NCBI RefSeq assembly: GCF_900603025.1
Contig: NZ_LR026975.1
Coordinates: 5,022,001-5,086,000 of the forward strand
Length of the DNA stretch: 64,000 nt
Direction of reading: 5' to 3'
DNA from: Mycolicibacterium hassiacum DSM 44199
Lineage (GTDB): Bacteria > Actinomycetota > Actinomycetes > Mycobacteriales > Mycobacteriaceae
Part shown: positions 1-64,000 of the stretch, piece by piece
How positions within the stretch are numbered: position 1 is the first letter of the stretch
Layout: the number at the start of each line of letters is the position of its first letter
Notes under the pieces: model-generated
The model's database searches: none
Seen by the model: only the letters and a program-made list of their open reading frames with translations
What the model was told of the DNA's origin: nothing
Position numbers and translations under genes: made by a program

Positions 1-2
1 AC

Positions 3-334
3 ATCGTGCCGCGTGCCGACGGGGTGGTGGTCGGCGCCACCCAGTACGAACACGGCCGCGACACCGCGCCCACCGTGACCGGGGTGCGTGAACTGCTCGA
101 CGACGCCACCGCGGTGATGCCGGCGCTGGGCGAGTACGAGGTCGTCGAGTGCGCGGCGGGTCTGCGGCCGATGACGCCGGACGGGCTGCCGGTGGTGGGC
201 CGGCTCGACGAACGTACCCTGATCGCGGGCGGGCACGGACGCAACGGTTTCCTGCTGGCACCGTGGACGGCCGAGGCGATCATCGGCGAGCTCAACGGGG
301 TGCCGGTGCCCGAGGCTGATCTGGTGGGAGCGCG

Positions 335-338
<4 letters not shown>
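3..338 (+). CDS. thiO: Glycine oxidase ThiO, C-terminal part (gene cut by window edge)
   Basis: This is the last 111 codons of an FAD-dependent glycine oxidase of the D-amino-acid oxidase family. ThiO oxidises glycine to iminoglycine, the imine that ThiG uses to build the thiazole ring of thiamine. The visible part has the family's C-terminal signatures GLRPMTPDGLPVVG and GGHGRNGFLLAPWTAE, which contribute to the flavin and substrate pocket. The reading frame is open from the window edge, so the start and the N-terminal FAD-binding glycine motif lie outside. The stop codon overlaps the thiS start in an ATGA arrangement, which indicates translational coupling in a thiO-thiS-thiG operon. The order matches M. 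tuberculosis Rv0415-Rv0417. Confidence 0.9.
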
Positions 339-1316
<978 letters not shown>

Positions 1317-1386
1317 CCGGCGACCGCCGGCTCGACACGCGCGGGTTTGCTCATCGCCTGCCCATCGGCACAGCCGAGCTGACATC

Positions 1387-2301
1387 ATGAGCTGGATGAT
1401 CGAACTGGTGGGCCTGACGAAGAGGTTCGGCCGATCCCGGGCCGTCGACGATTTGACCTGCACGATCGAACCCGGTGTGGTGACCGGCTTCCTGGGGCCG
1501 AACGGGGCCGGCAAGACCACCACGATGCGGCTGATCCTCGGCCTGGACCGGCCCACCGCCGGCATCGCGACGATCGGCGGCCGCCCTTATCACCGGATCA
1601 AGGATCCGCTGCGGATGGTCGGTGCCCTGCTCGACGCCCGCCAGGCCCACCCCAACCGGTCGGCACGCAACCACCTGCGCTGGATGGCGGCCAGCAACCG
1701 CATTCCGGTCAAGCGCGTCGACGAGGTGCTCGAGCTGGTCGGCCTCGCCTCGGTCGCCGACAAGAAGGCCGGCACGCTGTCGCTGGGCATGAGCCAGCGG
1801 CTGGGCATCGCCGGGGCGCTGTTGGGCGATCCGGCCGTGTTGTTGTTCGACGAACCGGTCAACGGCCTTGATCCGGAAGGGATTCGGTGGGTACGCACGT
1901 TGATGCGCTCACTGGCCGCCGAAGGCCGCACCGTGCTGGTGTCGAGTCATCTGCTGGCCGAGATGGCGCACACCGCCGACCGGCTGGTGGTCATCGGCAA
2001 GGGCCGGTTGATCGCGGCGACGACGGTGCAGGACTTCGTCCACCGTTCCGGCGGTGAGACGGTGCGGGTGCGCAGCCCGCAGTTGGGTGAACTGCGAAAG
2101 GTGCTGACCGACGCCCAGCTGGCGGTGGACCTGGTCGATTCCACCCTGCTGGTGCGCGGGGTGGCGGTGGAGACCGTGGGCGAGCTTGCTGCCCGGCACG
2201 GAATCACGTTGCACGAGTTGAGCACTCAGCGCGCCTCGCTGGAGGAGGCGTTCATGCGAATGACCAACGAAGCGGTCGAGTACCGGGCGGGTGGCCGATG
2301 A
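1387..2301 (+). CDS. ABC transporter ATP-binding protein (CcmA/DrrA-type)
   Basis: This 304-residue ABC ATPase has Walker A GPNGAGKTTT at about residues 37-46, the signature LSLGMSQRLGIAG and Walker B VLLFDEPVNGLDPEG, followed by the switch histidine in VLVSSHLLAEM. The C-terminal 80 residues (VRVRSPQLGELRKVL to LEEAFMRMT) form the DUF4162-like tail found in drug or antibiotic export ATPases. Its stop overlaps the start of the permease gene (ATGA at 2298), so the two products should form one exporter. An in-frame ATG at 1396 is an alternative start. The substrate cannot be read from the sequence. The pair has no counterpart after thiG in M. tuberculosis as I recall it, so it is probably lineage-specific. 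Confidence 0.9.
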   Translation: MSWMIELVGLTKRFGRSRAVDDLTCTIEPGVVTGFLGPNGAGKTTTMRLILGLDRPTAGIATIGGRPYHRIKDPLRMVGALLDARQAHPNRSARNHLRWMAASNRIPVKRVDEVLELVGLASVADKKAGTLSLGMSQRLGIAGALLGDPAVLLFDEPVNGLDPEGIRWVRTLMRSLAAEGRTVLVSSHLLAEMAHTADRLVVIGKGRLIAATTVQDFVHRSGGETVRVRSPQLGELRKVLTDAQLAVDLVDSTLLVRGVAVETVGELAARHGITLHELSTQRASLEEAFMRMTNEAVEYRAGGR

Positions 2302-3056
2302 GCGCGCTCGCGGTGCTCAACTGCGAGCGGATCAAGCTCACCACGACCCGTTCCACACTGTGGATCGCGCTGGTGGTGGCGGCGCTGAGCCTGTCGCTGG
2401 CGGCGCTGCAGGGCATTCTCACCAGCGGGGTGGATCCGCTGACACCCGAGCGCGCGGCGCTGGGGATCACGGTGTTCGGCGTGCCGGTGCTGATGGTGTT
2501 GGCGTCGATGACGATGACCGCGGAGTACCGCAGCGGCATGATCCGCACCACCTTCGCCGCCACCCCCCGGCGGACCCGGGTGCTGGTGGCCAAAGCGATC
2601 GTGGCGGCGGTGTTCGCGGCGGTGTGGGCGGCGCTTCTGGTGGTGGCCTCGGTGGTGGTGGCTCGTGTGCTCACCGGCGCCGAGACCGGCTGGCGGTTGT
2701 CGTTGTCCGCGCCGGAGGTGTGGCGGGTGGTCATCGCGGTGGCGGTATACGCCGGGCTGGCGGCGGTGATCGGTGTGGCGGTCGGAGCGCTGGTGCGCGC
2801 CGGGCCCGGGGCGGTGGCGGCGCTGCTGCTCTGGCCGCTGGTGGTGGAGCCGATCCTGGGAAACCTGCCCGACGTCGGTCCTGCGGTCGGACCGTACCTG
2901 CCGTTCGCGAACGCCTTCCGGGTCACCGAGGTGCCGTGGCTGTACCCGGGCTACGAGGAGCTGTGGGGACAGCTGGGGTCCCTGGTGTACTTCGCGCTGG
3001 TGGTGATGGCGGTGTTCGCTGCGGCGGTGGTCGTCCTGAATGTTCGCGACGCCTGA
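2298..3056 (+). CDS. ABC-2 type transporter permease
   Basis: This 252-residue membrane protein has about six hydrophobic segments, the first at TLWIALVVAALSLSLAAL and the last at LVYFALVVMAVFAAAVVVL. The N-terminal cytoplasmic stretch (LNCERIKLTTTRS) followed by TM1 is typical of ABC-2 permeases that pair with DrrA/CcmA-type ATPases. The MTAEYRSGMIRTTFAATPRRTRVLVAK loop between TM2 and TM3 is the usual coupling region of this class. The start overlaps the stop of the ATPase gene, so the two are translationally coupled. The exported substrate is unknown. Confidence 0.88.
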   Translation: MSALAVLNCERIKLTTTRSTLWIALVVAALSLSLAALQGILTSGVDPLTPERAALGITVFGVPVLMVLASMTMTAEYRSGMIRTTFAATPRRTRVLVAKAIVAAVFAAVWAALLVVASVVVARVLTGAETGWRLSLSAPEVWRVVIAVAVYAGLAAVIGVAVGALVRAGPGAVAALLLWPLVVEPILGNLPDVGPAVGPYLPFANAFRVTEVPWLYPGYEELWGQLGSLVYFALVVMAVFAAAVVVLNVRDA

Positions 3057-3615
3057 GCGTGTCGTCGTCCGAGCTAACGCCGCCGGTGGTTGGTTGACCC
3101 ACCGGTAGCAAACCCCGCGGTATGGGTCAGTGTGGCGGTATCCGACGCGCGCGTACCGACTTTACGTCATAAAACAGCGGAAATAAGCGTTCTTGTGCGC
3201 GGGTACCATAAGGCAACTCATGTTATCGATTCGTTACAGCAAACCATAGGTATGGACATAAGTTAATAATCATTCTTCGCATTTCGGGCCTCTCAGCGAA
3301 GCCGATCGTGCCGGTATGTCTGGCCAAGTTCAAGTAGTTGACATTCCGGAGGTATGGCGACAACGAACGGCGCCAGAAGCCGGTGTCGACTCGAAAATGT
3401 GTCATGAAATGCAAAAAGTCTGACACCAGCAGCTTCGCTCAGGGCGGAAAGCGTCACGATGCCTGGCCGGATCGCGGCCCGGATGGGGTCGAGCCCGCCG
3501 ACATCCCGATTGATTCCAGAAAGTTCTAGCAAATTGTTGCTGCCATGTGATAGACACCACATCCATGGAAATACTGTCCCAAGAATGGGACAGCAGCTTC
3601 GGGGAAGGGCGACCC
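3057..3615. other. AT-richer intergenic region without a recognisable gene
   Basis: About 560 bp lie between the exporter permease and the repeat-protein gene. From about 3150 to 3430 the base composition is clearly more AT-rich than the rest of the window (for example TAAGTTAATAATCATTC near 3260). The short open frames on both strands have no recognisable motif, no convincing ribosome site and no similarity to each other. The stretch may hold the promoter and upstream regulatory DNA of the secreted repeat protein, or be foreign DNA brought in with that unit. I see no RNA gene signature. Confidence 0.5.
3083..3105 (+). terminator. Possible hairpin terminator after the ABC exporter genes
   Basis: A 7-bp GC-rich inverted repeat (CCGGTGG / CCACCGG, 9-nt loop) lies 27 bp after the permease stop. 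It has no T-tract, as is common for mycobacterial hairpin terminators, so function is only inferred from position. Confidence 0.35.
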
Positions 3616-4766
3616 ATGGCAGGCAAGAGGCACACGCGAGGCCGGCATCGCGCCGGACGCACGTCGGATCAGGTTTCGCCGCTGATTCGCACCGGCGCGG
3701 AGTTCTCGGCGAATGCTCAGATCCCGGGCGGTCGGCACCGGGCCCGAGCCGGACAACGGCTCAGCAACCGGGCGGTCGGCGCGACCCTGTTTGCCGGCAG
3801 CGTGGCGGTGTCGCTCGGCATGTACACCCAGGCGGCGGCGGGTCCGTCCTGGGAGCTCGCCTCGATCGGCTCGAAGATGCTGCCACTGGCGCCGGCCGAC
3901 GGCGGTTCGAGCGGCGGCTCGGACGGCGGTTCGAGCGGCTCGAGCGGCGGTGGCTCCGACAGCGGCTCGAGTGGCGGCACGAAGAGCAGCGGCTCCAGCA
4001 CGGGAGGCTCCACGAGCGGCAGCTCTTCGACAACGGGCTCCTCGAGCGACAGTGACTCCTCCACGGGTGGCTCCACGACCGGTGGCGCCAAGTCGGGCAG
4101 CGGCACGAAGAAGGGCAGTGGCTCGAAGAAGAGCGGCGGCTACAAGTCGGGCAGTGGCTACAAGTCGGGCAGTAAATCGACCTCCGACAAGTCGACCTCC
4201 GACGACTCCAAGACCGGCGACGGCAGCACAACCAAGAAGGACAGTGGCTCCACCACCGGCGACAAGAGTGACGGCAGCGGCGACGGTGCGAAGGACGGCG
4301 ACGCCACCACGAGCGGCAGCCTGGGTGGCGTCTCCACTTCCGGTTCGGTGAGCACGACCAGCGGGGTGGTCGCTGACGATGGTGAGGAGAACGTCACCGG
4401 GTCGACCACCGGTTCCTTGATGCCGCGGACGGCCCAGGTGGTCGACGGTGGACTGGAGCTGCCCAGCATCGGGTCGAAGGGCGACATCGGTGACGAGAAG
4501 GTCATCATCCAGGAGACCACCGGTCTGCCGGGAGCCGAACAGAAGGTGGCCGCGGACGGTCTGCTCAACGGATTGCTCAATGGAGTGACCGATGTTCTGA
4601 CCGACGTTCTCAACGAAACCACCGGGGTGGTAACTGACGTTCTCAACGAGACCGCCGGGGCGGTGACCGAGGTTGTCAATGAAACCACCGGGGTGGTGAC
4701 CGAGGTTGTCAATGAGACGACTGATGGTCTGACCGAGACTCTCGACGAGATTCTCAATGTGTCGCT
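3616..4766 (+). pseudogene. Secreted Ser/Gly/Thr-rich repeat protein, 5' part (split by IS21 element)
   Basis: This is the first 383 codons of a large low-complexity protein. ATG at 3616 is the best start because GGGGAAGG lies 8 bp upstream; the frame is also open from a GTG at 3547. Residues 1-50 are basic (Lys/Arg/His-rich) and are followed by one hydrophobic segment (VGATLFAGSVAVSLGMY) ending QAAAG, which looks like a long signal peptide or signal anchor. Residues of about 95-250 are Ser/Gly/Thr/Lys-rich and disordered. After about residue 310, units of the type TDVLNETTGVV begin. The frame then runs into an IS21 end and stops at 4827 after about 20 foreign residues. The matching 3' part resumes at 7398. 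I do not recognise the family; export and an envelope location are inferred from the N-terminus. Confidence 0.75.
4560..4766 (+). repeat. Imperfect in-gene repeats, left part
   Basis: These are diverged repeats encoding units such as TDVLNETTGVV and TEVVNETTGVV. They are the same family as the 45-bp repeats at 7398-7890, which shows that both segments belonged to one gene before the insertion. Confidence 0.7.
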
Positions 4767-4796
4767 TGCCAGGGTGATGGGACCACCTGATTGCCA
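4767..4796 (+). repeat. IS21-family left terminal inverted repeat
   Basis: This 30-bp repeat begins TGCCAGGGTGATGGGACC and ends TGATTGCCA. It matches the reverse complement of 7333-7363 with a single 1-base length difference. Confidence 0.85.
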
Positions 4797-4820
4797 AGGG
4801 GATGGGACCACCGTGGCGCG

Positions 4821-5618
4821 TTACTGAGGATGCTCGTCGTCGGGGCCGGGGTCAAGCTGGGGTCGGGTGCGTTGTCGGTAGGACGGTCCCTCGATGACCA
4901 GGGTGTGGGCCGCGGAGGTCAGCCGGTCAATGGCTGATTGGGCGAGCAGGGTGTCGGCGGTCATGGTCAGCCATTCGGCGGGCTCGCGGTTCGACGTCAC
5001 GATGGTGGTCTTGGTGCGGTGGCGTTCGACGACGATTTCGTAGAAGTCGCTGGTTTCGGTGGCGTCGAGGGGTCGTAGCGCGAAGTCGTCGATGATGAGG
5101 ACGTCGACGGCGGCCAGTCGGCGGATCTCGGCTTCGACGGTGTGGTCGAGCCGGGCGGCGCGTAGCCGGGTGAACAGTTTGTCGGCGCGGCCGAACACGA
5201 CGGTGTGGCGGCGACGAATAGCCATGTGCCCCAATGCTGTTGCCAGATGAGTTTTGCCAACACCAACGGGTCCGAGGACGATGGCGGACTGGCCGGCGTC
5301 GAGGAACCGCAGTGAGGTCAGATCGCCGAGCAGGGTGCGGTCATAGCGCAGGTCTTCATGTGCGGTCCAGGTGTCGAACCGCATGGTGGGGTCGAGCCCG
5401 GCTTTGGCCGCTCGTAGTGCGGCGGAGCGGGATTCGCGTCTGGAGACCTCGTCGGCGAGCAGTGTTTCGAGAAAGCCGATGTGGCTGAGTTTGTGTTGGC
5501 GGGCCAGGGCGGCGCGTTCGGGCAGGGTGTCGGCCATCGCTCCGAGTTTGAGGGCCTTGAGCAGTCTGAGCAGATCAGCGCCGATAGGGTCGGTGGCGCC
5601 ACGGTGGGTGGTGGTCAT
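4821..5618 (-). CDS. istB: IS21-family helper ATPase IstB
   Basis: This 265-residue AAA+ (DnaC-like) protein assists the IstA transposase by binding ATP and target DNA. Walker A is GPVGVGKTHLATALG and Walker B is VDVLIIDDFALRPLD, followed by sensor 1 in TTIVTSNREP. The arginine region near SAIDRLTSAAHTLVI fits the family. Its start lies one base beyond the istA stop, the normal arrangement for coupled expression. The gene looks intact and of normal length, so the element may still be active. Confidence 0.95.
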   Translation of the reverse strand: MTTTHRGATDPIGADLLRLLKALKLGAMADTLPERAALARQHKLSHIGFLETLLADEVSRRESRSAALRAAKAGLDPTMRFDTWTAHEDLRYDRTLLGDLTSLRFLDAGQSAIVLGPVGVGKTHLATALGHMAIRRRHTVVFGRADKLFTRLRAARLDHTVEAEIRRLAAVDVLIIDDFALRPLDATETSDFYEIVVERHRTKTTIVTSNREPAEWLTMTADTLLAQSAIDRLTSAAHTLVIEGPSYRQRTRPQLDPGPDDEHPQ

Positions 5619-5619
5619 G

Positions 5620-7242
5620 TCAGCGGGTCTCCTCGGGATCGGTGCCGGGTACGGCGGTCAATGATGTTGGGGTGGAGTTGAATTCGGATGGATCGCGGAC
5701 AAACCGGGTCGCGGTGTGGCCGACTGCCTGTGGCAGTGCCGGGGCGCTGGTCTCGGTGGCGCGCTCCAGCATGGAGGCGATCTTGTTCACCGAGACGACA
5801 TCGAGATCCAGCGATAGCGAGCAGGCTTGTTCGACCCGCGCTGCGCCGTAGCGCCGTACCAGGCCCAGCAGGCGGTAGACCGTGCGCATCCGGGTCCAGG
5901 GCAGCCGGTCATCGAGGATGCGTTCGGCGTAGATCCCCACGTGGGGGCCGTGGGAGGCGCAGGTGGCGATCAACGCCGCCACATCCCGCAGGGCGTAGCC
6001 GGTCTTGTGTTCGGGCAGATCGGTGGGGTCGGTACTGCGCCCACCGGGCCGCTGGCGGGGGTGAACCTTGACCAGCACGCCGCGGTGGTAGAACTTCACG
6101 AGCTCGGTGTCGGCGCGCACGTCCAAGCGCTGTCCTATCCAGCACTCGGGCAGCGAGTACAGCGCCTTGCCGACCTCGGCGTGGAAATCGCGGTGCACCT
6201 TGACCGTCTTGAACACCGGCACGTCATAGACCTCCGGCGCCGGCAGCAGCTTCGGTTGTTCCTCGGCGGTGAACACCTGCCCCGGCTGTGCGCAGGTGGT
6301 GCCGTGGGTGCGGGTGCCCGCCGTGTCACGACACCACCGCACGGCGGCCTGCTGCGCTTGCTCAAGGCTGGTGAATGTTTCACCGTCCCAGAAGTTTCGG
6401 CGCACGTATTGCACGGCGCGTTCCACGCGCGGCTTGTCTTTCGGCGAGGCCACCCTCGCCGGGTCGGTCAGGAACCCGGCATGGCCGGCGTAGTCCAGCC
6501 AGCCCTGGCTGAACTGCGGGTTGACCGCATCGGCGGCGGCGATCACCGGTTTGAGATTGTCGGGGATCAGCACCGCGAACACGCCCCCGAAGAACTCCCA
6601 CGCCGCCTCGCATCCGGCGATCACCGCGGCCAGGGTCTGCGAGTAGGACAGCCACACGAACATGTGTCGGGAGTACACCGCGGTGAAGATCAGGGCATGC
6701 ACCTTGCGGCGCCGCCCGTCGGCGGGGTCGGTGAGCATCCCCAAATAGCCAAAATCGATCTGGCACTCCACCCCGGGATCACCATCGGCGACCCGTACTG
6801 TGAGGTCCTTGCGGCCGAAACCGCAACGCTGGCTGGCGAATCGATGCAATGTCCGGTACGGCACCACACAGCCCTGCCGACCCAGCAGGGTGTGGATCTT
6901 GGTCACCGTCAACGGCCGCTGCTCTGGCGTGCCAGCCACCCAGGCAGTGATCTGATCCTCGAACCCCAAAAGCTGCTCCCACGCCGCCCCGTGGCCATCA
7001 GGGCGCACCGGACGCACCGCTTCGGCGACCAACCCGATCAGGCCGTCATCAATCGCGCTGGGATCAGCGTCGCGGCGCAGACCGGCCCCCTGGGCGGCCT
7101 CGACATAGCGCCGCACCGTCTTGCGGTCCAGGCCGCAATGCGCGGCGATCGTGCGATAGCCCGGCGCCGGCAACCCCGCGACCCCCAGCCACACCCGTAA
7201 CACTTCTCTGATCTCATTCACACTGACCTCCCGAAAAGCCAT
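5620..7242 (-). CDS. istA: IS21-family transposase IstA
   Basis: This 540-residue DDE transposase has an N-terminal helix-turn-helix (LPAPGYRTIAAHCGLDRKTVRRYV, about residues 24-47) and an RNase H-like integrase core. The acidic triad reads as the aspartate in VECQIDFGYLGML, the aspartate in AVLIPDNLKPVI and the glutamate in DKPRVERAVQYVRRNFW. A C-terminal Mu-transposase-type domain follows (VKVHRDFHAEVGKALYSLP). No frameshift or internal stop is present. Promoter and end sequences occupy 7243-7397. It is translated just ahead of istB. Confidence 0.95.
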   Translation of the reverse strand: MAFREVSVNEIREVLRVWLGVAGLPAPGYRTIAAHCGLDRKTVRRYVEAAQGAGLRRDADPSAIDDGLIGLVAEAVRPVRPDGHGAAWEQLLGFEDQITAWVAGTPEQRPLTVTKIHTLLGRQGCVVPYRTLHRFASQRCGFGRKDLTVRVADGDPGVECQIDFGYLGMLTDPADGRRRKVHALIFTAVYSRHMFVWLSYSQTLAAVIAGCEAAWEFFGGVFAVLIPDNLKPVIAAADAVNPQFSQGWLDYAGHAGFLTDPARVASPKDKPRVERAVQYVRRNFWDGETFTSLEQAQQAAVRWCRDTAGTRTHGTTCAQPGQVFTAEEQPKLLPAPEVYDVPVFKTVKVHRDFHAEVGKALYSLPECWIGQRLDVRADTELVKFYHRGVLVKVHPRQRPGGRSTDPTDLPEHKTGYALRDVAALIATCASHGPHVGIYAERILDDRLPWTRMRTVYRLLGLVRRYGAARVEQACSLSLDLDVVSVNKIASMLERATETSAPALPQAVGHTATRFVRDPSEFNSTPTSLTAVPGTDPEETR

Positions 7243-7332
7243 GCCCGCCGACCTCCGTGACTTGAGCCGTCACGACCGATCGAACGAACAAACGAAAAGA
7301 CCACCGACGCGACGCGCCGGTGGTCCCATAAC

Positions 7333-7363
7333 TGGCAATCCAGGTGGTCCCATCACCCTGGCA
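7333..7363 (-). repeat. IS21-family right terminal inverted repeat (inner or true tip)
   Basis: Read on the minus strand, this begins TGCCAGGGTGATGGGACC, identical to the left end over that stretch. A further related copy beginning TGCCATGAGGATGGGACC lies just outside it at 7378-7397. Confidence 0.8.
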
Positions 7364-7391
7364 AAAATCAGGTCACACTGGTCCCATCCTC

Positions 7392-8069
7392 ATGGCAGAC
7401 GACATCAATGAGACGACGAGCGGTTTGACCGATGTGCTCGACGAGGTGGTCAATGAGACGACGAGCGGTTTGACCGATGTGCTCGATGAGGTTGTCAATG
7501 AGACGACCGGGGCGTTGACCGATGTGCTCGACGAGGTTCTCAACGAGACCACGAGTGGTTTGACCGATGTGCTCGACGAGGTTGTCAATGAGACGACCGG
7601 GGCGTTGACCGAGACGCTCACCGATGTGGTCAATGAGACGGCCGGGGCGTTGACCGAGACGCTCACCGATGTGGTCAATGAGACGACCAGTGTCCTCAAC
7701 GAGACCACCAGCGGCCTGACCGAGACGCTCACCGAGGTGCTCAACGAGACGACGGGCGTTCTGAACGAGACGACCAGTGGTCTCACCGAGGTGGTCACCG
7801 ACGTGCTCAACGAAACCACCTCGGTGGTGACCGAGGTGCTCAACGAAACCACGTCGGTCGTGAACGGGGCCGTCAACGAGACCACCACCGACGGGCCGGA
7901 TCCGCAACCGGTCGGATTCTTCGCGCGGCTGCTTCAGTTCTTCGGCGACATCGTCCGGTGGACCATCAACTTCCTGGAAAGCATCGTCCGCGGCTTCATC
8001 GAGCTGATCTTCCCGAACCAGAGCTGGTTCGCTGCTGGTCCCGGAACCGATCCTGACCTGGTGGTGTAA
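7392..8069 (+). pseudogene. Secreted repeat protein, 3' part (downstream of IS21 element)
   Basis: This is the C-terminal part of the gene that starts at 3616. The first 165 residues are tandem 15-residue units of the type LTDVLDEVVNETTSG. They end at about 7890 and are followed by a hydrophobic, aromatic, amphipathic segment (FFARLLQFFGDIVRW, then LESIVRGFIELIF) and a short tail. An ATG at 7392 is created inside the IS right end and a GTG at 7344 is also in frame, but no Shine-Dalgarno sequence is visible, so expression is doubtful. The 5' half ends two bases into a codon and this half resumes on a codon boundary, so removing the element as drawn would not restore the frame. The stop lies 2 bp before the next gene, so this part stays in the operon. 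Confidence 0.7.
7398..7890 (+). repeat. 45-bp imperfect tandem repeats inside the repeat-protein gene
   Basis: There are about eleven repeats with a period near 45 bp, for example from 7407 and again from 7452. They code for units of the type LTDVLDEVVNETTSG. The leftmost copies are nearly identical at the DNA level and the later ones diverge, consistent with recent expansion on the left side. Confidence 0.8.
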
Positions 8070-8071
8070 CC

Positions 8072-8638
8072 ATGCCGACCTCACACAAACCGCGACACGC
8101 GGACACCAAACCCAACTCGGTCGGCCGCCTGCGTGACCGCTGGTCGCAACTGCGGCACATCGTGATCAGCGGGTTCATCCTCATCGTGCTGGCCATCGCA
8201 GTGGTGTGGAGTGTGCCCGACTCCCCGATGCGGCGCGCGGCGCAACCGGTGTTGACACCGGTCGCCGCGGCTACCGGGCTGGAACAGAGCTGGCGGATGT
8301 TCTCGCCGAACCCGCCGCGCCGCAACTCCGAAGTGCTCGTCGTCGTCGCCGTGAACGGCGAGAAACGCACCTGGACGTTCGAACCCGACCGCAATGTGCT
8401 GCGCTCGTTCCACTGGGACAGGTGGCGCAAGGTCAAAGAACAACTGATGAACTCGAAGAAGATTCGCCGGGACTTCGCCACCTGGGTGGCGCAGCAGCTG
8501 ACCAAACCCGGTGAGCGGGTCGACCGGGTCTCGATCGTGCTGTTCACCGAGAGCCTGCCGGCTCCCGGCGCCGACGGACCGGTCAAGAAGAACGTCGAAC
8601 TGCTCTACGACCGCAAGTACGTGAGGACCGAGAAATGA
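8072..8638 (+). CDS. DUF5819-like membrane protein (partner of HTTM protein)
   Basis: This 188-residue protein has a basic N-terminus, one membrane segment (IVISGFILIVLAIAVVWSV, about residues 31-49) and an extracytoplasmic domain. The domain contains the motif LEQSWRMFSPNPPRRN, characteristic of DUF5819/SdpA-like proteins, which typically sit next to HTTM (SdpB-like) proteins. It begins 2 bp after the repeat-protein stop and its own stop overlaps the next start (ATGA), so all three form one operon. Family knowledge: in Bacillus, SdpA and SdpB are needed to mature the SdpC toxin. A similar maturation role here is inference only. Confidence 0.65.
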   Translation: MPTSHKPRHADTKPNSVGRLRDRWSQLRHIVISGFILIVLAIAVVWSVPDSPMRRAAQPVLTPVAAATGLEQSWRMFSPNPPRRNSEVLVVVAVNGEKRTWTFEPDRNVLRSFHWDRWRKVKEQLMNSKKIRRDFATWVAQQLTKPGERVDRVSIVLFTESLPAPGADGPVKKNVELLYDRKYVRTEK

Positions 8639-9927
8639 GCCCGGCATCGACTGCCGTCTCCGGCATCCGCGAACATGCCGCGAGCTTCGTGCAGAAATGG
8701 CGTGAGTTCTTCTTCACCCCGCAGCCCACCTACACCCTGGGCCTGGTGCGCATCGCGTTCGGCCTGCTGGCGCTGATGTGGAGCATCGAGGTCGGCCAGG
8801 ACCTCTACGACCGATTCGGCGCCACCAGGTTCGTGCCGAAAACATCGTCGCCCGACTACCTGTGGAGCATCTTCCAGCTGTTCCCCAGCGACGATGCGCT
8901 GATGCTGGGCTGGATCGTGCTGATGGCGGCCTCGGTCGCGCTGATCGTCGGTTGGCACACCCGGATCGCCGCCATCCTGGTCTTCGTCCTGATCATGTCC
9001 TTCGAGCGGCAGAACCCGTGGATCTTCAACGGCGGTGACGCGCTGATCCGGCTGGAGGCGCTGTTCATCGCGCTCGCTCCGAGCGGCGCCGCGCTGTCGC
9101 TCGACGAACGCCGGCGCACCGGCTCGTTCTTCAGCGCGCAGGAGCGGGAGATCTGGGTGTTGCGGCTCATTCAGATCCAGCTGTCGGTGATCTACCTGTC
9201 CACGGTCATCGCCAAGTTGCGCGGCGAAACCTGGCAGAACGGCACCGCGGTGTCGTATGCGTTGCGGCTGAAGGATATTCAGCTGATCCCGGTTCCCGAG
9301 TCGTTGGTCGGCTCGCCGTTGTTCTCGCAGACCCTGACCTGGGGGACGCTGCTGATCGAGGCGGGCATCGCGATCCTGGTGTGGAACCGGCGGTGGCGGT
9401 TGCCGGTGCTGCTGGCCGGGGTCGTGCTGCACCTGTCGATCACGCTGACCCTGGCGATCGGGTTCTTCTCGTTCGCGATGTTCGTGCTGTACCTGGCCTT
9501 CGTTCCGCCCGAGCGGGCCGAGGCGTTCGCCAAGGGCGTGCAGCGGCGGCTGCTGTCCCTGCGCGGGCGCGGCGAAGGCGAGACCGCCGAGCCCGCCGGG
9601 TTCGACGATGCCCCCGAGCTCGACGAGGTTGACCAGGCTGAGTTCGGACCCGAGCCCGAACCGGCGGTGTCCGAGGTCGATCCCGACGAGATTCGGTCGG
9701 CGCTGGCGGCCGCGCGCGGCAGCGAACACCGGGCCGGCGAGCATCGGACCGGTGAGCACCGGGCGAGCCGCCGGCTGCGGGTGCACCTGCCGGACAGCGC
9801 ACCTCGGCCCGAGCCGGTGCCCGACGGGCGTGACCACGGAGCCCCCGCTCACGCGCTGCCCGAGTACCCGACCGGTCGGCATGCGCTCGTCGGCGCGGCC
9901 GGCTCGCCGCGGCTAGGCGACACGTAG
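8635..9927 (+). CDS. HTTM-domain membrane protein (SdpB / gamma-carboxylase-like)
   Basis: This 430-residue protein has an HTTM (vitamin K-dependent carboxylase-related) membrane domain over about residues 25-305. The domain begins PQPTYTLGLVRIAFGLLALMW and contains the conserved FNGGDALIRLEALFIALAP, the loop LIQIQLSVIYLSTVIAKLRG with WQNGTAVSYAL, and several further membrane helices. The C-terminal ~125 residues are charged and disordered (Glu/Arg/His-rich). It is coupled to the DUF5819-like gene by a 4-bp overlap. The catalytic activity of bacterial HTTM proteins is mostly unknown. Position makes the upstream repeat protein the obvious candidate substrate. Confidence 0.8.
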   Translation: MSPASTAVSGIREHAASFVQKWREFFFTPQPTYTLGLVRIAFGLLALMWSIEVGQDLYDRFGATRFVPKTSSPDYLWSIFQLFPSDDALMLGWIVLMAASVALIVGWHTRIAAILVFVLIMSFERQNPWIFNGGDALIRLEALFIALAPSGAALSLDERRRTGSFFSAQEREIWVLRLIQIQLSVIYLSTVIAKLRGETWQNGTAVSYALRLKDIQLIPVPESLVGSPLFSQTLTWGTLLIEAGIAILVWNRRWRLPVLLAGVVLHLSITLTLAIGFFSFAMFVLYLAFVPPERAEAFAKGVQRRLLSLRGRGEGETAEPAGFDDAPELDEVDQAEFGPEPEPAVSEVDPDEIRSALAAARGSEHRAGEHRTGEHRASRRLRVHLPDSAPRPEPVPDGRDHGAPAHALPEYPTGRHALVGAAGSPRLGDT

Positions 9928-9986
9928 CCTCGCGTTGCCCACCGGCACCGGCCGGGTGCCGGATACCGTGGTGGGCGATGTGGCAC

Positions 9987-11489
9987 ATGAATCGAACCAA
10001 GATCGCGGCACTGGCCATGACCGCCGTCGTCCTGCTGGGCGGCTGTGGACGCGGAACCCCCGGCGCGTCCGTCGGAGAACAGACGACCACGCCGGGCCCC
10101 TCGCCCGCCGCGACGCAGTTCGCCGAACAGCTGGCCGAGCGGATCCGCGGCGAGGCGCTGGTCGGGCATCTGAGGAAACTGCAGCAGATCGCCGACGAGA
10201 ACGGTGGCAACCGGGCGCTCGGCAGCCCCGGCTACGACGCCAGCGTGGACTACGTCGCCGGTGCGCTGCGGGATAAGGGCTTCGACGTGCAGACCCCCGA
10301 GTTCGAGGTCCGGCTGCCGTACGCCGACGAGCCGGAACTGACCGTCGGCGGCGCCAAGGTAGAGGCCAAGGCGCTGGACTTCACCATCGGCACCCCGGCG
10401 GACGGGCTCACCGGCCCGCTGGTGCCGGCCCGGGTCGAGGACACACCCGGCTGCACGGCCTCGGACTACGACGGTCTGCCGGTCAAGGGCGCGGTCGTGC
10501 TCGTCGACCGGGGGCACTGCCCGTTCGGCCAGAAACAGGCGGTGGCGGCCGAACGCGGCGCCGTCGCGCTGATCGTGGCCAACAACACCGACGGCGAGTT
10601 CGGCGGCACGCTCGGGGAGCAGACCGAGGTCAAGATCCCCGTCATCGCGGTCGACAAGGCCACCGGCGACCGGCTGCGCGCCGCCCCGGGCCAGGCCACG
10701 CTCAAACTGCACGCCGGCGTGCGCACTGAGCGCACCCGCAACGTGATCGCCCAGACCCGGACCGGCGACACCGAGAACGTGGTCATGGTGGGCGCGCACC
10801 TCGACAGCGTCGCGGAAGGCCCCGGCATCAACGACAACGGTTCCGGCGTGGCGGCGGCGCTGGAGACCGCCCTGCAGCTCGGCAGCGAGCCCGACGTGCC
10901 GTACGCGGTGCGGTTCGGGTTCTGGGGCGCGGAGGAAGAGGGCCTGCTCGGCTCGATGAACTACGTGTCGTCGCTCGACCTCGACGAGCTCAAGAACATC
11001 GCCCTGTACCTGAACCTCGACATGGTCGGCTCGCCCAACCCCGGCTACTTCACCATCGACGGCGACCAGTCGCTCCCGCCCGACCCGAGGCAACCCGCTC
11101 CCCGGGTGCCCGAGGGCTCGGCCGGCATCGAACGGACCCTCGTCGCCGCGCTCGAAAAGGAGGGCAAGGAGCCCGAAAGCATCATCTTCGAGGGCCGGTC
11201 GGACTACAGCAGCTTCACCTACGCCGGTATCCCCGCCGGCGGACTGTTCACCGGCGCGGAGAACAAGAAGACCGAACAGCAGGCCGAACGCTGGGGCGGT
11301 GAAGCCGACGTCGCCTTCGACCCGCAATACCACCAGGCGGCCGACACCATCGACAACGTCAACACCGAGGCGCTGGAGATCAACGCCCGCGCCGCCGCCT
11401 ACTTCGTGGGGATCTACGCGCAGGATCAACGCGGCCGCAACGGAATTCCGATCCGCGAGGACCGCACCCGGCACGTCGTCAAGTCATGA
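9987..11489 (+). CDS. lpqL: Lipoprotein aminopeptidase LpqL (PA domain + M28 peptidase)
   Basis: This protein of about 500 residues has a lipoprotein signal peptide whose lipobox is LLGGC. A PA domain (around AVVLVDRGHCPFGQKQAVAA) is inserted ahead of the M28 catalytic core. Zinc-ligand motifs of the family are visible: the His/Asp in VGAHLDSVAEGPGINDNGSG, the Glu pair in FWGAEEEGLLGS and the Asp in LNLDMVGSP. ATG at 9987 gives a normal signal peptide; an ATG three codons earlier (9978) is possible. It occupies the lpqL position (Rv0418) downstream of thiG. Its stop overlaps the start of a second, related gene. The mature enzyme should be anchored outside the cytoplasmic membrane. Confidence 0.88.
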   Translation: MNRTKIAALAMTAVVLLGGCGRGTPGASVGEQTTTPGPSPAATQFAEQLAERIRGEALVGHLRKLQQIADENGGNRALGSPGYDASVDYVAGALRDKGFDVQTPEFEVRLPYADEPELTVGGAKVEAKALDFTIGTPADGLTGPLVPARVEDTPGCTASDYDGLPVKGAVVLVDRGHCPFGQKQAVAAERGAVALIVANNTDGEFGGTLGEQTEVKIPVIAVDKATGDRLRAAPGQATLKLHAGVRTERTRNVIAQTRTGDTENVVMVGAHLDSVAEGPGINDNGSGVAAALETALQLGSEPDVPYAVRFGFWGAEEEGLLGSMNYVSSLDLDELKNIALYLNLDMVGSPNPGYFTIDGDQSLPPDPRQPAPRVPEGSAGIERTLVAALEKEGKEPESIIFEGRSDYSSFTYAGIPAGGLFTGAENKKTEQQAERWGGEADVAFDPQYHQAADTIDNVNTEALEINARAAAYFVGIYAQDQRGRNGIPIREDRTRHVVKS

Positions 11490-12946
11490 ACGCCCGACGG
11501 GCGGCGGCCGTCGTGGCGGCCTGCGCCGCGCTGTCCGGATGCGCGCTGGGCCCGGTGCGCAGCCCGGACCCCGATCTGCCCCGGCGGCTGGCCGATGCGG
11601 TGAGCATCGAAACGTTGGACACTCACCTGCGCGCGTTGCAGGACATCGCCGACGCCCACGGCGGCAACCGGGCCGGCGGCACACCGGGCTACGACGCGAG
11701 CGTCGACTACGTCGTGAAGGTGCTGCGGGACAACGGGTTCGAGGTGCAGACCCCGGAGTACGAGGTGTTCGCCGGCGCCGAGGGCGGTCGGCCGCGGTTG
11801 ACGGTGAACGGCCGTGACCACCGGGTCGACCAGGCCTCGCTGATGATCACCACCCCGCCCGGCGGGGTCAGCGCGGTGACGCTGCGCCCAGCGCAGGCCG
11901 CGGGGTGCCGCAGCGCCGACTACGGTTCGGTGTCGGTGCGCGGAGCGATCGCCATCGTCGACGACACCGGCTGCTCGGTGGTGGACAAACACCAGGCGGC
12001 CGTCGACCGCGGCGCGGTCGGCCTGCTGGTGGTGAACACGGCCGACTCCGGCAGCCGGCCCGGGCTCTTCCCACCCGGCTACTACCGGCAGCTGCGGATC
12101 CCGGTGGGGGTGATCGACCGCGACACCAGCGCGGCGCTGCGCCGCACCACCGCACCTGTGCGGCTGGTGCTCGACAACCGGCCGGTCATGAAGAAGTCGC
12201 GAAACGTGCTGGCGCAGACCAAAACCGGCAGCACCGAGAACGTCGTGATGATCGGTGCCCATCTCGACAGCTCGGCGGCCGGCCCGGGCATCAACGACAA
12301 CGGCTCCGGGGTGGCCGCCCTGCTCGACATCGCCGCCGCGCTCGGGCCCCGTCCGCGGGTGGCCAACGCGGTGCGGTTCGCGTTCTGGGGCGCGGAGGAG
12401 AACTCCGTGCAGGGCTCGACCCAGTATCTGCGCGGCCTCAGTTCGCAGCAGCGGCAGGACATCGCGCTGTACCTGAACCTCGACATGATCGGCTCACCGA
12501 ACGCCGGATACTTCACCTACGACGGCGACCAGTCCGGCCGGCTCAACCCCGACATCCCGGTCGACGCGGTGCCGGACGGGTCGGCGGGCATCGAACGCAC
12601 CCTGTCCGGCTACCTCAACAGCGCGGGTGTGCGCCCCGCCGACATGCCGCTGAGCCGGTTCACCGACTACTACGCGTTCCTGCGCTCCGGAATACCCGTC
12701 GGCGGGCTCACCGCAGGCGCCAATCAGCTCAAGACCGAAGCGCAGGCCCGGCTCTGGGGCGGCCGCCCCGGGCTCCCGTTCGACCCCAACGACCACACCC
12801 CGCGCGACGGCATCGACAACATCGACCGCGACGCGCTGACCGTGCTGACCCGGGCCGCGGCGTTCACCGTCGGCACCTACGCGTACTCGATCGACGGGGT
12901 CAACGGGGTTCCGGCGCGGGATCAACGGCAGCGGACGGCTCCCTAG
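11486..12946 (+). CDS. Second M28-family aminopeptidase lipoprotein (LpqL paralogue)
   Basis: This 486-residue protein has a lipobox LSGC at about residue 20 and the same layout as its neighbour: DIADAHGGNRAGGTPGYDASVDYV near the N-terminus, a PA-type insert, then the M28 metal-binding motifs IGAHLDSSAAGPGINDNGSG, FWGAEENSVQGS and LNLDMIGSPN. The first Glu of the EE pair is retained. It is coupled to lpqL by an ATGA overlap and clearly arose by tandem duplication, although the PA region and the C-terminus have diverged. The 3' end overlaps the convergent permease gene by 47 bp. It is expected to act at the cell envelope; substrate unknown. Confidence 0.87.
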   Translation: MNARRAAAVVAACAALSGCALGPVRSPDPDLPRRLADAVSIETLDTHLRALQDIADAHGGNRAGGTPGYDASVDYVVKVLRDNGFEVQTPEYEVFAGAEGGRPRLTVNGRDHRVDQASLMITTPPGGVSAVTLRPAQAAGCRSADYGSVSVRGAIAIVDDTGCSVVDKHQAAVDRGAVGLLVVNTADSGSRPGLFPPGYYRQLRIPVGVIDRDTSAALRRTTAPVRLVLDNRPVMKKSRNVLAQTKTGSTENVVMIGAHLDSSAAGPGINDNGSGVAALLDIAAALGPRPRVANAVRFAFWGAEENSVQGSTQYLRGLSSQQRQDIALYLNLDMIGSPNAGYFTYDGDQSGRLNPDIPVDAVPDGSAGIERTLSGYLNSAGVRPADMPLSRFTDYYAFLRSGIPVGGLTAGANQLKTEAQARLWGGRPGLPFDPNDHTPRDGIDNIDRDALTVLTRAAAFTVGTYAYSIDGVNGVPARDQRQRTAP

Positions 12947-14201
12947 CCGCCTCCTCGGCCGCGCGGAAGCCCAGCAGTCGCATGCCGTGATACACCAGCA
13001 GCGCGGCGATCGCCCCCAGCGCGATGCCGGTGAACGTCAGACTGCCTGCGTGCCAGGTGAAGTCGGCAATACCGATGATCAGCGGGATGGCTGCGGTCAT
13101 CTGGTTGACCGGCCGGGAGAAATCCACCCGGTTGGTTATCCAGATCCGCACCCCGATCAGCCCGACCAGCCCGTAGAGCACGATGGTGGCTCCGCCGAGC
13201 ACCCCCGGCGGGATCGCGGAGATCGCGGCACCGACCTTGGGGCACAACGACAACAGCACCGCCACCACCGCGGCCACCCAGTAGGCGGCGGTCGAGTACA
13301 CCCGGGTGGCCGCCATGACGCCGATGTTCTCCGCGTAGGTGGTGGTGGCCGAACCGCCGCCCAGGCCGGCCAGCGTCGTCGCCACCCCGTCGGCGGCCAG
13401 GGCGCGGCCCATCATCGGGTCGTAGTCGGTGTTGGTCATCTGGCCGACCGATTTGACGTGCCCGATGTTCTCGGCCACCAGCGCGATCACCGCCGGAAGG
13501 AACATCGGCAGCACCGCCGGGGTAAGTGACGGGGCCTGGAACTCCGGCAGGCCCAACCAGGCGGCCTCCCGGATGGCGGTGGTGTCGATCTCACCGAGAG
13601 CCAACGCGAGCAGGTAGCCCACCACGACCGCGAGAAAGATCGCCAGCCGGCCGACGAGCCCGCGGAACACCGCCAGCGCCGCGACCAGGACCACCAGCGT
13701 GACCAGCCCGACCACCGGGCCCTTCTCGAAGTTGTCCTTGGCTGCCGGCGCGAGGTTGAGCCCGATCAGCGCGACGATCGCGCCGGTGACCACCGGCGGC
13801 AGCGCGACATCGATCCAGCGGGTGCCGGCCACGTGCACGATCAGACCGATGAGGATCAGCGACAAACCCACCACCAACACCCCGCCGAGCGCGCTGCCGG
13901 TGCCGTGGCTGGCCATCGCTGCGGTCACCGGGGCGATCATCGCGAAGCTCGAACCCAGATAGCTCGGCAGCCGGTTGCCGGTGATGATCAGGAACGCGAT
14001 CGTGCCCAGACCCGAGAACAGCAGGGTGGTCGCAGGTGGGAAACCGGTGAGCACCGGAACCAGGAAGGTGGCGCCGAACATCGCCACCACGTGCTGAACA
14101 CCGAAGCCGATGGTGCGCGGCCAGCTCAGCCGCTCATCGGGGCCGACGACGAAGTCGGGGTCGGTGCGCGCCGTTACGTGTTTCCAGGAGAGGACCGCCA
14201 C
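12900..14201 (-). CDS. Uracil/xanthine permease (NCS2 family)
   Basis: This is an NCS2 nucleobase transporter of about 433 residues with many membrane spans. Diagnostic motifs are FGVQHVVAMFGATFLVPVLTGF at the N-terminus, GSSFAMIAPVTAAMASHG and the substrate-binding stretch VAENIGHVKSVGQMTNTDYD, followed by GGGSATTTYAENIGVMAATR. These resemble UraA-type uracil permeases more than xanthine permeases. The frame is open to 14294, but the upstream part is the tail of the next gene in another frame. GTG at 14201 is my choice and overlaps the upstream permease stop by 28 bp. The two permease genes therefore look co-transcribed. Confidence 0.85.
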   Translation of the reverse strand: MAVLSWKHVTARTDPDFVVGPDERLSWPRTIGFGVQHVVAMFGATFLVPVLTGFPPATTLLFSGLGTIAFLIITGNRLPSYLGSSFAMIAPVTAAMASHGTGSALGGVLVVGLSLILIGLIVHVAGTRWIDVALPPVVTGAIVALIGLNLAPAAKDNFEKGPVVGLVTLVVLVAALAVFRGLVGRLAIFLAVVVGYLLALALGEIDTTAIREAAWLGLPEFQAPSLTPAVLPMFLPAVIALVAENIGHVKSVGQMTNTDYDPMMGRALAADGVATTLAGLGGGSATTTYAENIGVMAATRVYSTAAYWVAAVVAVLLSLCPKVGAAISAIPPGVLGGATIVLYGLVGLIGVRIWITNRVDFSRPVNQMTAAIPLIIGIADFTWHAGSLTFTGIALGAIAALLVYHGMRLLGFRAAEEAAREPSAAVDPAPEPR

Positions 14202-15400
14202 GCTCGTAGACCGTAAGCCAGGACCCCGAGCCCGGCCACACAGACACCGGCGAACACCGATCCGGCCGGTAGCAAAAACGCCAGCACCAGGCATCCGGCG
14301 AAACCCAGCGCGGGCAGCCGGCGGTATCCCAGTGTCCAGGCCGAGGCGTTGGCGATCGCGTAGTAGAGCAGCACGGCGAACGACGAGAAGCCGATGGCGC
14401 CGCGCAGGTCGGCCACCGCCGCCGTCGCCGCGACCACGACACCGACCACCACCTCGGCGCGATAGGGCGTGCCGAACCGTGGGTGCAGCCGGGCCAGCCC
14501 GGCGGGCAGGTGGCGGTCCCGCGCCATCGCCAGCACCGTGCGCGACACCCCGAGGATGAGCGCCAACAGCGAACCCAGCGCGGCCACCGCCGCGCCGGCA
14601 CCGACCACCGGGACCAGCCCGCCGAACCCGGCCGCGGTGACCGTCTCGGCCAGTGGCGCCGCCGCGCCGGCCAGCCCGGCCACCCCGAGCTGGTTGAGCG
14701 CCGCCACCGTCACCAGCGCGTAGACGACCAGGGTGATGCCCAGCGCCAGCGGAATGGCCCGCGGGATGGTGCGCGCCGGGTCGCGCACCTCCTCACCGAG
14801 CGTGGCGATGCGGGCGTAACCGGCGAACGCGAAGAGCAACAGCCCCGCGGCCTGCAGCACCCCCAGCGCCGATGCCCCGGAGTCCGGCGGTATTGCTGCG
14901 AAAGAGCTTGTGTCGCTGTGGATCCCAAGTCCAACGACCACCACGAAGGCCAGCACCGCCAGTACCAGGGCGACGATGACCCTGCTCGCCGCCGCCGACT
15001 TCTCGACCCCGGTGTAGTTGAGCGCGGTCAACGCCACCACCGCCGCGACCGCGACCGCATGCGCCTGCGCCGGCCACACGTAGTGGCCGACGGTCAGCGC
15101 GATCGCCGCACACGAGGCGGTCTTGCCGATGACGAAACTCCAGCCCGCTGCGTAGCCCCAGAACGGGCCGAGCCGTTCGCGCCCGTACACATACGTTCCG
15201 CCGGACTGCGGGTAGCGCGCGGCCAGCCAGGCCGACGACATCGCGTTGCAGTAGGCCACCGCCGCCGCCAGTGCCAGCCCGACCAGCAGCCCCGATCCCG
15301 CCGCCGCGGCGGCCGGCGCCGGTGCGACGAAGATCCCGGCGCCCAGCATCGAGCCCAACCCGATGACGACGGCGTCGAAGGTGCCGAGTCGCCGTCGCAT
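14174..15400 (-). CDS. Amino acid permease (APC superfamily)
   Basis: This 408-residue protein has about 12 hydrophobic segments. The N-terminal signature LGTFDAVVIGLGSMLGAGIFVAP is the unwound TM1 substrate site of APC transporters, and SGGTYVYGRERLGPFWGYAAGW follows in TM3. LLLFAFAGYARIATLGEEVRDPARTIPRAI is the conserved TM6 and loop region. It is likely a proton-coupled amino acid importer; the specific substrate cannot be read. It sits directly upstream of the NCS2 permease on the same strand. Confidence 0.87.
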   Translation of the reverse strand: MRRRLGTFDAVVIGLGSMLGAGIFVAPAPAAAAAGSGLLVGLALAAAVAYCNAMSSAWLAARYPQSGGTYVYGRERLGPFWGYAAGWSFVIGKTASCAAIALTVGHYVWPAQAHAVAVAAVVALTALNYTGVEKSAAASRVIVALVLAVLAFVVVVGLGIHSDTSSFAAIPPDSGASALGVLQAAGLLLFAFAGYARIATLGEEVRDPARTIPRAIPLALGITLVVYALVTVAALNQLGVAGLAGAAAPLAETVTAAGFGGLVPVVGAGAAVAALGSLLALILGVSRTVLAMARDRHLPAGLARLHPRFGTPYRAEVVVGVVVAATAAVADLRGAIGFSSFAVLLYYAIANASAWTLGYRRLPALGFAGCLVLAFLLPAGSVFAGVCVAGLGVLAYGLRAWRSSPGNT

Positions 15401-15432
15401 GGCGCGATGCTAGGCACTGCGCGCCACGGGCG

Positions 15433-15837
15433 CTATTCGTGATGGGTGTGCAGCACCTCGTGCGCGGAACTGGTGGCCGCCTTCACCAGCGCGATCAGTC
15501 CCACGATGCCGGCGATCGCCACCAGCGGCACCGTCCACAACCGCCGGAACAGCAGCGCCGATTCACAGTCGGCGACGTAGGTCGTCTCGGCATCCGGGTT
15601 GCCCGGCGGGTGGCTTGCGGCGGCCTGGGTCAGATCGCCGACGTAGGCGGTGCCGCATTTGATCTGCCAGCCGTACTGATCGAAGTCGTCGATGTACACC
15701 GGGAAGGCCATGGCCAGCAGCCCGATACCGAGCACCACCGCGGCGGCGATCCCGATGTAGGCCAGCCGGTGTTGGCGACGTTCGTGTCGATCCCGGCGCT
15801 CCGCTGCGGCGTCGGGATGTTCTGGATTCTCGGGCAC
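15433..15837 (-). CDS. Small membrane protein, unknown function
   Basis: This protein of about 134 residues has an Arg/His-rich cytoplasmic N-terminus (ERRDRHERRQHRL), a membrane segment (YIGIAAAVVLGIGLLAMAF), a ~60-residue extracytoplasmic loop with two cysteines (IKCGTAYV and VADCESAL, possibly disulfide-bonded) and a second membrane segment (LVAIAGIVGLIALVKA). GTG at 15837 has GGGAGG just upstream; the frame is open to another GTG at 15861, inside the upstream gene. It is tightly linked to the two-helix protein before it. I do not recognise the family. Confidence 0.65.
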   Translation of the reverse strand: MPENPEHPDAAAERRDRHERRQHRLAYIGIAAAVVLGIGLLAMAFPVYIDDFDQYGWQIKCGTAYVGDLTQAAASHPPGNPDAETTYVADCESALLFRRLWTVPLVAIAGIVGLIALVKAATSSAHEVLHTHHE

Positions 15838-15848
15838 GGCGCCTCCCG

Positions 15849-16079
15849 TCAGGTCATGCACACGTCGGAGAACAGCAGCACCGGCCAGGAGACGATCGCG
15901 CCCAGATAGGACACGACCAGGTCGGCGCCCTCCATGTGTTCGAGGTGGTCGGTGTGGGTGCTGGACCAGAAGGCGCCCACAACCAAATACGGTATGCCGA
16001 TGACCAGCGCGACGACGAGCAGTTCGCCGATCGTGACCTCGTGGCTGAGGAGTTTGCGCAGCCCAGCGAGCATGCCCAC
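15849..16079 (-). CDS. Two-helix membrane protein, unknown function
   Basis: This 76-residue protein starts GTG-GGC-ATG (an ATG at 16073 is possible). It has two hydrophobic segments, IGELLVVALVIGIPYLVVGAFW and VVSYLGAIVSWPVLLF, separated by an acidic, histidine-containing loop (HTDHLEHMEGAD). Similar small proteins are common in mycobacteria but have no assigned function that I can name. It is followed closely by the two-cysteine membrane protein on the same strand. Confidence 0.65.
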   Translation of the reverse strand: MGMLAGLRKLLSHEVTIGELLVVALVIGIPYLVVGAFWSSTHTDHLEHMEGADLVVSYLGAIVSWPVLLFSDVCMT

Positions 16080-16111
16080 ATGTTAATGACGGTTCAGCCT
16101 CGCCGGGGCGG

Positions 16112-16136
16112 CTTCGGTCATTACTTTCAGCCGAAG
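16112..16136. promoter_or_regulatory. Candidate operator palindrome upstream of the double TetR gene
   Basis: An inverted repeat CTTCGG / CCGAAG with a 13-bp spacer lies 36 bp upstream of the regulator start. This is a usual place for TetR-type autoregulation. Function is inferred from position and symmetry only. Confidence 0.35.
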
Positions 16137-16171
16137 TCGGTCACGATGTATGCGGTTGGTCCGTTAAGGTT

Positions 16172-17419
16172 ATGGCCATGGCGCGCTCCGGTCCGACGAG
16201 CGGCGACGTGGTGCGCCGTCGCCCCAAGGACCGCAAGGAGCAGATCGCCCGCGCCGCCGCGGAGGCCTTCAGCCGGTTCGGCTACTACGGCGTCAGCATG
16301 GAGATGATCGCCTCCCGGGTCGGGATCACCGCCGCGGCGCTGTACCGGCACTACCCCGGCAAGTACGACCTGTTCCGCGGTGCGGTGCTGGGCCTGGGCC
16401 AGCAGCTGGTGGACTGCACCGCGTTCGCCGACGACGAACCGCTCGACGACCCGCAGGACCAGCTGCACCGGCTCATCGCCGCGCTGGTCGACACCTCGCT
16501 GGCCAACCGCAACTCCGGCGGGCTGTACCGGTGGGAGGGGCGTTACCTGCGCGGCGACGACCAGGCCGAGTTGATTGCGCAGATGCGCAAGGTGCACCGC
16601 CGCATCCAGCGACCGCTGAACGAGATGCGCCCCGGGCTCACCTCGACCCAGCGTTGGACGTTGTCGACCGCGGTGATCTCGGTGATCGGCAGCATCGTCG
16701 ACCACCGCGCCAAACTGCCGGCCGCGCAGGTGCGCAGGCTCATCGCCGAATTGGCCGACACCGTGGTGCGCACCGATCTGCCCGTCGAACCCGACGGCGA
16801 CCGGCTGCTGAGCACCGGACAGCCGGTGCGCACCGACACCTCGCGCTACGAGGCCCTGCTGTCGGAGTCGATGCGGTTGTTCAACCTCAAGGGCTACCGC
16901 GACACCAGCATGGAGGACATCGCCGCGGCGGTGGGCATGCCGGCGTCCGGCATCTACCGGTACTTCCCCGGCAAGAGCGACATCCTGGCCGCCGCGTTCC
17001 GCCGGGCCGCCGACCGGCTCTCGGCGGAGCTGTCCGCGGTCGCCGCGGCGGCCACCGACCCCGAGGATGCGCTGACCCGGGTGATCGACGCCTACGTCGA
17101 GCGGTCGTTCGCCGAACCCGAACTGGACTACGTCTACTACAGCGAACGGCTCAACATGTCCCCGGCCGACCAGAAGATCCTGCGCAACATGCAGCGCGCC
17201 ACGGTCGAGTCCGTGGTGGAGCTGGTGGTCGCGGTGCGCCCGCAGTGGACCCCGGCGCAGGCGCGGTTCGCCGTGCACGCGGCGATGTCACTGGTCATCG
17301 ACCTGGGCCGGTTGATGAACTACCGCCACACGGTGCAGAACTACGCCACCGTGGTGCGGATGCTGGAGGCGACGCTGCTCGGCCGCTACCGGTTGCGGAC
17401 CACGTTGCCGACCAAGTAG
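16172..17419 (+). CDS. Transcriptional regulator with two TetR domains
   Basis: This 415-residue protein contains two complete TetR-type DNA-binding modules. The first spans about residues 20-70 (FGYYGVSMEMIASRVGITAAALYRHYPGKYDLF). The second spans about 225-275 (LKGYRDTSMEDIAAAVGMPASGIYRYFPGKSDIL). Each is followed by a helical ligand-binding-like domain, so the product looks like two fused TetR proteins. A single chain could mimic a dimer. ATG at 16172 is used; ATG at 16178 is equally possible. The convergent 3' end overlaps a small membrane gene beside a monooxygenase, making those genes plausible but unproven targets. Confidence 0.85.
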   Translation: MAMARSGPTSGDVVRRRPKDRKEQIARAAAEAFSRFGYYGVSMEMIASRVGITAAALYRHYPGKYDLFRGAVLGLGQQLVDCTAFADDEPLDDPQDQLHRLIAALVDTSLANRNSGGLYRWEGRYLRGDDQAELIAQMRKVHRRIQRPLNEMRPGLTSTQRWTLSTAVISVIGSIVDHRAKLPAAQVRRLIAELADTVVRTDLPVEPDGDRLLSTGQPVRTDTSRYEALLSESMRLFNLKGYRDTSMEDIAAAVGMPASGIYRYFPGKSDILAAAFRRAADRLSAELSAVAAAATDPEDALTRVIDAYVERSFAEPELDYVYYSERLNMSPADQKILRNMQRATVESVVELVVAVRPQWTPAQARFAVHAAMSLVIDLGRLMNYRHTVQNYATVVRMLEATLLGRYRLRTTLPTK

Positions 17420-17652
17420 GCCCCGTAGCCGAGCAGGCCGACGACGGCGAGCTTGCGGGTCTTCGGCACCGCCAGCGCCAAGCCCAGCGCGGTCTCGATG
17501 CCGCCGTCGATGTAGATGTGCCGGCGGGTGTTGTCCGGGAAAGCCGCCTCGGTGAGCGACGTGTACAGCTGCGGAGCGACGAAGTGCGAGAGCCCGATCC
17601 CGGCCAGAGTCAGGCCGGCCACCTTCGCTACCCGTGAATTCGCTTCGGACAC
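17386..17652 (-). CDS. Small membrane protein linked to the monooxygenase
   Basis: This 88-residue protein has three hydrophobic segments (VAGLTLAGIGLSHFV, IETALGLALAVP, LAVVGLLGYGAYLVGNVV) and a conserved-looking polar stretch YTSLTEAAFPDNTRRHIYIDGGIE. The layout resembles DoxX-like or DUF4267-type small membrane proteins, but I cannot assign a function. It lies 21 bp after the monooxygenase stop and is probably co-transcribed. Its end overlaps the TetR gene convergently by 34 bp. Confidence 0.7.
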   Translation of the reverse strand: MSEANSRVAKVAGLTLAGIGLSHFVAPQLYTSLTEAAFPDNTRRHIYIDGGIETALGLALAVPKTRKLAVVGLLGYGAYLVGNVVRNR

Positions 17653-17673
17653 AGCTGTTATCCCTTTCGTTCG

Positions 17674-19173
17674 TCAGCTGAACTGGTAGTCGGTCAGCGG
17701 AAACCGCGACGCCTCCTTGAGCGCGGCGCGGGTGGACATCGGCCGCAGCAGCGTGGCCTCGCCGGTCGGATCGAAATAGTACGACCGCGATCCCGCGCAG
17801 TTGCCGACCGCCCACACCGAACGGGCGCCGAGCTCGCTCATCCGGTCGCGGTAGCGCTTGTTGGCCTCCTCGGTCACCTCGAACGTGGTGGCGCCGCGGC
17901 GTTTGAGCTCACCGAAAAGCCGGTCCATGTGCCGCATCTGGTACTCCATCGTGTTGAAGAAGTTCAACCCGAGGAAGGCGAACGGGCTGGCCAGGCTCAG
18001 GTAGTTCGGGAACTCCGGGATCGTCATGCCCTGGTAGGCCTGGAATCGGGTGTCCCGCCACCACTTTCCGAGGTTGCGCCCGTTGCGGCCGATCACCTCG
18101 ATGGCCGGGAAGTTGGCCTCCCACAGGTCGAACCCGGTGGCCAGCACCAGGGTGTCGATCGGGGTGCGGGTGCCGTCGTTGGCGACGATCGCATCGGCTT
18201 CGATGTGCTCGATGCCGCTGGTCTGCAGGTGGACGTGCGGTTTGGTGAAGACGCGGTAATAGTCGTTGGAGAACGTCGGCCGTTTGCAGCCGAAGTCGTA
18301 GTCCGGGGTGAGTTTGCGCCGCAGCTCCGGGTCGCGCACCGACAGGAACCGGTGGATCTTCGCCAGGTCCGAGGCGGCGATGTTGAGCCGCCGGTACACC
18401 AGCTGGCGGTGATGCAGCCCGACGTAGACGAAGAACTCGTAGAGCGCGTCGGTGATCAGCCGGACCAGCCGCTGGGTCAGCGGTACCCGCCGGAACAGGC
18501 GCTTGACCCGTTCGGAGATGCGGAAGTCGATCTTGGGCACCACCCAGATCGGGGTGCGCTGATAGACGGTCAGCTCCGCGGCCGTCTTCGCCAGTTCCGG
18601 GATCAGCTGCACGGCGGTGGCGCCGGTGCCGATGACCGCGATGCGCCGCCCGGTGGGGTCGTAGTCGTCGTCCCAGTCGGCGGTGTGGATGATCCGGCCG
18701 GCGAAGTCACCGATGCCGGGGATGTCGGGGGTGTGCGGCTGCGACAGGAACCCGGTGGCGGTGATCAGATAGCGCGTGGTGATCGTCTCGCCGCCGGCCA
18801 GCGCGACCCGCCACAGCTTCGCGTCCTCGTCCCACTGCGCGCCCTCGACGCTGGTGTTGAACCGCATGTGCCGGCGCACGTCGTACTTGTCGGCGACGTG
18901 GGCGGCGTACTGCTTGATCTCCGTGCCGGTGGAGAACAACCGCGACCAGTTCGGGTTGGGCTCGAAGAAATAGGAGTAGGTGGTGGTCGGGACGTCGACG
19001 GCCAGGCCCGGGTAGTGGTTGACGTGCCAGGTGCCGCCGAGGTCGTCCTCGCGGTCGAGGACGACGAAGTTCTCGTAGCCCATCCGCTTGAGCTGGATGG
19101 CCGCACCGATTCCGCCGAAGCCCGCGCCGACGATCACCGCTTCGTACCGGCCCGACGACTGCCCCGCAGACAT
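17674..19173 (-). CDS. Flavin-containing (Baeyer-Villiger type) monooxygenase
   Basis: This 499-residue two-dinucleotide-binding protein has the FAD site IVGAGFGGIGAAIQLKR at about residues 15-31 and the NADPH site AVIGTGATAVQLIPELA near residue 180. The Baeyer-Villiger fingerprint FxGxxxHxxxW is present as FAGRIIHTADWDDDY. The VLATGFDLW motif near residue 345 is the conserved ATG element of the class. The enzyme should insert oxygen into a ketone or oxidise a heteroatom using NADPH and O2. Mycobacteria carry many paralogues (EthA, MymA), so the substrate is open. It is followed by a small membrane protein gene. Confidence 0.88.
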   Translation of the reverse strand: MSAGQSSGRYEAVIVGAGFGGIGAAIQLKRMGYENFVVLDREDDLGGTWHVNHYPGLAVDVPTTTYSYFFEPNPNWSRLFSTGTEIKQYAAHVADKYDVRRHMRFNTSVEGAQWDEDAKLWRVALAGGETITTRYLITATGFLSQPHTPDIPGIGDFAGRIIHTADWDDDYDPTGRRIAVIGTGATAVQLIPELAKTAAELTVYQRTPIWVVPKIDFRISERVKRLFRRVPLTQRLVRLITDALYEFFVYVGLHHRQLVYRRLNIAASDLAKIHRFLSVRDPELRRKLTPDYDFGCKRPTFSNDYYRVFTKPHVHLQTSGIEHIEADAIVANDGTRTPIDTLVLATGFDLWEANFPAIEVIGRNGRNLGKWWRDTRFQAYQGMTIPEFPNYLSLASPFAFLGLNFFNTMEYQMRHMDRLFGELKRRGATTFEVTEEANKRYRDRMSELGARSVWAVGNCAGSRSYYFDPTGEATLLRPMSTRAALKEASRFPLTDYQFS

Positions 19174-19209
19174 GCGATTAACGGTACCTCAAGTACCACA
19201 CACTTCCGG

Positions 19210-19806
19210 TTATCGATAGCCCTTGAGCGAGCCGGTCCGCGGCGGGTCGAGCGTGGCGATGCAGGTGACGGCGCGGTCGCCCAGCTTCCAGGTCTCCGGT
19301 GTGGGGTACAACACGTAGAGCTGCACGGAGTCGTCGGTCATGGCCGACGGCGCGAACGCCGACAACCGCGGGCCGCACTGGTCGGCGTAGGCGTTGATGG
19401 TCGCCTGGCCGGGATAGTCGCCGTCGGGCATCTGCAGCACCGCGAACACCTCACCGACGTGCGGTTCCTCGCATGACACCGTGCGCACCGAGAACACCCG
19501 GGCGTCGCCGGGGATCTCCGACAGGCAGTCGCCCACCTCGATGTCGGTGGCGGTGACCGAATCCCGGCCGACGAACGCCAGCAGCGCGACCACACCGACG
19601 ATCACCAGCACGACCACCACCGCGGCGGCCACGCCGAGCGCGATGAACAGGACCTTGCGGGACTGCTGCGGCGGTCGCGGTTGCGGCTGCTGCGAGTAGG
19701 GCAGCGGCGGCGGGGGCGGGTAGGGCCCGGGGGGCTGGCCGTACGGCTGGTGGTAGGGCTGGTGGTAGGGCTGGCCGTACGGCGGCTGACCTGGTGGCTG
19801 GCTCAT
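19210..19806 (-). CDS. Proline-rich membrane protein with septum-formation-type domain
   Basis: This protein of about 198 residues has a Pro/Gln/Tyr-rich cytoplasmic N-terminus of about 50 residues, one membrane segment (VLFIALGVAAAVVVVLVIVGVVALLAFV) and an extracytoplasmic domain. The domain contains VGDCLSEIP, VSCEEPHVGEVFAV and AVTCIATLDPP, matching the cysteine pattern of the Septum_form family. It occupies the position of Rv0420c, next to the alpha/beta hydrolase and thiD genes. A role in envelope or septum biology is suggested by the domain name only. An adjacent ATG at 19809 adds one residue. Confidence 0.72.
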   Translation of the reverse strand: MSQPPGQPPYGQPYHQPYHQPYGQPPGPYPPPPPLPYSQQPQPRPPQQSRKVLFIALGVAAAVVVVLVIVGVVALLAFVGRDSVTATDIEVGDCLSEIPGDARVFSVRTVSCEEPHVGEVFAVLQMPDGDYPGQATINAYADQCGPRLSAFAPSAMTDDSVQLYVLYPTPETWKLGDRAVTCIATLDPPRTGSLKGYR

Positions 19807-19818
19807 CATCCGTCGACC

Positions 19819-20456
19819 CTAGTCCGGTCGGGGCCGCCTGCCCACCCTCGACAACCGCAGCGCGGCGTCGACGGTGAGCGCCGCGACGTCGGCCGTCTTG
19901 GCGCCGAGATCGTGGCGAGCGCCGGTGATCTCGACGATCTCGGTGGGGGCCGGGATCAGCGCGGCGGCGTCGCGGAGTTCGGCGATGGTGCCGAACGGGT
20001 CGGCGGTGCCGTGGGTGAACACGGTCGGCACGTTGATCCGCGGCAGGTGTTCGGTGCGGACCCGGTCCGGTTTGCCGGGGGGATGCAGCGGATACGACGA
20101 CAGCGTCAGCAGGTCGACCTCGGCGGTTTGCTCGGCGACGACCATCGAGGTCATCCGGCCGCCGTAGGAGTGCCCGCCGGCGACCACCGGGCCGTCGGTG
20201 AGGGTGTGCGCCAACGCGATCGCCTCGGCGACTCCGGCCTGATCCGCCGCGCCCGAACCGGACGGCGGGCCCTTCGGCCGGCGTCGCCGGTACGGCAGGT
20301 TGTAGCGGATGGCGAGCCAGCCGCGGGCGGCCCACTCGTCGCACAGCCGCCGCAAAAGCGGTGCCTCGCGGCTGCCGCCCGCCCCGTGCGTCAGCACCAC
20401 CACGCCGGCCGGGGTACCGGTCGGCTCGTGGGCGATGCCCGCGATCTGCTCGAGGT

Positions 20457-20460
<4 letters not shown>
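19819..20460 (-). CDS. Alpha/beta hydrolase (dienelactone hydrolase-like)
   Basis: This 213-residue hydrolase has the oxyanion motif VVVLTHGAGGSRE, the nucleophile elbow GGHSYGGRM (serine), an acid in HGTADPFGTI and a catalytic histidine candidate in GARHDLG. It corresponds to Rv0421c, which also lies beside thiD. ATG at 20460 overlaps the thiD stop by 4 bp, so it is translated from the same mRNA as thiC and thiD. The longer open frame to 20745 is thiD sequence read in another frame. Its substrate is unknown; a housekeeping role linked to thiamine salvage is speculative. Confidence 0.83.
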
Positions 20461-22953
<2,493 letters not shown>

Positions 22954-23013
22954 TGTATGGACGCCTGCCACGTTAGCCCACCGGGAACGCCGGCGAAACC
23001 GGTGGCCCGGGTG

Positions 23014-23895
23014 CTATCCGGCCAGTTGTGCCATGGTGACCGCGAGAACGATTGCGATGCCCAGGTAGCTGAGGAGCACGAAGTAGCCGATGATCAGTCC
23101 GGCCAGCGCCAGCCCGTCGCCGTCCTGCCCGGTCCGGCGGATCTGGGCGCGGGCTATGTGGCCGAGAACGATCGGGACGACCGGGACCACGAACGCGGTG
23201 ACGAGCGAGGCGATGGCCAGTCCGTTGAGTCCCGGGTGCGGCGCCCGGAGGTCGGCGACCCCGGTCCGCGGTGACGGTTTGCCTTCGGGCGTGTATCCCA
23301 CCACGGGGTAGATCGGTTCACCGTCGCGCGTGTGGCCGATCGGTGCGTTCGCGGCGGGGGTTCTTGATGAGCGGATCCGCGCGTTCGTCGACGCCCGGGT
23401 CGCCGCGCACGTGATGCCGCCGGCGAGGATCACCAGCACCACCACGATCGGCGGGAGGAACGAGCGCAGCATGAAGTACGTGGAGTAGCCGGTCGCGTAG
23501 GCGTAGTAGACGGTGAAATGCGAGTGGAAGTATCCGCCCCAGCTGATCAGCACCACCGGGATCGCGAGAACCACGGCCACCAGGTAGGGCCAGGCCGGCG
23601 CTGTCTTGCCGGTCTGCAGCCGGACCCGGGCGTTCGCCCGCTCGGTGCCGGCCAGCCCGGCGAACCCGCAGACCAGCAGCACCATTCCGGCCAGGAACGC
23701 GAGCTCGACCACGCCGACGGGTATCGGCAGGCGGATGGGTGTGTGGTGCAGCAGATCGAATTCGTGGTCGCGACAGAACTGGTACAGGCACGGGTTCCAC
23801 CGCGTGATCAGCGCGATCACAGGCAACGCCGCCAGCGCCGGAAGCGCGAACGGCCACAGCGGTCTCAGGGCGGATTTCTCGGAACGCGTTGTCAT
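23014..23895 (-). CDS. DUF4190-type membrane protein
   Basis: This 293-residue integral membrane protein has about six hydrophobic segments. The C-terminal part [46 protein letters not shown] is a typical DUF4190 unit: two helices joined by the GHIAR-QIRRTG-Q-G-GLA motif. A proline/glycine linker ([18 protein letters not shown]) precedes it. ATG at 23895 follows GGGGGAG; the open frame to 24024 lacks a ribosome site. It is divergent from the gamma-glutamyltransferase gene. Function is unknown. Confidence 0.75.
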
Positions 23896-24010
23896 CGACT
23901 CCCCCGGGGTCCGTCTGACGGCTGAGTATGACACGTAGGGGCGCTTTGTATACCGTTGCGCACGCTGCTGGAGGCCGGTGGGCGCTCCAGGCCTTGAACG
24001 AGGAGTACAG

Positions 24011-25570
24011 ATGGCTGCGCCCACGATGGGAATGGTGGTGACCAGTCACCCGCTGGCGGTGCAGGCCGGCGTCGCGGTCCTGCACGACGGCGGGTCGGCC
24101 GCGGACGCCGCGGTGGCGGCGGCTGCGGTGCTCACAGTGGTCGATCCGTGTTCCACCGGAGTCGGCGGCGACCTGCTCGCGATGTACTGGGAGGCCGGTG
24201 CCGGCGGGCCGGTCGGTCTGGCGGCAGCCGGGTGCGCACCGGCCGGCATGACCGTCAGCGCACTGCGCGAGCAGGGATTCGACGAGATGCCGGCCGACGG
24301 GCCGTGGACGGTGACGGTGCCGGGCGCGCCCTGGGGCTGGTCGGAACTGCTGGCCCGGTTCGGCCGGCTCGGTCGGGAGCGGGTGCTGAGGCCCGCGATC
24401 GAGGCCGCCTACGAGGGGTTCGCGGTGTCGCCGGCCGTCGCCGAGGAATGGGAACTCGGCGCGAACAGACTGCACCCCACGGCCGCAACGGTGTTCCTCC
24501 CGGGCGGCCGGGCTCCGCAGACCGGTCAGCGGTTCGCGAACCCGGAGCTGGGCATGACGCTCGAACGCTTCGTCGCGCACGGGCACAGCCCGTTCTACGA
24601 CGGGCCGATCGGCGTGGCGATCGCCGACGCGGTGGCGGAACTGGGCGGGCCGCTGCGGGCCGCGGACCTGGCGGGGTGGCGGGGTCCGGACTGGGTGGTG
24701 CCGCTGCGGGCCCGCTACCGGAACGTCGATGTGTTCGAACTTCCTCCTCCCGGACAGGGTTTGGTGGTTCAGGAGGCGATGCTGCTGTACGAACAGCTGC
24801 CCCAGGGCTCACCGGCCGAAGCCGACCACTACCTGATCGAAAGCCTCAAACTCGCGTTCGCCGACGCCGCCGACCACATCGCCGATCCGCGGTTCGTCCC
24901 GGTTCCGGCGGCCGAACTGCTCGATACCGACCGGCTGGCCGCGCTGCGGGACCGGATCGGCCCGACCGCCGCGGAGGCACCGACGCCGGGCACACCCTCC
25001 GACACGGTGTATGTCTGTGCCGTCGACGAGTCGGGTTCGGCGTGTTCGCTGATCCAGAGCCTCTACGACAGCTTCGGATCCGGGATCGCGGTGCCCGGCA
25101 CCGGGTTGCTGCTGCAGAACCGGGGCAACGGCTTCACGCTGCGCGAGCATCATCCCAACCGGCCGGAGCCGGGAAAACGCCCGTACCACACCATCATTCC
25201 CGCAATGCTCGGCACCGACGACGGGTTTCTCGGCTGCCTCGGGGTGGTCGGCGGGTTCATGCAACCCCAGGGTCAGCTGCAGATTCTGCGCAACGTCGTC
25301 GACCGCGGCATGTCGGCACAGGATGCCGTCGACGCGCCACGGTTGCGGTTTCTGGCGGGCCGCCACGTCGGTGTCGAGGACGGCTACGACGAGACCGTGC
25401 GGGCCGGGTTGGCCGAGCGCGGACACGAACTGGAGCCGCTGCCGCGATCGGAATGCGGTGGAGCACAGCTGATCCTGCGCACACCCGCGGGTCTGCAGGG
25501 TGGATCGGACCGACGCAAGGACGGCCTGGTCGGCCCTCAGAACGGGGGATCGTCGGGCTGTGGGGGATAG
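24011..25570 (+). CDS. Gamma-glutamyltransferase family protein
   Basis: This 519-residue Ntn-hydrolase family protein starts at ATG 24011, 5 bp after AGGAG. Conserved blocks are [29 protein letters not shown] (N-terminal), [13 protein letters not shown], and the cleavage and nucleophile region [24 protein letters not shown], where the Thr of DTV should become the catalytic N-terminus. [10 protein letters not shown] and the [16 protein letters not shown] block follow. No signal peptide is evident, so it is probably cytosolic, unlike classical periplasmic GGT. The short GSS tail overlaps the convergent HNH gene by 34 bp. A role in glutathione-like or gamma-glutamyl compound turnover is inferred from the family. 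Confidence 0.86.
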
Positions 25571-27192
25571 GGGCTCGGCGGTGGCCGCCAGTCCGGGGGT
25601 AGTTCCTCGGGCTCGAGTGGCTCGTTGATCCACTGGGCGAAGGGGCTGTTGCTGGGCTTGTCGCCCTTGAACAGGAAGCGCAGGAACCGCGAGTAGTTGC
25701 GGCGCTTTCGCATCTTGATCTCGTGGCGCCGCGCCCGGTCGAGCTCACGCTGCGCGGCATTGATCGGCCGCTGCTCACGCAGCATGCGGCGCGCCCGCCG
25801 GACCCGGGCGGCCCGCTCGCGCCGGCGGTTCCGCTTACGCGGTGTCGGCCGGCCGAGGGTAAACCCTTCGGCCGGTGTGTCGTCGGGGTCCGCGCTCGGC
25901 GCGGGTGCGTCCTGGCGCCGCAGCTGGGGAAACAGGTCGTACGCGCCGGGTGTGGTGCGGTATTCGCGCCCGGTCGGCGAGGTCCACACGATCGTCCCGT
26001 CGTCGAGCTGCACATCGCGCCAACCGTTCCGGCCGGTCAAGAACGTCTTGACCCGGTGATGTTCGCGGCAGTAGGCGGCCAGCCCCCGGGGCACGGTCAA
26101 ACCGCCGGCCGCCGGGTCGGTGTGGTTGAACGGCGTGGTGTGGTCGAGGTCGCAGCACTCCGCTGGCCGATCGCAACCGGGATACCGACAGGTCAGATCG
26201 CGCACCCGCACCCACCGGGCCGTCGCCGCGGTCGGCCGGTACCGGCGCGCCTGCTCCGCGGTGACGGTCGGCTCCTCGACCGAGCGGAAGGCCGCGTTGC
26301 GGGCGATGTCCCGCACCTGAGCGGCGTCGATGACCCCGAACCCCTGCAGGTATCCGGGCTGCTCGCTGTCGCCCCGCACCGTCGCTGCGCTGGCGATCAC
26401 GTGGATCACCGCACCGATGCGGTTCGGCTCGTCGTCGCCGGCGCCCCGCACCGGGCAGTCGTCCCGCCCGCACTGGCAGCGCAGCCCGCGATTCTCGGTG
26501 AGCGCGTCGAACGCATCGGCCCGGCGCTGATCCATGGTGCGCGGATCCTTGGCGCACACCGACTTCGCCAGCTCGGTGATCCGCTGTTCGATCCGGGCGC
26601 CGACGGTCGCCGGGACCCGGGCGTGCACCAGCGCGGTGCCGTACAGCTGTTTGGTGACAGAGCAGTACCGGTGGTAGTCGGCGGTGGCGCGGCGTTCCTT
26701 CACGCCCTCCGGGTCGATGGCATGAACGACGGCGTCGATGGTGGTGATCAGACGGCGGCGGGACCACGACGCCCAGTGGCGGAACCGGTCGGCGAGTTCC
26801 TCGTCGACCTTCGCGACCAGATCATCGTCGACCAACTCGGTGCGGGTGACCACCGCACGCACACAACGGAAGTCGATGCGGCCCTCCGCGAGCAGCGCCG
26901 CGATCCTGGGGAGCCGCATGTCGAGCGCTTCGGCGCAGACCACCAGCTTGCTCGCCTCCGCCGGCGCCATGTTCAGTGCCGCGCCGACCTCGGCGCAGGT
27001 CCGCGTGAACCCGGTGATCATCGACCAGCCCGGGTCGGGGTCGATGCCCTCGGCTTCGGCGGTGCGCACGGTCAACAGGTCGGCGATGGCCGCCAACTGG
27101 CGGGCGATCAGCTTCGACTCCTCCCGGTAGGTGTCCTCCACCACCGACAGCGCGGCGTCCGGGTCAGGGAGTTCGAACATATGTTCGACCAT
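25537..27192 (-). CDS. 13E12-repeat family HNH endonuclease (DUF222)
   Basis: This 551-residue protein has an N-terminal DUF222 domain (from about residue 20 to 330) and a C-terminal HNH nuclease domain with the zinc pair CRYPGCDRPAECCDLDHTTPF and the closing AYCREHHRVKT. DLDHTTPFNHTDP contains the Asp-His catalytic core. Such 13E12 proteins are multicopy in mycobacteria and behave like mobile or domesticated homing-type nucleases. The C-terminal 150 residues are strongly basic (Arg-rich). ATG at 27192 gives MVEHMFELPD, the usual beginning; the open frame extends to 27642 without a ribosome site. A perfect palindrome lies just upstream. Confidence 0.85.
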   Translation of the reverse strand: MVEHMFELPDPDAALSVVEDTYREESKLIARQLAAIADLLTVRTAEAEGIDPDPGWSMITGFTRTCAEVGAALNMAPAEASKLVVCAEALDMRLPRIAALLAEGRIDFRCVRAVVTRTELVDDDLVAKVDEELADRFRHWASWSRRRLITTIDAVVHAIDPEGVKERRATADYHRYCSVTKQLYGTALVHARVPATVGARIEQRITELAKSVCAKDPRTMDQRRADAFDALTENRGLRCQCGRDDCPVRGAGDDEPNRIGAVIHVIASAATVRGDSEQPGYLQGFGVIDAAQVRDIARNAAFRSVEEPTVTAEQARRYRPTAATARWVRVRDLTCRYPGCDRPAECCDLDHTTPFNHTDPAAGGLTVPRGLAAYCREHHRVKTFLTGRNGWRDVQLDDGTIVWTSPTGREYRTTPGAYDLFPQLRRQDAPAPSADPDDTPAEGFTLGRPTPRKRNRRRERAARVRRARRMLREQRPINAAQRELDRARRHEIKMRKRRNYSRFLRFLFKGDKPSNSPFAQWINEPLEPEELPPDWRPPPSPYPPQPDDPPF

Positions 27193-27211
27193 GGGTCGAT
27201 CATGGCACGTG

Positions 27212-27229
27212 GGTCCGACAAGTCGGACC
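27212..27229. promoter_or_regulatory. Perfect palindrome upstream of the 13E12 HNH gene
   Basis: GGTCCGAC-AA-GTCGGACC is an exact 8-bp inverted repeat with a 2-bp centre, 20 bp upstream of the HNH start. It lies in the divergent promoter region shared with a secreted-protein gene. It could be an operator, an mRNA hairpin or a recognition site of the nuclease. Confidence 0.5.
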
Positions 27230-27346
27230 GCCGTGCGCGGACGATTGTCGGGCGGGTTGTCGGGATTCACCGGACACCGCAGACGACGTTCGCTGGCTAC
27301 GTTCGAACCGCTGTCGGGCCGGGGGAGGGACCTGAAGGAGGATTCG

Positions 27347-27823
27347 ATGGGCATCTCACAGGTGTGCGGCAAGGGTGCTGTCGCGCGCCGGCTTGTGCTG
27401 TGCACCGCCGCGGCCGGGGTCGCGGCGATGGGGCTCGCCGCGCCGGCGGCGGCGGAGAAGTTCGACCAGCGGATCGCGGTGGACTGTCCGAAGCCGTACT
27501 CGCAGAACTGCCCGCCGCGCAAGGGCATCGAGGTTCCCACCTGGGGACCGTTGTTCGTCACCTTCACCGCCGATCCCGGTCCGCGGCAGTGTGCCCCGAT
27601 CCGCGCGCGGATCTTCATCGACGGCAAGGAGTGGGGCAGCAACGTCGTCTGGCCCGGGCAGAACGACGGCGGCTACTTCATCCAGGCATCGCCCGGTAAG
27701 CACCTGATCGAGGTCCAGGCCGACGGTGTGCTCGGCGGCTGCAACACCGGTTCGATGAGCGGCTGGGCCGGGACCCTGCACGTGGAGAACAACGAGGACG
27801 CGCTCAATGGCGCCACCCCGTAG
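27347..27823 (+). CDS. Secreted protein, unknown function
   Basis: This 158-residue protein starts at ATG 27347 after a strong ribosome site (GAAGGAGGA). The signal peptide ends LAAPAAAEKF with an AxA cleavage site; ARRL precedes the hydrophobic core, so Sec or Tat export are both possible. The mature part of about 120 residues has four cysteines (VDCPKPYSQNCPP, QCAPI, GGCNTG), likely as disulfides, and the end LHVENNEDALNG. I do not recognise a domain. It is followed within 10 bp by another secreted protein gene. Confidence 0.72.
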   Translation: MGISQVCGKGAVARRLVLCTAAAGVAAMGLAAPAAAEKFDQRIAVDCPKPYSQNCPPRKGIEVPTWGPLFVTFTADPGPRQCAPIRARIFIDGKEWGSNVVWPGQNDGGYFIQASPGKHLIEVQADGVLGGCNTGSMSGWAGTLHVENNEDALNGATP

Positions 27824-27832
27824 GAGAACGCG

Positions 27833-28672
27833 ATGAGAACCCGATGGCGCGACGTTCTGCGCTGTGCGGCGGCGGTCGTCGGCCTGACCGCCACTGCGGG
27901 CCTCGGCACGCCCTACGCCGCGCACGCCGAGCCCGATGACGACAAACAGATCGAGTATTACGACTGGGAGCTCTTCAGGGCCGCGAACTCACCTGTCCTG
28001 CAATCAATACGCGTCGAAGGCGACACCGTGCACTTCACCTTCGTCGACCGGTCGGAGGTCGAGGGGGAATACACCTTCGTCGCGTGGCCGCATCCGAACG
28101 AGCTCGCCTATAAGTCGACGTCACGTCCGCGCGTGCCGGGGAAGGGCCGGGTCGTCAACGGGACGGTCTCCGGTCTACCCAGCGGGGTGGAGATCTGCGG
28201 AAATGTAAGTACAGAGGTCGAATGGGACGGGGCGTACCGGCGTGCCGAGTCCAACCGCGTCTGCTATAACCCCGAAACCGCGCCGCCGGACCTGGCACTG
28301 CAGACGATCCGCGGACCGGCCGACCGCCCGGCCCACGCGGGCGGCGCCAGCTACATCCTCGAACTGCGCAATGTGGGCGCCAACGATGCCTCCGGCGTCG
28401 TCGTCGACGTGTCCACCTCCGGGGTCGCCGAGCTCGGCGATCAATCGGTGATCCGGCAGACCTGGGCCAACAACGGGTTCACCTGCACGGTCAACTCGCC
28501 CACCAACATGCGGTGCACCGGGGGCAATGTTCCGAAGGGCACGAAGATCGAGCCGTGGGTGATGACCACGTACAAGGGCCCCGGGCAGGCCTGGGTTCAC
28601 GCGCAGGTGAGCGGTGCGGGAGACAACACCCCCGGCAACAACGGCACCGCCTTCCACACCAACGTCACCTAG
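27833..28672 (+). CDS. Secreted protein with a CARDB/DUF11-like domain
   Basis: This 279-residue protein has a signal peptide ending AAHAEP. A first domain of about 120 residues (EYYDWELFRAANSPVLQSI) has the look of an immunoglobulin-like fold (WPHPNE, VCYNPETAPP). The C-terminal ~125 residues contain ADRPAHAGGASYILELRNVGANDASGVVVDVS and VHAQVSGAGDNTPGNNGTAFHT, a pattern found in CARDB/DUF11-type beta-sandwich domains. Two cysteines in each part could form disulfides. It is co-oriented with the preceding secreted protein and likely co-transcribed. Function unknown. Confidence 0.68.
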   Translation: MRTRWRDVLRCAAAVVGLTATAGLGTPYAAHAEPDDDKQIEYYDWELFRAANSPVLQSIRVEGDTVHFTFVDRSEVEGEYTFVAWPHPNELAYKSTSRPRVPGKGRVVNGTVSGLPSGVEICGNVSTEVEWDGAYRRAESNRVCYNPETAPPDLALQTIRGPADRPAHAGGASYILELRNVGANDASGVVVDVSTSGVAELGDQSVIRQTWANNGFTCTVNSPTNMRCTGGNVPKGTKIEPWVMTTYKGPGQAWVHAQVSGAGDNTPGNNGTAFHTNVT

Positions 28673-28673
28673 G

Positions 28674-28689
28674 CGCACCTGCGGGTGCG
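28674..28689 (+). terminator. Possible hairpin terminator after the two secreted-protein genes
   Basis: The 6-bp stem CGCACC / GGTGCG with a TGCG loop begins two bases after the stop codon. It has no T-tract. Assigned from position only. Confidence 0.35.
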
Positions 28690-28771
28690 TCAATTGGCTG
28701 CGCACCGTCGGGCTTCGCTGGCTAATCTTTCGCTGTCCGCACACCCATGGTCGGGAGGGCTGGGCAGCTAG

Positions 28772-31528
28772 ATGAGCCGGACGATCGACCGCCCGGGGCA
28801 GGCCGAGGTGGTCGAGGACTTTCTCGCCGCGGCGCGCAGCGGCTCGGCGGCGCTCATCATCGAGGGCGAGGCCGGGATCGGGAAGACCACGGTGTGGCTG
28901 AGCGCGACGGAAGTCGCCGCACGCCGGGGTTTCCAGGTGCTCGTCGCGCGCCCGTCGGCGGCCGAGTCGGTACTGGCCTACGGATCGCTGGCGGACATGC
29001 TCGGCGGCGTCGACCCCGGCATGTGGGAACACCTTCCGGCGCCGCAGCGCGCCGCGCTCGAGCGGGTGCTGCTGCGCGCCGACGGCACCGGCCCGGTCGA
29101 TCAACGCGCCGTGGCGGCCGGGTTCCGGTCGGTGGTGGATGCGTTGGCCGGCGCCGGACCGGTGCTGCTCGCGATCGACGATCTGCAGTGGCTCGACACC
29201 TCCAGCAGGCTGGTGATCGAGTTCGCCGCCCGCCGGATGCCCGCCGGCGTCGGTCTGCTCGCCACGCTGCGCACCGACCCGAGCGCCCCGGCCAACGCCT
29301 CCTGGGTGCAGTTGCGCGACCCGCAGGCGGTGCGCCGAATGGTGTTGCCGCCGTTCGGGTTGGCGAGCCTGCGCGAGCTGCTGCTGGCCAGGCTGGGGCG
29401 GTCGTTCTCCCGGGCCGCACTGGTGCGGATACACGAGATCGCCCGGGGAAACCCGTTCTACGCACTCGAACTCGCCCGGGCTACGACCGACGATCGCATC
29501 GTCCGGCTACCCGACAGCCTGGCCGAACTGGTCCGCGCCCGCATCGACCGGTTGTCCGAGGAGGCCAGGACCGCGCTGCTGGCGGTGTCGTGCTCGTCCA
29601 CCCCGACCGTCGAACGCGTCGCCCGCGCCACCGAATCCCACCCCGAGGCCGTGATCGGTGTGCTGGCGGAGGCGATCGACGACGGGATCGTGAGCGTCGA
29701 AGGGCACCAGATCCGGTTCACCCACCCCCTGCTGGCCCACGGCGTGCACGACGGGGCGAGCTTCGCCCTGCGCCGGTCCATGCACCGGCGGCTGGCCGGG
29801 ATCGAAACCGAACCCGAACTGCGGGCCCGTCATCTGGCGATGGCCGCGGTGTCCGGTGATCCGGACACGCTGGCCTGTCTGGACGCCGCCGCACAGTCCG
29901 CCCGCCGCCGCGGGGCGCCCGCCGCGGCAGCCGAACTAGCCGATCTGGCGATAGGTCTCGGTGGCGACACACCGCAGCGGCGAATCGTCTCGGCCCGCAA
30001 CCACTTCGACGCCGGCGACGGTGAGCGGGCACGCAAGGTGCTGAAACACGGTCTGGCCGCGCTGGAAGCCGGCCCCGAGCGCGCCGAGATGCTCAGCCTG
30101 CTCGGTGCGATCGAGGCGCTGGACGGCAGCTACCTGGACGCCGCGCAGCTGTTGCAGCGAGCCATCGACGAGGTCGGCGACGAACCCGCGTCACGTGCGC
30201 GGTTCCTGGTGCTCCAGGCGTTCGCCCGGCTCAACATCGGCCGCCGGGACACCGCGGCGGCCGATGTCGACGAGGCGGTGGCGTGCGCGATCCGGTGCGG
30301 CAACGCGCATCTGCTCAGTCAGGCGCTGGCCATGCAGTGCCTGATGGACTGCGTGCGGGGCCGGGATTTCGACCCGGCGAAGATGCGGCGGGCACTGGAG
30401 TTGGAGGATCCGGGGGCGGAATGCCTGGCGCTCACCCGCCCGAAGAACCTGCACGCCATGGTGCTGGCCTACACCGGGCAGCTCGACGAAGCCGCCCGCG
30501 CCACCCGGGGTATCGCCGAGGACTGTGCCGACCGCGGCGAGGAGGTGGACCAGCTCTTCAGCTACTTCCATCGGGTGTTGGTCGAGATCTGGCGTGGTGA
30601 CCTGCACGCAGCCGACGAGATCGGCTCGGAAGCAATCGAATTGGCGCAGATGCTGGACGGCGGCGTCACGCGCGGCGTAGGGCTGATGCTGCAGCACTTC
30701 CTGGCCTGCTATCGCGGTGAGGTGGAGCGGGCGCGCCGGCTCGGCTCCGAGGCGCTGACGGCGCTGGAACCCTCGTACTGCGGCATCCTGATCAACCTGG
30801 TGGTCACGCTCAACGGCTTTCTGGAGGTGTCGCAGGGCAACTATCCTCAGGCCGTCGACGTGCTGGAACCGCTTCTGGCGCAACTCGATCCGGACCTCAA
30901 CGGCACCGAGATCATCGTCGGGTGGTTCCTGCCCGACCTCGCCGAGGCGCTGATTCACAGCGGCCGGGGCGGCGACGCCGAGCCGCTGGTGGCCGCGCTG
31001 GAACGCAACGGCCGCCGGTTGGATCGGGCCTGGATGACGGCCGTCGGCGGCCGCTGCCGGGCCATGCTGCTGGCCGCCGGCGGCGACGTGGACGCCGCGG
31101 TGCGGACCGCCGAGGAGGCGATGCGCGCGCACGACCGGACCCCGATGCGGTTCGAACGCGCCCGCACCCTGCTGGTGCTCGGTCAACTGCAGCGGCGGCG
31201 CCGCCGCCGCGACGCGGCCACGGTCGCGCTGCGGGAGGCGTTGGACGCCTTCGAACGCATCGGAACACCGCTGTGGGCCGAACGCGCCCGGGCCGAACTG
31301 CACCGCGGTGAACTCGGCGCCGGGTTCGCCGGGCTGTCGGAGACCGAACGGCGGGTGGCCGAGCTCTCGGCGGCGGGGATGACCAATCGCGATGTCGCCG
31401 CCACGCTGTTCATCAGCCCGAAGACGGTCGAGACCTATCTCGGCCGGATATACCGCAAACTCGGCATCCACTCCCGGGCCGAGCTCGGGCGGCTGATGGC
31501 CGAACAGCACCAACCCGACGACAAGTGA
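28772..31528 (+). CDS. Large LuxR-family regulator with ATPase domain (LAL type)
   Basis: This 918-residue regulator of the MalT/LAL class has an N-terminal P-loop ATPase (Walker A EGEAGIGKTTVW at about residues 31-42; Walker B VLLAIDDLQWLD near 135) and a middle region of helical, TPR-like repeats (about residues 350-840, Ala/Leu/Glu-rich). A C-terminal LuxR helix-turn-helix follows: LSETERRVAELSAAGMTNRD, then VAATLFISPKTVETYLGRIYRKLG, about residues 855-905. ATP and an unknown ligand should switch DNA binding. The family is expanded in mycobacteria. The adjacent lipoprotein gene 64 bp downstream is a possible target or partner, but nothing in the sequence proves it. Confidence 0.9.
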   Translation: MSRTIDRPGQAEVVEDFLAAARSGSAALIIEGEAGIGKTTVWLSATEVAARRGFQVLVARPSAAESVLAYGSLADMLGGVDPGMWEHLPAPQRAALERVLLRADGTGPVDQRAVAAGFRSVVDALAGAGPVLLAIDDLQWLDTSSRLVIEFAARRMPAGVGLLATLRTDPSAPANASWVQLRDPQAVRRMVLPPFGLASLRELLLARLGRSFSRAALVRIHEIARGNPFYALELARATTDDRIVRLPDSLAELVRARIDRLSEEARTALLAVSCSSTPTVERVARATESHPEAVIGVLAEAIDDGIVSVEGHQIRFTHPLLAHGVHDGASFALRRSMHRRLAGIETEPELRARHLAMAAVSGDPDTLACLDAAAQSARRRGAPAAAAELADLAIGLGGDTPQRRIVSARNHFDAGDGERARKVLKHGLAALEAGPERAEMLSLLGAIEALDGSYLDAAQLLQRAIDEVGDEPASRARFLVLQAFARLNIGRRDTAAADVDEAVACAIRCGNAHLLSQALAMQCLMDCVRGRDFDPAKMRRALELEDPGAECLALTRPKNLHAMVLAYTGQLDEAARATRGIAEDCADRGEEVDQLFSYFHRVLVEIWRGDLHAADEIGSEAIELAQMLDGGVTRGVGLMLQHFLACYRGEVERARRLGSEALTALEPSYCGILINLVVTLNGFLEVSQGNYPQAVDVLEPLLAQLDPDLNGTEIIVGWFLPDLAEALIHSGRGGDAEPLVAALERNGRRLDRAWMTAVGGRCRAMLLAAGGDVDAAVRTAEEAMRAHDRTPMRFERARTLLVLGQLQRRRRRRDAATVALREALDAFERIGTPLWAERARAELHRGELGAGFAGLSETERRVAELSAAGMTNRDVAATLFISPKTVETYLGRIYRKLGIHSRAELGRLMAEQHQPDDK

Positions 31529-31592
31529 CGCAAGTCATTGCCGCGGCGACTATTCTGGCCCGAACACTTCGCATGATCGGGGGTGGTTTCCG

Positions 31593-33233
31593 GTGGGGGT
31601 TCGCGGTGCGCGGCAAACGCTTGCCGTGGTGATGGTGGTGCTGCTGGCGGCGGCCTGCACGAAGGGTGAGCAACCGCAACAACCCGCGCCGGAACCCGAA
31701 CCCGTCACGTCGGCTCCGCCGGTCGCCGGCACGGTCGTCGACGGGGTGCGGATCGAGGTGAGCACCGCTGCGGCCGACGAGGCCGCGGAGCTGACCGTCG
31801 GCCCCGGCGACGCGCCCGCCCCGGAGGCGGCGGCCCTGGTCGCCTCGACCGGGTCCGTGCGCGCCGAACTCGACGGCGGGCGGGTCCAGCCCGCCGGGCC
31901 GGTCACGCTGAGCTTCGATCTGTCCGGCCGCCCCGATCTCGCCGGCGCGATCACCGAAGGCGTCATCCCGGTCGTCGAATCGGTGTCGACCACCGACCCC
32001 GCGGAACGCGACATGTTCCCGGCCACCTGGGACGCGGCGACCAAGACGGTCACCGCCGAGGTCGATCACCTCAGCGATTTCTGGGTCAGCCTGTTCAACG
32101 TCGGAAAGGCGATCGCCGACGGTGTCGGCCGGGTCTTCGAACTCGCGCGCGGCGACTCGCGCTCACCGTGCCGAAAGAAGAGCGAGCTGACGATCGGGGA
32201 CACCGAGTACGTGCTGACCGCGGTGAGCCCGGGTGCGGTCGCCGGGTGCCTGGTCGACGACGGCGGCGCGGTCGCCATCGACTTCGAGAACGCCACCGGC
32301 GCGTTCTACTCCATCGCCGTCAGTCCCGAATCGGCGGGCGGAAACTGGGTTGTCACCGAGGTGTTGGACATGGGCGACGCCGGCGGGTCGCTGTTCTCCA
32401 GCATCATTCCCAACAGCAAGGGTGTGCTGGCCGGGCGGTCTAAGGGGCGACTGACCCTCAACAAGGGCGTCACCGAGGCCGATGTGCGGATGACACCCCA
32501 GCAGCAGGGGATCCTGGTCAAGGCACTGCTGGCCGGGATCGACATGTTCGGGATCGACCTGAAACGGTTCGACGGCATCAGCGAGGGCTGGGACTGCCTG
32601 GCCAACGCGATCAACGTGACCCAGATCGACGCGGGTGTCACGGCCGGGGAACTCGACGGGTTCATCAACGGTTTCGCGCAGTGCGCGATCGCCGCCGGAG
32701 AGGCATCGGCCGATGTCGTGAAGAAGGCTGCGCTGCACCGGTTGGGCGTCGCCGTGCTGCTGCTGGCCGAGCTGCCCCATGTGTTGTGGGACTTCGTGGC
32801 CGTCGGCCTGGAGGAACTCGGCGGCAACGCGGAGAAGGACTTCCGGCTGCGCAGCACCACCCGAACCACCACGACGCCGGCGCCCCCGCCCGCCGACCCG
32901 GTGATCGACCGGATCGACCTGACCACCTGGGCGTACGACCGCGTGGAGGGCAACACCTACGTCGCCGACAACACCGGCGGCAAGAAGATCACGGTGTACT
33001 TCAAGTCGATGGCCGGTGACGAGGTGGTCAAATCGGGATGCAAAGCGACAGTGCGGATCCAGGGCCCCGGCACCGACAAGACCGCCACGACGTCGAACTG
33101 CTCCACGTTCAATCCGGGTGTGACGGTCGACGCCCGCCGGCCGGGCAACCACACGGTGACGGTCACGGTGGAGCCGGAGGGCCGGGCACCGATCACCGAA
33201 CAGGTGGTGGTGACGGTGCTGCCGCACCGCTGA
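31593..33233 (+). CDS. Large lipoprotein, unknown function
   Basis: This 546-residue protein starts at GTG 31593 and has a signal peptide with lipobox LLAAAC. A proline/glutamate-rich linker (EQPQQPAPEPEPVTSAPP) follows. The region from about residue 50 to 165 resembles a beta-rich extracellular domain (GTVVDGVRIEVSTAAADEAAELTVGPGD). The middle part (about 195-430) has paired cysteines, and the end (DPVIDRIDLTTWAYDRVEGN to VTVLPHR) again looks like an immunoglobulin-type domain preceded by a TTRTTTTPAPPPADP linker. It should be anchored on the outer face of the membrane. I do not recognise a family. Confidence 0.72.
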   Translation: MGVRGARQTLAVVMVVLLAAACTKGEQPQQPAPEPEPVTSAPPVAGTVVDGVRIEVSTAAADEAAELTVGPGDAPAPEAAALVASTGSVRAELDGGRVQPAGPVTLSFDLSGRPDLAGAITEGVIPVVESVSTTDPAERDMFPATWDAATKTVTAEVDHLSDFWVSLFNVGKAIADGVGRVFELARGDSRSPCRKKSELTIGDTEYVLTAVSPGAVAGCLVDDGGAVAIDFENATGAFYSIAVSPESAGGNWVVTEVLDMGDAGGSLFSSIIPNSKGVLAGRSKGRLTLNKGVTEADVRMTPQQQGILVKALLAGIDMFGIDLKRFDGISEGWDCLANAINVTQIDAGVTAGELDGFINGFAQCAIAAGEASADVVKKAALHRLGVAVLLLAELPHVLWDFVAVGLEELGGNAEKDFRLRSTTRTTTTPAPPPADPVIDRIDLTTWAYDRVEGNTYVADNTGGKKITVYFKSMAGDEVVKSGCKATVRIQGPGTDKTATTSNCSTFNPGVTVDARRPGNHTVTVTVEPEGRAPITEQVVVTVLPHR

Positions 33234-33297
33234 AAAGCCGCGAAATATAGGGATTCACCTGACCGCGGTGGCGGTTCGGCGCTCGTAGCATTGGCGG

Positions 33298-33615
33298 GTG
33301 AGTATTCGGGCTACGGCGTTACCGTGTTTTCTGGCCGAATGGTACCGGCCGGAGTTCGACATGCGGTTCGTCGATGACGCCATCGCTCGGCTCGAGAAGG
33401 GTACTTCTCAGATGTGTGCCGACGGCACCCCGGTGCGGTTGGTGATGACGCTGGCGATGCCCATCGACGAGGTGCTACTGGGAATTTTCACCGGCGAAAC
33501 CGATCACGCGGTGCGCAGCGCCTGCGAGCGGGCGGGCATGCCGGTCAACCGGTTGACCCCGGTGTCCGACGCCCGGATCGCCGGACCCGCGGACGGCCCG
33601 TCGAACAGTCGCTAG
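33298..33615 (+). CDS. Small protein resembling DUF4242/SCO4226-type
   Basis: This 105-residue protein starts at GTG 33298. The sequence ALPCFLAEWYRPEFDMRFVDDAIARLEKG and later VLLGIFTGETDHAVRSACERAGMPVNRL fits the small alpha/beta ferredoxin-like fold of DUF4242 proteins, where a conserved WY and a VxxACxxAGxP-type helix occur. No catalytic residues can be named. It is convergent with xthA, overlapping by 4 bp at the stop. Confidence 0.62.
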   Translation: MSIRATALPCFLAEWYRPEFDMRFVDDAIARLEKGTSQMCADGTPVRLVMTLAMPIDEVLLGIFTGETDHAVRSACERAGMPVNRLTPVSDARIAGPADGPSNSR

Positions 33616-34427
33616 GCCAGTTCCACCAGCACCGGTGCGTGGTCGCTGGGCGAACCGATGCGGTTCTTGCCGCTCTTGCGCTCGTCGCGGACGATCTCGG
33701 CGTGGGTGACCCGGTCCGCCAACGCCGGTGAGCCCAGCACGAAGTCGATGCGCATGCCCTGGTTCCGCGGGAACCGCAACTGGGTGTAGTCCCAGTAGGT
33801 GAACACCCCCGGTCCCGGGGTGAACGGGCGCACCACATCGGCGTACCCGGCGTCGACGATCGCCCGGAACGCCGCGCGTTCCGGTTCGGTGACGTGCGTG
33901 CTGCCCCGGTAGAACTCGACGTCCCACACGTCCTCGTCGGTGGGCGCGATGTTCCAGTCGCCGGTCAGCGCGATCTGTGCCGACGGGTCCTCGGCCAGCC
34001 ACTGTGTCGCGGTATTCCTCAGTGCAGCAAGCCATTCCAGCTTGTATCGGTAGTGCGGCGAGTCGACGGTACGGCCGTTGGGCACATACAGGCTCCACAC
34101 CCGCACCCCGGCGCACACCGCGCCGAGCGCGCGGGCCTCGGCGACGGCCTCGGCGTCGGGCTTGTCGCTCCAGGACGGCTGGCCGTCGAAACCGACCCGC
34201 ACGTCGTCGACGCCGACCCGCGACGCGATCGCCACCCCGTTCCACTGATTGAACCCGCAGTGCACGACCTCGTAGCCGGCGCCGGCGAACGGCATGGTGG
34301 GGAACTGCTCGTCGGAGCACTTGGTCTCCTGCATCGCCAGCACGTCGACGTCGGCGCGTTGCAACCAGTCGACCACGCGCTCCACGCGCGCCCGGATCGA
34401 GTTGACATTCCAGGTGGCCAGGCGCAT
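33612..34427 (-). CDS. xthA: Exodeoxyribonuclease III / AP endonuclease XthA
   Basis: This 271-residue enzyme repairs abasic sites and trims 3' ends. Conserved Mg2+ and catalytic residues of the exonuclease III family are visible: Asn in LATWNVNSIRAR, Glu in MQETKCSD, Tyr in VWSLYVPNGRTVDSPHYRYKLEW, Asp/Asn in ALTGDWNIAPTDEDVWD, and the closing SDHAPVLVELA (Asp-His). The RIDFVLGSPAL segment is also typical. It corresponds to Rv0427c. It lies 2 bp from the end of the upstream GNAT gene in a def-GNAT-xthA operon. Confidence 0.93.
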   Translation of the reverse strand: MRLATWNVNSIRARVERVVDWLQRADVDVLAMQETKCSDEQFPTMPFAGAGYEVVHCGFNQWNGVAIASRVGVDDVRVGFDGQPSWSDKPDAEAVAEARALGAVCAGVRVWSLYVPNGRTVDSPHYRYKLEWLAALRNTATQWLAEDPSAQIALTGDWNIAPTDEDVWDVEFYRGSTHVTEPERAAFRAIVDAGYADVVRPFTPGPGVFTYWDYTQLRFPRNQGMRIDFVLGSPALADRVTHAEIVRDERKSGKNRIGSPSDHAPVLVELA

Positions 34428-34429
34428 GG

Positions 34430-35335
34430 CTACAGGCTAGGGGAGATCCGGCGGGCGTCGATGTAGCGGCTGCGATGCTGGACGGCGAAACCCATCGACT
34501 CGTACAACGCGAGGGCGGCCGCGTTGTCGGCGAGCACCTGCACATAGGCCTGGGCCGCACCGTGGCTCGCGCCCCAGCCCAGCAGTGCGGCGCACAACCG
34601 TCGGGCGTGCCCGCGGCGCCGGTGCTCCGGATGCACCCGAACCGCCGACATGCCCAGCCACCGGCCGCCGTCCGGCGCCGCCGTCACCGCGCCCCGCCCC
34701 ACCGCCGCACCGGCGATCGAGGCGAACGTCACCACACCGTCGACGACGGCCGTCAGCACCTCGATCGGCACCTCGCGTTCGTAGATGCGCATCCACTCGG
34801 GGTCCGGGGACGGATCCAGCCGCACCGACGCGACGTCGGGCACCGAGTCCAGGCTGCGGGTCAGCACCACGGTCTCCAGATGCGGCGGCTGCCCCTGCGT
34901 CAGCCGGAACAGCCGGTCCGGCACCGACAACCAGGGGGTCAGGCCGCGCTCGGCGTACCACTGCACGATGGCCGGCAGGGCGCGGGCGTCGGCGTCGAAA
35001 CCCAGCGGCACCGCCGAATTGCCGCGGTGGGTGTGCCCGTCCGCCGCACGCAGCAGCCAACCGTCGAGCCAGCGCTGCTCGGTTCCCGGCCAGGCCAGCG
35101 CGGCGGCGTACTCGAGCTTGCGGATGTCGGCGGTGCGCACCGGGCGCGGCGGCAGCGCCTTGAGCACCACGATGTCACCGGGATCGACCTCGACGTCCTC
35201 GCCGTGTTTGGTGCGCACGGTCAGCGTCGACCCGGCCGCGACCAACTCGCCGAGCACATCTGTCATCGGCCGTTCGGAACCGGCCGGCAGTCGGTACCGG
35301 ATCATCACCCGGGTGCCGACCGCGGGAATCCGCAT
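34430..35335 (-). CDS. GNAT-family N-acetyltransferase
   Basis: This 301-residue protein matches the size and position of Rv0428c. The N-terminal ~70 residues form a small beta-barrel-like part ([39 protein letters not shown]), and the rest carries the acetyltransferase fold. The acetyl-CoA-binding motif A is MSAVRVHPEHRRRGHARRLCAALLGWG, followed by AYVQVLADNAAALALYESMGF. ATG at 35335 overlaps the def stop by one base (TGATG), so translation is coupled to the deformylase. This suggests, but does not prove, an N-terminal protein modification role. Confidence 0.87.
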   Translation of the reverse strand: MRIPAVGTRVMIRYRLPAGSERPMTDVLGELVAAGSTLTVRTKHGEDVEVDPGDIVVLKALPPRPVRTADIRKLEYAAALAWPGTEQRWLDGWLLRAADGHTHRGNSAVPLGFDADARALPAIVQWYAERGLTPWLSVPDRLFRLTQGQPPHLETVVLTRSLDSVPDVASVRLDPSPDPEWMRIYEREVPIEVLTAVVDGVVTFASIAGAAVGRGAVTAAPDGGRWLGMSAVRVHPEHRRRGHARRLCAALLGWGASHGAAQAYVQVLADNAAALALYESMGFAVQHRSRYIDARRISPSL

Positions 35336-35928
35336 CAGTGGCCGAACGGGTCGGGAACCTCGCCCGGCGTCCAACTCAACCCCGGCACGCCCCAGCCGTG
35401 CGCCTTCACCGCCCGCTTGGCCGCGCGGGCGTACCGGCCGATCAGCCGGTCCAGATACAGGTAGCCGTCCAGGTGCCCGGTCTCGTGCTGCAGCATCCGG
35501 GCGAACAGCCCGGTGCCCTCCAGGGTGACCGGCTTGCCCTCCTCGTCGACGCCGGTGACCCGGGCCCACTTCGCCCGGCCGGTGGGGAACTGCTCACCGG
35601 GCACCGACAGGCAGCCCTCCTCGTCGGCGTCGGGATCGGGCATGGTCTCGGGGATCTCGGAGGTCTCCAGCACCGGGTTGATCACCGCACCGCGGCGGCG
35701 CGACGCGCTGCCCCGGTCCTCGGCGCAGTCGTAGACGAAGATCCGCTTGGACACGCCGATCTGATTGGCCGCCAGGCCCACCCCGTTGGCCGCGTCCATC
35801 GTCTCGAACATGTCGTTGATGAGCTCGCGGATGTCGTCGGGCACCGAACCGTCCTCGTTGAGGGTCACCGGTTCGGTGGGCGTGTGCAGAACGGGGTCAC
35901 CGACGATACGGATGGGATGGACAGCCAC
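35335..35928 (-). CDS. def: Peptide deformylase Def
   Basis: This 197-residue metalloenzyme removes the formyl group from nascent proteins. All three motifs are present: [18 protein letters not shown] (metal-binding Cys) and QHETGHLDG (two metal-binding His and catalytic Glu). GTG at 35928 gives [14 protein letters not shown], the same beginning and length as the M. tuberculosis enzyme; a TTG two codons upstream is possible. Motif III has Gly-His-Leu where many homologues have Asp-His-Leu, which is usual for mycobacteria. It is the first gene of the def-GNAT-xthA operon. Confidence 0.95.
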
Positions 35929-36063
35929 GGACAAAGCTTATGTCGGCGATCCTTATCACCCGACTCGCGGGGCTGGCTGCCGCATGACGTTTGCAAGCCG
36001 TGATTGAATACTCGCCGAACAACATCGATGTCATTTCGAGTGTCGGAGGGGTCCAGGAGCGAT

Positions 36064-36378
36064 ATGGACGGCGCAATCGCGCGTACTGAGCAATCCGGAG
36101 ACGACCCTGAACTGACCGGTGGGCTGACTCGGCGCGAGCTCGATATTTTGGCCTTCGAACGTCAGTGGTGGAAGTACGCCGGCTCCAAGGAGGACGCCAT
36201 CAAGGAGTTGTTCTCGATGTCGGCCACCCGCTACTACCAGATCCTCAACGCGCTGATCGACCGTCCGGAGGCGCTCGCCGCCGATCCCATGCTGGTCAAG
36301 CGTCTGCGGCGGCTCCGGGCCAGTCGGCAGAAGGCGCGCGCGGCGCGGCGTCTCGGTATCGACCTGAACAACACCTGA
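36064..36378 (+). CDS. DUF3263 DNA-binding-like protein
   Basis: This 104-residue protein corresponds to Rv0430. The conserved DUF3263 core runs from about residue 19 (GLTRRELDILAFERQWWKYAGSKEDAIKELFSMSATRYYQILNALIDRPEALAADP) and looks like a helix-turn-helix; the C-terminus is very basic (LRRLRASRQKARAARRLG). ATG at 36064 has AGGAG close upstream. It is divergent from def and lies 37 bp upstream of the LytR_C gene. A nucleic-acid-binding regulatory role is inferred. Confidence 0.87.
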   Translation: MDGAIARTEQSGDDPELTGGLTRRELDILAFERQWWKYAGSKEDAIKELFSMSATRYYQILNALIDRPEALAADPMLVKRLRRLRASRQKARAARRLGIDLNNT

Positions 36379-36415
36379 GCCCCGTGCGGCCGGCGCGCTG
36401 GATACAGTGGGCGCG

Positions 36416-36883
36416 ATGAACAAGCGCAACTCGTCGGGTCTGCCGCTGCGGGCCATGGTCATGGTCCTGCTGTTTCTGGGTGTGGTCTTCCTGCTGGTCG
36501 GTCTGGAGGCCATGGGTTCCGACGACGAGGACGACGAGCCGGCCACGATCGCCACCACCACGCTGACCACCACGACGACGACCCCCACCACCACGTCGAA
36601 ACCGGCCGCGGCGCGCCCGCCGGTGCGGGTCTACAACATCTCCGAGGTTCCCGGTGCCGCGCAGACCATGGCCGACCGGCTGCGCGAAGAGGGCTGGGAC
36701 GTTGCCGAGACCGGCAACCTGGAGTTGCCGAACGTGACCGCCACGACCGTGTTCTTCTCCGACGCCCCCGGCGAGCGGGAGGCCGCCGACGAGCTCGGAG
36801 AGCTGGTCAATGCCCCGGTCGAGCCCCGGGTGCCGGAACTCGCCGACCAACCGCCCGGCATCGTGGTGGTGGTGACCGGCTAG
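36416..36883 (+). CDS. LytR_C-domain membrane protein (Rv0431-like)
   Basis: This 155-residue protein has a short basic N-terminus, one membrane segment ([21 protein letters not shown]), a Thr-rich linker ([17 protein letters not shown]) and a LytR/cpsA-type C-terminal domain ([32 protein letters not shown]). The layout matches Rv0431, which has been linked to vesicle release in M. tuberculosis. The domain is extracytoplasmic. It lies upstream of sodC in the conserved order. Confidence 0.86.
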
Positions 36884-36893
36884 GCTCTTGCAC

Positions 36894-37580
36894 ATGCTCA
36901 AGACTGTTGCCGTCGCAGCCACGTTCGCTGTCCCCGCGCTCGCGCTGAGCGCCTGCAGCAATCCGCACGAGATCGCATCCGAGCCCGGGACCACCCCGCC
37001 GGTCTGGACGGGTTCCCCGGCCCCGGCGTCCCCGGACGCGGGCGAGCACGGCAGCCAGTCGGGCCAGAAGCTGACCGCGGACCTGAAGAGCCCCGACGGC
37101 AGCACCGTCGCCAAGGCCGAGATCGAGTTCGACGACGACTACGCGACCGTCACGGTCCGCACCACCCAGACCGGTCGGCTCACCCCCGGGTTCCACGGTC
37201 TGCACATCCACCAGATCGGCAAGTGCGAGGCCAACTCGGTCGCCCCGACCGGCGGTGCGCCGGGCGACTTCAACTCCGCCGGCGGGCATTTCCAGGTGCC
37301 CGGCCACAGCGGCCACCCGTCCAGCGGTGACCTGACCTCGCTGCAGGTCCGCGAGGACGGCTCGGCGTTGCTGGTCACCACCACCGACGCGTTCACCGCG
37401 GAGGAGCTGCTGGACAACGACGGGGCCGCGATCATCATCCACGAGAAGCCGGACAACTTCGCCAACATCCCGCCGGAGCGGTATCAGCAGGTCAACGGCA
37501 ACCCGCCGCCGGACGAGACCACGCTGGCCACCGGCGACGCCGGGAAGCGCGTGGCCTGCGGTGTCATCCGTACCGGATAG
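36894..37580 (+). CDS. sodC: Superoxide dismutase [Cu-Zn], lipoprotein SodC
   Basis: This 228-residue lipoprotein has the lipobox ALSAC and a Pro/Ser/Gly linker before the dismutase domain. Copper ligands are in [12 protein letters not shown] (His-x-His) and in [11 protein letters not shown]; a further His lies in GGHFQVPG. Cysteines in GKCEAN and VACGVI can form the structural disulfide. It is expected at the outer face of the membrane, where it removes superoxide, and corresponds to Rv0432. Its 3' end overlaps the next gene's GTG start by 20 bp. Confidence 0.94.
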
Positions 37581-38694
37581 CCACCACATCGATTTCGCCG
37601 GTTCACCGCGACCGACGGTCGGGGTGGAGTGGGAGTTCGCGCTCGTCGACGCGGTCACCCGCGACGTCAGCAACGCCGCCACCCAGGTGATCCACGAACT
37701 GGGCGAGAACAACCCACGCGTCCACAAGGAACTGCTGCGCAACACCGTCGAGATCGTCACCGGGGTGTGCGACACCGTCCCGGAGGCGATGGACGATCTG
37801 CGCGGCACCCTGCGGACCGTCCGCGGGATCGTGCGCGACCGCGGCATGGAGTTGTTCTGTGCCGGCACCCATCCGTTCGCGAAGTGGACGCCCGGCAGCC
37901 TGACCGACTCCCCGCGCTACGCCGAGCTGATCAAACGCACCCAGTGGTGGGGCCGGCAGATGCTGATCTGGGGTGTGCACGTGCACGTGGGAATCTCCTC
38001 GGCCCACAAGGTGATGGCGATCATCACCGCGCTGCTCAACCACTATCCGCATCTGCTGGCCCTGTCGGCGTCCTCACCGTACTGGGACGGCGAGGACACC
38101 GGCTACGCCAGCAACCGGGCGATGATGTTTCAGCAGTTGCCGACCGCCGGCCTGCCGTTCCACTTTCAGACCTGGGCGGAGTGGGAACGGTTCGTCCACG
38201 ATCAGAAGAAGACCGGCATCATCGACCACATGAACGAGATCCGTTGGGACATCCGGCCTTCCCCGCACAACGGCACGGTGGAGGTGCGGGTGTTCGACGG
38301 GGTGTCCAATCTCGCCGAGCTGAGCGCGCTGGTGGCGCTGACGCACTGTCTGATCGTGGATCTGGACCGGCGGCTGGACGCGGGCGAGCGGTTGCCGACC
38401 ATGCCGCCCTGGCATGTTCAGGAGAACAAGTGGCGCGCAGCGCGTTACGGCCTCGACGCGATCATCATCCTGGACGCCGACAGCAATGAGCGGCTGGTCA
38501 CCGAGGATCTCGACGAGCTGCTCAACCGGCTCGAGCCGGTGGCCGCGTCGTTGCACTGCGCCGACGAATTGCGCAGGGTCAGCGACATCTACACCAACGG
38601 TGCGTCCTATCAGCGCCAGCGCCGGGTCGCCGAGGAACACGACGGCGATCTGCGCGCGGTGGTCGACGCCCTGGTAGCCGAACTGGACGTGTAG
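37561..38694 (+). CDS. Carboxylate-amine ligase (YbdK-type glutamate-cysteine ligase family)
   Basis: This 377-residue protein belongs to the GCS2/YbdK family. [13 protein letters not shown] near the N-terminus contains the conserved GxExE-type metal/substrate motif. [20 protein letters not shown] and [19 protein letters not shown] are family blocks. Mycobacteria make mycothiol rather than glutathione, so glutamate-cysteine ligase activity is not assured. It corresponds to Rv0433. The start overlaps sodC by 20 bp and the stop is 2 bp before the LON-domain gene, so the three genes form one unit. Confidence 0.88.
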
Positions 38695-38696
38695 CG

Positions 38697-39353
38697 ATGC
38701 CGATCTCACCGATGTTCCCGCTGCAGGTGGCCATGCTGCCGGGTGAGCAACTGCCGCTGCGGATCTTCGAACCGCGCTACACCAAGCTGGTGACGGACTG
38801 CCTGGCCGCCGACGAGCCGGCGTTCGGGGTGGTGCTGATCGCCGCCGGGCGGGAGGTCGGCGGCGGGGACATCCGCAACAACGTCGGCGCGATGGCGCAC
38901 ATCGCCGAGTGCGCCGACTTCGGCAACGGCCGCTACCGGCTCAATTGCGTGATGGGCGAGCGGATCCGGGTGCTCGAATGGCACCCCGACGACCCGTATC
39001 CCCGGGCCGCCATCGAGGTCTGGCCGGACGAGCCGGGGGAGCCGGTGGACGTGGCCGCGATCCGCGACATCGAGGACCGGATGGTGGGGCTGTTCGAGCG
39101 GATCGGCGCGGCGCGGGGACGACCGGTCGACGGCCGCGCGGTGATCGCCGGCGCCGATGCGTCCGGTGACGTGTCGACGTGGGTGTACGCGCTGGCCTCG
39201 CGGCTGCCGATGGGCCAGGCCGACCGGTACGCGGTGCTGGCCGCCCCGACCGTCGCCGACCGGGTCGCCGCGTTGAGCGACGCGCTGGAAACCGTCTCGG
39301 CGATGGTGGAGTTCCAGCTGTCGGCGGGCGGTGGGGATCAGCCGGACCGCTAG
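38697..39353 (+). CDS. LON substrate-binding domain protein
   Basis: This 218-residue stand-alone LON N-terminal domain begins MPISPMFPLQVAMLPGEQLPLRIFEPRY, the classic motif. It continues with AFGVVLIA, GAMAHIAECADFGNGRYRL and GERIRVLEWHPDDPYPRA. A helical C-terminal part follows. No protease domain is attached, so it probably acts as a substrate-recognition or regulatory protein. It matches Rv0434. In M. tuberculosis the next gene is the CDC48-like ATPase Rv0435c, but here about 9.7 kb of other genes intervene. Its stop overlaps the end of the convergent methyltransferase gene by 4 bp. Confidence 0.9.
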   Translation: MPISPMFPLQVAMLPGEQLPLRIFEPRYTKLVTDCLAADEPAFGVVLIAAGREVGGGDIRNNVGAMAHIAECADFGNGRYRLNCVMGERIRVLEWHPDDPYPRAAIEVWPDEPGEPVDVAAIRDIEDRMVGLFERIGAARGRPVDGRAVIAGADASGDVSTWVYALASRLPMGQADRYAVLAAPTVADRVAALSDALETVSAMVEFQLSAGGGDQPDR

Positions 39354-40157
39354 CCGGTGAACCGGCCCTCGACGAACAGGGCCGGCGGAACCGACTGCGG
39401 CGCGCCGGGTTCGGGGCAGCGGTGATAGCGCAGCAGCAGTTCCTCGGCCGCCGTGCCGGACACCTCCCAGCCGTGACCGGAGAGCCACCGTTCGACATCG
39501 GGCGCCGAGGCCTGCACCCCGATCCGGCTGTCGGGCGCGCTGAGTTCGGTGACGGCGCCGAGCAGGGGGGCCGGATCCAGGTCCTCGGCGGCCCACGCGG
39601 TGGGCTGCGCCGGGTCGAAGCCCGCGTCGCGCAACGCCTGCGGCCAGTCGCCGGCCGGATCGACCGGCACCGCGACCCACCTCGCCGCCGGTGGCTCGGC
39701 GCGCAGGGTCTCGGCCTTGAACGCCAGAACCGTCGGCCGGTCGATCTCGTAGACCACGGTGTCCTCGACCCAGGGCAGCCGCCAGGCCCGCGCGTCCAGG
39801 CCGCAGCCCAGGTTCACCGCCTGCCGGATGCCGTGCGCACCGGCGGCGATGAAGAACTCGTCGAACCACTTGGTCCGCGCCGCCGCGTAATGGGCGGTCG
39901 AGCGGATCCGCGCGGCGGCCGCCGCGGCCGGCAGCGCCCCAGGACGTGGAAGTGGCGCTCGGCCGGGCGTTGACGGGGATCCGCGCGGCGGCCGCCGCGG
40001 CCGGCAGCGCCCAGCCGCGCGCCACCGCGGCGTCGACCAACAGCGCCGCGTACGGGTCGGTGAACAGGGGGCAGTCCGTTCCGGTCTCGAGCGTCCGGGC
40101 CCAGGCGGCGTCGAGCGCGGTCGCGCCGCCGGCGTCGTCGTCATCGGAACGGGCCAT
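39350..40157 (-). pseudogene. SAM-dependent methyltransferase (TIGR00027-like), frameshifted by 73-bp insertion
   Basis: The gene belongs to the mycobacterial class I methyltransferase family. The N-terminal 59 residues read from ATG 40157 (DCPLFTDPYAALLVDAAVA). The rest reads in another frame: RSTAHYAAARTKWFDEFFIA, the SAM motif QAVNLGCGLDARAWRLPW, YEIDRPTVLAFKAE and a normal C-terminus. The two parts join seamlessly at ARI-RSTAHY if 73 bp (a 36-bp direct repeat plus 37 bp) are removed. As written, the frame shifts and would give a long nonsense fusion. The gene is therefore a pseudogene, or the assembly has a local error. It lies 3' of the mnh operon on the same strand and overlaps mnhG by 17 bp. 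Confidence 0.8.
39904..40012. repeat. 36-bp direct repeat (two copies, 73-bp period)
   Basis: The copies at 39904-39939 and 39977-40012 are identical, begin GGATCCGCGCGGCGGCC and end GGCAGCGCCC. The 37 bp between them occur once. The structure disrupts the methyltransferase frame. Confidence 0.9.
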
Positions 40158-40503
40158 CACCACTTCCCTCGCCGAGCTCGGCGTCGTGGATCTCATCGGC
40201 GGTCAGCAGATCGCCGCGGACGTTCTGTTCCCGATATACCAGCTGTCCAACCCTGTTGGCGATCACCGGTGCGGTGATCACGGTGAACATGCCGGCCAGG
40301 ATGAGCATGCCGACGTCGATGTGGCCGCGCAGCTGCACGCCGGCGCCGGCCAGCACCAGCAGCAGCCCGAGCACCTGCGGTTTGGAGGCGGCGTGCATCC
40401 GGGTCAGGGTGTCGGGGAACCGCACGATGCCGATGGCGGCGGTCAGCGCCAGCGCGCTGCCGGCGAGCACCAGCACGGCGGTGATGACATCGGCAATGTT
40501 CAT
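40141..40503 (-). CDS. mnhG: Mrp/Mnh cation antiporter subunit G
   Basis: This 120-residue subunit has three membrane segments and the PhaG/MnhG signature IVRFPDTLTRMHAASKPQVLGLLLVL. The C-terminal tail is cytoplasmic and acidic. It is coupled to mnhF by overlapping start and stop codons (ATGA at 40500-40503). It is the last gene of the mnhA-C-D-E-F-G operon; its stop lies inside the start of the broken methyltransferase gene. Confidence 0.93.
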   Translation of the reverse strand: MNIADVITAVLVLAGSALALTAAIGIVRFPDTLTRMHAASKPQVLGLLLVLAGAGVQLRGHIDVGMLILAGMFTVITAPVIANRVGQLVYREQNVRGDLLTADEIHDAELGEGSGDGPFR

Positions 40504-40772
40504 CGCGGTCTCCGCTTGACGTCGGGAACCCGGAACCGGGCCACGCTCACGGTGCCGATGAAGCTGATCAGCGCCAGCGCGGTCAACCCGTAGGTGACCG
40601 TGGAGTCGCCGCTGTAACCGGCCCAGGCGCCGATGCCGCACATCGCCACCGCCACCAGGGTGTCCACCGCGACCAGGCGGTCCAGCGTGCTCGGGCCGGC
40701 CAGCAGCCGGTACATGGTCACCGCGGCGGCGGCGGTCAGCATGACCGCGACGATGGTCCACACGATGGTCAT
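40500..40772 (-). CDS. mnhF: Mrp/Mnh cation antiporter subunit F
   Basis: This 90-residue subunit has three membrane helices and the MnhF motif RLLAGPSTLDRLVAVDTLVAVAMCGIGAW. The conserved Asp residues in the second helix (DRLVAVD) are thought to be important for transport in the family. It is coupled to mnhE and mnhG by 4-bp overlaps. Confidence 0.93.
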   Translation of the reverse strand: MTIVWTIVAVMLTAAAAVTMYRLLAGPSTLDRLVAVDTLVAVAMCGIGAWAGYSGDSTVTYGLTALALISFIGTVSVARFRVPDVKRRPR

Positions 40773-41311
40773 GACGCGTTCTCCGAGTCGTGTTTGGGCG
40801 CCGGGCGCCAGTCCTCGGGCCGTTCGAAGGCGGCGATCAGCAGCCGTTCGACGTCGGCGACCTGGCGGTAGAACCGCTCCACGGCGCGGTCCGAACCGAC
40901 GTCGATCACGTGCATGTACAGCACCCGGCGCACCTGGTCGATCTCCAGCACGATCGACCCGGGGATCAGGTTGAAGATGTTGACCGCCAGCGCCAGCACC
41001 AGATCCGATTTCAGGTTCAGCCGCGCCCGCAGCACCGCCGACAGCGGGGGGTGGGGCTTCAGCGCCAGCACGGCCACCTGGAACGACGACTTGATCAGGT
41101 AGTAGGCGACGGTCAACAGCAGCCGGATCAGCGACAGCGGGTGCAGCCGGCCCTCGACCGGCACATCCGGCAGCGGCAGCAGGATCGTGATCAGCAGCGC
41201 CACCGCCAGCCCGGAGAGCACGTTGGCCGGTGAGAAGGTGCCCCACAACAGGTTCCAGACCAGCACCAGCCAGCACAGCACCCAGATGCGCAGCGCGACC
41301 TGGCGGGTCAT
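40769..41311 (-). CDS. mnhE: Mrp/Mnh cation antiporter subunit E
   Basis: This 180-residue subunit has two or three N-terminal membrane segments (ALRIWVLCWLVLVWNLLWGTF) and a cytoplasmic domain with the MnhE motif LALAVNIFNLIPGSIVLEID, followed by LYMHVIDVG. It overlaps mnhD and mnhF by four bases each. MnhE is needed for complex assembly. Its acidic C-terminal tail ends in SENAS. Confidence 0.92.
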   Translation of the reverse strand: MTRQVALRIWVLCWLVLVWNLLWGTFSPANVLSGLAVALLITILLPLPDVPVEGRLHPLSLIRLLLTVAYYLIKSSFQVAVLALKPHPPLSAVLRARLNLKSDLVLALAVNIFNLIPGSIVLEIDQVRRVLYMHVIDVGSDRAVERFYRQVADVERLLIAAFERPEDWRPAPKHDSENAS

Positions 41312-42903
41312 TGCGGCCCCACCACCGCGGTGATGTACTGCCCGCGTTCGAGCACCTCGGCGGCGGCCCGCTCGCTGTAGCCGAAGATCGGGCCGGCCAG
41401 CACGGTCAGCGCCAGCCCGACCACGATCAGCGCCCCGGTGGGCACCAGCATGCCGGCCGGCATCGGGCCGACGTGGTCGCGGTCGACGAACTGGATGTCC
41501 TCGGGCTCCTCGAGCAGCGCCGACGGGGTGGCCGACGCCAGGTGCCCTTCCGGCGCGTCCTCGCGGGACCGCCAGAACGCCTTGGTCCACACCCGGGCCA
41601 CCACGTACAGCGTCAGCAGGCTGGTCACCACGCCGCCGGCCACCAGCATCCAGGCCAGCGCCGAACCGTCCTGCGCACCGGCCTGCAGCAGCGCCACCTT
41701 GCCGATGAACCCGGAGAACGGCGGTATCCCGCCGAGATTCAGCGCGGGCACCACGAACACGAACGCCAGCAGCGGGCTGGCGGCGGCCAGGCCGCCGAGC
41801 CGCTGCAGCGTCGACGCCCCCGCCTGCCGCTCGATCAGGCCGACCACCAAAAACAGCGTGGTCTGCACCAGAATGTGGTGCGCCACATAGTAGATCGCGC
41901 CGGACATGCCGGTCTGGTTGGACACCGCGACGCCGAACACCATGTAGCCGATGTGGCTGACCAGGGTGAACGACAGCAACCGCTTGATGTCGCTCTGCGC
42001 GATCGCGCCGAGGATGCCGACCAGCATGGTCAGCAGCGCCGCGATCATCAGCACCGAGTCCAGCCCGCCGTCGGGGAACAACAGCGAGTGCGCCCGGATG
42101 ATCGCGTACACACCGACCTTGGTCAGCAACCCGGCGAACACCGCGGTGACGGGTGCGGGCGCGGTGGGGTAGGAGTCGGGCAACCAGGCCGACAGCGGGA
42201 ACACCGCGGCCTTGATCCCGAACGCCACCATCAGCACCGCGAACAACGCGGAGCGGGTGCCGGGCTCGAGGTGGTCCAGGCGCAGCGCCAGCGCGGCCAG
42301 GTTCAGCGTCCCGGTGGCCGCGTAGACCAGCGCGATGCCGAACAGGAAGATCAGCGACGAGACCATCGACACCATCACGTAGGAGATGCCGGCCCGGACC
42401 CGGTCCTTGCTGGCCCCGATGGTCAACAGCACGAAGCTCGCCGACAGCAGCACCTCGAAGCCGACGAACAGGTTGAACAGGTCGCCGGCCAGGAACGCCA
42501 TGCACACACCCGCCGACAGCACCAGGTAGGTGGGCAGGAAGATGGAGACCGGCTGGCGATCGTCGCCGTCGCGGATACCCTGGCCGATGGCGTAGAGCGC
42601 CACCGCCAGCAGCACGATCGACGACACCACCAGCATCAGCGCGCTCAGCCGATCCACCACCAGGGTGATGCCCAACGGCCCCATCCCGGATTCGGTCTGG
42701 CCCCAGCCGCCGACGTTGAGCACCAGCGTGCCGTCGCGGTCGGCGAGCCGCAGCAGCATCGCGCACACCACCACAACGATCGACAGGGCGGCCAGCGCGA
42801 TCACCCGTTGCAGCCGCGGGCGGCGGCCGGCGAACAGGGTCGCGGCGCCGGCCAGGGTGGGCACCAGCACCGGCAGCGGGGTCAGGGCGGCGGCGAGCGT
42901 CAC
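41308..42903 (-). CDS. mnhD: Mrp/Mnh cation antiporter subunit D
   Basis: This 531-residue protein is an NADH-dehydrogenase-like (NuoM/N-type) channel subunit with about 14 membrane spans. Family sequences include FLAGDLFNLFVGFEVLLSASFVLL, the Lys-containing TM stretch VAFGIKAAVFPLSAWLPDSYPTAPAPVTAVFAGLLTKVGVYAI and LSFTLVSHIGYMVFGVAV. The Lys/His chain is expected to form the proton path. It starts at GTG 42903, overlapping the mnhC stop. With MnhA it forms the transport core of the Na+(K+)/H+ antiporter. Confidence 0.94.
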   Translation of the reverse strand: MTLAAALTPLPVLVPTLAGAATLFAGRRPRLQRVIALAALSIVVVVCAMLLRLADRDGTLVLNVGGWGQTESGMGPLGITLVVDRLSALMLVVSSIVLLAVALYAIGQGIRDGDDRQPVSIFLPTYLVLSAGVCMAFLAGDLFNLFVGFEVLLSASFVLLTIGASKDRVRAGISYVMVSMVSSLIFLFGIALVYAATGTLNLAALALRLDHLEPGTRSALFAVLMVAFGIKAAVFPLSAWLPDSYPTAPAPVTAVFAGLLTKVGVYAIIRAHSLLFPDGGLDSVLMIAALLTMLVGILGAIAQSDIKRLLSFTLVSHIGYMVFGVAVSNQTGMSGAIYYVAHHILVQTTLFLVVGLIERQAGASTLQRLGGLAAASPLLAFVFVVPALNLGGIPPFSGFIGKVALLQAGAQDGSALAWMLVAGGVVTSLLTLYVVARVWTKAFWRSREDAPEGHLASATPSALLEEPEDIQFVDRDHVGPMPAGMLVPTGALIVVGLALTVLAGPIFGYSERAAAEVLERGQYITAVVGPQ

Positions 42904-43370
42904 TTCGAGCCCTCGAATCCGGGGATCGCGTCGAGTTCGTCGGGCAGATCGGTGTCGCGCGGCATCTCCGTGCGCGGACGGTCGGCGCCGAGGGTGACCT
43001 CGTCGGTGGCCGCCATCTCCGACACACGCGCGTCCTCGGGGTCGGGGCCCACCTCCTCCTCGGTGGTCAGCCGGTAGGACCGGTAGGCCATCGCCAGCAC
43101 GAACGCCGCGACCCCCATGGTGATGACGATCGCGGTGAGGATCATGGCCTGCGCGAGCGGATCGGCGGTGACCTCCTGCCCGTCGCTGGTGCGCCCGCGG
43201 ATCGGCGGATTGCCAGACGGGCCGCCCGCCACGATGATCAGCAGGTTGACCGCGTTGCCGATCAGCAACAGCCCCAACAACATCCGGGTCAGGTTGCGTT
43301 CGAGCAGCAGGTACACCCCGGCGCTGGTGAGTCCGCCGATCAGTACAAGCGGAACGATGTTCGTGGTCAT
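42900..43370 (-). CDS. mnhC: Mrp/Mnh cation antiporter subunit C
   Basis: This 156-residue NuoK-like subunit has three helices, with the motif LTRMLLGLLLIGNAVNLLIIVAGG and ADPLAQAMILTAIVITMGVAAF. The C-terminal ~50 residues are an acidic cytoplasmic tail (DRPRTEMPRDTDLPDELD), longer than usual for NuoK. ATG at 43370 overlaps the mnhA stop. Confidence 0.93.
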   Translation of the reverse strand: MTTNIVPLVLIGGLTSAGVYLLLERNLTRMLLGLLLIGNAVNLLIIVAGGPSGNPPIRGRTSDGQEVTADPLAQAMILTAIVITMGVAAFVLAMAYRSYRLTTEEEVGPDPEDARVSEMAATDEVTLGADRPRTEMPRDTDLPDELDAIPGFEGSK

Positions 43371-46249
43371 CGGGTGCTCACCAGTGTTTTCTCCTCGCCC
43401 AGTTCGGCGTCGATGCGGGCGCCGAGACTGCGCAGTACGTCCAGGACCAGACCGACCACGATGAGGTACACACCGAGGTCGAAGAACAGTGCGGTGACGA
43501 ACTTGACCGTGCCCAGCACCGGCAGCTGGACCTCGATCAGCGCCGACGACAGCGCCGGCGCGCCCACCAGCACCGAAACCAGCGCGGTGCCCGCCGACAG
43601 CGACAGCCCGAGGCCGAGGATCTTGCCGGCGTCGAGCGGCAGCGTCTCGCCGAGTTCGTAACGCCCGCCGGCCAGATAGCGCAACACCAGCGCCAGACCG
43701 GCGGTCAGCCCGCCGGAGAACCCGCCGCCGGGGGTGTTGTGGCCGGCGAAGAAGAAGTACGCCGACAGCACCATGATCAGCGGGAAGATCACCCGGGTGG
43801 CGACCTCGAGGATCAGCGACCGGTGCCGCGGGTCGCGCAGTTCGCTGCCGCGCAGCCAGGTGACGTCGCCGGCGGCGGGGCTGTAGGCGACGTACTTCGG
43901 CAGCACCCCGATGTCCGGCTGGCCGACCGCGGGCACCCGCGGTGCCGCGCCGAACCGGCGGTGCCGGAACACCATGGAGGCCACCCCGGTCGCGGCGACC
44001 AGCAGCACCATGATCTCGCCCATGGTGTCCCAGGCCCGGATGTCGACCAGGATCACGTTGACGGTGTTGGCCCCGTGCCCCAGGAAATACGCTGCGTCGG
44101 GCAGCAATTCGGCGATCGGCCGGCCGCTGCGGGCCGCGGTGGCGTAGCTGGCCAGGACGGTGACGGTGGTGCCCACCGCCAGCGCCAACACGATCCGGGG
44201 CCACCGGTAGCGGCGCATGTACACCCGGTCCGCCTCGGCCGGCAGGGTGCGCAGCACCAGCACGAAGATCACCAGTGTGAGCGTCTCGACCAGGAACTGG
44301 GTCAGCGCCAGATCGGGGGCGCCGTGGAACGCGAACAGCGCGCCGCAGCCGTAGCCGGTGACCCCGACCAGCAGCACCGCGGCGAGCCGGTTGCGCATCA
44401 CGGTCGCGGCCAGCGCGGCGGCCAGGATGATCAACCCGATCACCACCTGCAGCGGTGACTCCCACAGCGCGAACTCCGGCCGGTTGCGCGCCCCGAACAC
44501 CAGCGCCGCGAGCGGCAGCAGCACCAGGGTGGACAGGATCACCGACTGGGTGACCGGGATCGACCCGCGCTGGGTGAGCGCGGTCAACTCCACCGACACC
44601 CGGTCCAGCCCGCGCACCACCGCGTCGTAGATCCGGTCGGCGTTGCCCAGCGGATCGCGCACGGTGCGCAGCCGACGCAGCCGTTCGCGGCCGAAGTAGG
44701 CGCCCGTGCCGGCGGCCAGCACCAGTGCCGACAGCAGCAGCGGCAGGTTCACCCCGTGCCACAGCGCCAGGTGGTAGCCGGCGCCGCCGGGCAGCTGCGC
44801 GACGTAGTCGCCGAGCAGGTCGTCCATCGCCTCCGGCCACAGCCCGAACAGCAGCCCGGCGGCGGCCAGGATGGCCGGCGGGATCAGGAAGCTGGTGGCC
44901 GGCCGGTGCATCTCGGCGACCCGCCGGCTCGGCTGGGGCTCGCCCTTGCGGGCGAACGCCCCGTGCAGGAACCGCAGGGAGTAGATCGTGGTGAACACCG
45001 AGCCCAGCGCCAGCCCGGCCAGCACGACCGGTGCGGCCCGCCCCAGGGTGGGGCTGTGCAGCACCGTCTCGAAGTCGGCCTCCTTGGCGACGAACCCGAA
45101 GAACGGCGGCAGCGCGGCCATGCTGGCCATCGCCGCGGCGGCGATGACGAACAGCGGTCTGGACCGGCTGCCCAGCCAGGCCAGCCGGCGGATGTCGCGG
45201 GTGCCGGTGCTGTGGTCGATGATGCCGACCACCATGAACAGCGCCGCCTTGAACATCGCGTGCGCGCACAGCATCGCCAGCCCGGCCAGCATCATGTCGG
45301 CCCCGCCGGCCCCGACCATGGTGGTGATCAGCCCGAGCTGGCTCACCGTGCCGAACGCCAGGATCAGCTTGAGGTCGTACTCGCGCACCGCCCGCCAGCC
45401 GGCCAGCAGCATGGTCGCCACCCCGAGCGTGACCACCATCGGTCGCCACACCGCGAAGTCGGCGAACCCGGGCGTCATCCGGGCGATCAGGTAGACCCCG
45501 GCCTTGACCATCGCGGCCGCGTGCAGATAGGCGCTGACCGGGGTCGGGGCGGCCATCGCGCCGGGCAGCCAGAAGTGCAGCGGCACGATCGCCGACTTGG
45601 ACAGCGCCCCGACGAGCACCAGCACCACCGCGATCGACGCCGCCAGCCCGGTGGGCGGGTGCGCGATCAGCTCGGACAGCCGGTAGGTGCCGGCCTGGTT
45701 GCCGAGCATGATGATGCCGGCCAGCATGGCCAGCCCGCCCAGCGTGGTGACCAGCAGCGCCTGGGTGGCGGCCCGGCGGCTGGTTGCCCGCTCGGCGTAG
45801 TGACCGACCAGCAGGAACGACAGCACCGTGGTGATCTCCCAGAACACGTACAGCACCAGGGCGTTGTCGCTGATCACCAGGCCGAACATGGCGCCGGCGA
45901 AGGCCACCATCTCGGCGGCGAAGCTGGGCAGCCGGTTCTCGGTGTGGCCGTCGTGGTGGCGGAAGTACTGGGCGCAGTAGAACAGGATCAGCGCGCCGAT
46001 CGCCAGCACCAGCACGCTCATGATCGCCGCGAGCGCGTCGAACCGCAGCGCGATGTCCATCGACAGTTCGGGCACCCAGGGGATCGTGACGGTACTGGCC
46101 CGGTCGGAACCGGGCCAGTTGGTCACCACCCAGATCAGGGAGCCCAGCGGCACCAGCGCCAGCGGATAGAACGCTCGCCTGCCCCACAGGTACACCAGCA
46201 GCGGCGCCAGCGCGGTGGCGGCCCCGTGGGCGAGCAGGATGGCGAGCAT
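43367..46249 (-). CDS. mnhA: Mrp/Mnh cation antiporter subunit A fused to B domain
   Basis: This 960-residue protein starts at ATG 46249. The first ~500 residues are a NuoL-type antiporter domain (EITTVLSFLLVGHYAERATSRRAATQALLVTTLGG, SKSAIVPLHFWLPGAMAAPTPVSAYLHAAAMVKAG). A DUF4040-type middle domain follows (GYGCGALFAFHGAPDLALTQFLVETLTLVIFVLVLRTLP). The C-terminal ~145 residues are an MnhB domain (VIFPLIMVLSAYFFFAGHNTPGGGFSGGLTAGLAL). So A and B are one polypeptide, as in group 2 Mrp systems, and there is no separate mnhB. It is the promoter-proximal gene of the operon. The complex exchanges Na+ or K+ for protons at the membrane. Confidence 0.94.
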   Translation of the reverse strand: MLAILLAHGAATALAPLLVYLWGRRAFYPLALVPLGSLIWVVTNWPGSDRASTVTIPWVPELSMDIALRFDALAAIMSVLVLAIGALILFYCAQYFRHHDGHTENRLPSFAAEMVAFAGAMFGLVISDNALVLYVFWEITTVLSFLLVGHYAERATSRRAATQALLVTTLGGLAMLAGIIMLGNQAGTYRLSELIAHPPTGLAASIAVVLVLVGALSKSAIVPLHFWLPGAMAAPTPVSAYLHAAAMVKAGVYLIARMTPGFADFAVWRPMVVTLGVATMLLAGWRAVREYDLKLILAFGTVSQLGLITTMVGAGGADMMLAGLAMLCAHAMFKAALFMVVGIIDHSTGTRDIRRLAWLGSRSRPLFVIAAAAMASMAALPPFFGFVAKEADFETVLHSPTLGRAAPVVLAGLALGSVFTTIYSLRFLHGAFARKGEPQPSRRVAEMHRPATSFLIPPAILAAAGLLFGLWPEAMDDLLGDYVAQLPGGAGYHLALWHGVNLPLLLSALVLAAGTGAYFGRERLRRLRTVRDPLGNADRIYDAVVRGLDRVSVELTALTQRGSIPVTQSVILSTLVLLPLAALVFGARNRPEFALWESPLQVVIGLIILAAALAATVMRNRLAAVLLVGVTGYGCGALFAFHGAPDLALTQFLVETLTLVIFVLVLRTLPAEADRVYMRRYRWPRIVLALAVGTTVTVLASYATAARSGRPIAELLPDAAYFLGHGANTVNVILVDIRAWDTMGEIMVLLVAATGVASMVFRHRRFGAAPRVPAVGQPDIGVLPKYVAYSPAAGDVTWLRGSELRDPRHRSLILEVATRVIFPLIMVLSAYFFFAGHNTPGGGFSGGLTAGLALVLRYLAGGRYELGETLPLDAGKILGLGLSLSAGTALVSVLVGAPALSSALIEVQLPVLGTVKFVTALFFDLGVYLIVVGLVLDVLRSLGARIDAELGEEKTLVSTR

Positions 46250-46341
46250 GGCACTCCGATCGGGTGGGTGGTCGGGGTGTCAGCCGTCGTCAATCTCCGT
46301 GACTGGCTTGGCTGAGACAAAGTTTACGGGTAGGCGCTGCG

Positions 46342-46365
46342 GCTACGACTCGAGGTCGTTAGCCA
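46342..46365 (-). terminator. Inverted repeat between the acyltransferase gene and mnhA
   Basis: GGCTACGAC-TCGA-GGTCGTTAGCC forms a stem with one bulged base, 30 bp after the acyltransferase stop and about 93 bp before mnhA. It could end acyltransferase transcription or act as an operator for mnhA. No T-tract is present. Confidence 0.4.
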
Positions 46366-46394
46366 GCCTCATTAGTTGGGGCTGGTCGCGGGTG

Positions 46395-48446
46395 TCACCA
46401 CCATCCCGTCGCGGTGCGCAACTGGCGGCCGAGTTCGTCGATGAGCGTGCGCACATAGGTCGCCGACAGATGGTGGGAGTCGTGGTAGACCAGCACGTTG
46501 CCCTCGACGGCGCGGCAGAAGTCGGGCCGGCACACCGCGTCGCTGAGGTCCAGGATCGTCAGCAGCGGGTAGGCGTCGGCGTAGTCCAGCGTCGGGTTGT
46601 GGTCGGCCAGCGCCTCGGCGCGCGGTAGCCCGCAGCTCTCCGCGTCCCCGCCGTCGGCCAGACAGTCGCGCGGGGTGAACAGGAACCCGTCGCGGTACAT
46701 CCAGGGCGTGTCGCGCATGCCGAGGATCGCGATGCCGTGGGCCTGCAGTTCGTCCCAGATGCCGAGATAGCTCTCCGGAACCATGTCACCCGGGCCGTCC
46801 ACCCGCGGCCGGGTGGTCGTGGTGAACACGTAGTCCGGCCGGTCGGCGATCAGCGCGTCCATCGTGGTGCGCACCCACTGCGCGCACTCCGGGTAGGGCT
46901 TGAGCGAGCCGGCGATGCGGGGTTCGGCCTCGGTGTTGAGCGGGCAGCCCATCTTCAGATAGGTCACCACCCGGAAGTCGTACTCCCGGCCCAGCTCGTC
47001 GAGCGCGGTGATCCAGTGCTCGGCGTGCGAGCCGCCGGCCAGCGCGATGGTGCGCGACGCGCCGGGGGAGCCGTAGACGCAGCGGATCAGCTCGGAGCTG
47101 GTGAACACCGTGATGCACCCGTCGGTGGTGGTGACCGGGATGTCCTCGCGGGCCTCGAACACGGTGGGCCGCATCGGCAGCTCGGCCACCCGCACCTGTT
47201 CGATCAGGGCGCGCCCGCCCGGGTAGTCCCGGGTGGGCAGGCTCTGCAGTTCGGCGCCCTTGGCGCGGACGTCCTCGACGTGGCCGAGCCAGCTCAGCGA
47301 GGCCGCGGTCAGCGCGACGGCGGTGAGCGCGACGGCCCCGGCCAGCGCGACGCGAGCCCGCGCCCGGCCCCGCGACGCCCGGTCGGGTGCGGGCTGCTGC
47401 GGCGCGGGCCGGGCCCGGTACCGCAGCGGGTTCTCCACCAGCCGCAGGGTGAGGTAGGCCAGCACCGCCGCGACCAGCATCACCGCCGCACCGTCGAGCA
47501 GGCCCGCCGCGTCCCGGTCGGTGGCGGCCAGCCAGAAGATCAGCAACGGCCAGTGCCACAGATACAGCGCATAGGCCATGGCCCCGAGCGTCACCAGCGG
47601 CCGCACGCCCAGCACCCGCCAGCCCGTCGCGGTGTTGGCGCCGCTGAAGATGATCAGAACCGTCGCGACCACCGGCACCAGCGCCCACGGGCCGGGGAAC
47701 TGGGTGGCGCCGTCGAGCACCGCACCGCAGCCCAGGATCGCGACCAGTCCGACCGTCGCCGCGGTCACCCGCAGCCAGGCCGGCCACCGGATGAGCCCGA
47801 CCACCGCCGCGGCCAGCACCCCGGCCAGCGGCTCCCAGGCGCGGGCGAAGCTGTCGTAGTAGGCGCGGGCCGGGTCGGCGCCGTGCGTGACCAGGGCGTA
47901 CCAGAACGACGCGACGAACGCCACCGCGACCACGTCGACCAGCGCGGTGCGGTGGTGGCGGCCGGCGATCAGGCCCACCAGCACCGCGATCAAGAGCAGC
48001 GCGACGAAGAACTGGCCCTGCACCGACATGGACCAGATGTGCTGCAGCGGCGAGACCGCCTCCCCGGCGCGGGAGTAGTCGCCGACCGTGGTGGCCAACA
48101 GCCAGTTCTGGTAGTAGCCCAGGCTGGCCAGCGTCTGGTCGGCGAACGCCTCCCACCGGGTCTGCGGCTGGATCGCCGCGGTCAGCACCGCCGCCGCGGC
48201 GAGCACCACCACCAGCGCGGGTACCAGGCGCCGGACCAGGCGCAGCAGTTCGGCGGGCAGCCGGGCCGGCGGCAGGCCGTCGGGTCGGCGCAGCAGCCGG
48301 GACCCGAAGAAGTAGCCGGACAGCACCAGGAACACGTCGACGCCACCGGAGACCCGGCCGAACCACACGTGATAGACCACGACGAGCGCGATCGCCAGAC
48401 CGCGCAGACCGTCAAGGTCGGTGCGACGGGGTGGTGCGGTGGGCAC
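46395..48446 (-). CDS. OafA/YrhL-type acyltransferase with SGNH domain
   Basis: This 683-residue protein starts at GTG 48446. Residues of about 1-350 are the acyltransferase-3 membrane domain, with the opening RTDLDGLRGLAIALVVVYHVWFGRVSGGVDVFLVLSGYF (His in VVYHVW, catalytic in the family) and about ten helices. The C-terminal ~270 residues are an extracytoplasmic SGNH-like domain with TIALAGGSHAEHW (block I serine region) and VYHDSHHLSATYVRTL (Asp-His end block). Enzymes of this fused class transfer acetyl or acyl groups to cell-surface carbohydrates. The substrate cannot be read. The gene lies upstream of mnhA on the same strand but is separated by 145 bp. Confidence 0.88.
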   Translation of the reverse strand: MPTAPPRRTDLDGLRGLAIALVVVYHVWFGRVSGGVDVFLVLSGYFFGSRLLRRPDGLPPARLPAELLRLVRRLVPALVVVLAAAAVLTAAIQPQTRWEAFADQTLASLGYYQNWLLATTVGDYSRAGEAVSPLQHIWSMSVQGQFFVALLLIAVLVGLIAGRHHRTALVDVVAVAFVASFWYALVTHGADPARAYYDSFARAWEPLAGVLAAAVVGLIRWPAWLRVTAATVGLVAILGCGAVLDGATQFPGPWALVPVVATVLIIFSGANTATGWRVLGVRPLVTLGAMAYALYLWHWPLLIFWLAATDRDAAGLLDGAAVMLVAAVLAYLTLRLVENPLRYRARPAPQQPAPDRASRGRARARVALAGAVALTAVALTAASLSWLGHVEDVRAKGAELQSLPTRDYPGGRALIEQVRVAELPMRPTVFEAREDIPVTTTDGCITVFTSSELIRCVYGSPGASRTIALAGGSHAEHWITALDELGREYDFRVVTYLKMGCPLNTEAEPRIAGSLKPYPECAQWVRTTMDALIADRPDYVFTTTTRPRVDGPGDMVPESYLGIWDELQAHGIAILGMRDTPWMYRDGFLFTPRDCLADGGDAESCGLPRAEALADHNPTLDYADAYPLLTILDLSDAVCRPDFCRAVEGNVLVYHDSHHLSATYVRTLIDELGRQLRTATGWW

Positions 48447-48528
48447 CGAAATTCCTTAGCAGACCCGCGCGCGCAGGGGGAAATCGAGCGGGTCGGGTCA
48501 CATCTTCGGGCGCGGGTGACCCGGGCGG

Positions 48529-48942
48529 TCAGACCGGGGCCCCGAACCGCACCGAGGCGACGTGGGCGGCCAGCCCGATGCCGGCGCCGAGGATGGGCCA
48601 GACCGGCCAGAAGTACCAGGACCCCGCGGTGACGCCGACGGCCAGCCAGACCGACAACACGATCGCCACCATGGCCAGGTAACCGGCCAGGTGGCCGCGG
48701 ATGCTGCGCCGGGCCGCGGCGCTGCGGGCCGCCCGGCGGGCGGGGTCGTGCCGGCGGATCCGCTCCAGCGGGAGATCGGCGACCAGCCGGTCCAGCTCGT
48801 CGAGGGTGTGCGCGGCGAAGGCGGTCTGCAACCGGGCCTCGTACTCGTCCAGCGTCAGGTAGCCCTGCGCCAGCGCCTGGCCGAGGTGCTGGGCGGTGCG
48901 CTCGCGGTCGCGGTTACCGGCCCGCAGGGTGGAAGACGTCAT
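48529..48942 (-). CDS. DUF1707 / SHOCT-like membrane protein
   Basis: This 137-residue protein begins with the DUF1707 motif RAGNRDRERTAQHLGQALAQGYLTLDEYEARLQTAFAAHTLDELDRLVADLP. Two membrane helices follow (YLAMVAIVLSVWLAVGVT, FWPVWPILGAGIGLAAHVA). ATG at 48942 has GGAGGGG five bases upstream. DUF1707 domains are common in actinobacterial membrane proteins of unknown function. It is preceded by a promoter lying in a long palindrome. Confidence 0.83.
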   Translation of the reverse strand: MTSSTLRAGNRDRERTAQHLGQALAQGYLTLDEYEARLQTAFAAHTLDELDRLVADLPLERIRRHDPARRAARSAAARRSIRGHLAGYLAMVAIVLSVWLAVGVTAGSWYFWPVWPILGAGIGLAAHVASVRFGAPV

Positions 48943-48959
48943 CGCTGCCCCTCCGTACG

Positions 48960-49022
48960 ATCTTGACAGTGGCTAGTTCTGTTACCGACGACTATGCCGA
49001 AGGAACTAGTCACTGTCAAGAT
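48960..49022 (-). promoter_or_regulatory. Palindromic promoter region of the DUF1707 gene
   Basis: Two 20-bp arms, ATCTTGACAGTGGCTAGTTC (48960-48979) and its inverted copy at 49003-49022 with one mismatch, surround a 23-bp centre. On the minus strand the right arm supplies TTGACA (49014-49019), followed after 17 bp by CATAGT (48991-48996), a good housekeeping-sigma promoter directed at the DUF1707 gene. The second arm lies near or just after the transcription start, as expected for a repressor operator. Confidence 0.6.
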
Positions 49023-49034
49023 TTCGGGGCGGGA

Positions 49035-51320
49035 TCAGCGATTGGCGGCGAACGCGCGCAGCGCCTCCACCTGGACCGGGTCCAGCGACGGCCGCACCAC
49101 CTTGCGGGCGGCCGCCACATCGTCGGCGGTGACGTCGGCCGCCTCCAGGGAGCGGCGCATCGCGGTCAGTGCGGCCTCGCGCAGCAAGGCCACGCAGTCG
49201 GCGGCGCTGTAGCCGTCGAGCGCCTCGGCCAGCGCATCGAGGTCGACGGCCTGATCCCCCTCGCCGGCCAGCGGGATCGACCGGGCCGCCGAGCGCAGGA
49301 TCTCCCGGCGGGCCTCGGCGTCCGGCGGCTCGACGAACACCAGCTTCTCCAGCCGGCCCGGGCGCAACAGCGCCGGATCGATCAGATCGGGCCGGTTCGT
49401 CGCGCCCAGCACCACCACGTTGCGCAGCGGTTCGATGCCGTCCAGCTCGGTGAGCAGGGCCGCCACCACCCGGTCGGTGACCCCGGAGTCGAAGCTCTGG
49501 CCGCGGCGCGGGGCCAGCGCGTCGATCTCGTCGAGGAACACCAGCGACGGCGCCGAGTCACGGGCCCGGCGGAACAGGTCGCGCACCGCCTTCTCCGAGG
49601 AGCCGACCCATTTGTCCATCAGCTCCGCGCCCTTGACCGCGTGCACCGACAGCCGTCCCGAACTCGCCAGCGCCCGCACCACGAACGTCTTGCCGCACCC
49701 GGGCGGACCGTACAGCAGCACCCCGCGGGGCGGTTCTACGCCGAGCCGCTCGAAGGTCTCCGGATGCTGCAGCGGCCACAGCACCGCCTCGATCAGCGCC
49801 TGTTTGGTCTCGGCCATATCGCCGACGTCGTCGAGCGTCACCGACCCGACCGACAGCTCCTCGGTGGCCGACCGCGACAGCGGGCGGATCACGCTGAGCG
49901 CACCGGTCAGGTCGTCCTGGGTCAGCTGTGGTGACGTGCCGTCGGCGCTGGCACGGGCCGCGGCCCGCAGCGCCGCCTCCCGGACCAGTGCGGACAGGTC
50001 GGCGACCACGAAACCCGGTGTGCGGTCGGCGATCTCACGCAGATTGAGATCGGAAGACGGGACGTCGCGCAGCAGCACCCCGAGCAGCTGTTCGCGGACC
50101 GCGCCGTCGGGCAGGCTCAGGCCGAGCTCGCGGTCGCACAGGTCGGGCGCGCGCAACCGCGGGTCGATGCTGTCCGGCACCGCGGAGGTGGCGACGAACG
50201 CGACTTTTCGGGTGGCGACGGCGTCGCGGAGCTCGCCCAGGATCAGGTTGGTCACCGGTTCGGCCGGCCGGTCGGCGGCCGGGGCCGGCAGCAGCGCGTC
50301 GATGTCGGTGATCAGCAGCACCCCGCCGCCCTCGCGGACCGCGGCCACCGCGGCGGACACCGCGGCGAGGCGGTCCTCGGCGCGCAGCGCGCCCACCTCC
50401 GGGCCGTCGAGTTCGATCACCCGACGGTCGGCGCACACCGTGCGGACCATGGTGGCCTTGCCGACCCCGGCCGGTCCGGACACCAGCACGCCCAGATGTG
50501 CTGTGGCACCGAGCTTCTCCAGCAGCTCCGGCTGGTCGAGGGCGAGTTTGAGCCATTCGGCGAGCCGTCCGGCCTCGGTGTGCGCCCCCTTGAGGTCGTC
50601 GAAAGTCAGCTGCCGAACGGTCTTCTCATCGGTCCCCGCGGCGGGCGGGGTCACGGTGTGATGCGCGGCCGGGCCTGCCGGCTGCGGCGTGCCGGCCCCG
50701 GTTGCGCCTCCGCTGAGCCCGGTGTCCCCCCAGGTGACCAACGAATTCGGTTGTACGCTCACGGTTCCCGGCGGATCGACCGAGGTGACGGTCAGCAGCT
50801 CCGAGGTCCAGGTGATGCCGACCGAGCGGGCCAGCGCGGCGGTCGCCGCCGAGGTGGGGATGTCCGGGCCGAGGTCGCGGGGCAGCAGGCTGACGGTGTC
50901 GCCGACGGTCAGCACCTTGCCCAGCAGCGCCTGGCGCAGGGTGGCCGGCGGGATCGAGTTGGTGGCCAGCTTCGAACCGGTGACCGTGACCGTCCGCGCC
51001 CCGTACACCGTCACCGGCGCCACCAGCACCGGGGCGTTCTCCCGCACCCCGGCGTTGGACAGCGTCACGTCGTCGAGCAGTGCCACCCCGGGCGGGGTGT
51101 CCCCGGCGGCCGCGCCGACCACCGCGGCGGTGCTGCGCGAACCGGTGAGCGACACCGCATCCCATTCCCGGATGCCCAGCGCCGCAATGGCTTCCGGGTG
51201 CAGCCGGACCATGCCGCGGCGCGAGTCCGAAGCCGAGGTGTTGAGCCGGGCGGTCAGCGTGAGCCGGGGCCGGGCGGTGGCCTGCCCGCCCGCCGAGCCG
51301 TCCGGCGTCACCCCGGTCAT
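49035..51320 (-). CDS. AAA+ ATPase, CDC48/p97-like
   Basis: This 761-residue protein corresponds to Rv0435c. The N-terminal ~200 residues form a double-psi-barrel-like N domain (RGMVRLHPEAIAALGIREWDAVSLTG). Two AAA modules follow: the first with Walker A SGPAGVGKATMVRTV (about residue 281) and a less conserved Walker B (VLLITDIDALLP), the second canonical with LLYGPPGCGKTFVVRALA (about residue 537), LVFLDEIDALAPRRG and the sensor/arginine region LGATNRPDLIDPALLRPGR. The first module has DID instead of DE, so it may not hydrolyse ATP normally. The protein probably remodels or unfolds proteins. It is coupled to pssA. Confidence 0.91.
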   Translation of the reverse strand: MTGVTPDGSAGGQATARPRLTLTARLNTSASDSRRGMVRLHPEAIAALGIREWDAVSLTGSRSTAAVVGAAAGDTPPGVALLDDVTLSNAGVRENAPVLVAPVTVYGARTVTVTGSKLATNSIPPATLRQALLGKVLTVGDTVSLLPRDLGPDIPTSAATAALARSVGITWTSELLTVTSVDPPGTVSVQPNSLVTWGDTGLSGGATGAGTPQPAGPAAHHTVTPPAAGTDEKTVRQLTFDDLKGAHTEAGRLAEWLKLALDQPELLEKLGATAHLGVLVSGPAGVGKATMVRTVCADRRVIELDGPEVGALRAEDRLAAVSAAVAAVREGGGVLLITDIDALLPAPAADRPAEPVTNLILGELRDAVATRKVAFVATSAVPDSIDPRLRAPDLCDRELGLSLPDGAVREQLLGVLLRDVPSSDLNLREIADRTPGFVVADLSALVREAALRAAARASADGTSPQLTQDDLTGALSVIRPLSRSATEELSVGSVTLDDVGDMAETKQALIEAVLWPLQHPETFERLGVEPPRGVLLYGPPGCGKTFVVRALASSGRLSVHAVKGAELMDKWVGSSEKAVRDLFRRARDSAPSLVFLDEIDALAPRRGQSFDSGVTDRVVAALLTELDGIEPLRNVVVLGATNRPDLIDPALLRPGRLEKLVFVEPPDAEARREILRSAARSIPLAGEGDQAVDLDALAEALDGYSAADCVALLREAALTAMRRSLEAADVTADDVAAARKVVRPSLDPVQVEALRAFAANR

Positions 51321-52174
51321 TTCGGTGATCCCGGGCGGCGCAGCCCCAGCCGCATCATCGAGCGGCGGTGCGGCTGGGCCCGGCGGATGGCGCGGCGCGC
51401 GGCCCGCTGCTGGCGGGGTTTGTCATCCCAGATCTCCGGGTGGGCGGCCAGGAAACGGCGGGTGCGGATCGCGAACGGGATGTGGATCACGTAGGCGGCG
51501 ATGATGATCAGGATGACCAGGTAGCCGTACAGGATCGCCGCCGCCACGCCGATCGCCAACAGCGCCAGCAGCGGGGCGACCATGTTCGGCGACACCGAGA
51601 ACGTGTGGATCTTGCGCATCGGGATGGTGCTGACCACCAGCAGTGAGACCCCGACCATCCAGATCGCCACGGCGGGCTCGGAGGTCCACCAGCCCTCGCC
51701 GAACTGCATCTTGGCCGCCAGCGGGCCGATCGCGCCGATCGCCCCGGCCGGGGCCGGCATCCCGACGAAGTACTGCTTCTCGTAGGCCGGCCGCTCCACG
51801 TCGAGCATCGCGTTGAACCGGGCCAGCCGCAGCACGATGCACACCGCGTACAGCAGCACCACGATCCAGCCCACCCGCGACTGCGACAGCAGTGTGCCGT
51901 AGACGATGAAGGCCGGGGCCACGCCGAAGTTCACCGCATCGGCCAGCGAGTCGATCTCCTCGCCCATCCGCGAGGTGGCGTTGAGCACCCGCGCGATACG
52001 CCCGTCGAGGGCGTCGAGGATCGCGGCGACCGCCAGGAACGCCATCGCCTCGGTGGGGCGGTTGTCCAGCGCGAACTTCACCGAACTCAGGCCCAGACAG
52101 ATCGCCGCCACCGTCATCGCGCTGGGCAGGATGCGCAGGCTCACCACCGGCGCCTTGACCCGAGGTCTGATCAT
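51317..52174 (-). CDS. pssA: CDP-diacylglycerol-serine O-phosphatidyltransferase PssA
   Basis: This 285-residue membrane enzyme makes phosphatidylserine. The CDP-alcohol phosphatidyltransferase motif [13 protein letters not shown]8-EEIDSLAD (Asp-Gly-x2-Ala-Arg-x8-Gly-x3-Asp-x3-Asp pattern) is complete at about residues 54-78. Around six to eight membrane helices follow. The C-terminus is basic ([23 protein letters not shown]). It overlaps psd and the ATPase gene by four bases each, matching Rv0436c. The product is decarboxylated by Psd. Confidence 0.94.
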
Positions 52175-52869
52175 CGCAGTTCGGCCAATACCGTCTCTCC
52201 GGCGAGCGTGCGCTGACCGGTTGTCACCAGAACATTCGCCCCGGCGGGCAGATACGTGTCGAGTCGCGAGCCGTACCGGATCAACCCGTAGGTGTCACCG
52301 ATCGACAGCTTGTCGCCGACCTTGACGTCGCAGACGATCCGGCGCGCCACCAGCCCGGCGATCTGCACGGCGATCACCTGTTCTCCGTCGGGCGCGCGGA
52401 TCACCACGCTGTTGCGTTCGTTGTCCTCGCTGGCGGCCTCGAGCTCGGCCGAGTGGTAGCGCCCCGGACGGTGCGCCACCGCGACCACCTCACCGCCGAT
52501 CGGCGCCCGCTGCACATGAGCGTCGAGGATCGACAGGAAGATGCTCACCCGCGGCAACGGGGCTGCGGGCAGGCCGAGTTCGGCCGGCGGGGTGGCCTCG
52601 CCGACCAGGCACACCAGGCCGTCGGCGGGCGCGACCACCACGCCCGGGCGCTGCGGTGGCACCCGCGGCGGATGCCGGAAGAACGCGGCGTTGGCCAGGG
52701 CGGCGGCCAGTCCGGCGTTGCGCAGCCAGCGGTTGCGGTAGCCCAGCGCGGCGACCGCCAGACTCGCGCCGACGAACGGCCGGCCCGCGGGATGCATCGG
52801 CGGGATCGCGGAACGCACCAGCGCCGCGAGCCGCGCGGGGCCGGAGGGGATGTCGGGGCGTCTGGCCAT
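52171..52869 (-). CDS. psd: Phosphatidylserine decarboxylase Psd
   Basis: This 232-residue pyruvoyl-dependent enzyme converts phosphatidylserine to phosphatidylethanolamine. The autocleavage region [12 protein letters not shown] contains the Gly-Ser pair whose serine becomes the pyruvoyl group. Conserved [19 protein letters not shown] and DNERNSV blocks precede it. N-terminal hydrophobic segments suggest membrane association. It is the first gene of the psd-pssA-ATPase operon and corresponds to Rv0437c. Confidence 0.94.
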
Positions 52870-52907
52870 CGTGTGGCGATTCTACGGGCGTGCGGTCGGG
52901 CGGGTCG

Positions 52908-54128
52908 CTATGCCAGGTCCCAGACCTGCACGGGCGTCCCGGTTGTCAGCTCGGTGACGTCCTCGCCGATCTCCAGCAGACAGTTCGCGGTAGCCAGCCA
53001 GCGCAGATGATGCGAGGCGGGGGGACCGTAGCTGGTGACCGTGCCGGCGTCGCGGTCGTAGACCCCGCGGCGGAACTGGCGCTTGCCGCGCGGTGAGGTG
53101 AGGTCCTCGGCCAGGGTGGCGGTGCGGCGCGGCCGCTCCGGGTCGGGCAGGCCCATCGCACGGCGCAGCGGTGCCCGCACGAACACCTCGAACGACACCA
53201 GCGCGCTCACCGGGTTGCCCGGCAGCGTGACGATCGGGATCCCGCCGACCACGCCGCAGCCCTGCGGCATGCCCGGCTGCATCGCGACCTTGACGAACTC
53301 CACGGCGTCGGCCGAACCGCCCAGGGCCTCCTTGACGACCTCGTAGGCGCCCGCACTCACCCCGCCGGTGGTGATGATCAGGTCGACCCCGGTGGCGTGC
53401 CGGGCCAGCGTGGTGCGGAAGGTCTCGACGTCGTCACCGGTCATCGGCGCGAGGACGGCCTCGGCACCGGCGTCGCGGACCGTCGCGGCCAGCATCGGCG
53501 CGTTCGACTCGTAGATCTGCCCGGGCCGCAACGGCCGGCCGGGCTCGACGAGCTCGGTGCCGGTGGACATCACCAGCACCCGCAGGCGCGGGACGACCGG
53601 CAACTCGCTCAGCCCCAGCGCGGCGACGAGCCCCAGCATTGCCGGGGTGATCCGCTGACCGGCGCGCAGCACCGTGGTGCCCGCGGTGACGTCCTCGCCG
53701 GCGCGGCGGATGTGCTGACCCGGCCTGGCCGGCGCGCGGATCTCCACCACGTCGGTGGCCCCGTCGGTGGCCTCCACCGGCACCACCGCGGTGGCGCCCG
53801 ACGGCACCATCGCCCCGGTCATGATCCGGTGCGCGGCACCGGGTTTCAGCTCGAGCAGATCGGTGCGGCCGGCCGGGATATCCTCGGTGACCGGCAGCCG
53901 CACCGGCGATTCGGGGGAGGCGGCGGCGACGTCGTCGGCGACCACGGCGTAGCCGTCCATCGCCGAGTTGTCGAAGCCGGGCAGCGAGATCGGGGCGACC
54001 ACGTCCTCGGCCAGCACCAGGCCCAGCGCGTCGGCCGCCGGCACGGTGACCGGCGGGCGCGGCCGGAACAGCCCGGCGACAACGCGTTGGTGTTCCTCGA
54101 CCGGTCGCATGGGGGAGTGGTCAGCCAT
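52908..54128 (-). CDS. moeA: Molybdopterin molybdenumtransferase MoeA
   Basis: This 406-residue enzyme inserts molybdenum into molybdopterin-AMP. Conserved parts include ALGLVLAEDVVAPISLPGFDNSAMDGYAV, TGAMVPSGATAVVPVEAT, RVLVMSTGTELVEPG with IYESNAPML, the MoCF-binding TTGGVSAGAYEVVK and VTLPGNPVSALVSFEVF. ATG at 54128 overlaps the SDR stop (ATGA). It matches the moeA2 position (Rv0438c). The upstream open frame to 54173 is SDR sequence. Confidence 0.93.
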   Translation of the reverse strand: MADHSPMRPVEEHQRVVAGLFRPRPPVTVPAADALGLVLAEDVVAPISLPGFDNSAMDGYAVVADDVAAASPESPVRLPVTEDIPAGRTDLLELKPGAAHRIMTGAMVPSGATAVVPVEATDGATDVVEIRAPARPGQHIRRAGEDVTAGTTVLRAGQRITPAMLGLVAALGLSELPVVPRLRVLVMSTGTELVEPGRPLRPGQIYESNAPMLAATVRDAGAEAVLAPMTGDDVETFRTTLARHATGVDLIITTGGVSAGAYEVVKEALGGSADAVEFVKVAMQPGMPQGCGVVGGIPIVTLPGNPVSALVSFEVFVRAPLRRAMGLPDPERPRRTATLAEDLTSPRGKRQFRRGVYDRDAGTVTSYGPPASHHLRWLATANCLLEIGEDVTELTTGTPVQVWDLA

Positions 54129-55039
54129 CAGATCCCGTAGGTTACGCCGGTCAGCTCCTCCGAGACCGCCCACAGCCGGCGCTGGATCTCCGGATCATGC
54201 GATTGTGCGCTGGAGGCAACGACTTTCGGGTGACCGCGGATCTCGCCCAGCCCGTCCGGTCCGTAATACTGCCCGCCGCGGGCGTTCGGATCGGTGGCGG
54301 CCCGCAGCGTCGCCAGCGCCCCCATCGAGGCGGGCTGGGCGACGGCCTTCCAAGCGAAGTCCGGAATCAGCGACGGCAGATAGCGCATCAACTCGGTGTC
54401 GGCCACGCCCGGGTGGGCGGCCAGCGCGGCGGTGGCCGCACCCCCGGCCGCCAGCCGGCGCTGCAGTTCGTAGGTGAACAGCAGGTTGGCCAGCTTGGAC
54501 TGCCCGTAGGCGGCGACCCGGTTGTAGCCGCGGTCGAAGTTCAGGTCGTCGAACCGGATCCGGGCCAGGATCCGGTGGCCGACGCTGCTGACCGTCACCA
54601 CCCGCGAACCCTCGACGTCGAGCATGCGGTCCAGCAGCAGCCCGGTGAGCGCGAAGTGCCCGAGATGGTTGGTGCCGAACTGCATCTCGAACCCGTCGCG
54701 GGTGAGTTCGCGGGCCGGCACGTACATCACCCCGGCGTTGTTGATCAGCAGGTCGATGCGGTCGAACGTGTTCCGCAGCGCCGCGGCCGCCGCCCGGACG
54801 CTGTCCAGCGAGGTGAGGTCGAGCTCCTGCAGGCTGATCGTGGCCCGCGGGGTGGCCGCGCGGATCCGTTCGGCCGCGGCGGTGCCCTTGTCGAGGTCGC
54901 GGACCGCCATGACCACGTGCGCGCCCCTGGCGGCCAGCACCGCCGCGGTGTCGTAGCCCAGGCCGGAGTTGGCGCCGGTGACGATCGCCACCCGGCCGGA
55001 CTGATCCGGCACGTCGGCGGCGGTCCATTTGCGGCTCAT
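54128..55039 (-). CDS. Short-chain dehydrogenase/reductase
   Basis: This 303-residue NAD(P)-dependent oxidoreductase has the Rossmann motif VAIVTGANSGLGYDTAAVLA at about residues 17-36, LINNAGVM (NAG motif), the catalytic Ser in VTVSSVGH and the Tyr-Lys pair in AAYGQSKLANLLF. It resembles retinol-dehydrogenase-like SDRs common in mycobacteria and corresponds to Rv0439c. It is coupled to moeA. Its substrate is unknown. In M. tuberculosis groEL2 follows; here a PH-domain gene is divergent from it. Confidence 0.91.
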   Translation of the reverse strand: MSRKWTAADVPDQSGRVAIVTGANSGLGYDTAAVLAARGAHVVMAVRDLDKGTAAAERIRAATPRATISLQELDLTSLDSVRAAAAALRNTFDRIDLLINNAGVMYVPARELTRDGFEMQFGTNHLGHFALTGLLLDRMLDVEGSRVVTVSSVGHRILARIRFDDLNFDRGYNRVAAYGQSKLANLLFTYELQRRLAAGGAATAALAAHPGVADTELMRYLPSLIPDFAWKAVAQPASMGALATLRAATDPNARGGQYYGPDGLGEIRGHPKVVASSAQSHDPEIQRRLWAVSEELTGVTYGI

Positions 55040-55106
55040 GCGATCAAGATACTCAGCGTCGGTGCTGCGGGGTGCTGCTTAGGCTGGTCGGCGAAGTGGA
55101 GGTGTG

Positions 55107-55601
55107 ATGTCGCAGCCAGTCGTGCTGGCCGATCCGGCCCACAAACCGAGCCGCAAGGCACCGCTGGTGTGGGCGGTGAGCGCGGCGATCCCGTGGTCGC
55201 TGGCCGCGATCGCGCAGGTGGTCTGGCTGGCCGCCGAGCCGGGCCCGTGGTGGGGCCATGTCCTGGCCGCGGTGGGCACCGTGGTCGGGATCGCGGTGTT
55301 CGTCGGCGTGGTGCCGGTCTGGCGCTACCGGGTGCACCGCTGGGACGTCGACGATCGGGCCGTCTACACCCGCACCGGCTGGCTGACCCAGGAGCGCCGC
55401 ATCGCCCCGATCTCGCGGGTGCAGACCGTCGACACCGAGCGCGGACCGCTGGGCCGGTTGTTCGGGCTGGCCACCGTCACGGTGACGACGGCGTCGTCGG
55501 CCGGTGCGGTGCGCATCGTCGCGCTCGACGCCGACGTGGCCGACCGGCTGGTCGCGCAGCTGACCGATGTGGCGGCCCTGGGCGCCGAGGACGCCACATG
55601 A
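55107..55601 (+). CDS. PH-domain (bPH2) membrane protein
   Basis: This 164-residue protein has two hydrophobic segments (VWAVSAAIPWSLAAIAQVVWLAA, VLAAVGTVVGIAVFVGVVPVW) followed by a bacterial PH domain (VDDRAVYTRTGWLTQERRIAPISRVQTVDTERGPLGRLFGLATVTVTTAS). The RISRVQ and RLFGLATV patterns are typical of bPH2/YdbS proteins. ATG at 55107 follows GGAGG. It overlaps the next, larger PH gene by 4 bp. Together they resemble YdbS/YdbT pairs, which have been linked to membrane-protein or antimicrobial-peptide stress in other bacteria. Confidence 0.84.
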   Translation: MSQPVVLADPAHKPSRKAPLVWAVSAAIPWSLAAIAQVVWLAAEPGPWWGHVLAAVGTVVGIAVFVGVVPVWRYRVHRWDVDDRAVYTRTGWLTQERRIAPISRVQTVDTERGPLGRLFGLATVTVTTASSAGAVRIVALDADVADRLVAQLTDVAALGAEDAT

Positions 55602-57076
55602 GCCGACCGGAGAAGGCCGGGACCCCGGCCGAGGCCCGGTGGCTGCGGCTCAGTCCCCTGATGCTGCTGGTGCACCCGGTGCACGAGGTGGGCCGTCAGA
55701 TCCCGGTGCTGGTGGGCGCCGTGGTGCTGGGGTCGGCGACCGGCAACCCGATCTACGCCGTCCTCGCGTTGGTGCTGACTGTCGTCGTCGGCCTGGCGCG
55801 CTGGTTCACCACCAGCTACCGGATCGGACCCGGCGACGTCCAGTTACGTACCGGGATTCTGCAGCGCAAAGTTCTTTCTTTGCCGCGCAACAGGATTCGT
55901 TCGGTGTCCACCGAGGCGCGGCTGCTGCACCGGCTGTTCGGGCTGGCGGTGGTGCGGGTGAGCACCGGCCAGGAGGGCCGCGGTGACACCGAGTTCGCCC
56001 TCGACGGGATCGAGGCCCGGCGGGTGCCCGAACTGCGCGCGGAGCTGCTGGCCGAATCGCTGGCCGGCGACGAGGAGCAGCCGGCTCCCGGCCGGGTGCT
56101 GGCGCGCTGGGCGCCGTCGTGGCTGCGCTACGCCCCGCTGAGCTCGGCCGGGCTGTTGACGGTCGCCGCCGCGCTCGGCATCGCCGCTCAGACGGGTCTC
56201 GTTGCGGTGCTGGAGGATTCGGAGATAGGCGCGTTCGGGGCGGCCACCGTCGCGCGGTTCGGGGTGCTGGGGGTGGTGGCGATCGTCGCGGCGGGCCTGA
56301 TCGCCGCCGCGGTGCTGGCGTCGGTGCTGCAGTCGCTGCTGAACTACGCCAACCTCGAACTGCGCCGCGACGCCGAGGTGCTGCACCTGCGCCACGGGCT
56401 GCTGCGGGTGCGGGAGCAGACCTTCGACATGCGCCGGTTGCGCGGCGGCACCCTGCGGGAACCGTTGCTGGCCAGGGCCATCGGCGGCGCTCAGCTGGAT
56501 GCGGTGATGACCGGCGTCGGCGGCACGGGGGAGGCGTCGATGTTGCTGCCGCTGTGTCCCCGAACCACCGCCGAGGCGGTGCTCGACGACCTCATCGGCC
56601 GGCCCGAGGTGGTGCACGGCCCGCTGAGCGGCCACGGCCCGGCCGCCACCCGCCGGCGCTGGACCCGGGCGCTGGCGCTGCCGGTGCTCGCCGCGGTGGT
56701 GCTCGCCGTGGCGGCGGCGCCGCTGTGGGTGTGGCCGCTGTGGGCGGTGTTCACCGCCGGCTGCGCGCTGCTGGCCCACGACCGGTCCCGCTCGCTGGGG
56801 CACCGGGTCGGCGACGGCTGGCTGGTGGCCCGGGCGGGCAGCCTGGAACGGCGCCGTGACTGCATCGAGGCCGCCGGCATCATCGGCTGGACCGTGCGGC
56901 AGACGTTCATGCAGCGGCGGGCCGGGGTGGCCACCCTGATCGCCGCCACCGCCGCGGGCGCCAAGAGCTACCGGATCCTCGACGTTCCGGCCGATCTGGC
57001 CTGGTCGGTGGCCGCGCAGACGACCGGTTGGGTGGCCGACACCACATGGGCACGGTCCGGTTCCGGGTTGCGCTGA
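55598..57076 (+). CDS. PH-domain membrane protein (YdbT-like)
   Basis: This 492-residue protein has repeated bacterial PH domains: the first at about residues 60-150 (SYRIGPGDVQLRTGILQRKVLSLPRNRIRSVSTEARLLHRLFGLAVVRVST), the second in the middle (LELRRDAEVLHLRHGLLRVREQTFDMRRLRGG) and a third near the C-terminus (HRVGDGWLVARAGSLERRRDCIEAAGIIGWTVRQTFMQRRAGV). Several membrane helices separate them. The start overlaps the smaller PH gene (ATGA at 55598). The layout matches YdbT/YdbS partners. The open frame further upstream to 54197 is antisense to the SDR gene and not part of the protein. Confidence 0.84.
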   Translation: MSRPEKAGTPAEARWLRLSPLMLLVHPVHEVGRQIPVLVGAVVLGSATGNPIYAVLALVLTVVVGLARWFTTSYRIGPGDVQLRTGILQRKVLSLPRNRIRSVSTEARLLHRLFGLAVVRVSTGQEGRGDTEFALDGIEARRVPELRAELLAESLAGDEEQPAPGRVLARWAPSWLRYAPLSSAGLLTVAAALGIAAQTGLVAVLEDSEIGAFGAATVARFGVLGVVAIVAAGLIAAAVLASVLQSLLNYANLELRRDAEVLHLRHGLLRVREQTFDMRRLRGGTLREPLLARAIGGAQLDAVMTGVGGTGEASMLLPLCPRTTAEAVLDDLIGRPEVVHGPLSGHGPAATRRRWTRALALPVLAAVVLAVAAAPLWVWPLWAVFTAGCALLAHDRSRSLGHRVGDGWLVARAGSLERRRDCIEAAGIIGWTVRQTFMQRRAGVATLIAATAAGAKSYRILDVPADLAWSVAAQTTGWVADTTWARSGSGLR

Positions 57077-57101
57077 TCCGGCCGGGGTTTACTGTCGGGC
57101 C

Positions 57102-57917
57102 ATGGCGATCGGTGGAGTGCTGTTCGACATCGACGGAGTACTGGTCACGTCCTGGCAGCCGATCCCCGGCGCGGCCGAGACGCTGCGCCGGCTCGCCGAC
57201 GCGCAGATCGCCTGCTCGTATTTGACCAACACCACCACCCGTACCCGCGCGCAGATCGCCGAGCTGCTGACCCGGGCCGGGATGGAGGTACACGCCGACG
57301 AGGTGATCACCGCCGCCGTGCTCACCGCCGAGTACGTCCGCAACAACTATCCCGGTGCGCGCTGTTTTCTGGTCAACAGCGGCCGGATCGACGAGGACAT
57401 GCCCGGCGTCGACATCGTCTATTCCACGGAGTTCGAGGGCCCCGACGCTCCCGAGACCCCCGACGTGGTGCTGCTCGGCGGGGCCGGGCCGGAATACACC
57501 CACCTGGTCCTGTCTTGGGTGTACGACTGGATGTCCCAAGGGGTTCCGGTCGTCGCCATGCACCGCAGCACCGCCTGGACCACCGCGCACGGGCTGCGCA
57601 TCGACACCGGCATGTACCTCATCGGCATGGAGCAGACCTCCGGCCGCAAGGCCACCGCGGTGGGCAAGCCCGCGCCGAACGGGTTCCTGGCCGCGGCCGG
57701 CCGGCTCGGGGTCGACCCCGACGAGATGTTCATGGTCGGCGACGACCTGCACAACGACGTGCTGGCCGCCCAGGTGGTCGGCATGACCGGCGTGCTGGTG
57801 CGCACCGGCAAGTTCCGCCAGGACACGCTCGACCGTTGGGCCGCAGACGAATTCGCTATGCAGCCGAACCACGTCATCGACTCGGTGGCCGACCTGCCGG
57901 CGCTGCTAGAACTGTAG
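57102..57917 (+). CDS. HAD-superfamily hydrolase (IIA subfamily)
   Basis: This 271-residue phosphatase has the HAD motif I DIDGVLVTSW (Asp nucleophile and general acid), motif II in SYLTNTTTRTR, the motif III Lys in AVGKPAPNGF and motif IV MFMVGDDLHNDVLAAQ. The cap domain follows the NagD/LHPP pattern. It likely dephosphorylates a small molecule in the cytosol; the substrate is not identifiable. The gene ends 12 bp inside the convergent helicase gene. Confidence 0.9.
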   Translation: MAIGGVLFDIDGVLVTSWQPIPGAAETLRRLADAQIACSYLTNTTTRTRAQIAELLTRAGMEVHADEVITAAVLTAEYVRNNYPGARCFLVNSGRIDEDMPGVDIVYSTEFEGPDAPETPDVVLLGGAGPEYTHLVLSWVYDWMSQGVPVVAMHRSTAWTTAHGLRIDTGMYLIGMEQTSGRKATAVGKPAPNGFLAAAGRLGVDPDEMFMVGDDLHNDVLAAQVVGMTGVLVRTGKFRQDTLDRWAADEFAMQPNHVIDSVADLPALLEL

Positions 57918-59600
57918 TTTGCGGACCGCCTCGATGCGGGCCTGCAGCTGCTCGGAGGTGGCCGCCGCCACCGGCGGGCCGCCGCAGATGCGGCGCAGCT
58001 CGTTGTGGATCCAGCCGTGCGGCTTGCCGGTGCGGTGGTGCGCGATGGACACCAGCGTGTTGAGCTCGCGGCGCAGCTCGCGCAGCTTGGAGTGGGCGGT
58101 CTGGGACGGCACCGGCACCTCGCCGGTGGACCGCTTGCGCAGCTGCTCCTCCTGCCGGCGGCGCAGCAGATCCCGCATCTGCTCGGGATCCAGCAGGCCG
58201 GGGATGCCCAGGTAGTCGGCCTCCTCCTCACTGCCGGCCGGGGTCGCGGTGCCGAACGAGGCGCCGTCGAAGATCACCTGGTCCAGCTCGGCCTGCGCGC
58301 CCAGGTACTCCACGCCGCCGTCCTGCTCGGTCTTCTCGTCCTTGCGGCGCTTGGCGTCCTCGAGCAGCTCGTCGTCGAGGCCGTCGGACTCGCGGTGCGG
58401 CTTGCCCAGCACGTGGTTGCGCTGGCTCTCCATCTCGCTGGCCAGCAGCAGCAGGTTGGGCACCGACGGCAGGAAGATGCTGGCCGTCTCACCGGGCCGG
58501 CGCGACCGCACGAACCGGCCGATGGCCTGGGCGAAGAACAGCGGGGTGGAGGCGCTGGTGGCGTACACGCCGACGGCCAGCCGCGGCACGTCCACGCCCT
58601 CGGAGACCATGCGCACCGCGACCAGCCAGCGCGAGTCGCCCGCGCTGTACTCGCTGATGCGGTCGGAGGCGCCGGGGTCGTCGGAGAGCACCACGGTCGG
58701 GGTCTCGCCGGTGATCTGCTCGAGCAGCCGGGCGTAGGCGCGGGCCGCGGTCTGGTCGGAGGCGATGATCATGCCGCCGGCGTCCGGCACGTGCACCCGC
58801 TTCTGCTGCAGCCGCTTGTCGGCGGCCTTGATCACCGCCGGCATCCACTCGCCCTTCGGGTTGAGCGCGGTGCGCCAGGCCCGGGCGGTCTGCTCGGCGG
58901 TCAGCGGCTCACCGAGCCGGGCGGCGTACTCCTCGCCGGCGCTGTCGCGCCAGCGGGCCTCGCCGGAGTAGGCCAGGAACACCACCGGGCGCACCACACC
59001 GTCGCGCAGCGCGTCGGAGTAGCCGTAGACGAAGTCGGCCTTCGACTTGAGGAAGCCGCTCTCGTCGGGTTCGTAGGTGACGAACGGGATCGGGTTGTCG
59101 TCGCTGCGGAACGGGGTACCGGTCAGCGCCAGCCGCCGGGTGGCGTCGCTGAACGCCTCCCGGATGGCGTCGCCCCAGCTCTTGGAGTCGCCGCCGTGGT
59201 GGATCTCGTCGAAGATGACCAGCGTCCGGCGGTTCTCGGTGCGTACCCGGTGCCGGGTGGGATGGCTGGCGACCTGGGCGTAGGTCACCACCACCCCGTG
59301 GTACTCCGAGGACGTCTGGGCGTTGGAGTTGGAGAACCGCGGGTCGAGGTGGATGCCCAGCCGGGCCGCCGACGCCGCCCACTGGAACTTCAGGTGTTCG
59401 GTGGGCACCACGATGGTGATCGTGTCGACGGTGCGGTCGGCCAGCAGTTCGGCCGCCACCCGCAGCGCGAAGGTGGTCTTGCCGGCGCCGGGGGTCGCCA
59501 CGGCCAGGAAGTCTCGTGGCTTGGTGGTCAGATACTTGACCAGCGCTTTTCGCTGCCATCCCCGCAGGCCCTGGGTGCTTGGCGCGGTGTCAACCGGCAC
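57906..59600 (-). CDS. DEAD/DEAH-box helicase, SF2
   Basis: This 564-residue helicase starts at GTG 59600, five bases after a near-perfect ribosome site (AAAGGAGGT). It has a Q-like motif (GWQRKALVKYL), motif I AVATPGAGKTTFALRVA, motif II VIFDEIHHGGDSKSWG, motif III LTGTPFRS, and motifs V-VI in SEGVDVPRLAVGVYATSASTPLFFAQAIGRFVRSR. The C-terminal ~130 residues are highly charged. Widely conserved in actinobacteria; it probably acts in nucleic-acid repair or processing. Its 5' side faces the CRISPR region, but nothing in it marks it as a cas gene. Confidence 0.9.
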   Translation of the reverse strand: MPVDTAPSTQGLRGWQRKALVKYLTTKPRDFLAVATPGAGKTTFALRVAAELLADRTVDTITIVVPTEHLKFQWAASAARLGIHLDPRFSNSNAQTSSEYHGVVVTYAQVASHPTRHRVRTENRRTLVIFDEIHHGGDSKSWGDAIREAFSDATRRLALTGTPFRSDDNPIPFVTYEPDESGFLKSKADFVYGYSDALRDGVVRPVVFLAYSGEARWRDSAGEEYAARLGEPLTAEQTARAWRTALNPKGEWMPAVIKAADKRLQQKRVHVPDAGGMIIASDQTAARAYARLLEQITGETPTVVLSDDPGASDRISEYSAGDSRWLVAVRMVSEGVDVPRLAVGVYATSASTPLFFAQAIGRFVRSRRPGETASIFLPSVPNLLLLASEMESQRNHVLGKPHRESDGLDDELLEDAKRRKDEKTEQDGGVEYLGAQAELDQVIFDGASFGTATPAGSEEEADYLGIPGLLDPEQMRDLLRRRQEEQLRKRSTGEVPVPSQTAHSKLRELRRELNTLVSIAHHRTGKPHGWIHNELRRICGGPPVAAATSEQLQARIEAVRKLQF

Positions 59601-59746
59601 CCGGGACCTCCTTTCGGTCGAGACACAGACGAAGCGGACGCATTCCGGGGATAGATCTTGGCAGCCCGGCCCGGGCCACGCCCGCACCCCCGGTGTGGGC
59701 GAGCCCACCCCGCTGGTGCCGGGGCCGGTGGCGGCCCCCGCGCGGG

Positions 59747-59798
59747 GAATAGCATTCCGGGTCGTTGACCGCCCGGATCACGACCGGGAATGCTGTTC
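59747..59798. repeat. 19-bp imperfect inverted repeat in the non-coding region
   Basis: GAATAGCATTCCGGGTCGT (59747-59765) and its inverted copy at 59780-59798 match at 17 of 19 positions, with a 14-bp centre. It could be an insertion-element remnant, a REP-like unit or an operator. Confidence 0.55.
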
Positions 59799-59834
59799 GG
59801 CGGGGGTTGGGCCTGCCCGTGCCGCTGACCCCAT

Positions 59835-59870
59835 CGGCAAGGCGTGCGTCGGGCGGCAAGGCGTGCGTCG
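59835..59870 (+). repeat. Short tandem duplication
   Basis: CGGCAAGGCGTGCGTCG occurs twice with a 19-bp period (59835-59851 and 59854-59870) in the non-coding region left of the CRISPR array. Confidence 0.7.
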
Positions 59871-60586
59871 CGCACCACAACCGGACTTCGGCCGGTCGAC
59901 GGTCGCGGTCCGGGCGGTGCCCGCCGCACCCAGGCCCGGATCTGCTCGGCGGTGCGCCGGAACGACCTGGCCCCGGATTCGTCGACGCTGCGGTACTGCT
60001 GCGCCGCAGTGAGGGGTATCCGGCTGTGCGTGACGAGGTCGCTGTGATGCGCCCCGGTCGTCGGCCGAAAGCCGACACTCCAGGGACGCCAGCGCGTGGC
60101 GGCGACGTCTTGCTCCTCGAATCGGCGGCCGAGGTTGCGCCGGGTTCGGTCAGGCGGAGATCGGAATCGCCGCCCTGGTACCGGCGCGGGGGTCTCTGCG
60201 TCCGACCGCGCCGACGGTGGTGCTGCTGCTGGTGGTGGCCCTGGCACGTCGCCAGCCAGACGGGGTTGTCGGCGCGCATCCCTGCCGGCCCGTCGGTGAG
60301 CTTCGCGGCTACTCTTTCGGTGCTCCGGTTCTGCAGCCCGGCGACGCGCTGCGGGTGTCCGGCAGCGCGTGCCGTTCGGGTTCCTGCTCGAGGCGTTGTT
60401 CGGGATCGGGTGCGGCTTGATCGAATTCGGCAAAGCGCTCAGGTTCAGCCGCGGCCTATGCGCAATGTGATCCTGCCGAGTGCTGCCGCAGTTCCTGGTC
60501 TGCATATAGCAGGGCCCGGGCGTTTCGCCGCCTTAAGAACGGGGATTGCTCGTCGGTGGCATTGTGGGCACCGCGGGCGCTGGAAC

Positions 60587-63500
60587 GCTGCAATGCGGCT
60601 CCGTCTCAGGGACGGAGATCACTCGTCGCTGAAGGGCATGTGATCGATGCCACCGAAGCGCTGCAATGCGGCTCCGTCTCAGGGACGGAGATCACGAGAA
60701 CGTCGCCAACCCGGCCAGCCAGCACCGGTACGAGCTGCAATGCGGCTCCGTCTCAGGGACGGAGATCACCCATCGCTCGGCTGATCTCGTGCGGTTCCAG
60801 CATTCGGCTGCAATGCGGCTCCGTCTCAGGGACGGAGATCACCAGGATTGACCAGACCCAACTCGATGCCGAACGTCAAATCTCGCTGCAATGCGGCTCC
60901 GTCTCAGGGACGGAGATCACGAAGGTCTCGACGGCGCGTTGTGCGGAGCGGCGGGACTTGCTGCAATGCGGCTCCGTCTCAGGGACGGAGATCACGCAAC
61001 GGAGTCGTGCCACAGCAGGCGATCGCGGCGCTGCTGCAATGCGGCTCCGTCTCAGGGACGGAGATCACCTCGTAGGCCGCGCGCTGGGCCTGCTCGTGGG
61101 AGTCGAGCTGCAATGCGGCTCCGTCTCAGGGACGGAGATCACACGCGAAGCACATCAATGAGGCGTGCGATGTCACGCCGCTGCAATGCGGCTCCGTCTC
61201 AGGGACGGAGATCACATAGTGCAGCGCTGTGATCCGAAGGTTCGGCCTCATGTGACGCTGCAATGCGGCTCCGTCTCAGGGACGGAGATCACACGGTGTT
61301 CATCCGCGCGCAGCGGCTCGGGGTCGCGCTCGCTGCAATGCGGCTCCGTCTCAGGGACGGAGATCACCAAGACGCACTACACCCTGCCCACCGATGGCCT
61401 GGCTGCTGCAATGCGGCTCCGTCTCAGGGACGGAGATCACTACAGCGCCGACATGATGGTGACCTTTTTTGTCAACGCTGCAATGCGGCTCCGTCTCAGG
61501 GACGGAGATCACAAGGGGGTGGCAGCATGATGAACACTGAACATTCGAGCTGCAATGCGGCTCCGTCTCAGGGACGGAGATCACTTGAAATTGTCTGCGG
61601 CACCGGGCATTACGTGTTCTCGCTGCAATGCGGCTCCGTCTCAGGGACGGAGATCACGACCTGCCCATTCATCTGTCTAGCGCCCTTGACTAGAGCTGCA
61701 ATGCGGCTCCGTCTCAGGGACGGAGATCACTTAGCGTGTTGGTGTGGTCGAGGTCGCCCACCACATCGCTGCAATGCGGCTCCGTCTCAGGGACGGAGAT
61801 CACCTCTGTGTCCGCACACGCACACGCTCACAGCTCGTCCAGCTGCAATGCGGCTCCGTCTCAGGGACGGAGATCACCCGAAGTCGCCTGGGCGCGACGC
61901 CGAACCGTACCACGTGGCTGCAATGCGGCTCCGTCTCAGGGACGGAGATCACGACAGATGCGAGATTCGTATCCCGCCCACCTTCTCTCTGCCGCTGCAA
62001 TGCGGCTCCGTCTCAGGGACGGAGATCACCCGAGCTGCGCGGCCTCGAATGGAGTCGCGTCGACCTCGAGCTGCAATGCGGCTCCGTCTCAGGGACGGAG
62101 ATCACCTGGCCGAGGCGCAACAGGGCACTTGGAAGAAGCTCACTGGGGCTGCAATGCGGCTCCGTCTCAGGGACGGAGATCACGGTTGTGTCCGAGCCGA
62201 TTCCGGTCACCCAGAACGGCTGCAATGCGGCTCCGTCTCAGGGACGGAGATCACGCGCGCCGGCAGGTAGGCGCGGTCTGGGTGAGCGGTGTGGCTGCAA
62301 TGCGGCTCCGTCTCAGGGACGGAGATCACCCGATGACACCACCGTCTACATCGGCATCGACTGGACGGCTGCAATGCGGCTCCGTCTCAGGGACGGAGAT
62401 CACCTGTACATGCTTGGTGTGGCGGCTGAGTCGCTGCGCCGATGGCTGCAATGCGGCTCCGTCTCAGGGACGGAGATCACTCGGGGCAGGTCCTTGACGC
62501 CGCCCTGTCACTTCAAGGCTGCAATGCGGCTCCGTCTCGGGGACGGAGATCACCTCGCCAACAGTCAGATGGCGTTTCCCGATGGCATGGTGCTGCAATG
62601 CGGCTCCGTCTCAGGGACGGAGATCACTTCGAGGATGCCGCTGACGAACGTGCGACCCAACTCGGAGCTGCAATGCGGCTCCGTCTCAGGGACGGAGATC
62701 ACGACCGACCTCGTGCCGGTCGTGCAGGGCGAGAAGATGCTGCAATGCGGCTCCGTCTCAGGGACGGAGATCACGAGTTGCCGGAGGCGGGGTCGTGACA
62801 GCGGCTGTGTTGCTGCAATGCGGCTCCGTCTCAGGGACGGAGATCACATGGCAAGGCATGCGCGCATCCTCGAATACGGCTCGGCTGCAATGCGGCTCCG
62901 TCTCAGGGACGGAGATCACCTGCGTCGAAGACGGGCTGATGGAGTCCGCACCGAATGGCGCTGCAATGCGGCTCCGTCTCAGGGACGGAGATCACCCGAA
63001 GATCGGGTGCACCCCGGCGGCTCGGCAGGCCTTCTGCTGCAATGCGGCTCCGTCTCAGGGACGGAGATCACCAGCAACAACATTGCCGGACGCAACCGTG
63101 GGCTCATAGCTGCAATGCGGCTCCGTCTCAGGGACGGAGATCACCTGACGCAGCCGCCGCACCTCATCAGGGTCCATCCGCTGCAATGCGGCTCCGTCTC
63201 AGGGACGGAGATCACCTGGCGAGCACATCGTCCAGTTCGGCGAGTTCCAGATCGGGCTGCAATGCGGCTCCGTCTCAGGGACGGAGATCACGCCGGTACT
63301 CATCGCGCTTGTCCGGCGGGGTCTCGTCGATGCTGCAATGCGGCTCCGCCTCAGGGACGGAGATCACCGAGTGAACCGCACGTGATCGGGTTGGAGGGAT
63401 GACAGCTGCAATGCGGCTCCGTCTCAGGGACGGAGATCACTCGTTCGGCCAACCCAGGTCTCCGTTGGCGTAGGTGCTGCAATGCGGCTCCGTCTCAGGG

Positions 63501-63875
63501 ACGGAGATCACAAAGCCGCTTCTGCCGCAAGCGGTGGTGGTGTTAACGCTGCAATGCGGCTCCGTCTCAGGGACGGAGATCACCAACGAGCATTATGGCG
63601 GCAAGCGCGGCAGGTTTCGGGCTGCAATGCGGCTCCGTCTCAGGGACGGAGATCACCTCGGTGACGGCAACCGCGACAACAACGGCCGTATCGCTGCAAT
63701 GCGGCTCCGTCTCAGGGACGGAGATCACTGGCAGCCGGCGCCGACAGATCGCTGTAGTAGAAAAGCTGCAATGCGGCTCCGTCTCAGGGACGGAGATCAC
63801 GGGAGGTGCCCGATGACCGCGCGCGACGTGATCGATTGGGCTGCAATGCGGCTCCGTCTCAGGGACGGAGATCAC
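60587..63875 (-). CRISPR. CRISPR array, 45 repeats and 44 spacers
   Basis: A 36-bp repeat (plus strand begins GCTGCAATGCGG and ends GACGGAGATCAC) occurs 45 times from 60587 to 63875. All spacers differ by eye and are 35-42 nt long. The repeat contains a 7-bp hairpin, CTCCGTC / GACGGAG with a 5-nt loop. Only two repeats differ from consensus: one loop base at 62518-62553 and one stem base at 63332-63367. Read on the minus strand, the repeat ends ATTGCAGC, close to the ATTGAAAC-type 3' end of many type I and type III repeats, so I place transcription leftward. No cas genes are in the window; type I-B-like or III is a guess. Confidence 0.97.
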
Positions 63876-64000
63876 AGCTGCGGAAGTTTACCACACTTCA
63901 CCTGCATCGATCGGCGTGTCCGCGAGAGGTGGTTCATGATGCGGTCGGTGGCCACACAATCTTCTTCACTATGGAGTTGGAAAGGTGCTCTGAGCTGCGT
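63876..64000 (-). promoter_or_regulatory. Probable CRISPR leader
   Basis: The 125 bp to the right of the last repeat are clearly more AT-rich than the surrounding genome and also more so than the left flank. They contain no open frame. If the array is transcribed from the minus strand, this is where the leader and promoter would be; TAAACT lies about 11 bp before the first repeat. The window ends here, so the full leader and any cas genes are not seen. Confidence 0.55.

What the first reader, a model, noticed from the sequence alone, without database searches (positions are those of the whole stretch)
60587..63875. Large, very uniform CRISPR array with no cas genes in view
Seen: 45 repeats, 44 distinct-looking spacers of 35-42 nt and only two repeat variants over 3.3 kb. 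Large arrays are unusual in this group of actinobacteria; M. tuberculosis carries type III-A with an unrelated 36-bp repeat. The repeat end ATTGCAGC resembles repeats of type I-B/III systems, some from thermophiles. Inference: an actively acquired system, perhaps obtained horizontally, with cas genes beyond position 64000.
Basis: partly seen in the sequence, partly recalled or inferred. Interest (0 to 1): 0.8.

Follow-up and report, generated by a model that had tools for sequence, protein, structure and literature searches.

The report
Type I-G CRISPR array targeting mycobacteriophages
The array is real and belongs to a complete, already published CRISPR-Cas immune system of subtype I-G in the heat-loving Mycolicibacterium hassiacum; its cas genes start just beyond the window and some of its spacers match mycobacteriophages.

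Summary
The array is confirmed: 45 repeats of 36 bp at 60587-63875, 43 identical and two with one substitution each, with 44 distinct spacers of 35-42 nt. "No cas genes" is only the window edge. An operon with open frames for csb1-csb2-cas3-cas8g-cas4/1-cas2 lies on the minus strand and ends 166 bp past the last repeat. It is type I-G, not I-B or III.

Some spacers match mycobacteriophages. Of 12 protospacers examined, 8 carry TTN at the crRNA 5' side (background TT 3.7%), the PAM published for I-G. This supports minus-strand transcription.

The system is already in print. The M. hassiacum genome paper gives the same repeat, 45 copies and position 5,082,586-5,085,876 (PMC10832570). Another paper describes both cas loci (PMC10333696), and a third reports mycobacteriophage matches for M. 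hassiacum spacers (PMC7820667).

Added here: the operon's "hypothetical protein", in print a possible novel cas-like gene, is by inference the Cas8g-family subunit; a TTN PAM is inferred; and the Cas4/1 groups with non-mycobacterial ones, unlike that of the second I-G locus. Ordinary; low interest.

The parts
60587..63875 (-). CRISPR array: 45 repeats of 36 bp and 44 spacers; in crRNA sense the repeat is GTGATCTCCGTCCCTGAGACGGAGCCGCATTGCAGC and the array is read on the minus strand
   Evidence: orientation inferred from the TTN PAM side, the 3'-terminal ATTGCAGC handle and hairpin, and co-direction with the cas operon
63876..64000 (-). putative leader, 166 bp, the last 41 bp of it beyond the window. 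The cas operon follows outside the window, all on the minus strand (position = L007 coordinate + 63499): cas2 at 64042-64329, cas4/cas1 fusion 64333-66177 (true start probably further in), cas8g 66029-66967, cas3g 66964-70038, csb2 69986-71683, csb1 71683-72900
   Evidence: leader by position only (no sigma-70-like site); cas genes by ORFs and family models, Cas4/1 by 7mi4, Cas3 motifs
63801..63839 (-). spacer 44, leader-proximal: 39/39 match to a prophage-like region of another genome of the genus (G183), flank TGC rather than TTN
63216..63255 (-). spacer 36: 39/40 to the major capsid gene of Mycobacterium phage Phox (Bixzunavirus), flank TTG
62703..62738 (-). spacer 29: 36/36 to a minor tail gene of Mycobacterium phage Cheetobro, flank TTG
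62330..62367 (-). spacer 24: 36/38 to a PAPS-reductase-like gene of Mycobacterium phage Phalconet, flank TTC
61368..61404 (-). spacer 11: 34/37 to a DNA methylase gene of Mycobacterium phage Dynamix, flank TTC
60770..60806 (-). spacer 3: 33/37 to a DNA cytosine methyltransferase gene on a Mycolicibacterium farcinogenes plasmid, flank TTC

Best explanation
This is the array of a complete type I-G CRISPR-Cas adaptive immune system of Mycolicibacterium hassiacum. The array is transcribed on the minus strand, in the same direction as the cas operon. Csb2 (Cas5-Cas6) would cut each repeat just before ATTGCAGC, leaving an 8-nt 5' handle. Csb1 (Cas7), Csb2 and Cas8g would form the Cascade complex on the crRNA. 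Targets with a TTN PAM, among them mycobacteriophages, would be bound and then cut by the Cas3 helicase-nuclease. Cas4/1 with Cas2 would insert new spacers at the cas2-proximal end (63875). Shown by sequence: the array, the operon with open frames, the kept nuclease motifs, the phage matches, the TTN flanks. Inferred from characterised I-G systems: RNA processing, interference, acquisition.
For: Array. Six cas genes with open frames match I-G or general Cas models above cut-off: Cas4/1 754 bits (cut-off 560), Cas3g 740 (400), Csb2 244 (45), Csb1 46.9 (38), Cas8g/Cas3-extension family 226 (65), Cas2 33.7 (24.5); the best PADLOC hit of each of the six is the g subtype. Motifs: Cas1 E/H/D, Cas4 D...DIKKG and Cys cluster aligned to 7mi4; Cas3 GSGKS, DEVH, HDLGKAD. 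Targets: 307 of 322 phage records matched by the whole array at E<=10 are named Mycobacterium (the 60 rows listed are all spacer 36); without spacer 36 the three parts of the array give 34 of 45, 73 of 88 and 20 of 42. Best matches 36/36, 39/40, 36/38. PAM: 8 of 12 protospacers have TT at -3/-2, no other offset tested has more than 2 of 12, background 3.7%, binomial p 1.4e-9; TTN is the PAM stated for I-G (PMC9638904, passages). The repeat folds into a hairpin followed by exactly 8 unpaired nt; the T. sulfidiphilus Csb2 leaves an 8-nt handle (PMC9638904). The genome paper gives the same coordinates, repeat and count and argues the system is still active (PMC10832570, passages).
Against: No expression, interference or acquisition data. 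4 of 12 protospacers lack TTN, including the perfect match of the newest spacer 44 (flank TGC). Among the nine matches with E<=0.01 TTN is 5 of 9; the other three come from weak matches (E 0.03, 0.2 and 1). Weaker matches in genus genomes (17 loci, best ungapped placement, which may not be the BLAST place) show TT at -3/-2 in 0 of 17. 32 of 44 spacers have no examined protospacer. Match identity does not rise significantly towards the leader (Spearman 0.33, p 0.30, n=12). 24-nt exact searches of four leader-proximal spacers in viral contigs found nothing. Plasmid matches are weak: of 28 records only one has E<0.3.
Confidence: 0.93

Rival explanations
1. A dead or dormant system: genes and array look intact but are not expressed, or phages have largely escaped.
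For: No functional data; the perfect protospacer of the newest spacer sits in a prophage-like region of another genome without TTN, as an escaped target would; no sigma-70-like promoter found in the leader region by a scan that does not cover other promoter types. Uniform repeats are no proof of activity: the 44 repeats listed for the insertion-broken second array are identical over 35 nt too.
Against: Six open frames with nuclease motifs kept; no gap or insertion in the array, unlike the second array (PMC10832570); two spacers match known phages at 97.5-100% and one a prophage-like region at 100%.
Confidence: 0.12
2. The array belongs to a type I-B or type III system from a thermophile, as the reader suggested from the repeat end.
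For: The ATTGCAGC end resembles the 8-nt handle of many type I and III repeats (recalled); the host is thermophilic (PMC10832570).
Against: The adjacent operon is I-G; no Csm1 match in the whole genome; the I-B Cas1 model scores 143 bits against a cut-off of 304.
Confidence: 0.02
3. An orphan, inactive array.
For: None once the window is extended.
Against: Complete cas operon 166 bp away and spacer matches with the expected PAM.
Confidence: 0.01

Closest known systems
Mycolicibacterium hassiacum CRISPR cluster 5,082,586-5,085,876 (PMC10832570; M. hassiacum cas loci also in PMC10333696)
   Same: Same coordinates (within one base at each end), repeat, 45 copies and strand; same second cluster position with IS256 insertions. 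It is taken to be the same locus.
   Different: PMC10832570 speaks of five Cas proteins where six genes are found here; the terms type I-G and type I-U do not occur in its main text, and the passages seen give no spacer target or PAM for this cluster. PMC10333696 lists a hypothetical protein where Cas8g is assigned here and prints another gene order.
Type I-G of Thioalkalivibrio sulfidiphilus (PMC9638904)
   Same: Cas3, Cas7, Csb2 and a Cas8g large subunit, 36-nt repeat, 8-nt handle; a TTN PAM is stated there for type I-G (passages)
   Different: There the large subunit is equated with Csx17/Cas8u; here the Cas8g-family protein has only 312 aa. Direct sequence comparison with that organism's proteins was not made; no PDB sequence match was found for Csb1, Csb2 or Cas8g.
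Cas4/Cas1 fusion of PDB 7mi4 and kin
   Same: Fused Cas4/1 aligning over residues 70-614 with 421 bits, with the Cas1 and Cas4 motif positions kept
   Different: Its source organism (Geobacter, recalled) was not otherwise compared.
   Same: Cas4/1 61% identical
   Different: Csb1, Csb2 and Cas8g of this locus find no match there at E<=1e-4, and Cas3 only 27% over 419 residues: another I-G effector module.

Membership tests
CRISPR-Cas type I-G | Cas4/Cas1 fusion | tested here: met
   NF049935 754 bits, cut-off 560; 7mi4 alignment
CRISPR-Cas type I-G | Csb2 (Cas5-Cas6 fusion) | tested here: met
   TIGR02165 244 bits, cut-off 45
CRISPR-Cas type I-G | Csb1/Cas7g | tested here: met
   TIGR02570 46.9 bits, cut-off 38; PF09617 137.6 bits, cut-off 25
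CRISPR-Cas type I-G | Cas3g with helicase and C-terminal HD domain | tested here: met
   TIGR02621 740 bits, cut-off 400; HD at residues 816-940
CRISPR-Cas type I-G | Cas8g subunit | tested here: met
   By family models: NF049934 226 bits, cut-off 65; PADLOC Cas8g E=3.7e-85. By fold: inconclusive; the model of this protein has mean pLDDT 40 and the locus-B counterpart has no PDB match at E<=0.001
CRISPR-Cas type I-G | TTN PAM | tested here: met
   8 of 12 protospacers, p 1.4e-9 against local TT frequency; 5 of 9 among the better matches; 4 of 12 depart
CRISPR-Cas type I-G | 36-nt repeat processed to an 8-nt 5' handle | tested here: inconclusive
   36 nt and hairpin with 8 free 3' nt; cleavage itself not testable here
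CRISPR-Cas type I-G | DNA interference in vivo | not testable with these tools
   needs an experiment
CRISPR-Cas type III-A | Csm1/Cas10 | tested here: not met
   0 matches to TIGR02578 in the whole genome; the model rings in 7 of 14 control genomes
CRISPR-Cas type I-B | Cas1b beside the array | tested here: not met
   Cas1 matches the I-B model at 143 bits, cut-off 304; the other operon genes match I-G models

The most novel reading that the evidence does not exclude
M. hassiacum carries two deeply diverged I-G systems (Cas4/1 34% identical) with compact Cas8g subunits (312 aa, and 355 aa from the start chosen here) of two PADLOC families that are at best distantly alike (hhalign probability 61%). 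If these stand in for the larger Csx17-type subunit, they would form compact I-G variants whose PAM sensing and Cas3 recruitment are organised differently, and locus A would be a horizontally acquired, thermophile-adapted version.
Probability: 0.25. Interest if true: 0.4.

Novelty: already known. Interest (0 to 1): 0.15.

Why it matters
Little is new: the locus is in print. What is useful is that a mycobacterial I-G system with open frames throughout, an inferred TTN PAM and identifiable phage targets offers a ready thermophilic test bed for a subtype called the least well understood of type I (abstract of PMC9638904), and that the operon's published hypothetical protein need no longer be treated as a candidate novel cas gene.

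Tried and rejected
Rejected: type III or I-B assignment; orphan array.

Led nowhere: exact 24-nt searches of viral contigs for spacers 41-44 (0 matches each; the other 40 spacers were not searched there); fold of the 312-aa Cas8g (mean pLDDT 40) and of its locus-B counterpart (mean pLDDT 66.7, no PDB match at E<=0.001); promoter/terminator scan of the leader region; identity gradient along the array (not significant); PAM of the second locus (4 protospacers, flanks TGC, TCA, TAC, GAC, none TTN; too few and too weak to conclude); sequence search of Csb1, Csb2 and Cas8g against solved structures (0 matches each).

Left out of counts: of the weak phage, plasmid and genome matches, those other than the 12 chosen (for example spacer 20 to Arthrobacter phage Kuleana, E 1) were not examined for PAM in the count of 12; the choice took one match per spacer, by eye, and kept spacers 40 (E 0.2) and 10 (E 1) because they hit mycobacteriophages. 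One search listed 60 of 322 records, 60 of 88, 40 of 407; some searches listed all. The parts searched leave out spacer 36 and cut spacer 18 in two. Self-targeting was not tested properly (one search scored only 2 of 103 candidate places in the own genome). No topology test was run on the tree.

Full report
What is there. The window holds 45 copies of a 36-bp repeat at 60587-63875 (43 perfect, two with one substitution each; none in 100 shuffles) and 44 distinct spacers of 35-42 nt. The window is C1:5022001-5086000 of a single-contig 5,269,097-bp genome, and the 32-nt repeat core occurs only in this array.

The missing cas genes. The genome continues past 64000 (L007). On the minus strand, towards the array, lie open frames for csb1 (405 aa), csb2 (565), cas3 (1024), cas8g (312), a cas4/cas1 fusion (614-aa frame, probably shorter) and cas2 (95), with overlaps or short gaps. 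NCBIfam and PADLOC name the set as type I-G, and Pfam is consistent: Cas4g/Cas1g 754 bits against a cut-off of 560, Cas3g 740 against 400, Csb2 244 against 45, Csb1 46.9 against 38, and the Cas3-extension/Cas8g family 226 against 65. The cas2 stop codon is 166 bp from the last repeat. The Cas4/1 aligns with the solved fusion 7mi4 over residues 70-614, keeping the Cas1 E, H and D positions and the Cas4 motifs (which residues are catalytic is recalled, except that PMC10504553 names one active-site glutamate per domain, passages). Cas3 keeps GSGKS, DEVH and HDLGKAD. The genome has two Cas1 matches, this one and a second I-G locus, and no Csm1/Cas10 match.

Targets and PAM. The whole array matches 322 phage records at E<=10, 307 of them named Mycobacterium (the 60 rows listed are all spacer 36, in closely related phages for the most part). 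Without spacer 36 the three parts of the array match 45, 88 and 42 records, of which 34, 73 and 20 are named Mycobacterium. Plasmids gave 28 records, one of them with E below 0.3. One search (297 genomes of the genus) gave a perfect match for spacer 44. Flanks were obtained for one protospacer each of 12 spacers and placed in crRNA sense. Matches: spacer 29, 36/36, minor tail gene; 36, 39/40, major capsid; 24, 36/38, PAPS-reductase-like; 11, 34/37, DNA methylase; 6, 33/37, DNA methylase of an M. abscessus prophage; 3, 33/37, plasmid cytosine methyltransferase; 33, 34/40, Rhodococcus phage E3 DNA polymerase; 21, 34/42, tape measure; 8, 31/37, phage Cas4-like exonuclease; 40, 28/36, RDF; 10, 28/39, phage TM4; 44, 39/39, a region of genome G183. 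TT stands at -3/-2 in 8 of 12, against at most 2 of 12 at any other offset tested and a background of 3.7% (binomial p 1.4e-9). TTN is stated for type I-G (PMC9638904, passages), so the position was not chosen after the fact. Among the nine matches with E<=0.01 the count is 5 of 9; the three weak ones (spacers 8, 10, 40) all have it. The exceptions are spacers 6 (TAC), 21 (CGC), 33 (TCC) and 44 (TGC). Seventeen weaker genus-genome loci show it in 0 of 17 (placement by best ungapped match). The G183 region encodes RecE- and RecT-like proteins, an anti-repressor and a RusA-like resolvase by PHROGs, so it is prophage-like.

Orientation. The PAM lies on the side expected if the minus strand is the crRNA. 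The repeat in that sense folds into a hairpin with exactly eight free 3' nucleotides, ATTGCAGC. In T. sulfidiphilus, Csb2 leaves an 8-nt handle by cutting 4 nt past the hairpin base (PMC9638904); here 4 nt separate the inner 7-bp stem from the handle.

Second locus. The genome has a second I-G operon at about C1:387,690-396,070 with another repeat (44 copies found with up to 6 substitutions in L011+L012, in blocks; PMC10832570 counts 47). Its array is interrupted; two of the inserts carry IS256-family transposase genes by my scan, and the paper counts five IS256 copies. Its genes match csb1, csb2, cas3, cas8g and cas4/1 models (the Cas4/1 is below the NCBIfam cut-off, 463 against 560), and a cas2-like frame follows. 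Cas4/1, Cas3 and Csb1 of the two loci are only 30-36% identical. In a tree of 21 Cas4/1 rows (20 different), locus A lies in a supported group (97/99) with Prescottella, an Acidobacteriaceae assembly and two Gordonia sequences, and locus B in one (100/100) with sequences of the genus. This fits separate acquisitions; donor and direction are not shown. In the genus sample 16 of 297 genomes, the own one included, match the Cas4g/Cas1g model at E<=0.001, 7 above its cut-off. The Cas8g proteins of the two loci belong to two PADLOC Cas8g families that are at best distantly alike (hhalign probability 61%, pairwise E 8e-5, 90 columns).

What is known. [quoted passage not shown] it also reports the other cluster at 396,249-409,964 with IS256 insertions. 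The organism is inferred from this agreement; no tool named the genome. PMC10333696 (section 10 part 1 read, passages of others) describes both M. hassiacum cas loci, 44 spacers at the first, a disrupted second array with an intact 19-spacer block (the 20-repeat block), and a hypothetical protein in the operon; [quoted passage not shown] That the hypothetical protein is the Cas8g found here is inferred from its place beside cas1 in a six-gene operon; the supplement was not read. PMC7820667 (passages) reports mycobacteriophage matches for M. hassiacum spacers. I saw no PAM for this system in the passages of these three papers.

Verdict. A real, ordinary and already published type I-G CRISPR-Cas system. 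Additions are modest: Cas8g assignment, inferred TTN PAM and strand, and the contrast in ancestry between the two loci.

Noticed in passing
own genome C1:387,688-409,693 (L011, L012): Second type I-G operon with a different repeat (44 copies found) whose array is interrupted by insertions, two of them shown here to carry IS256-family transposase genes; its Cas4/1 is 34% identical to that of the window's system. Also published (PMC10832570).
   Followed up: yes
L046 1503-1541 (G183:C1, about 4433130-4433170): The leader-proximal spacer 44 matches perfectly a prophage-like region in another genome of the genus, with flank TGC instead of TTN: possibly a PAM-escaped prophage.
   Followed up: partly
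L015, L016, L078-L081, L083: Related I-G Cas4/1 fusions (58-64% identical) sit beside quite different effector genes: Cas3 25-30%, and no Csb1, Csb2 or Cas8g match at E<=1e-4. Adaptation and effector modules seem to have been shuffled within I-G.
   Followed up: partly
L029 / L082 (G251): The Cas4/1 frame of this genome holds one in-frame TGA stop.
   Followed up: no
window 22850-22960 (-): TPP riboswitch (RF00059, 56.6 bits against a gathering score of 54.3).
   Followed up: no
window 57906-59708 (-): ResIII/DEAD-type helicase gene about 0.9 kb from the leader-distal end of the array; no link to the CRISPR system shown.
   Followed up: no
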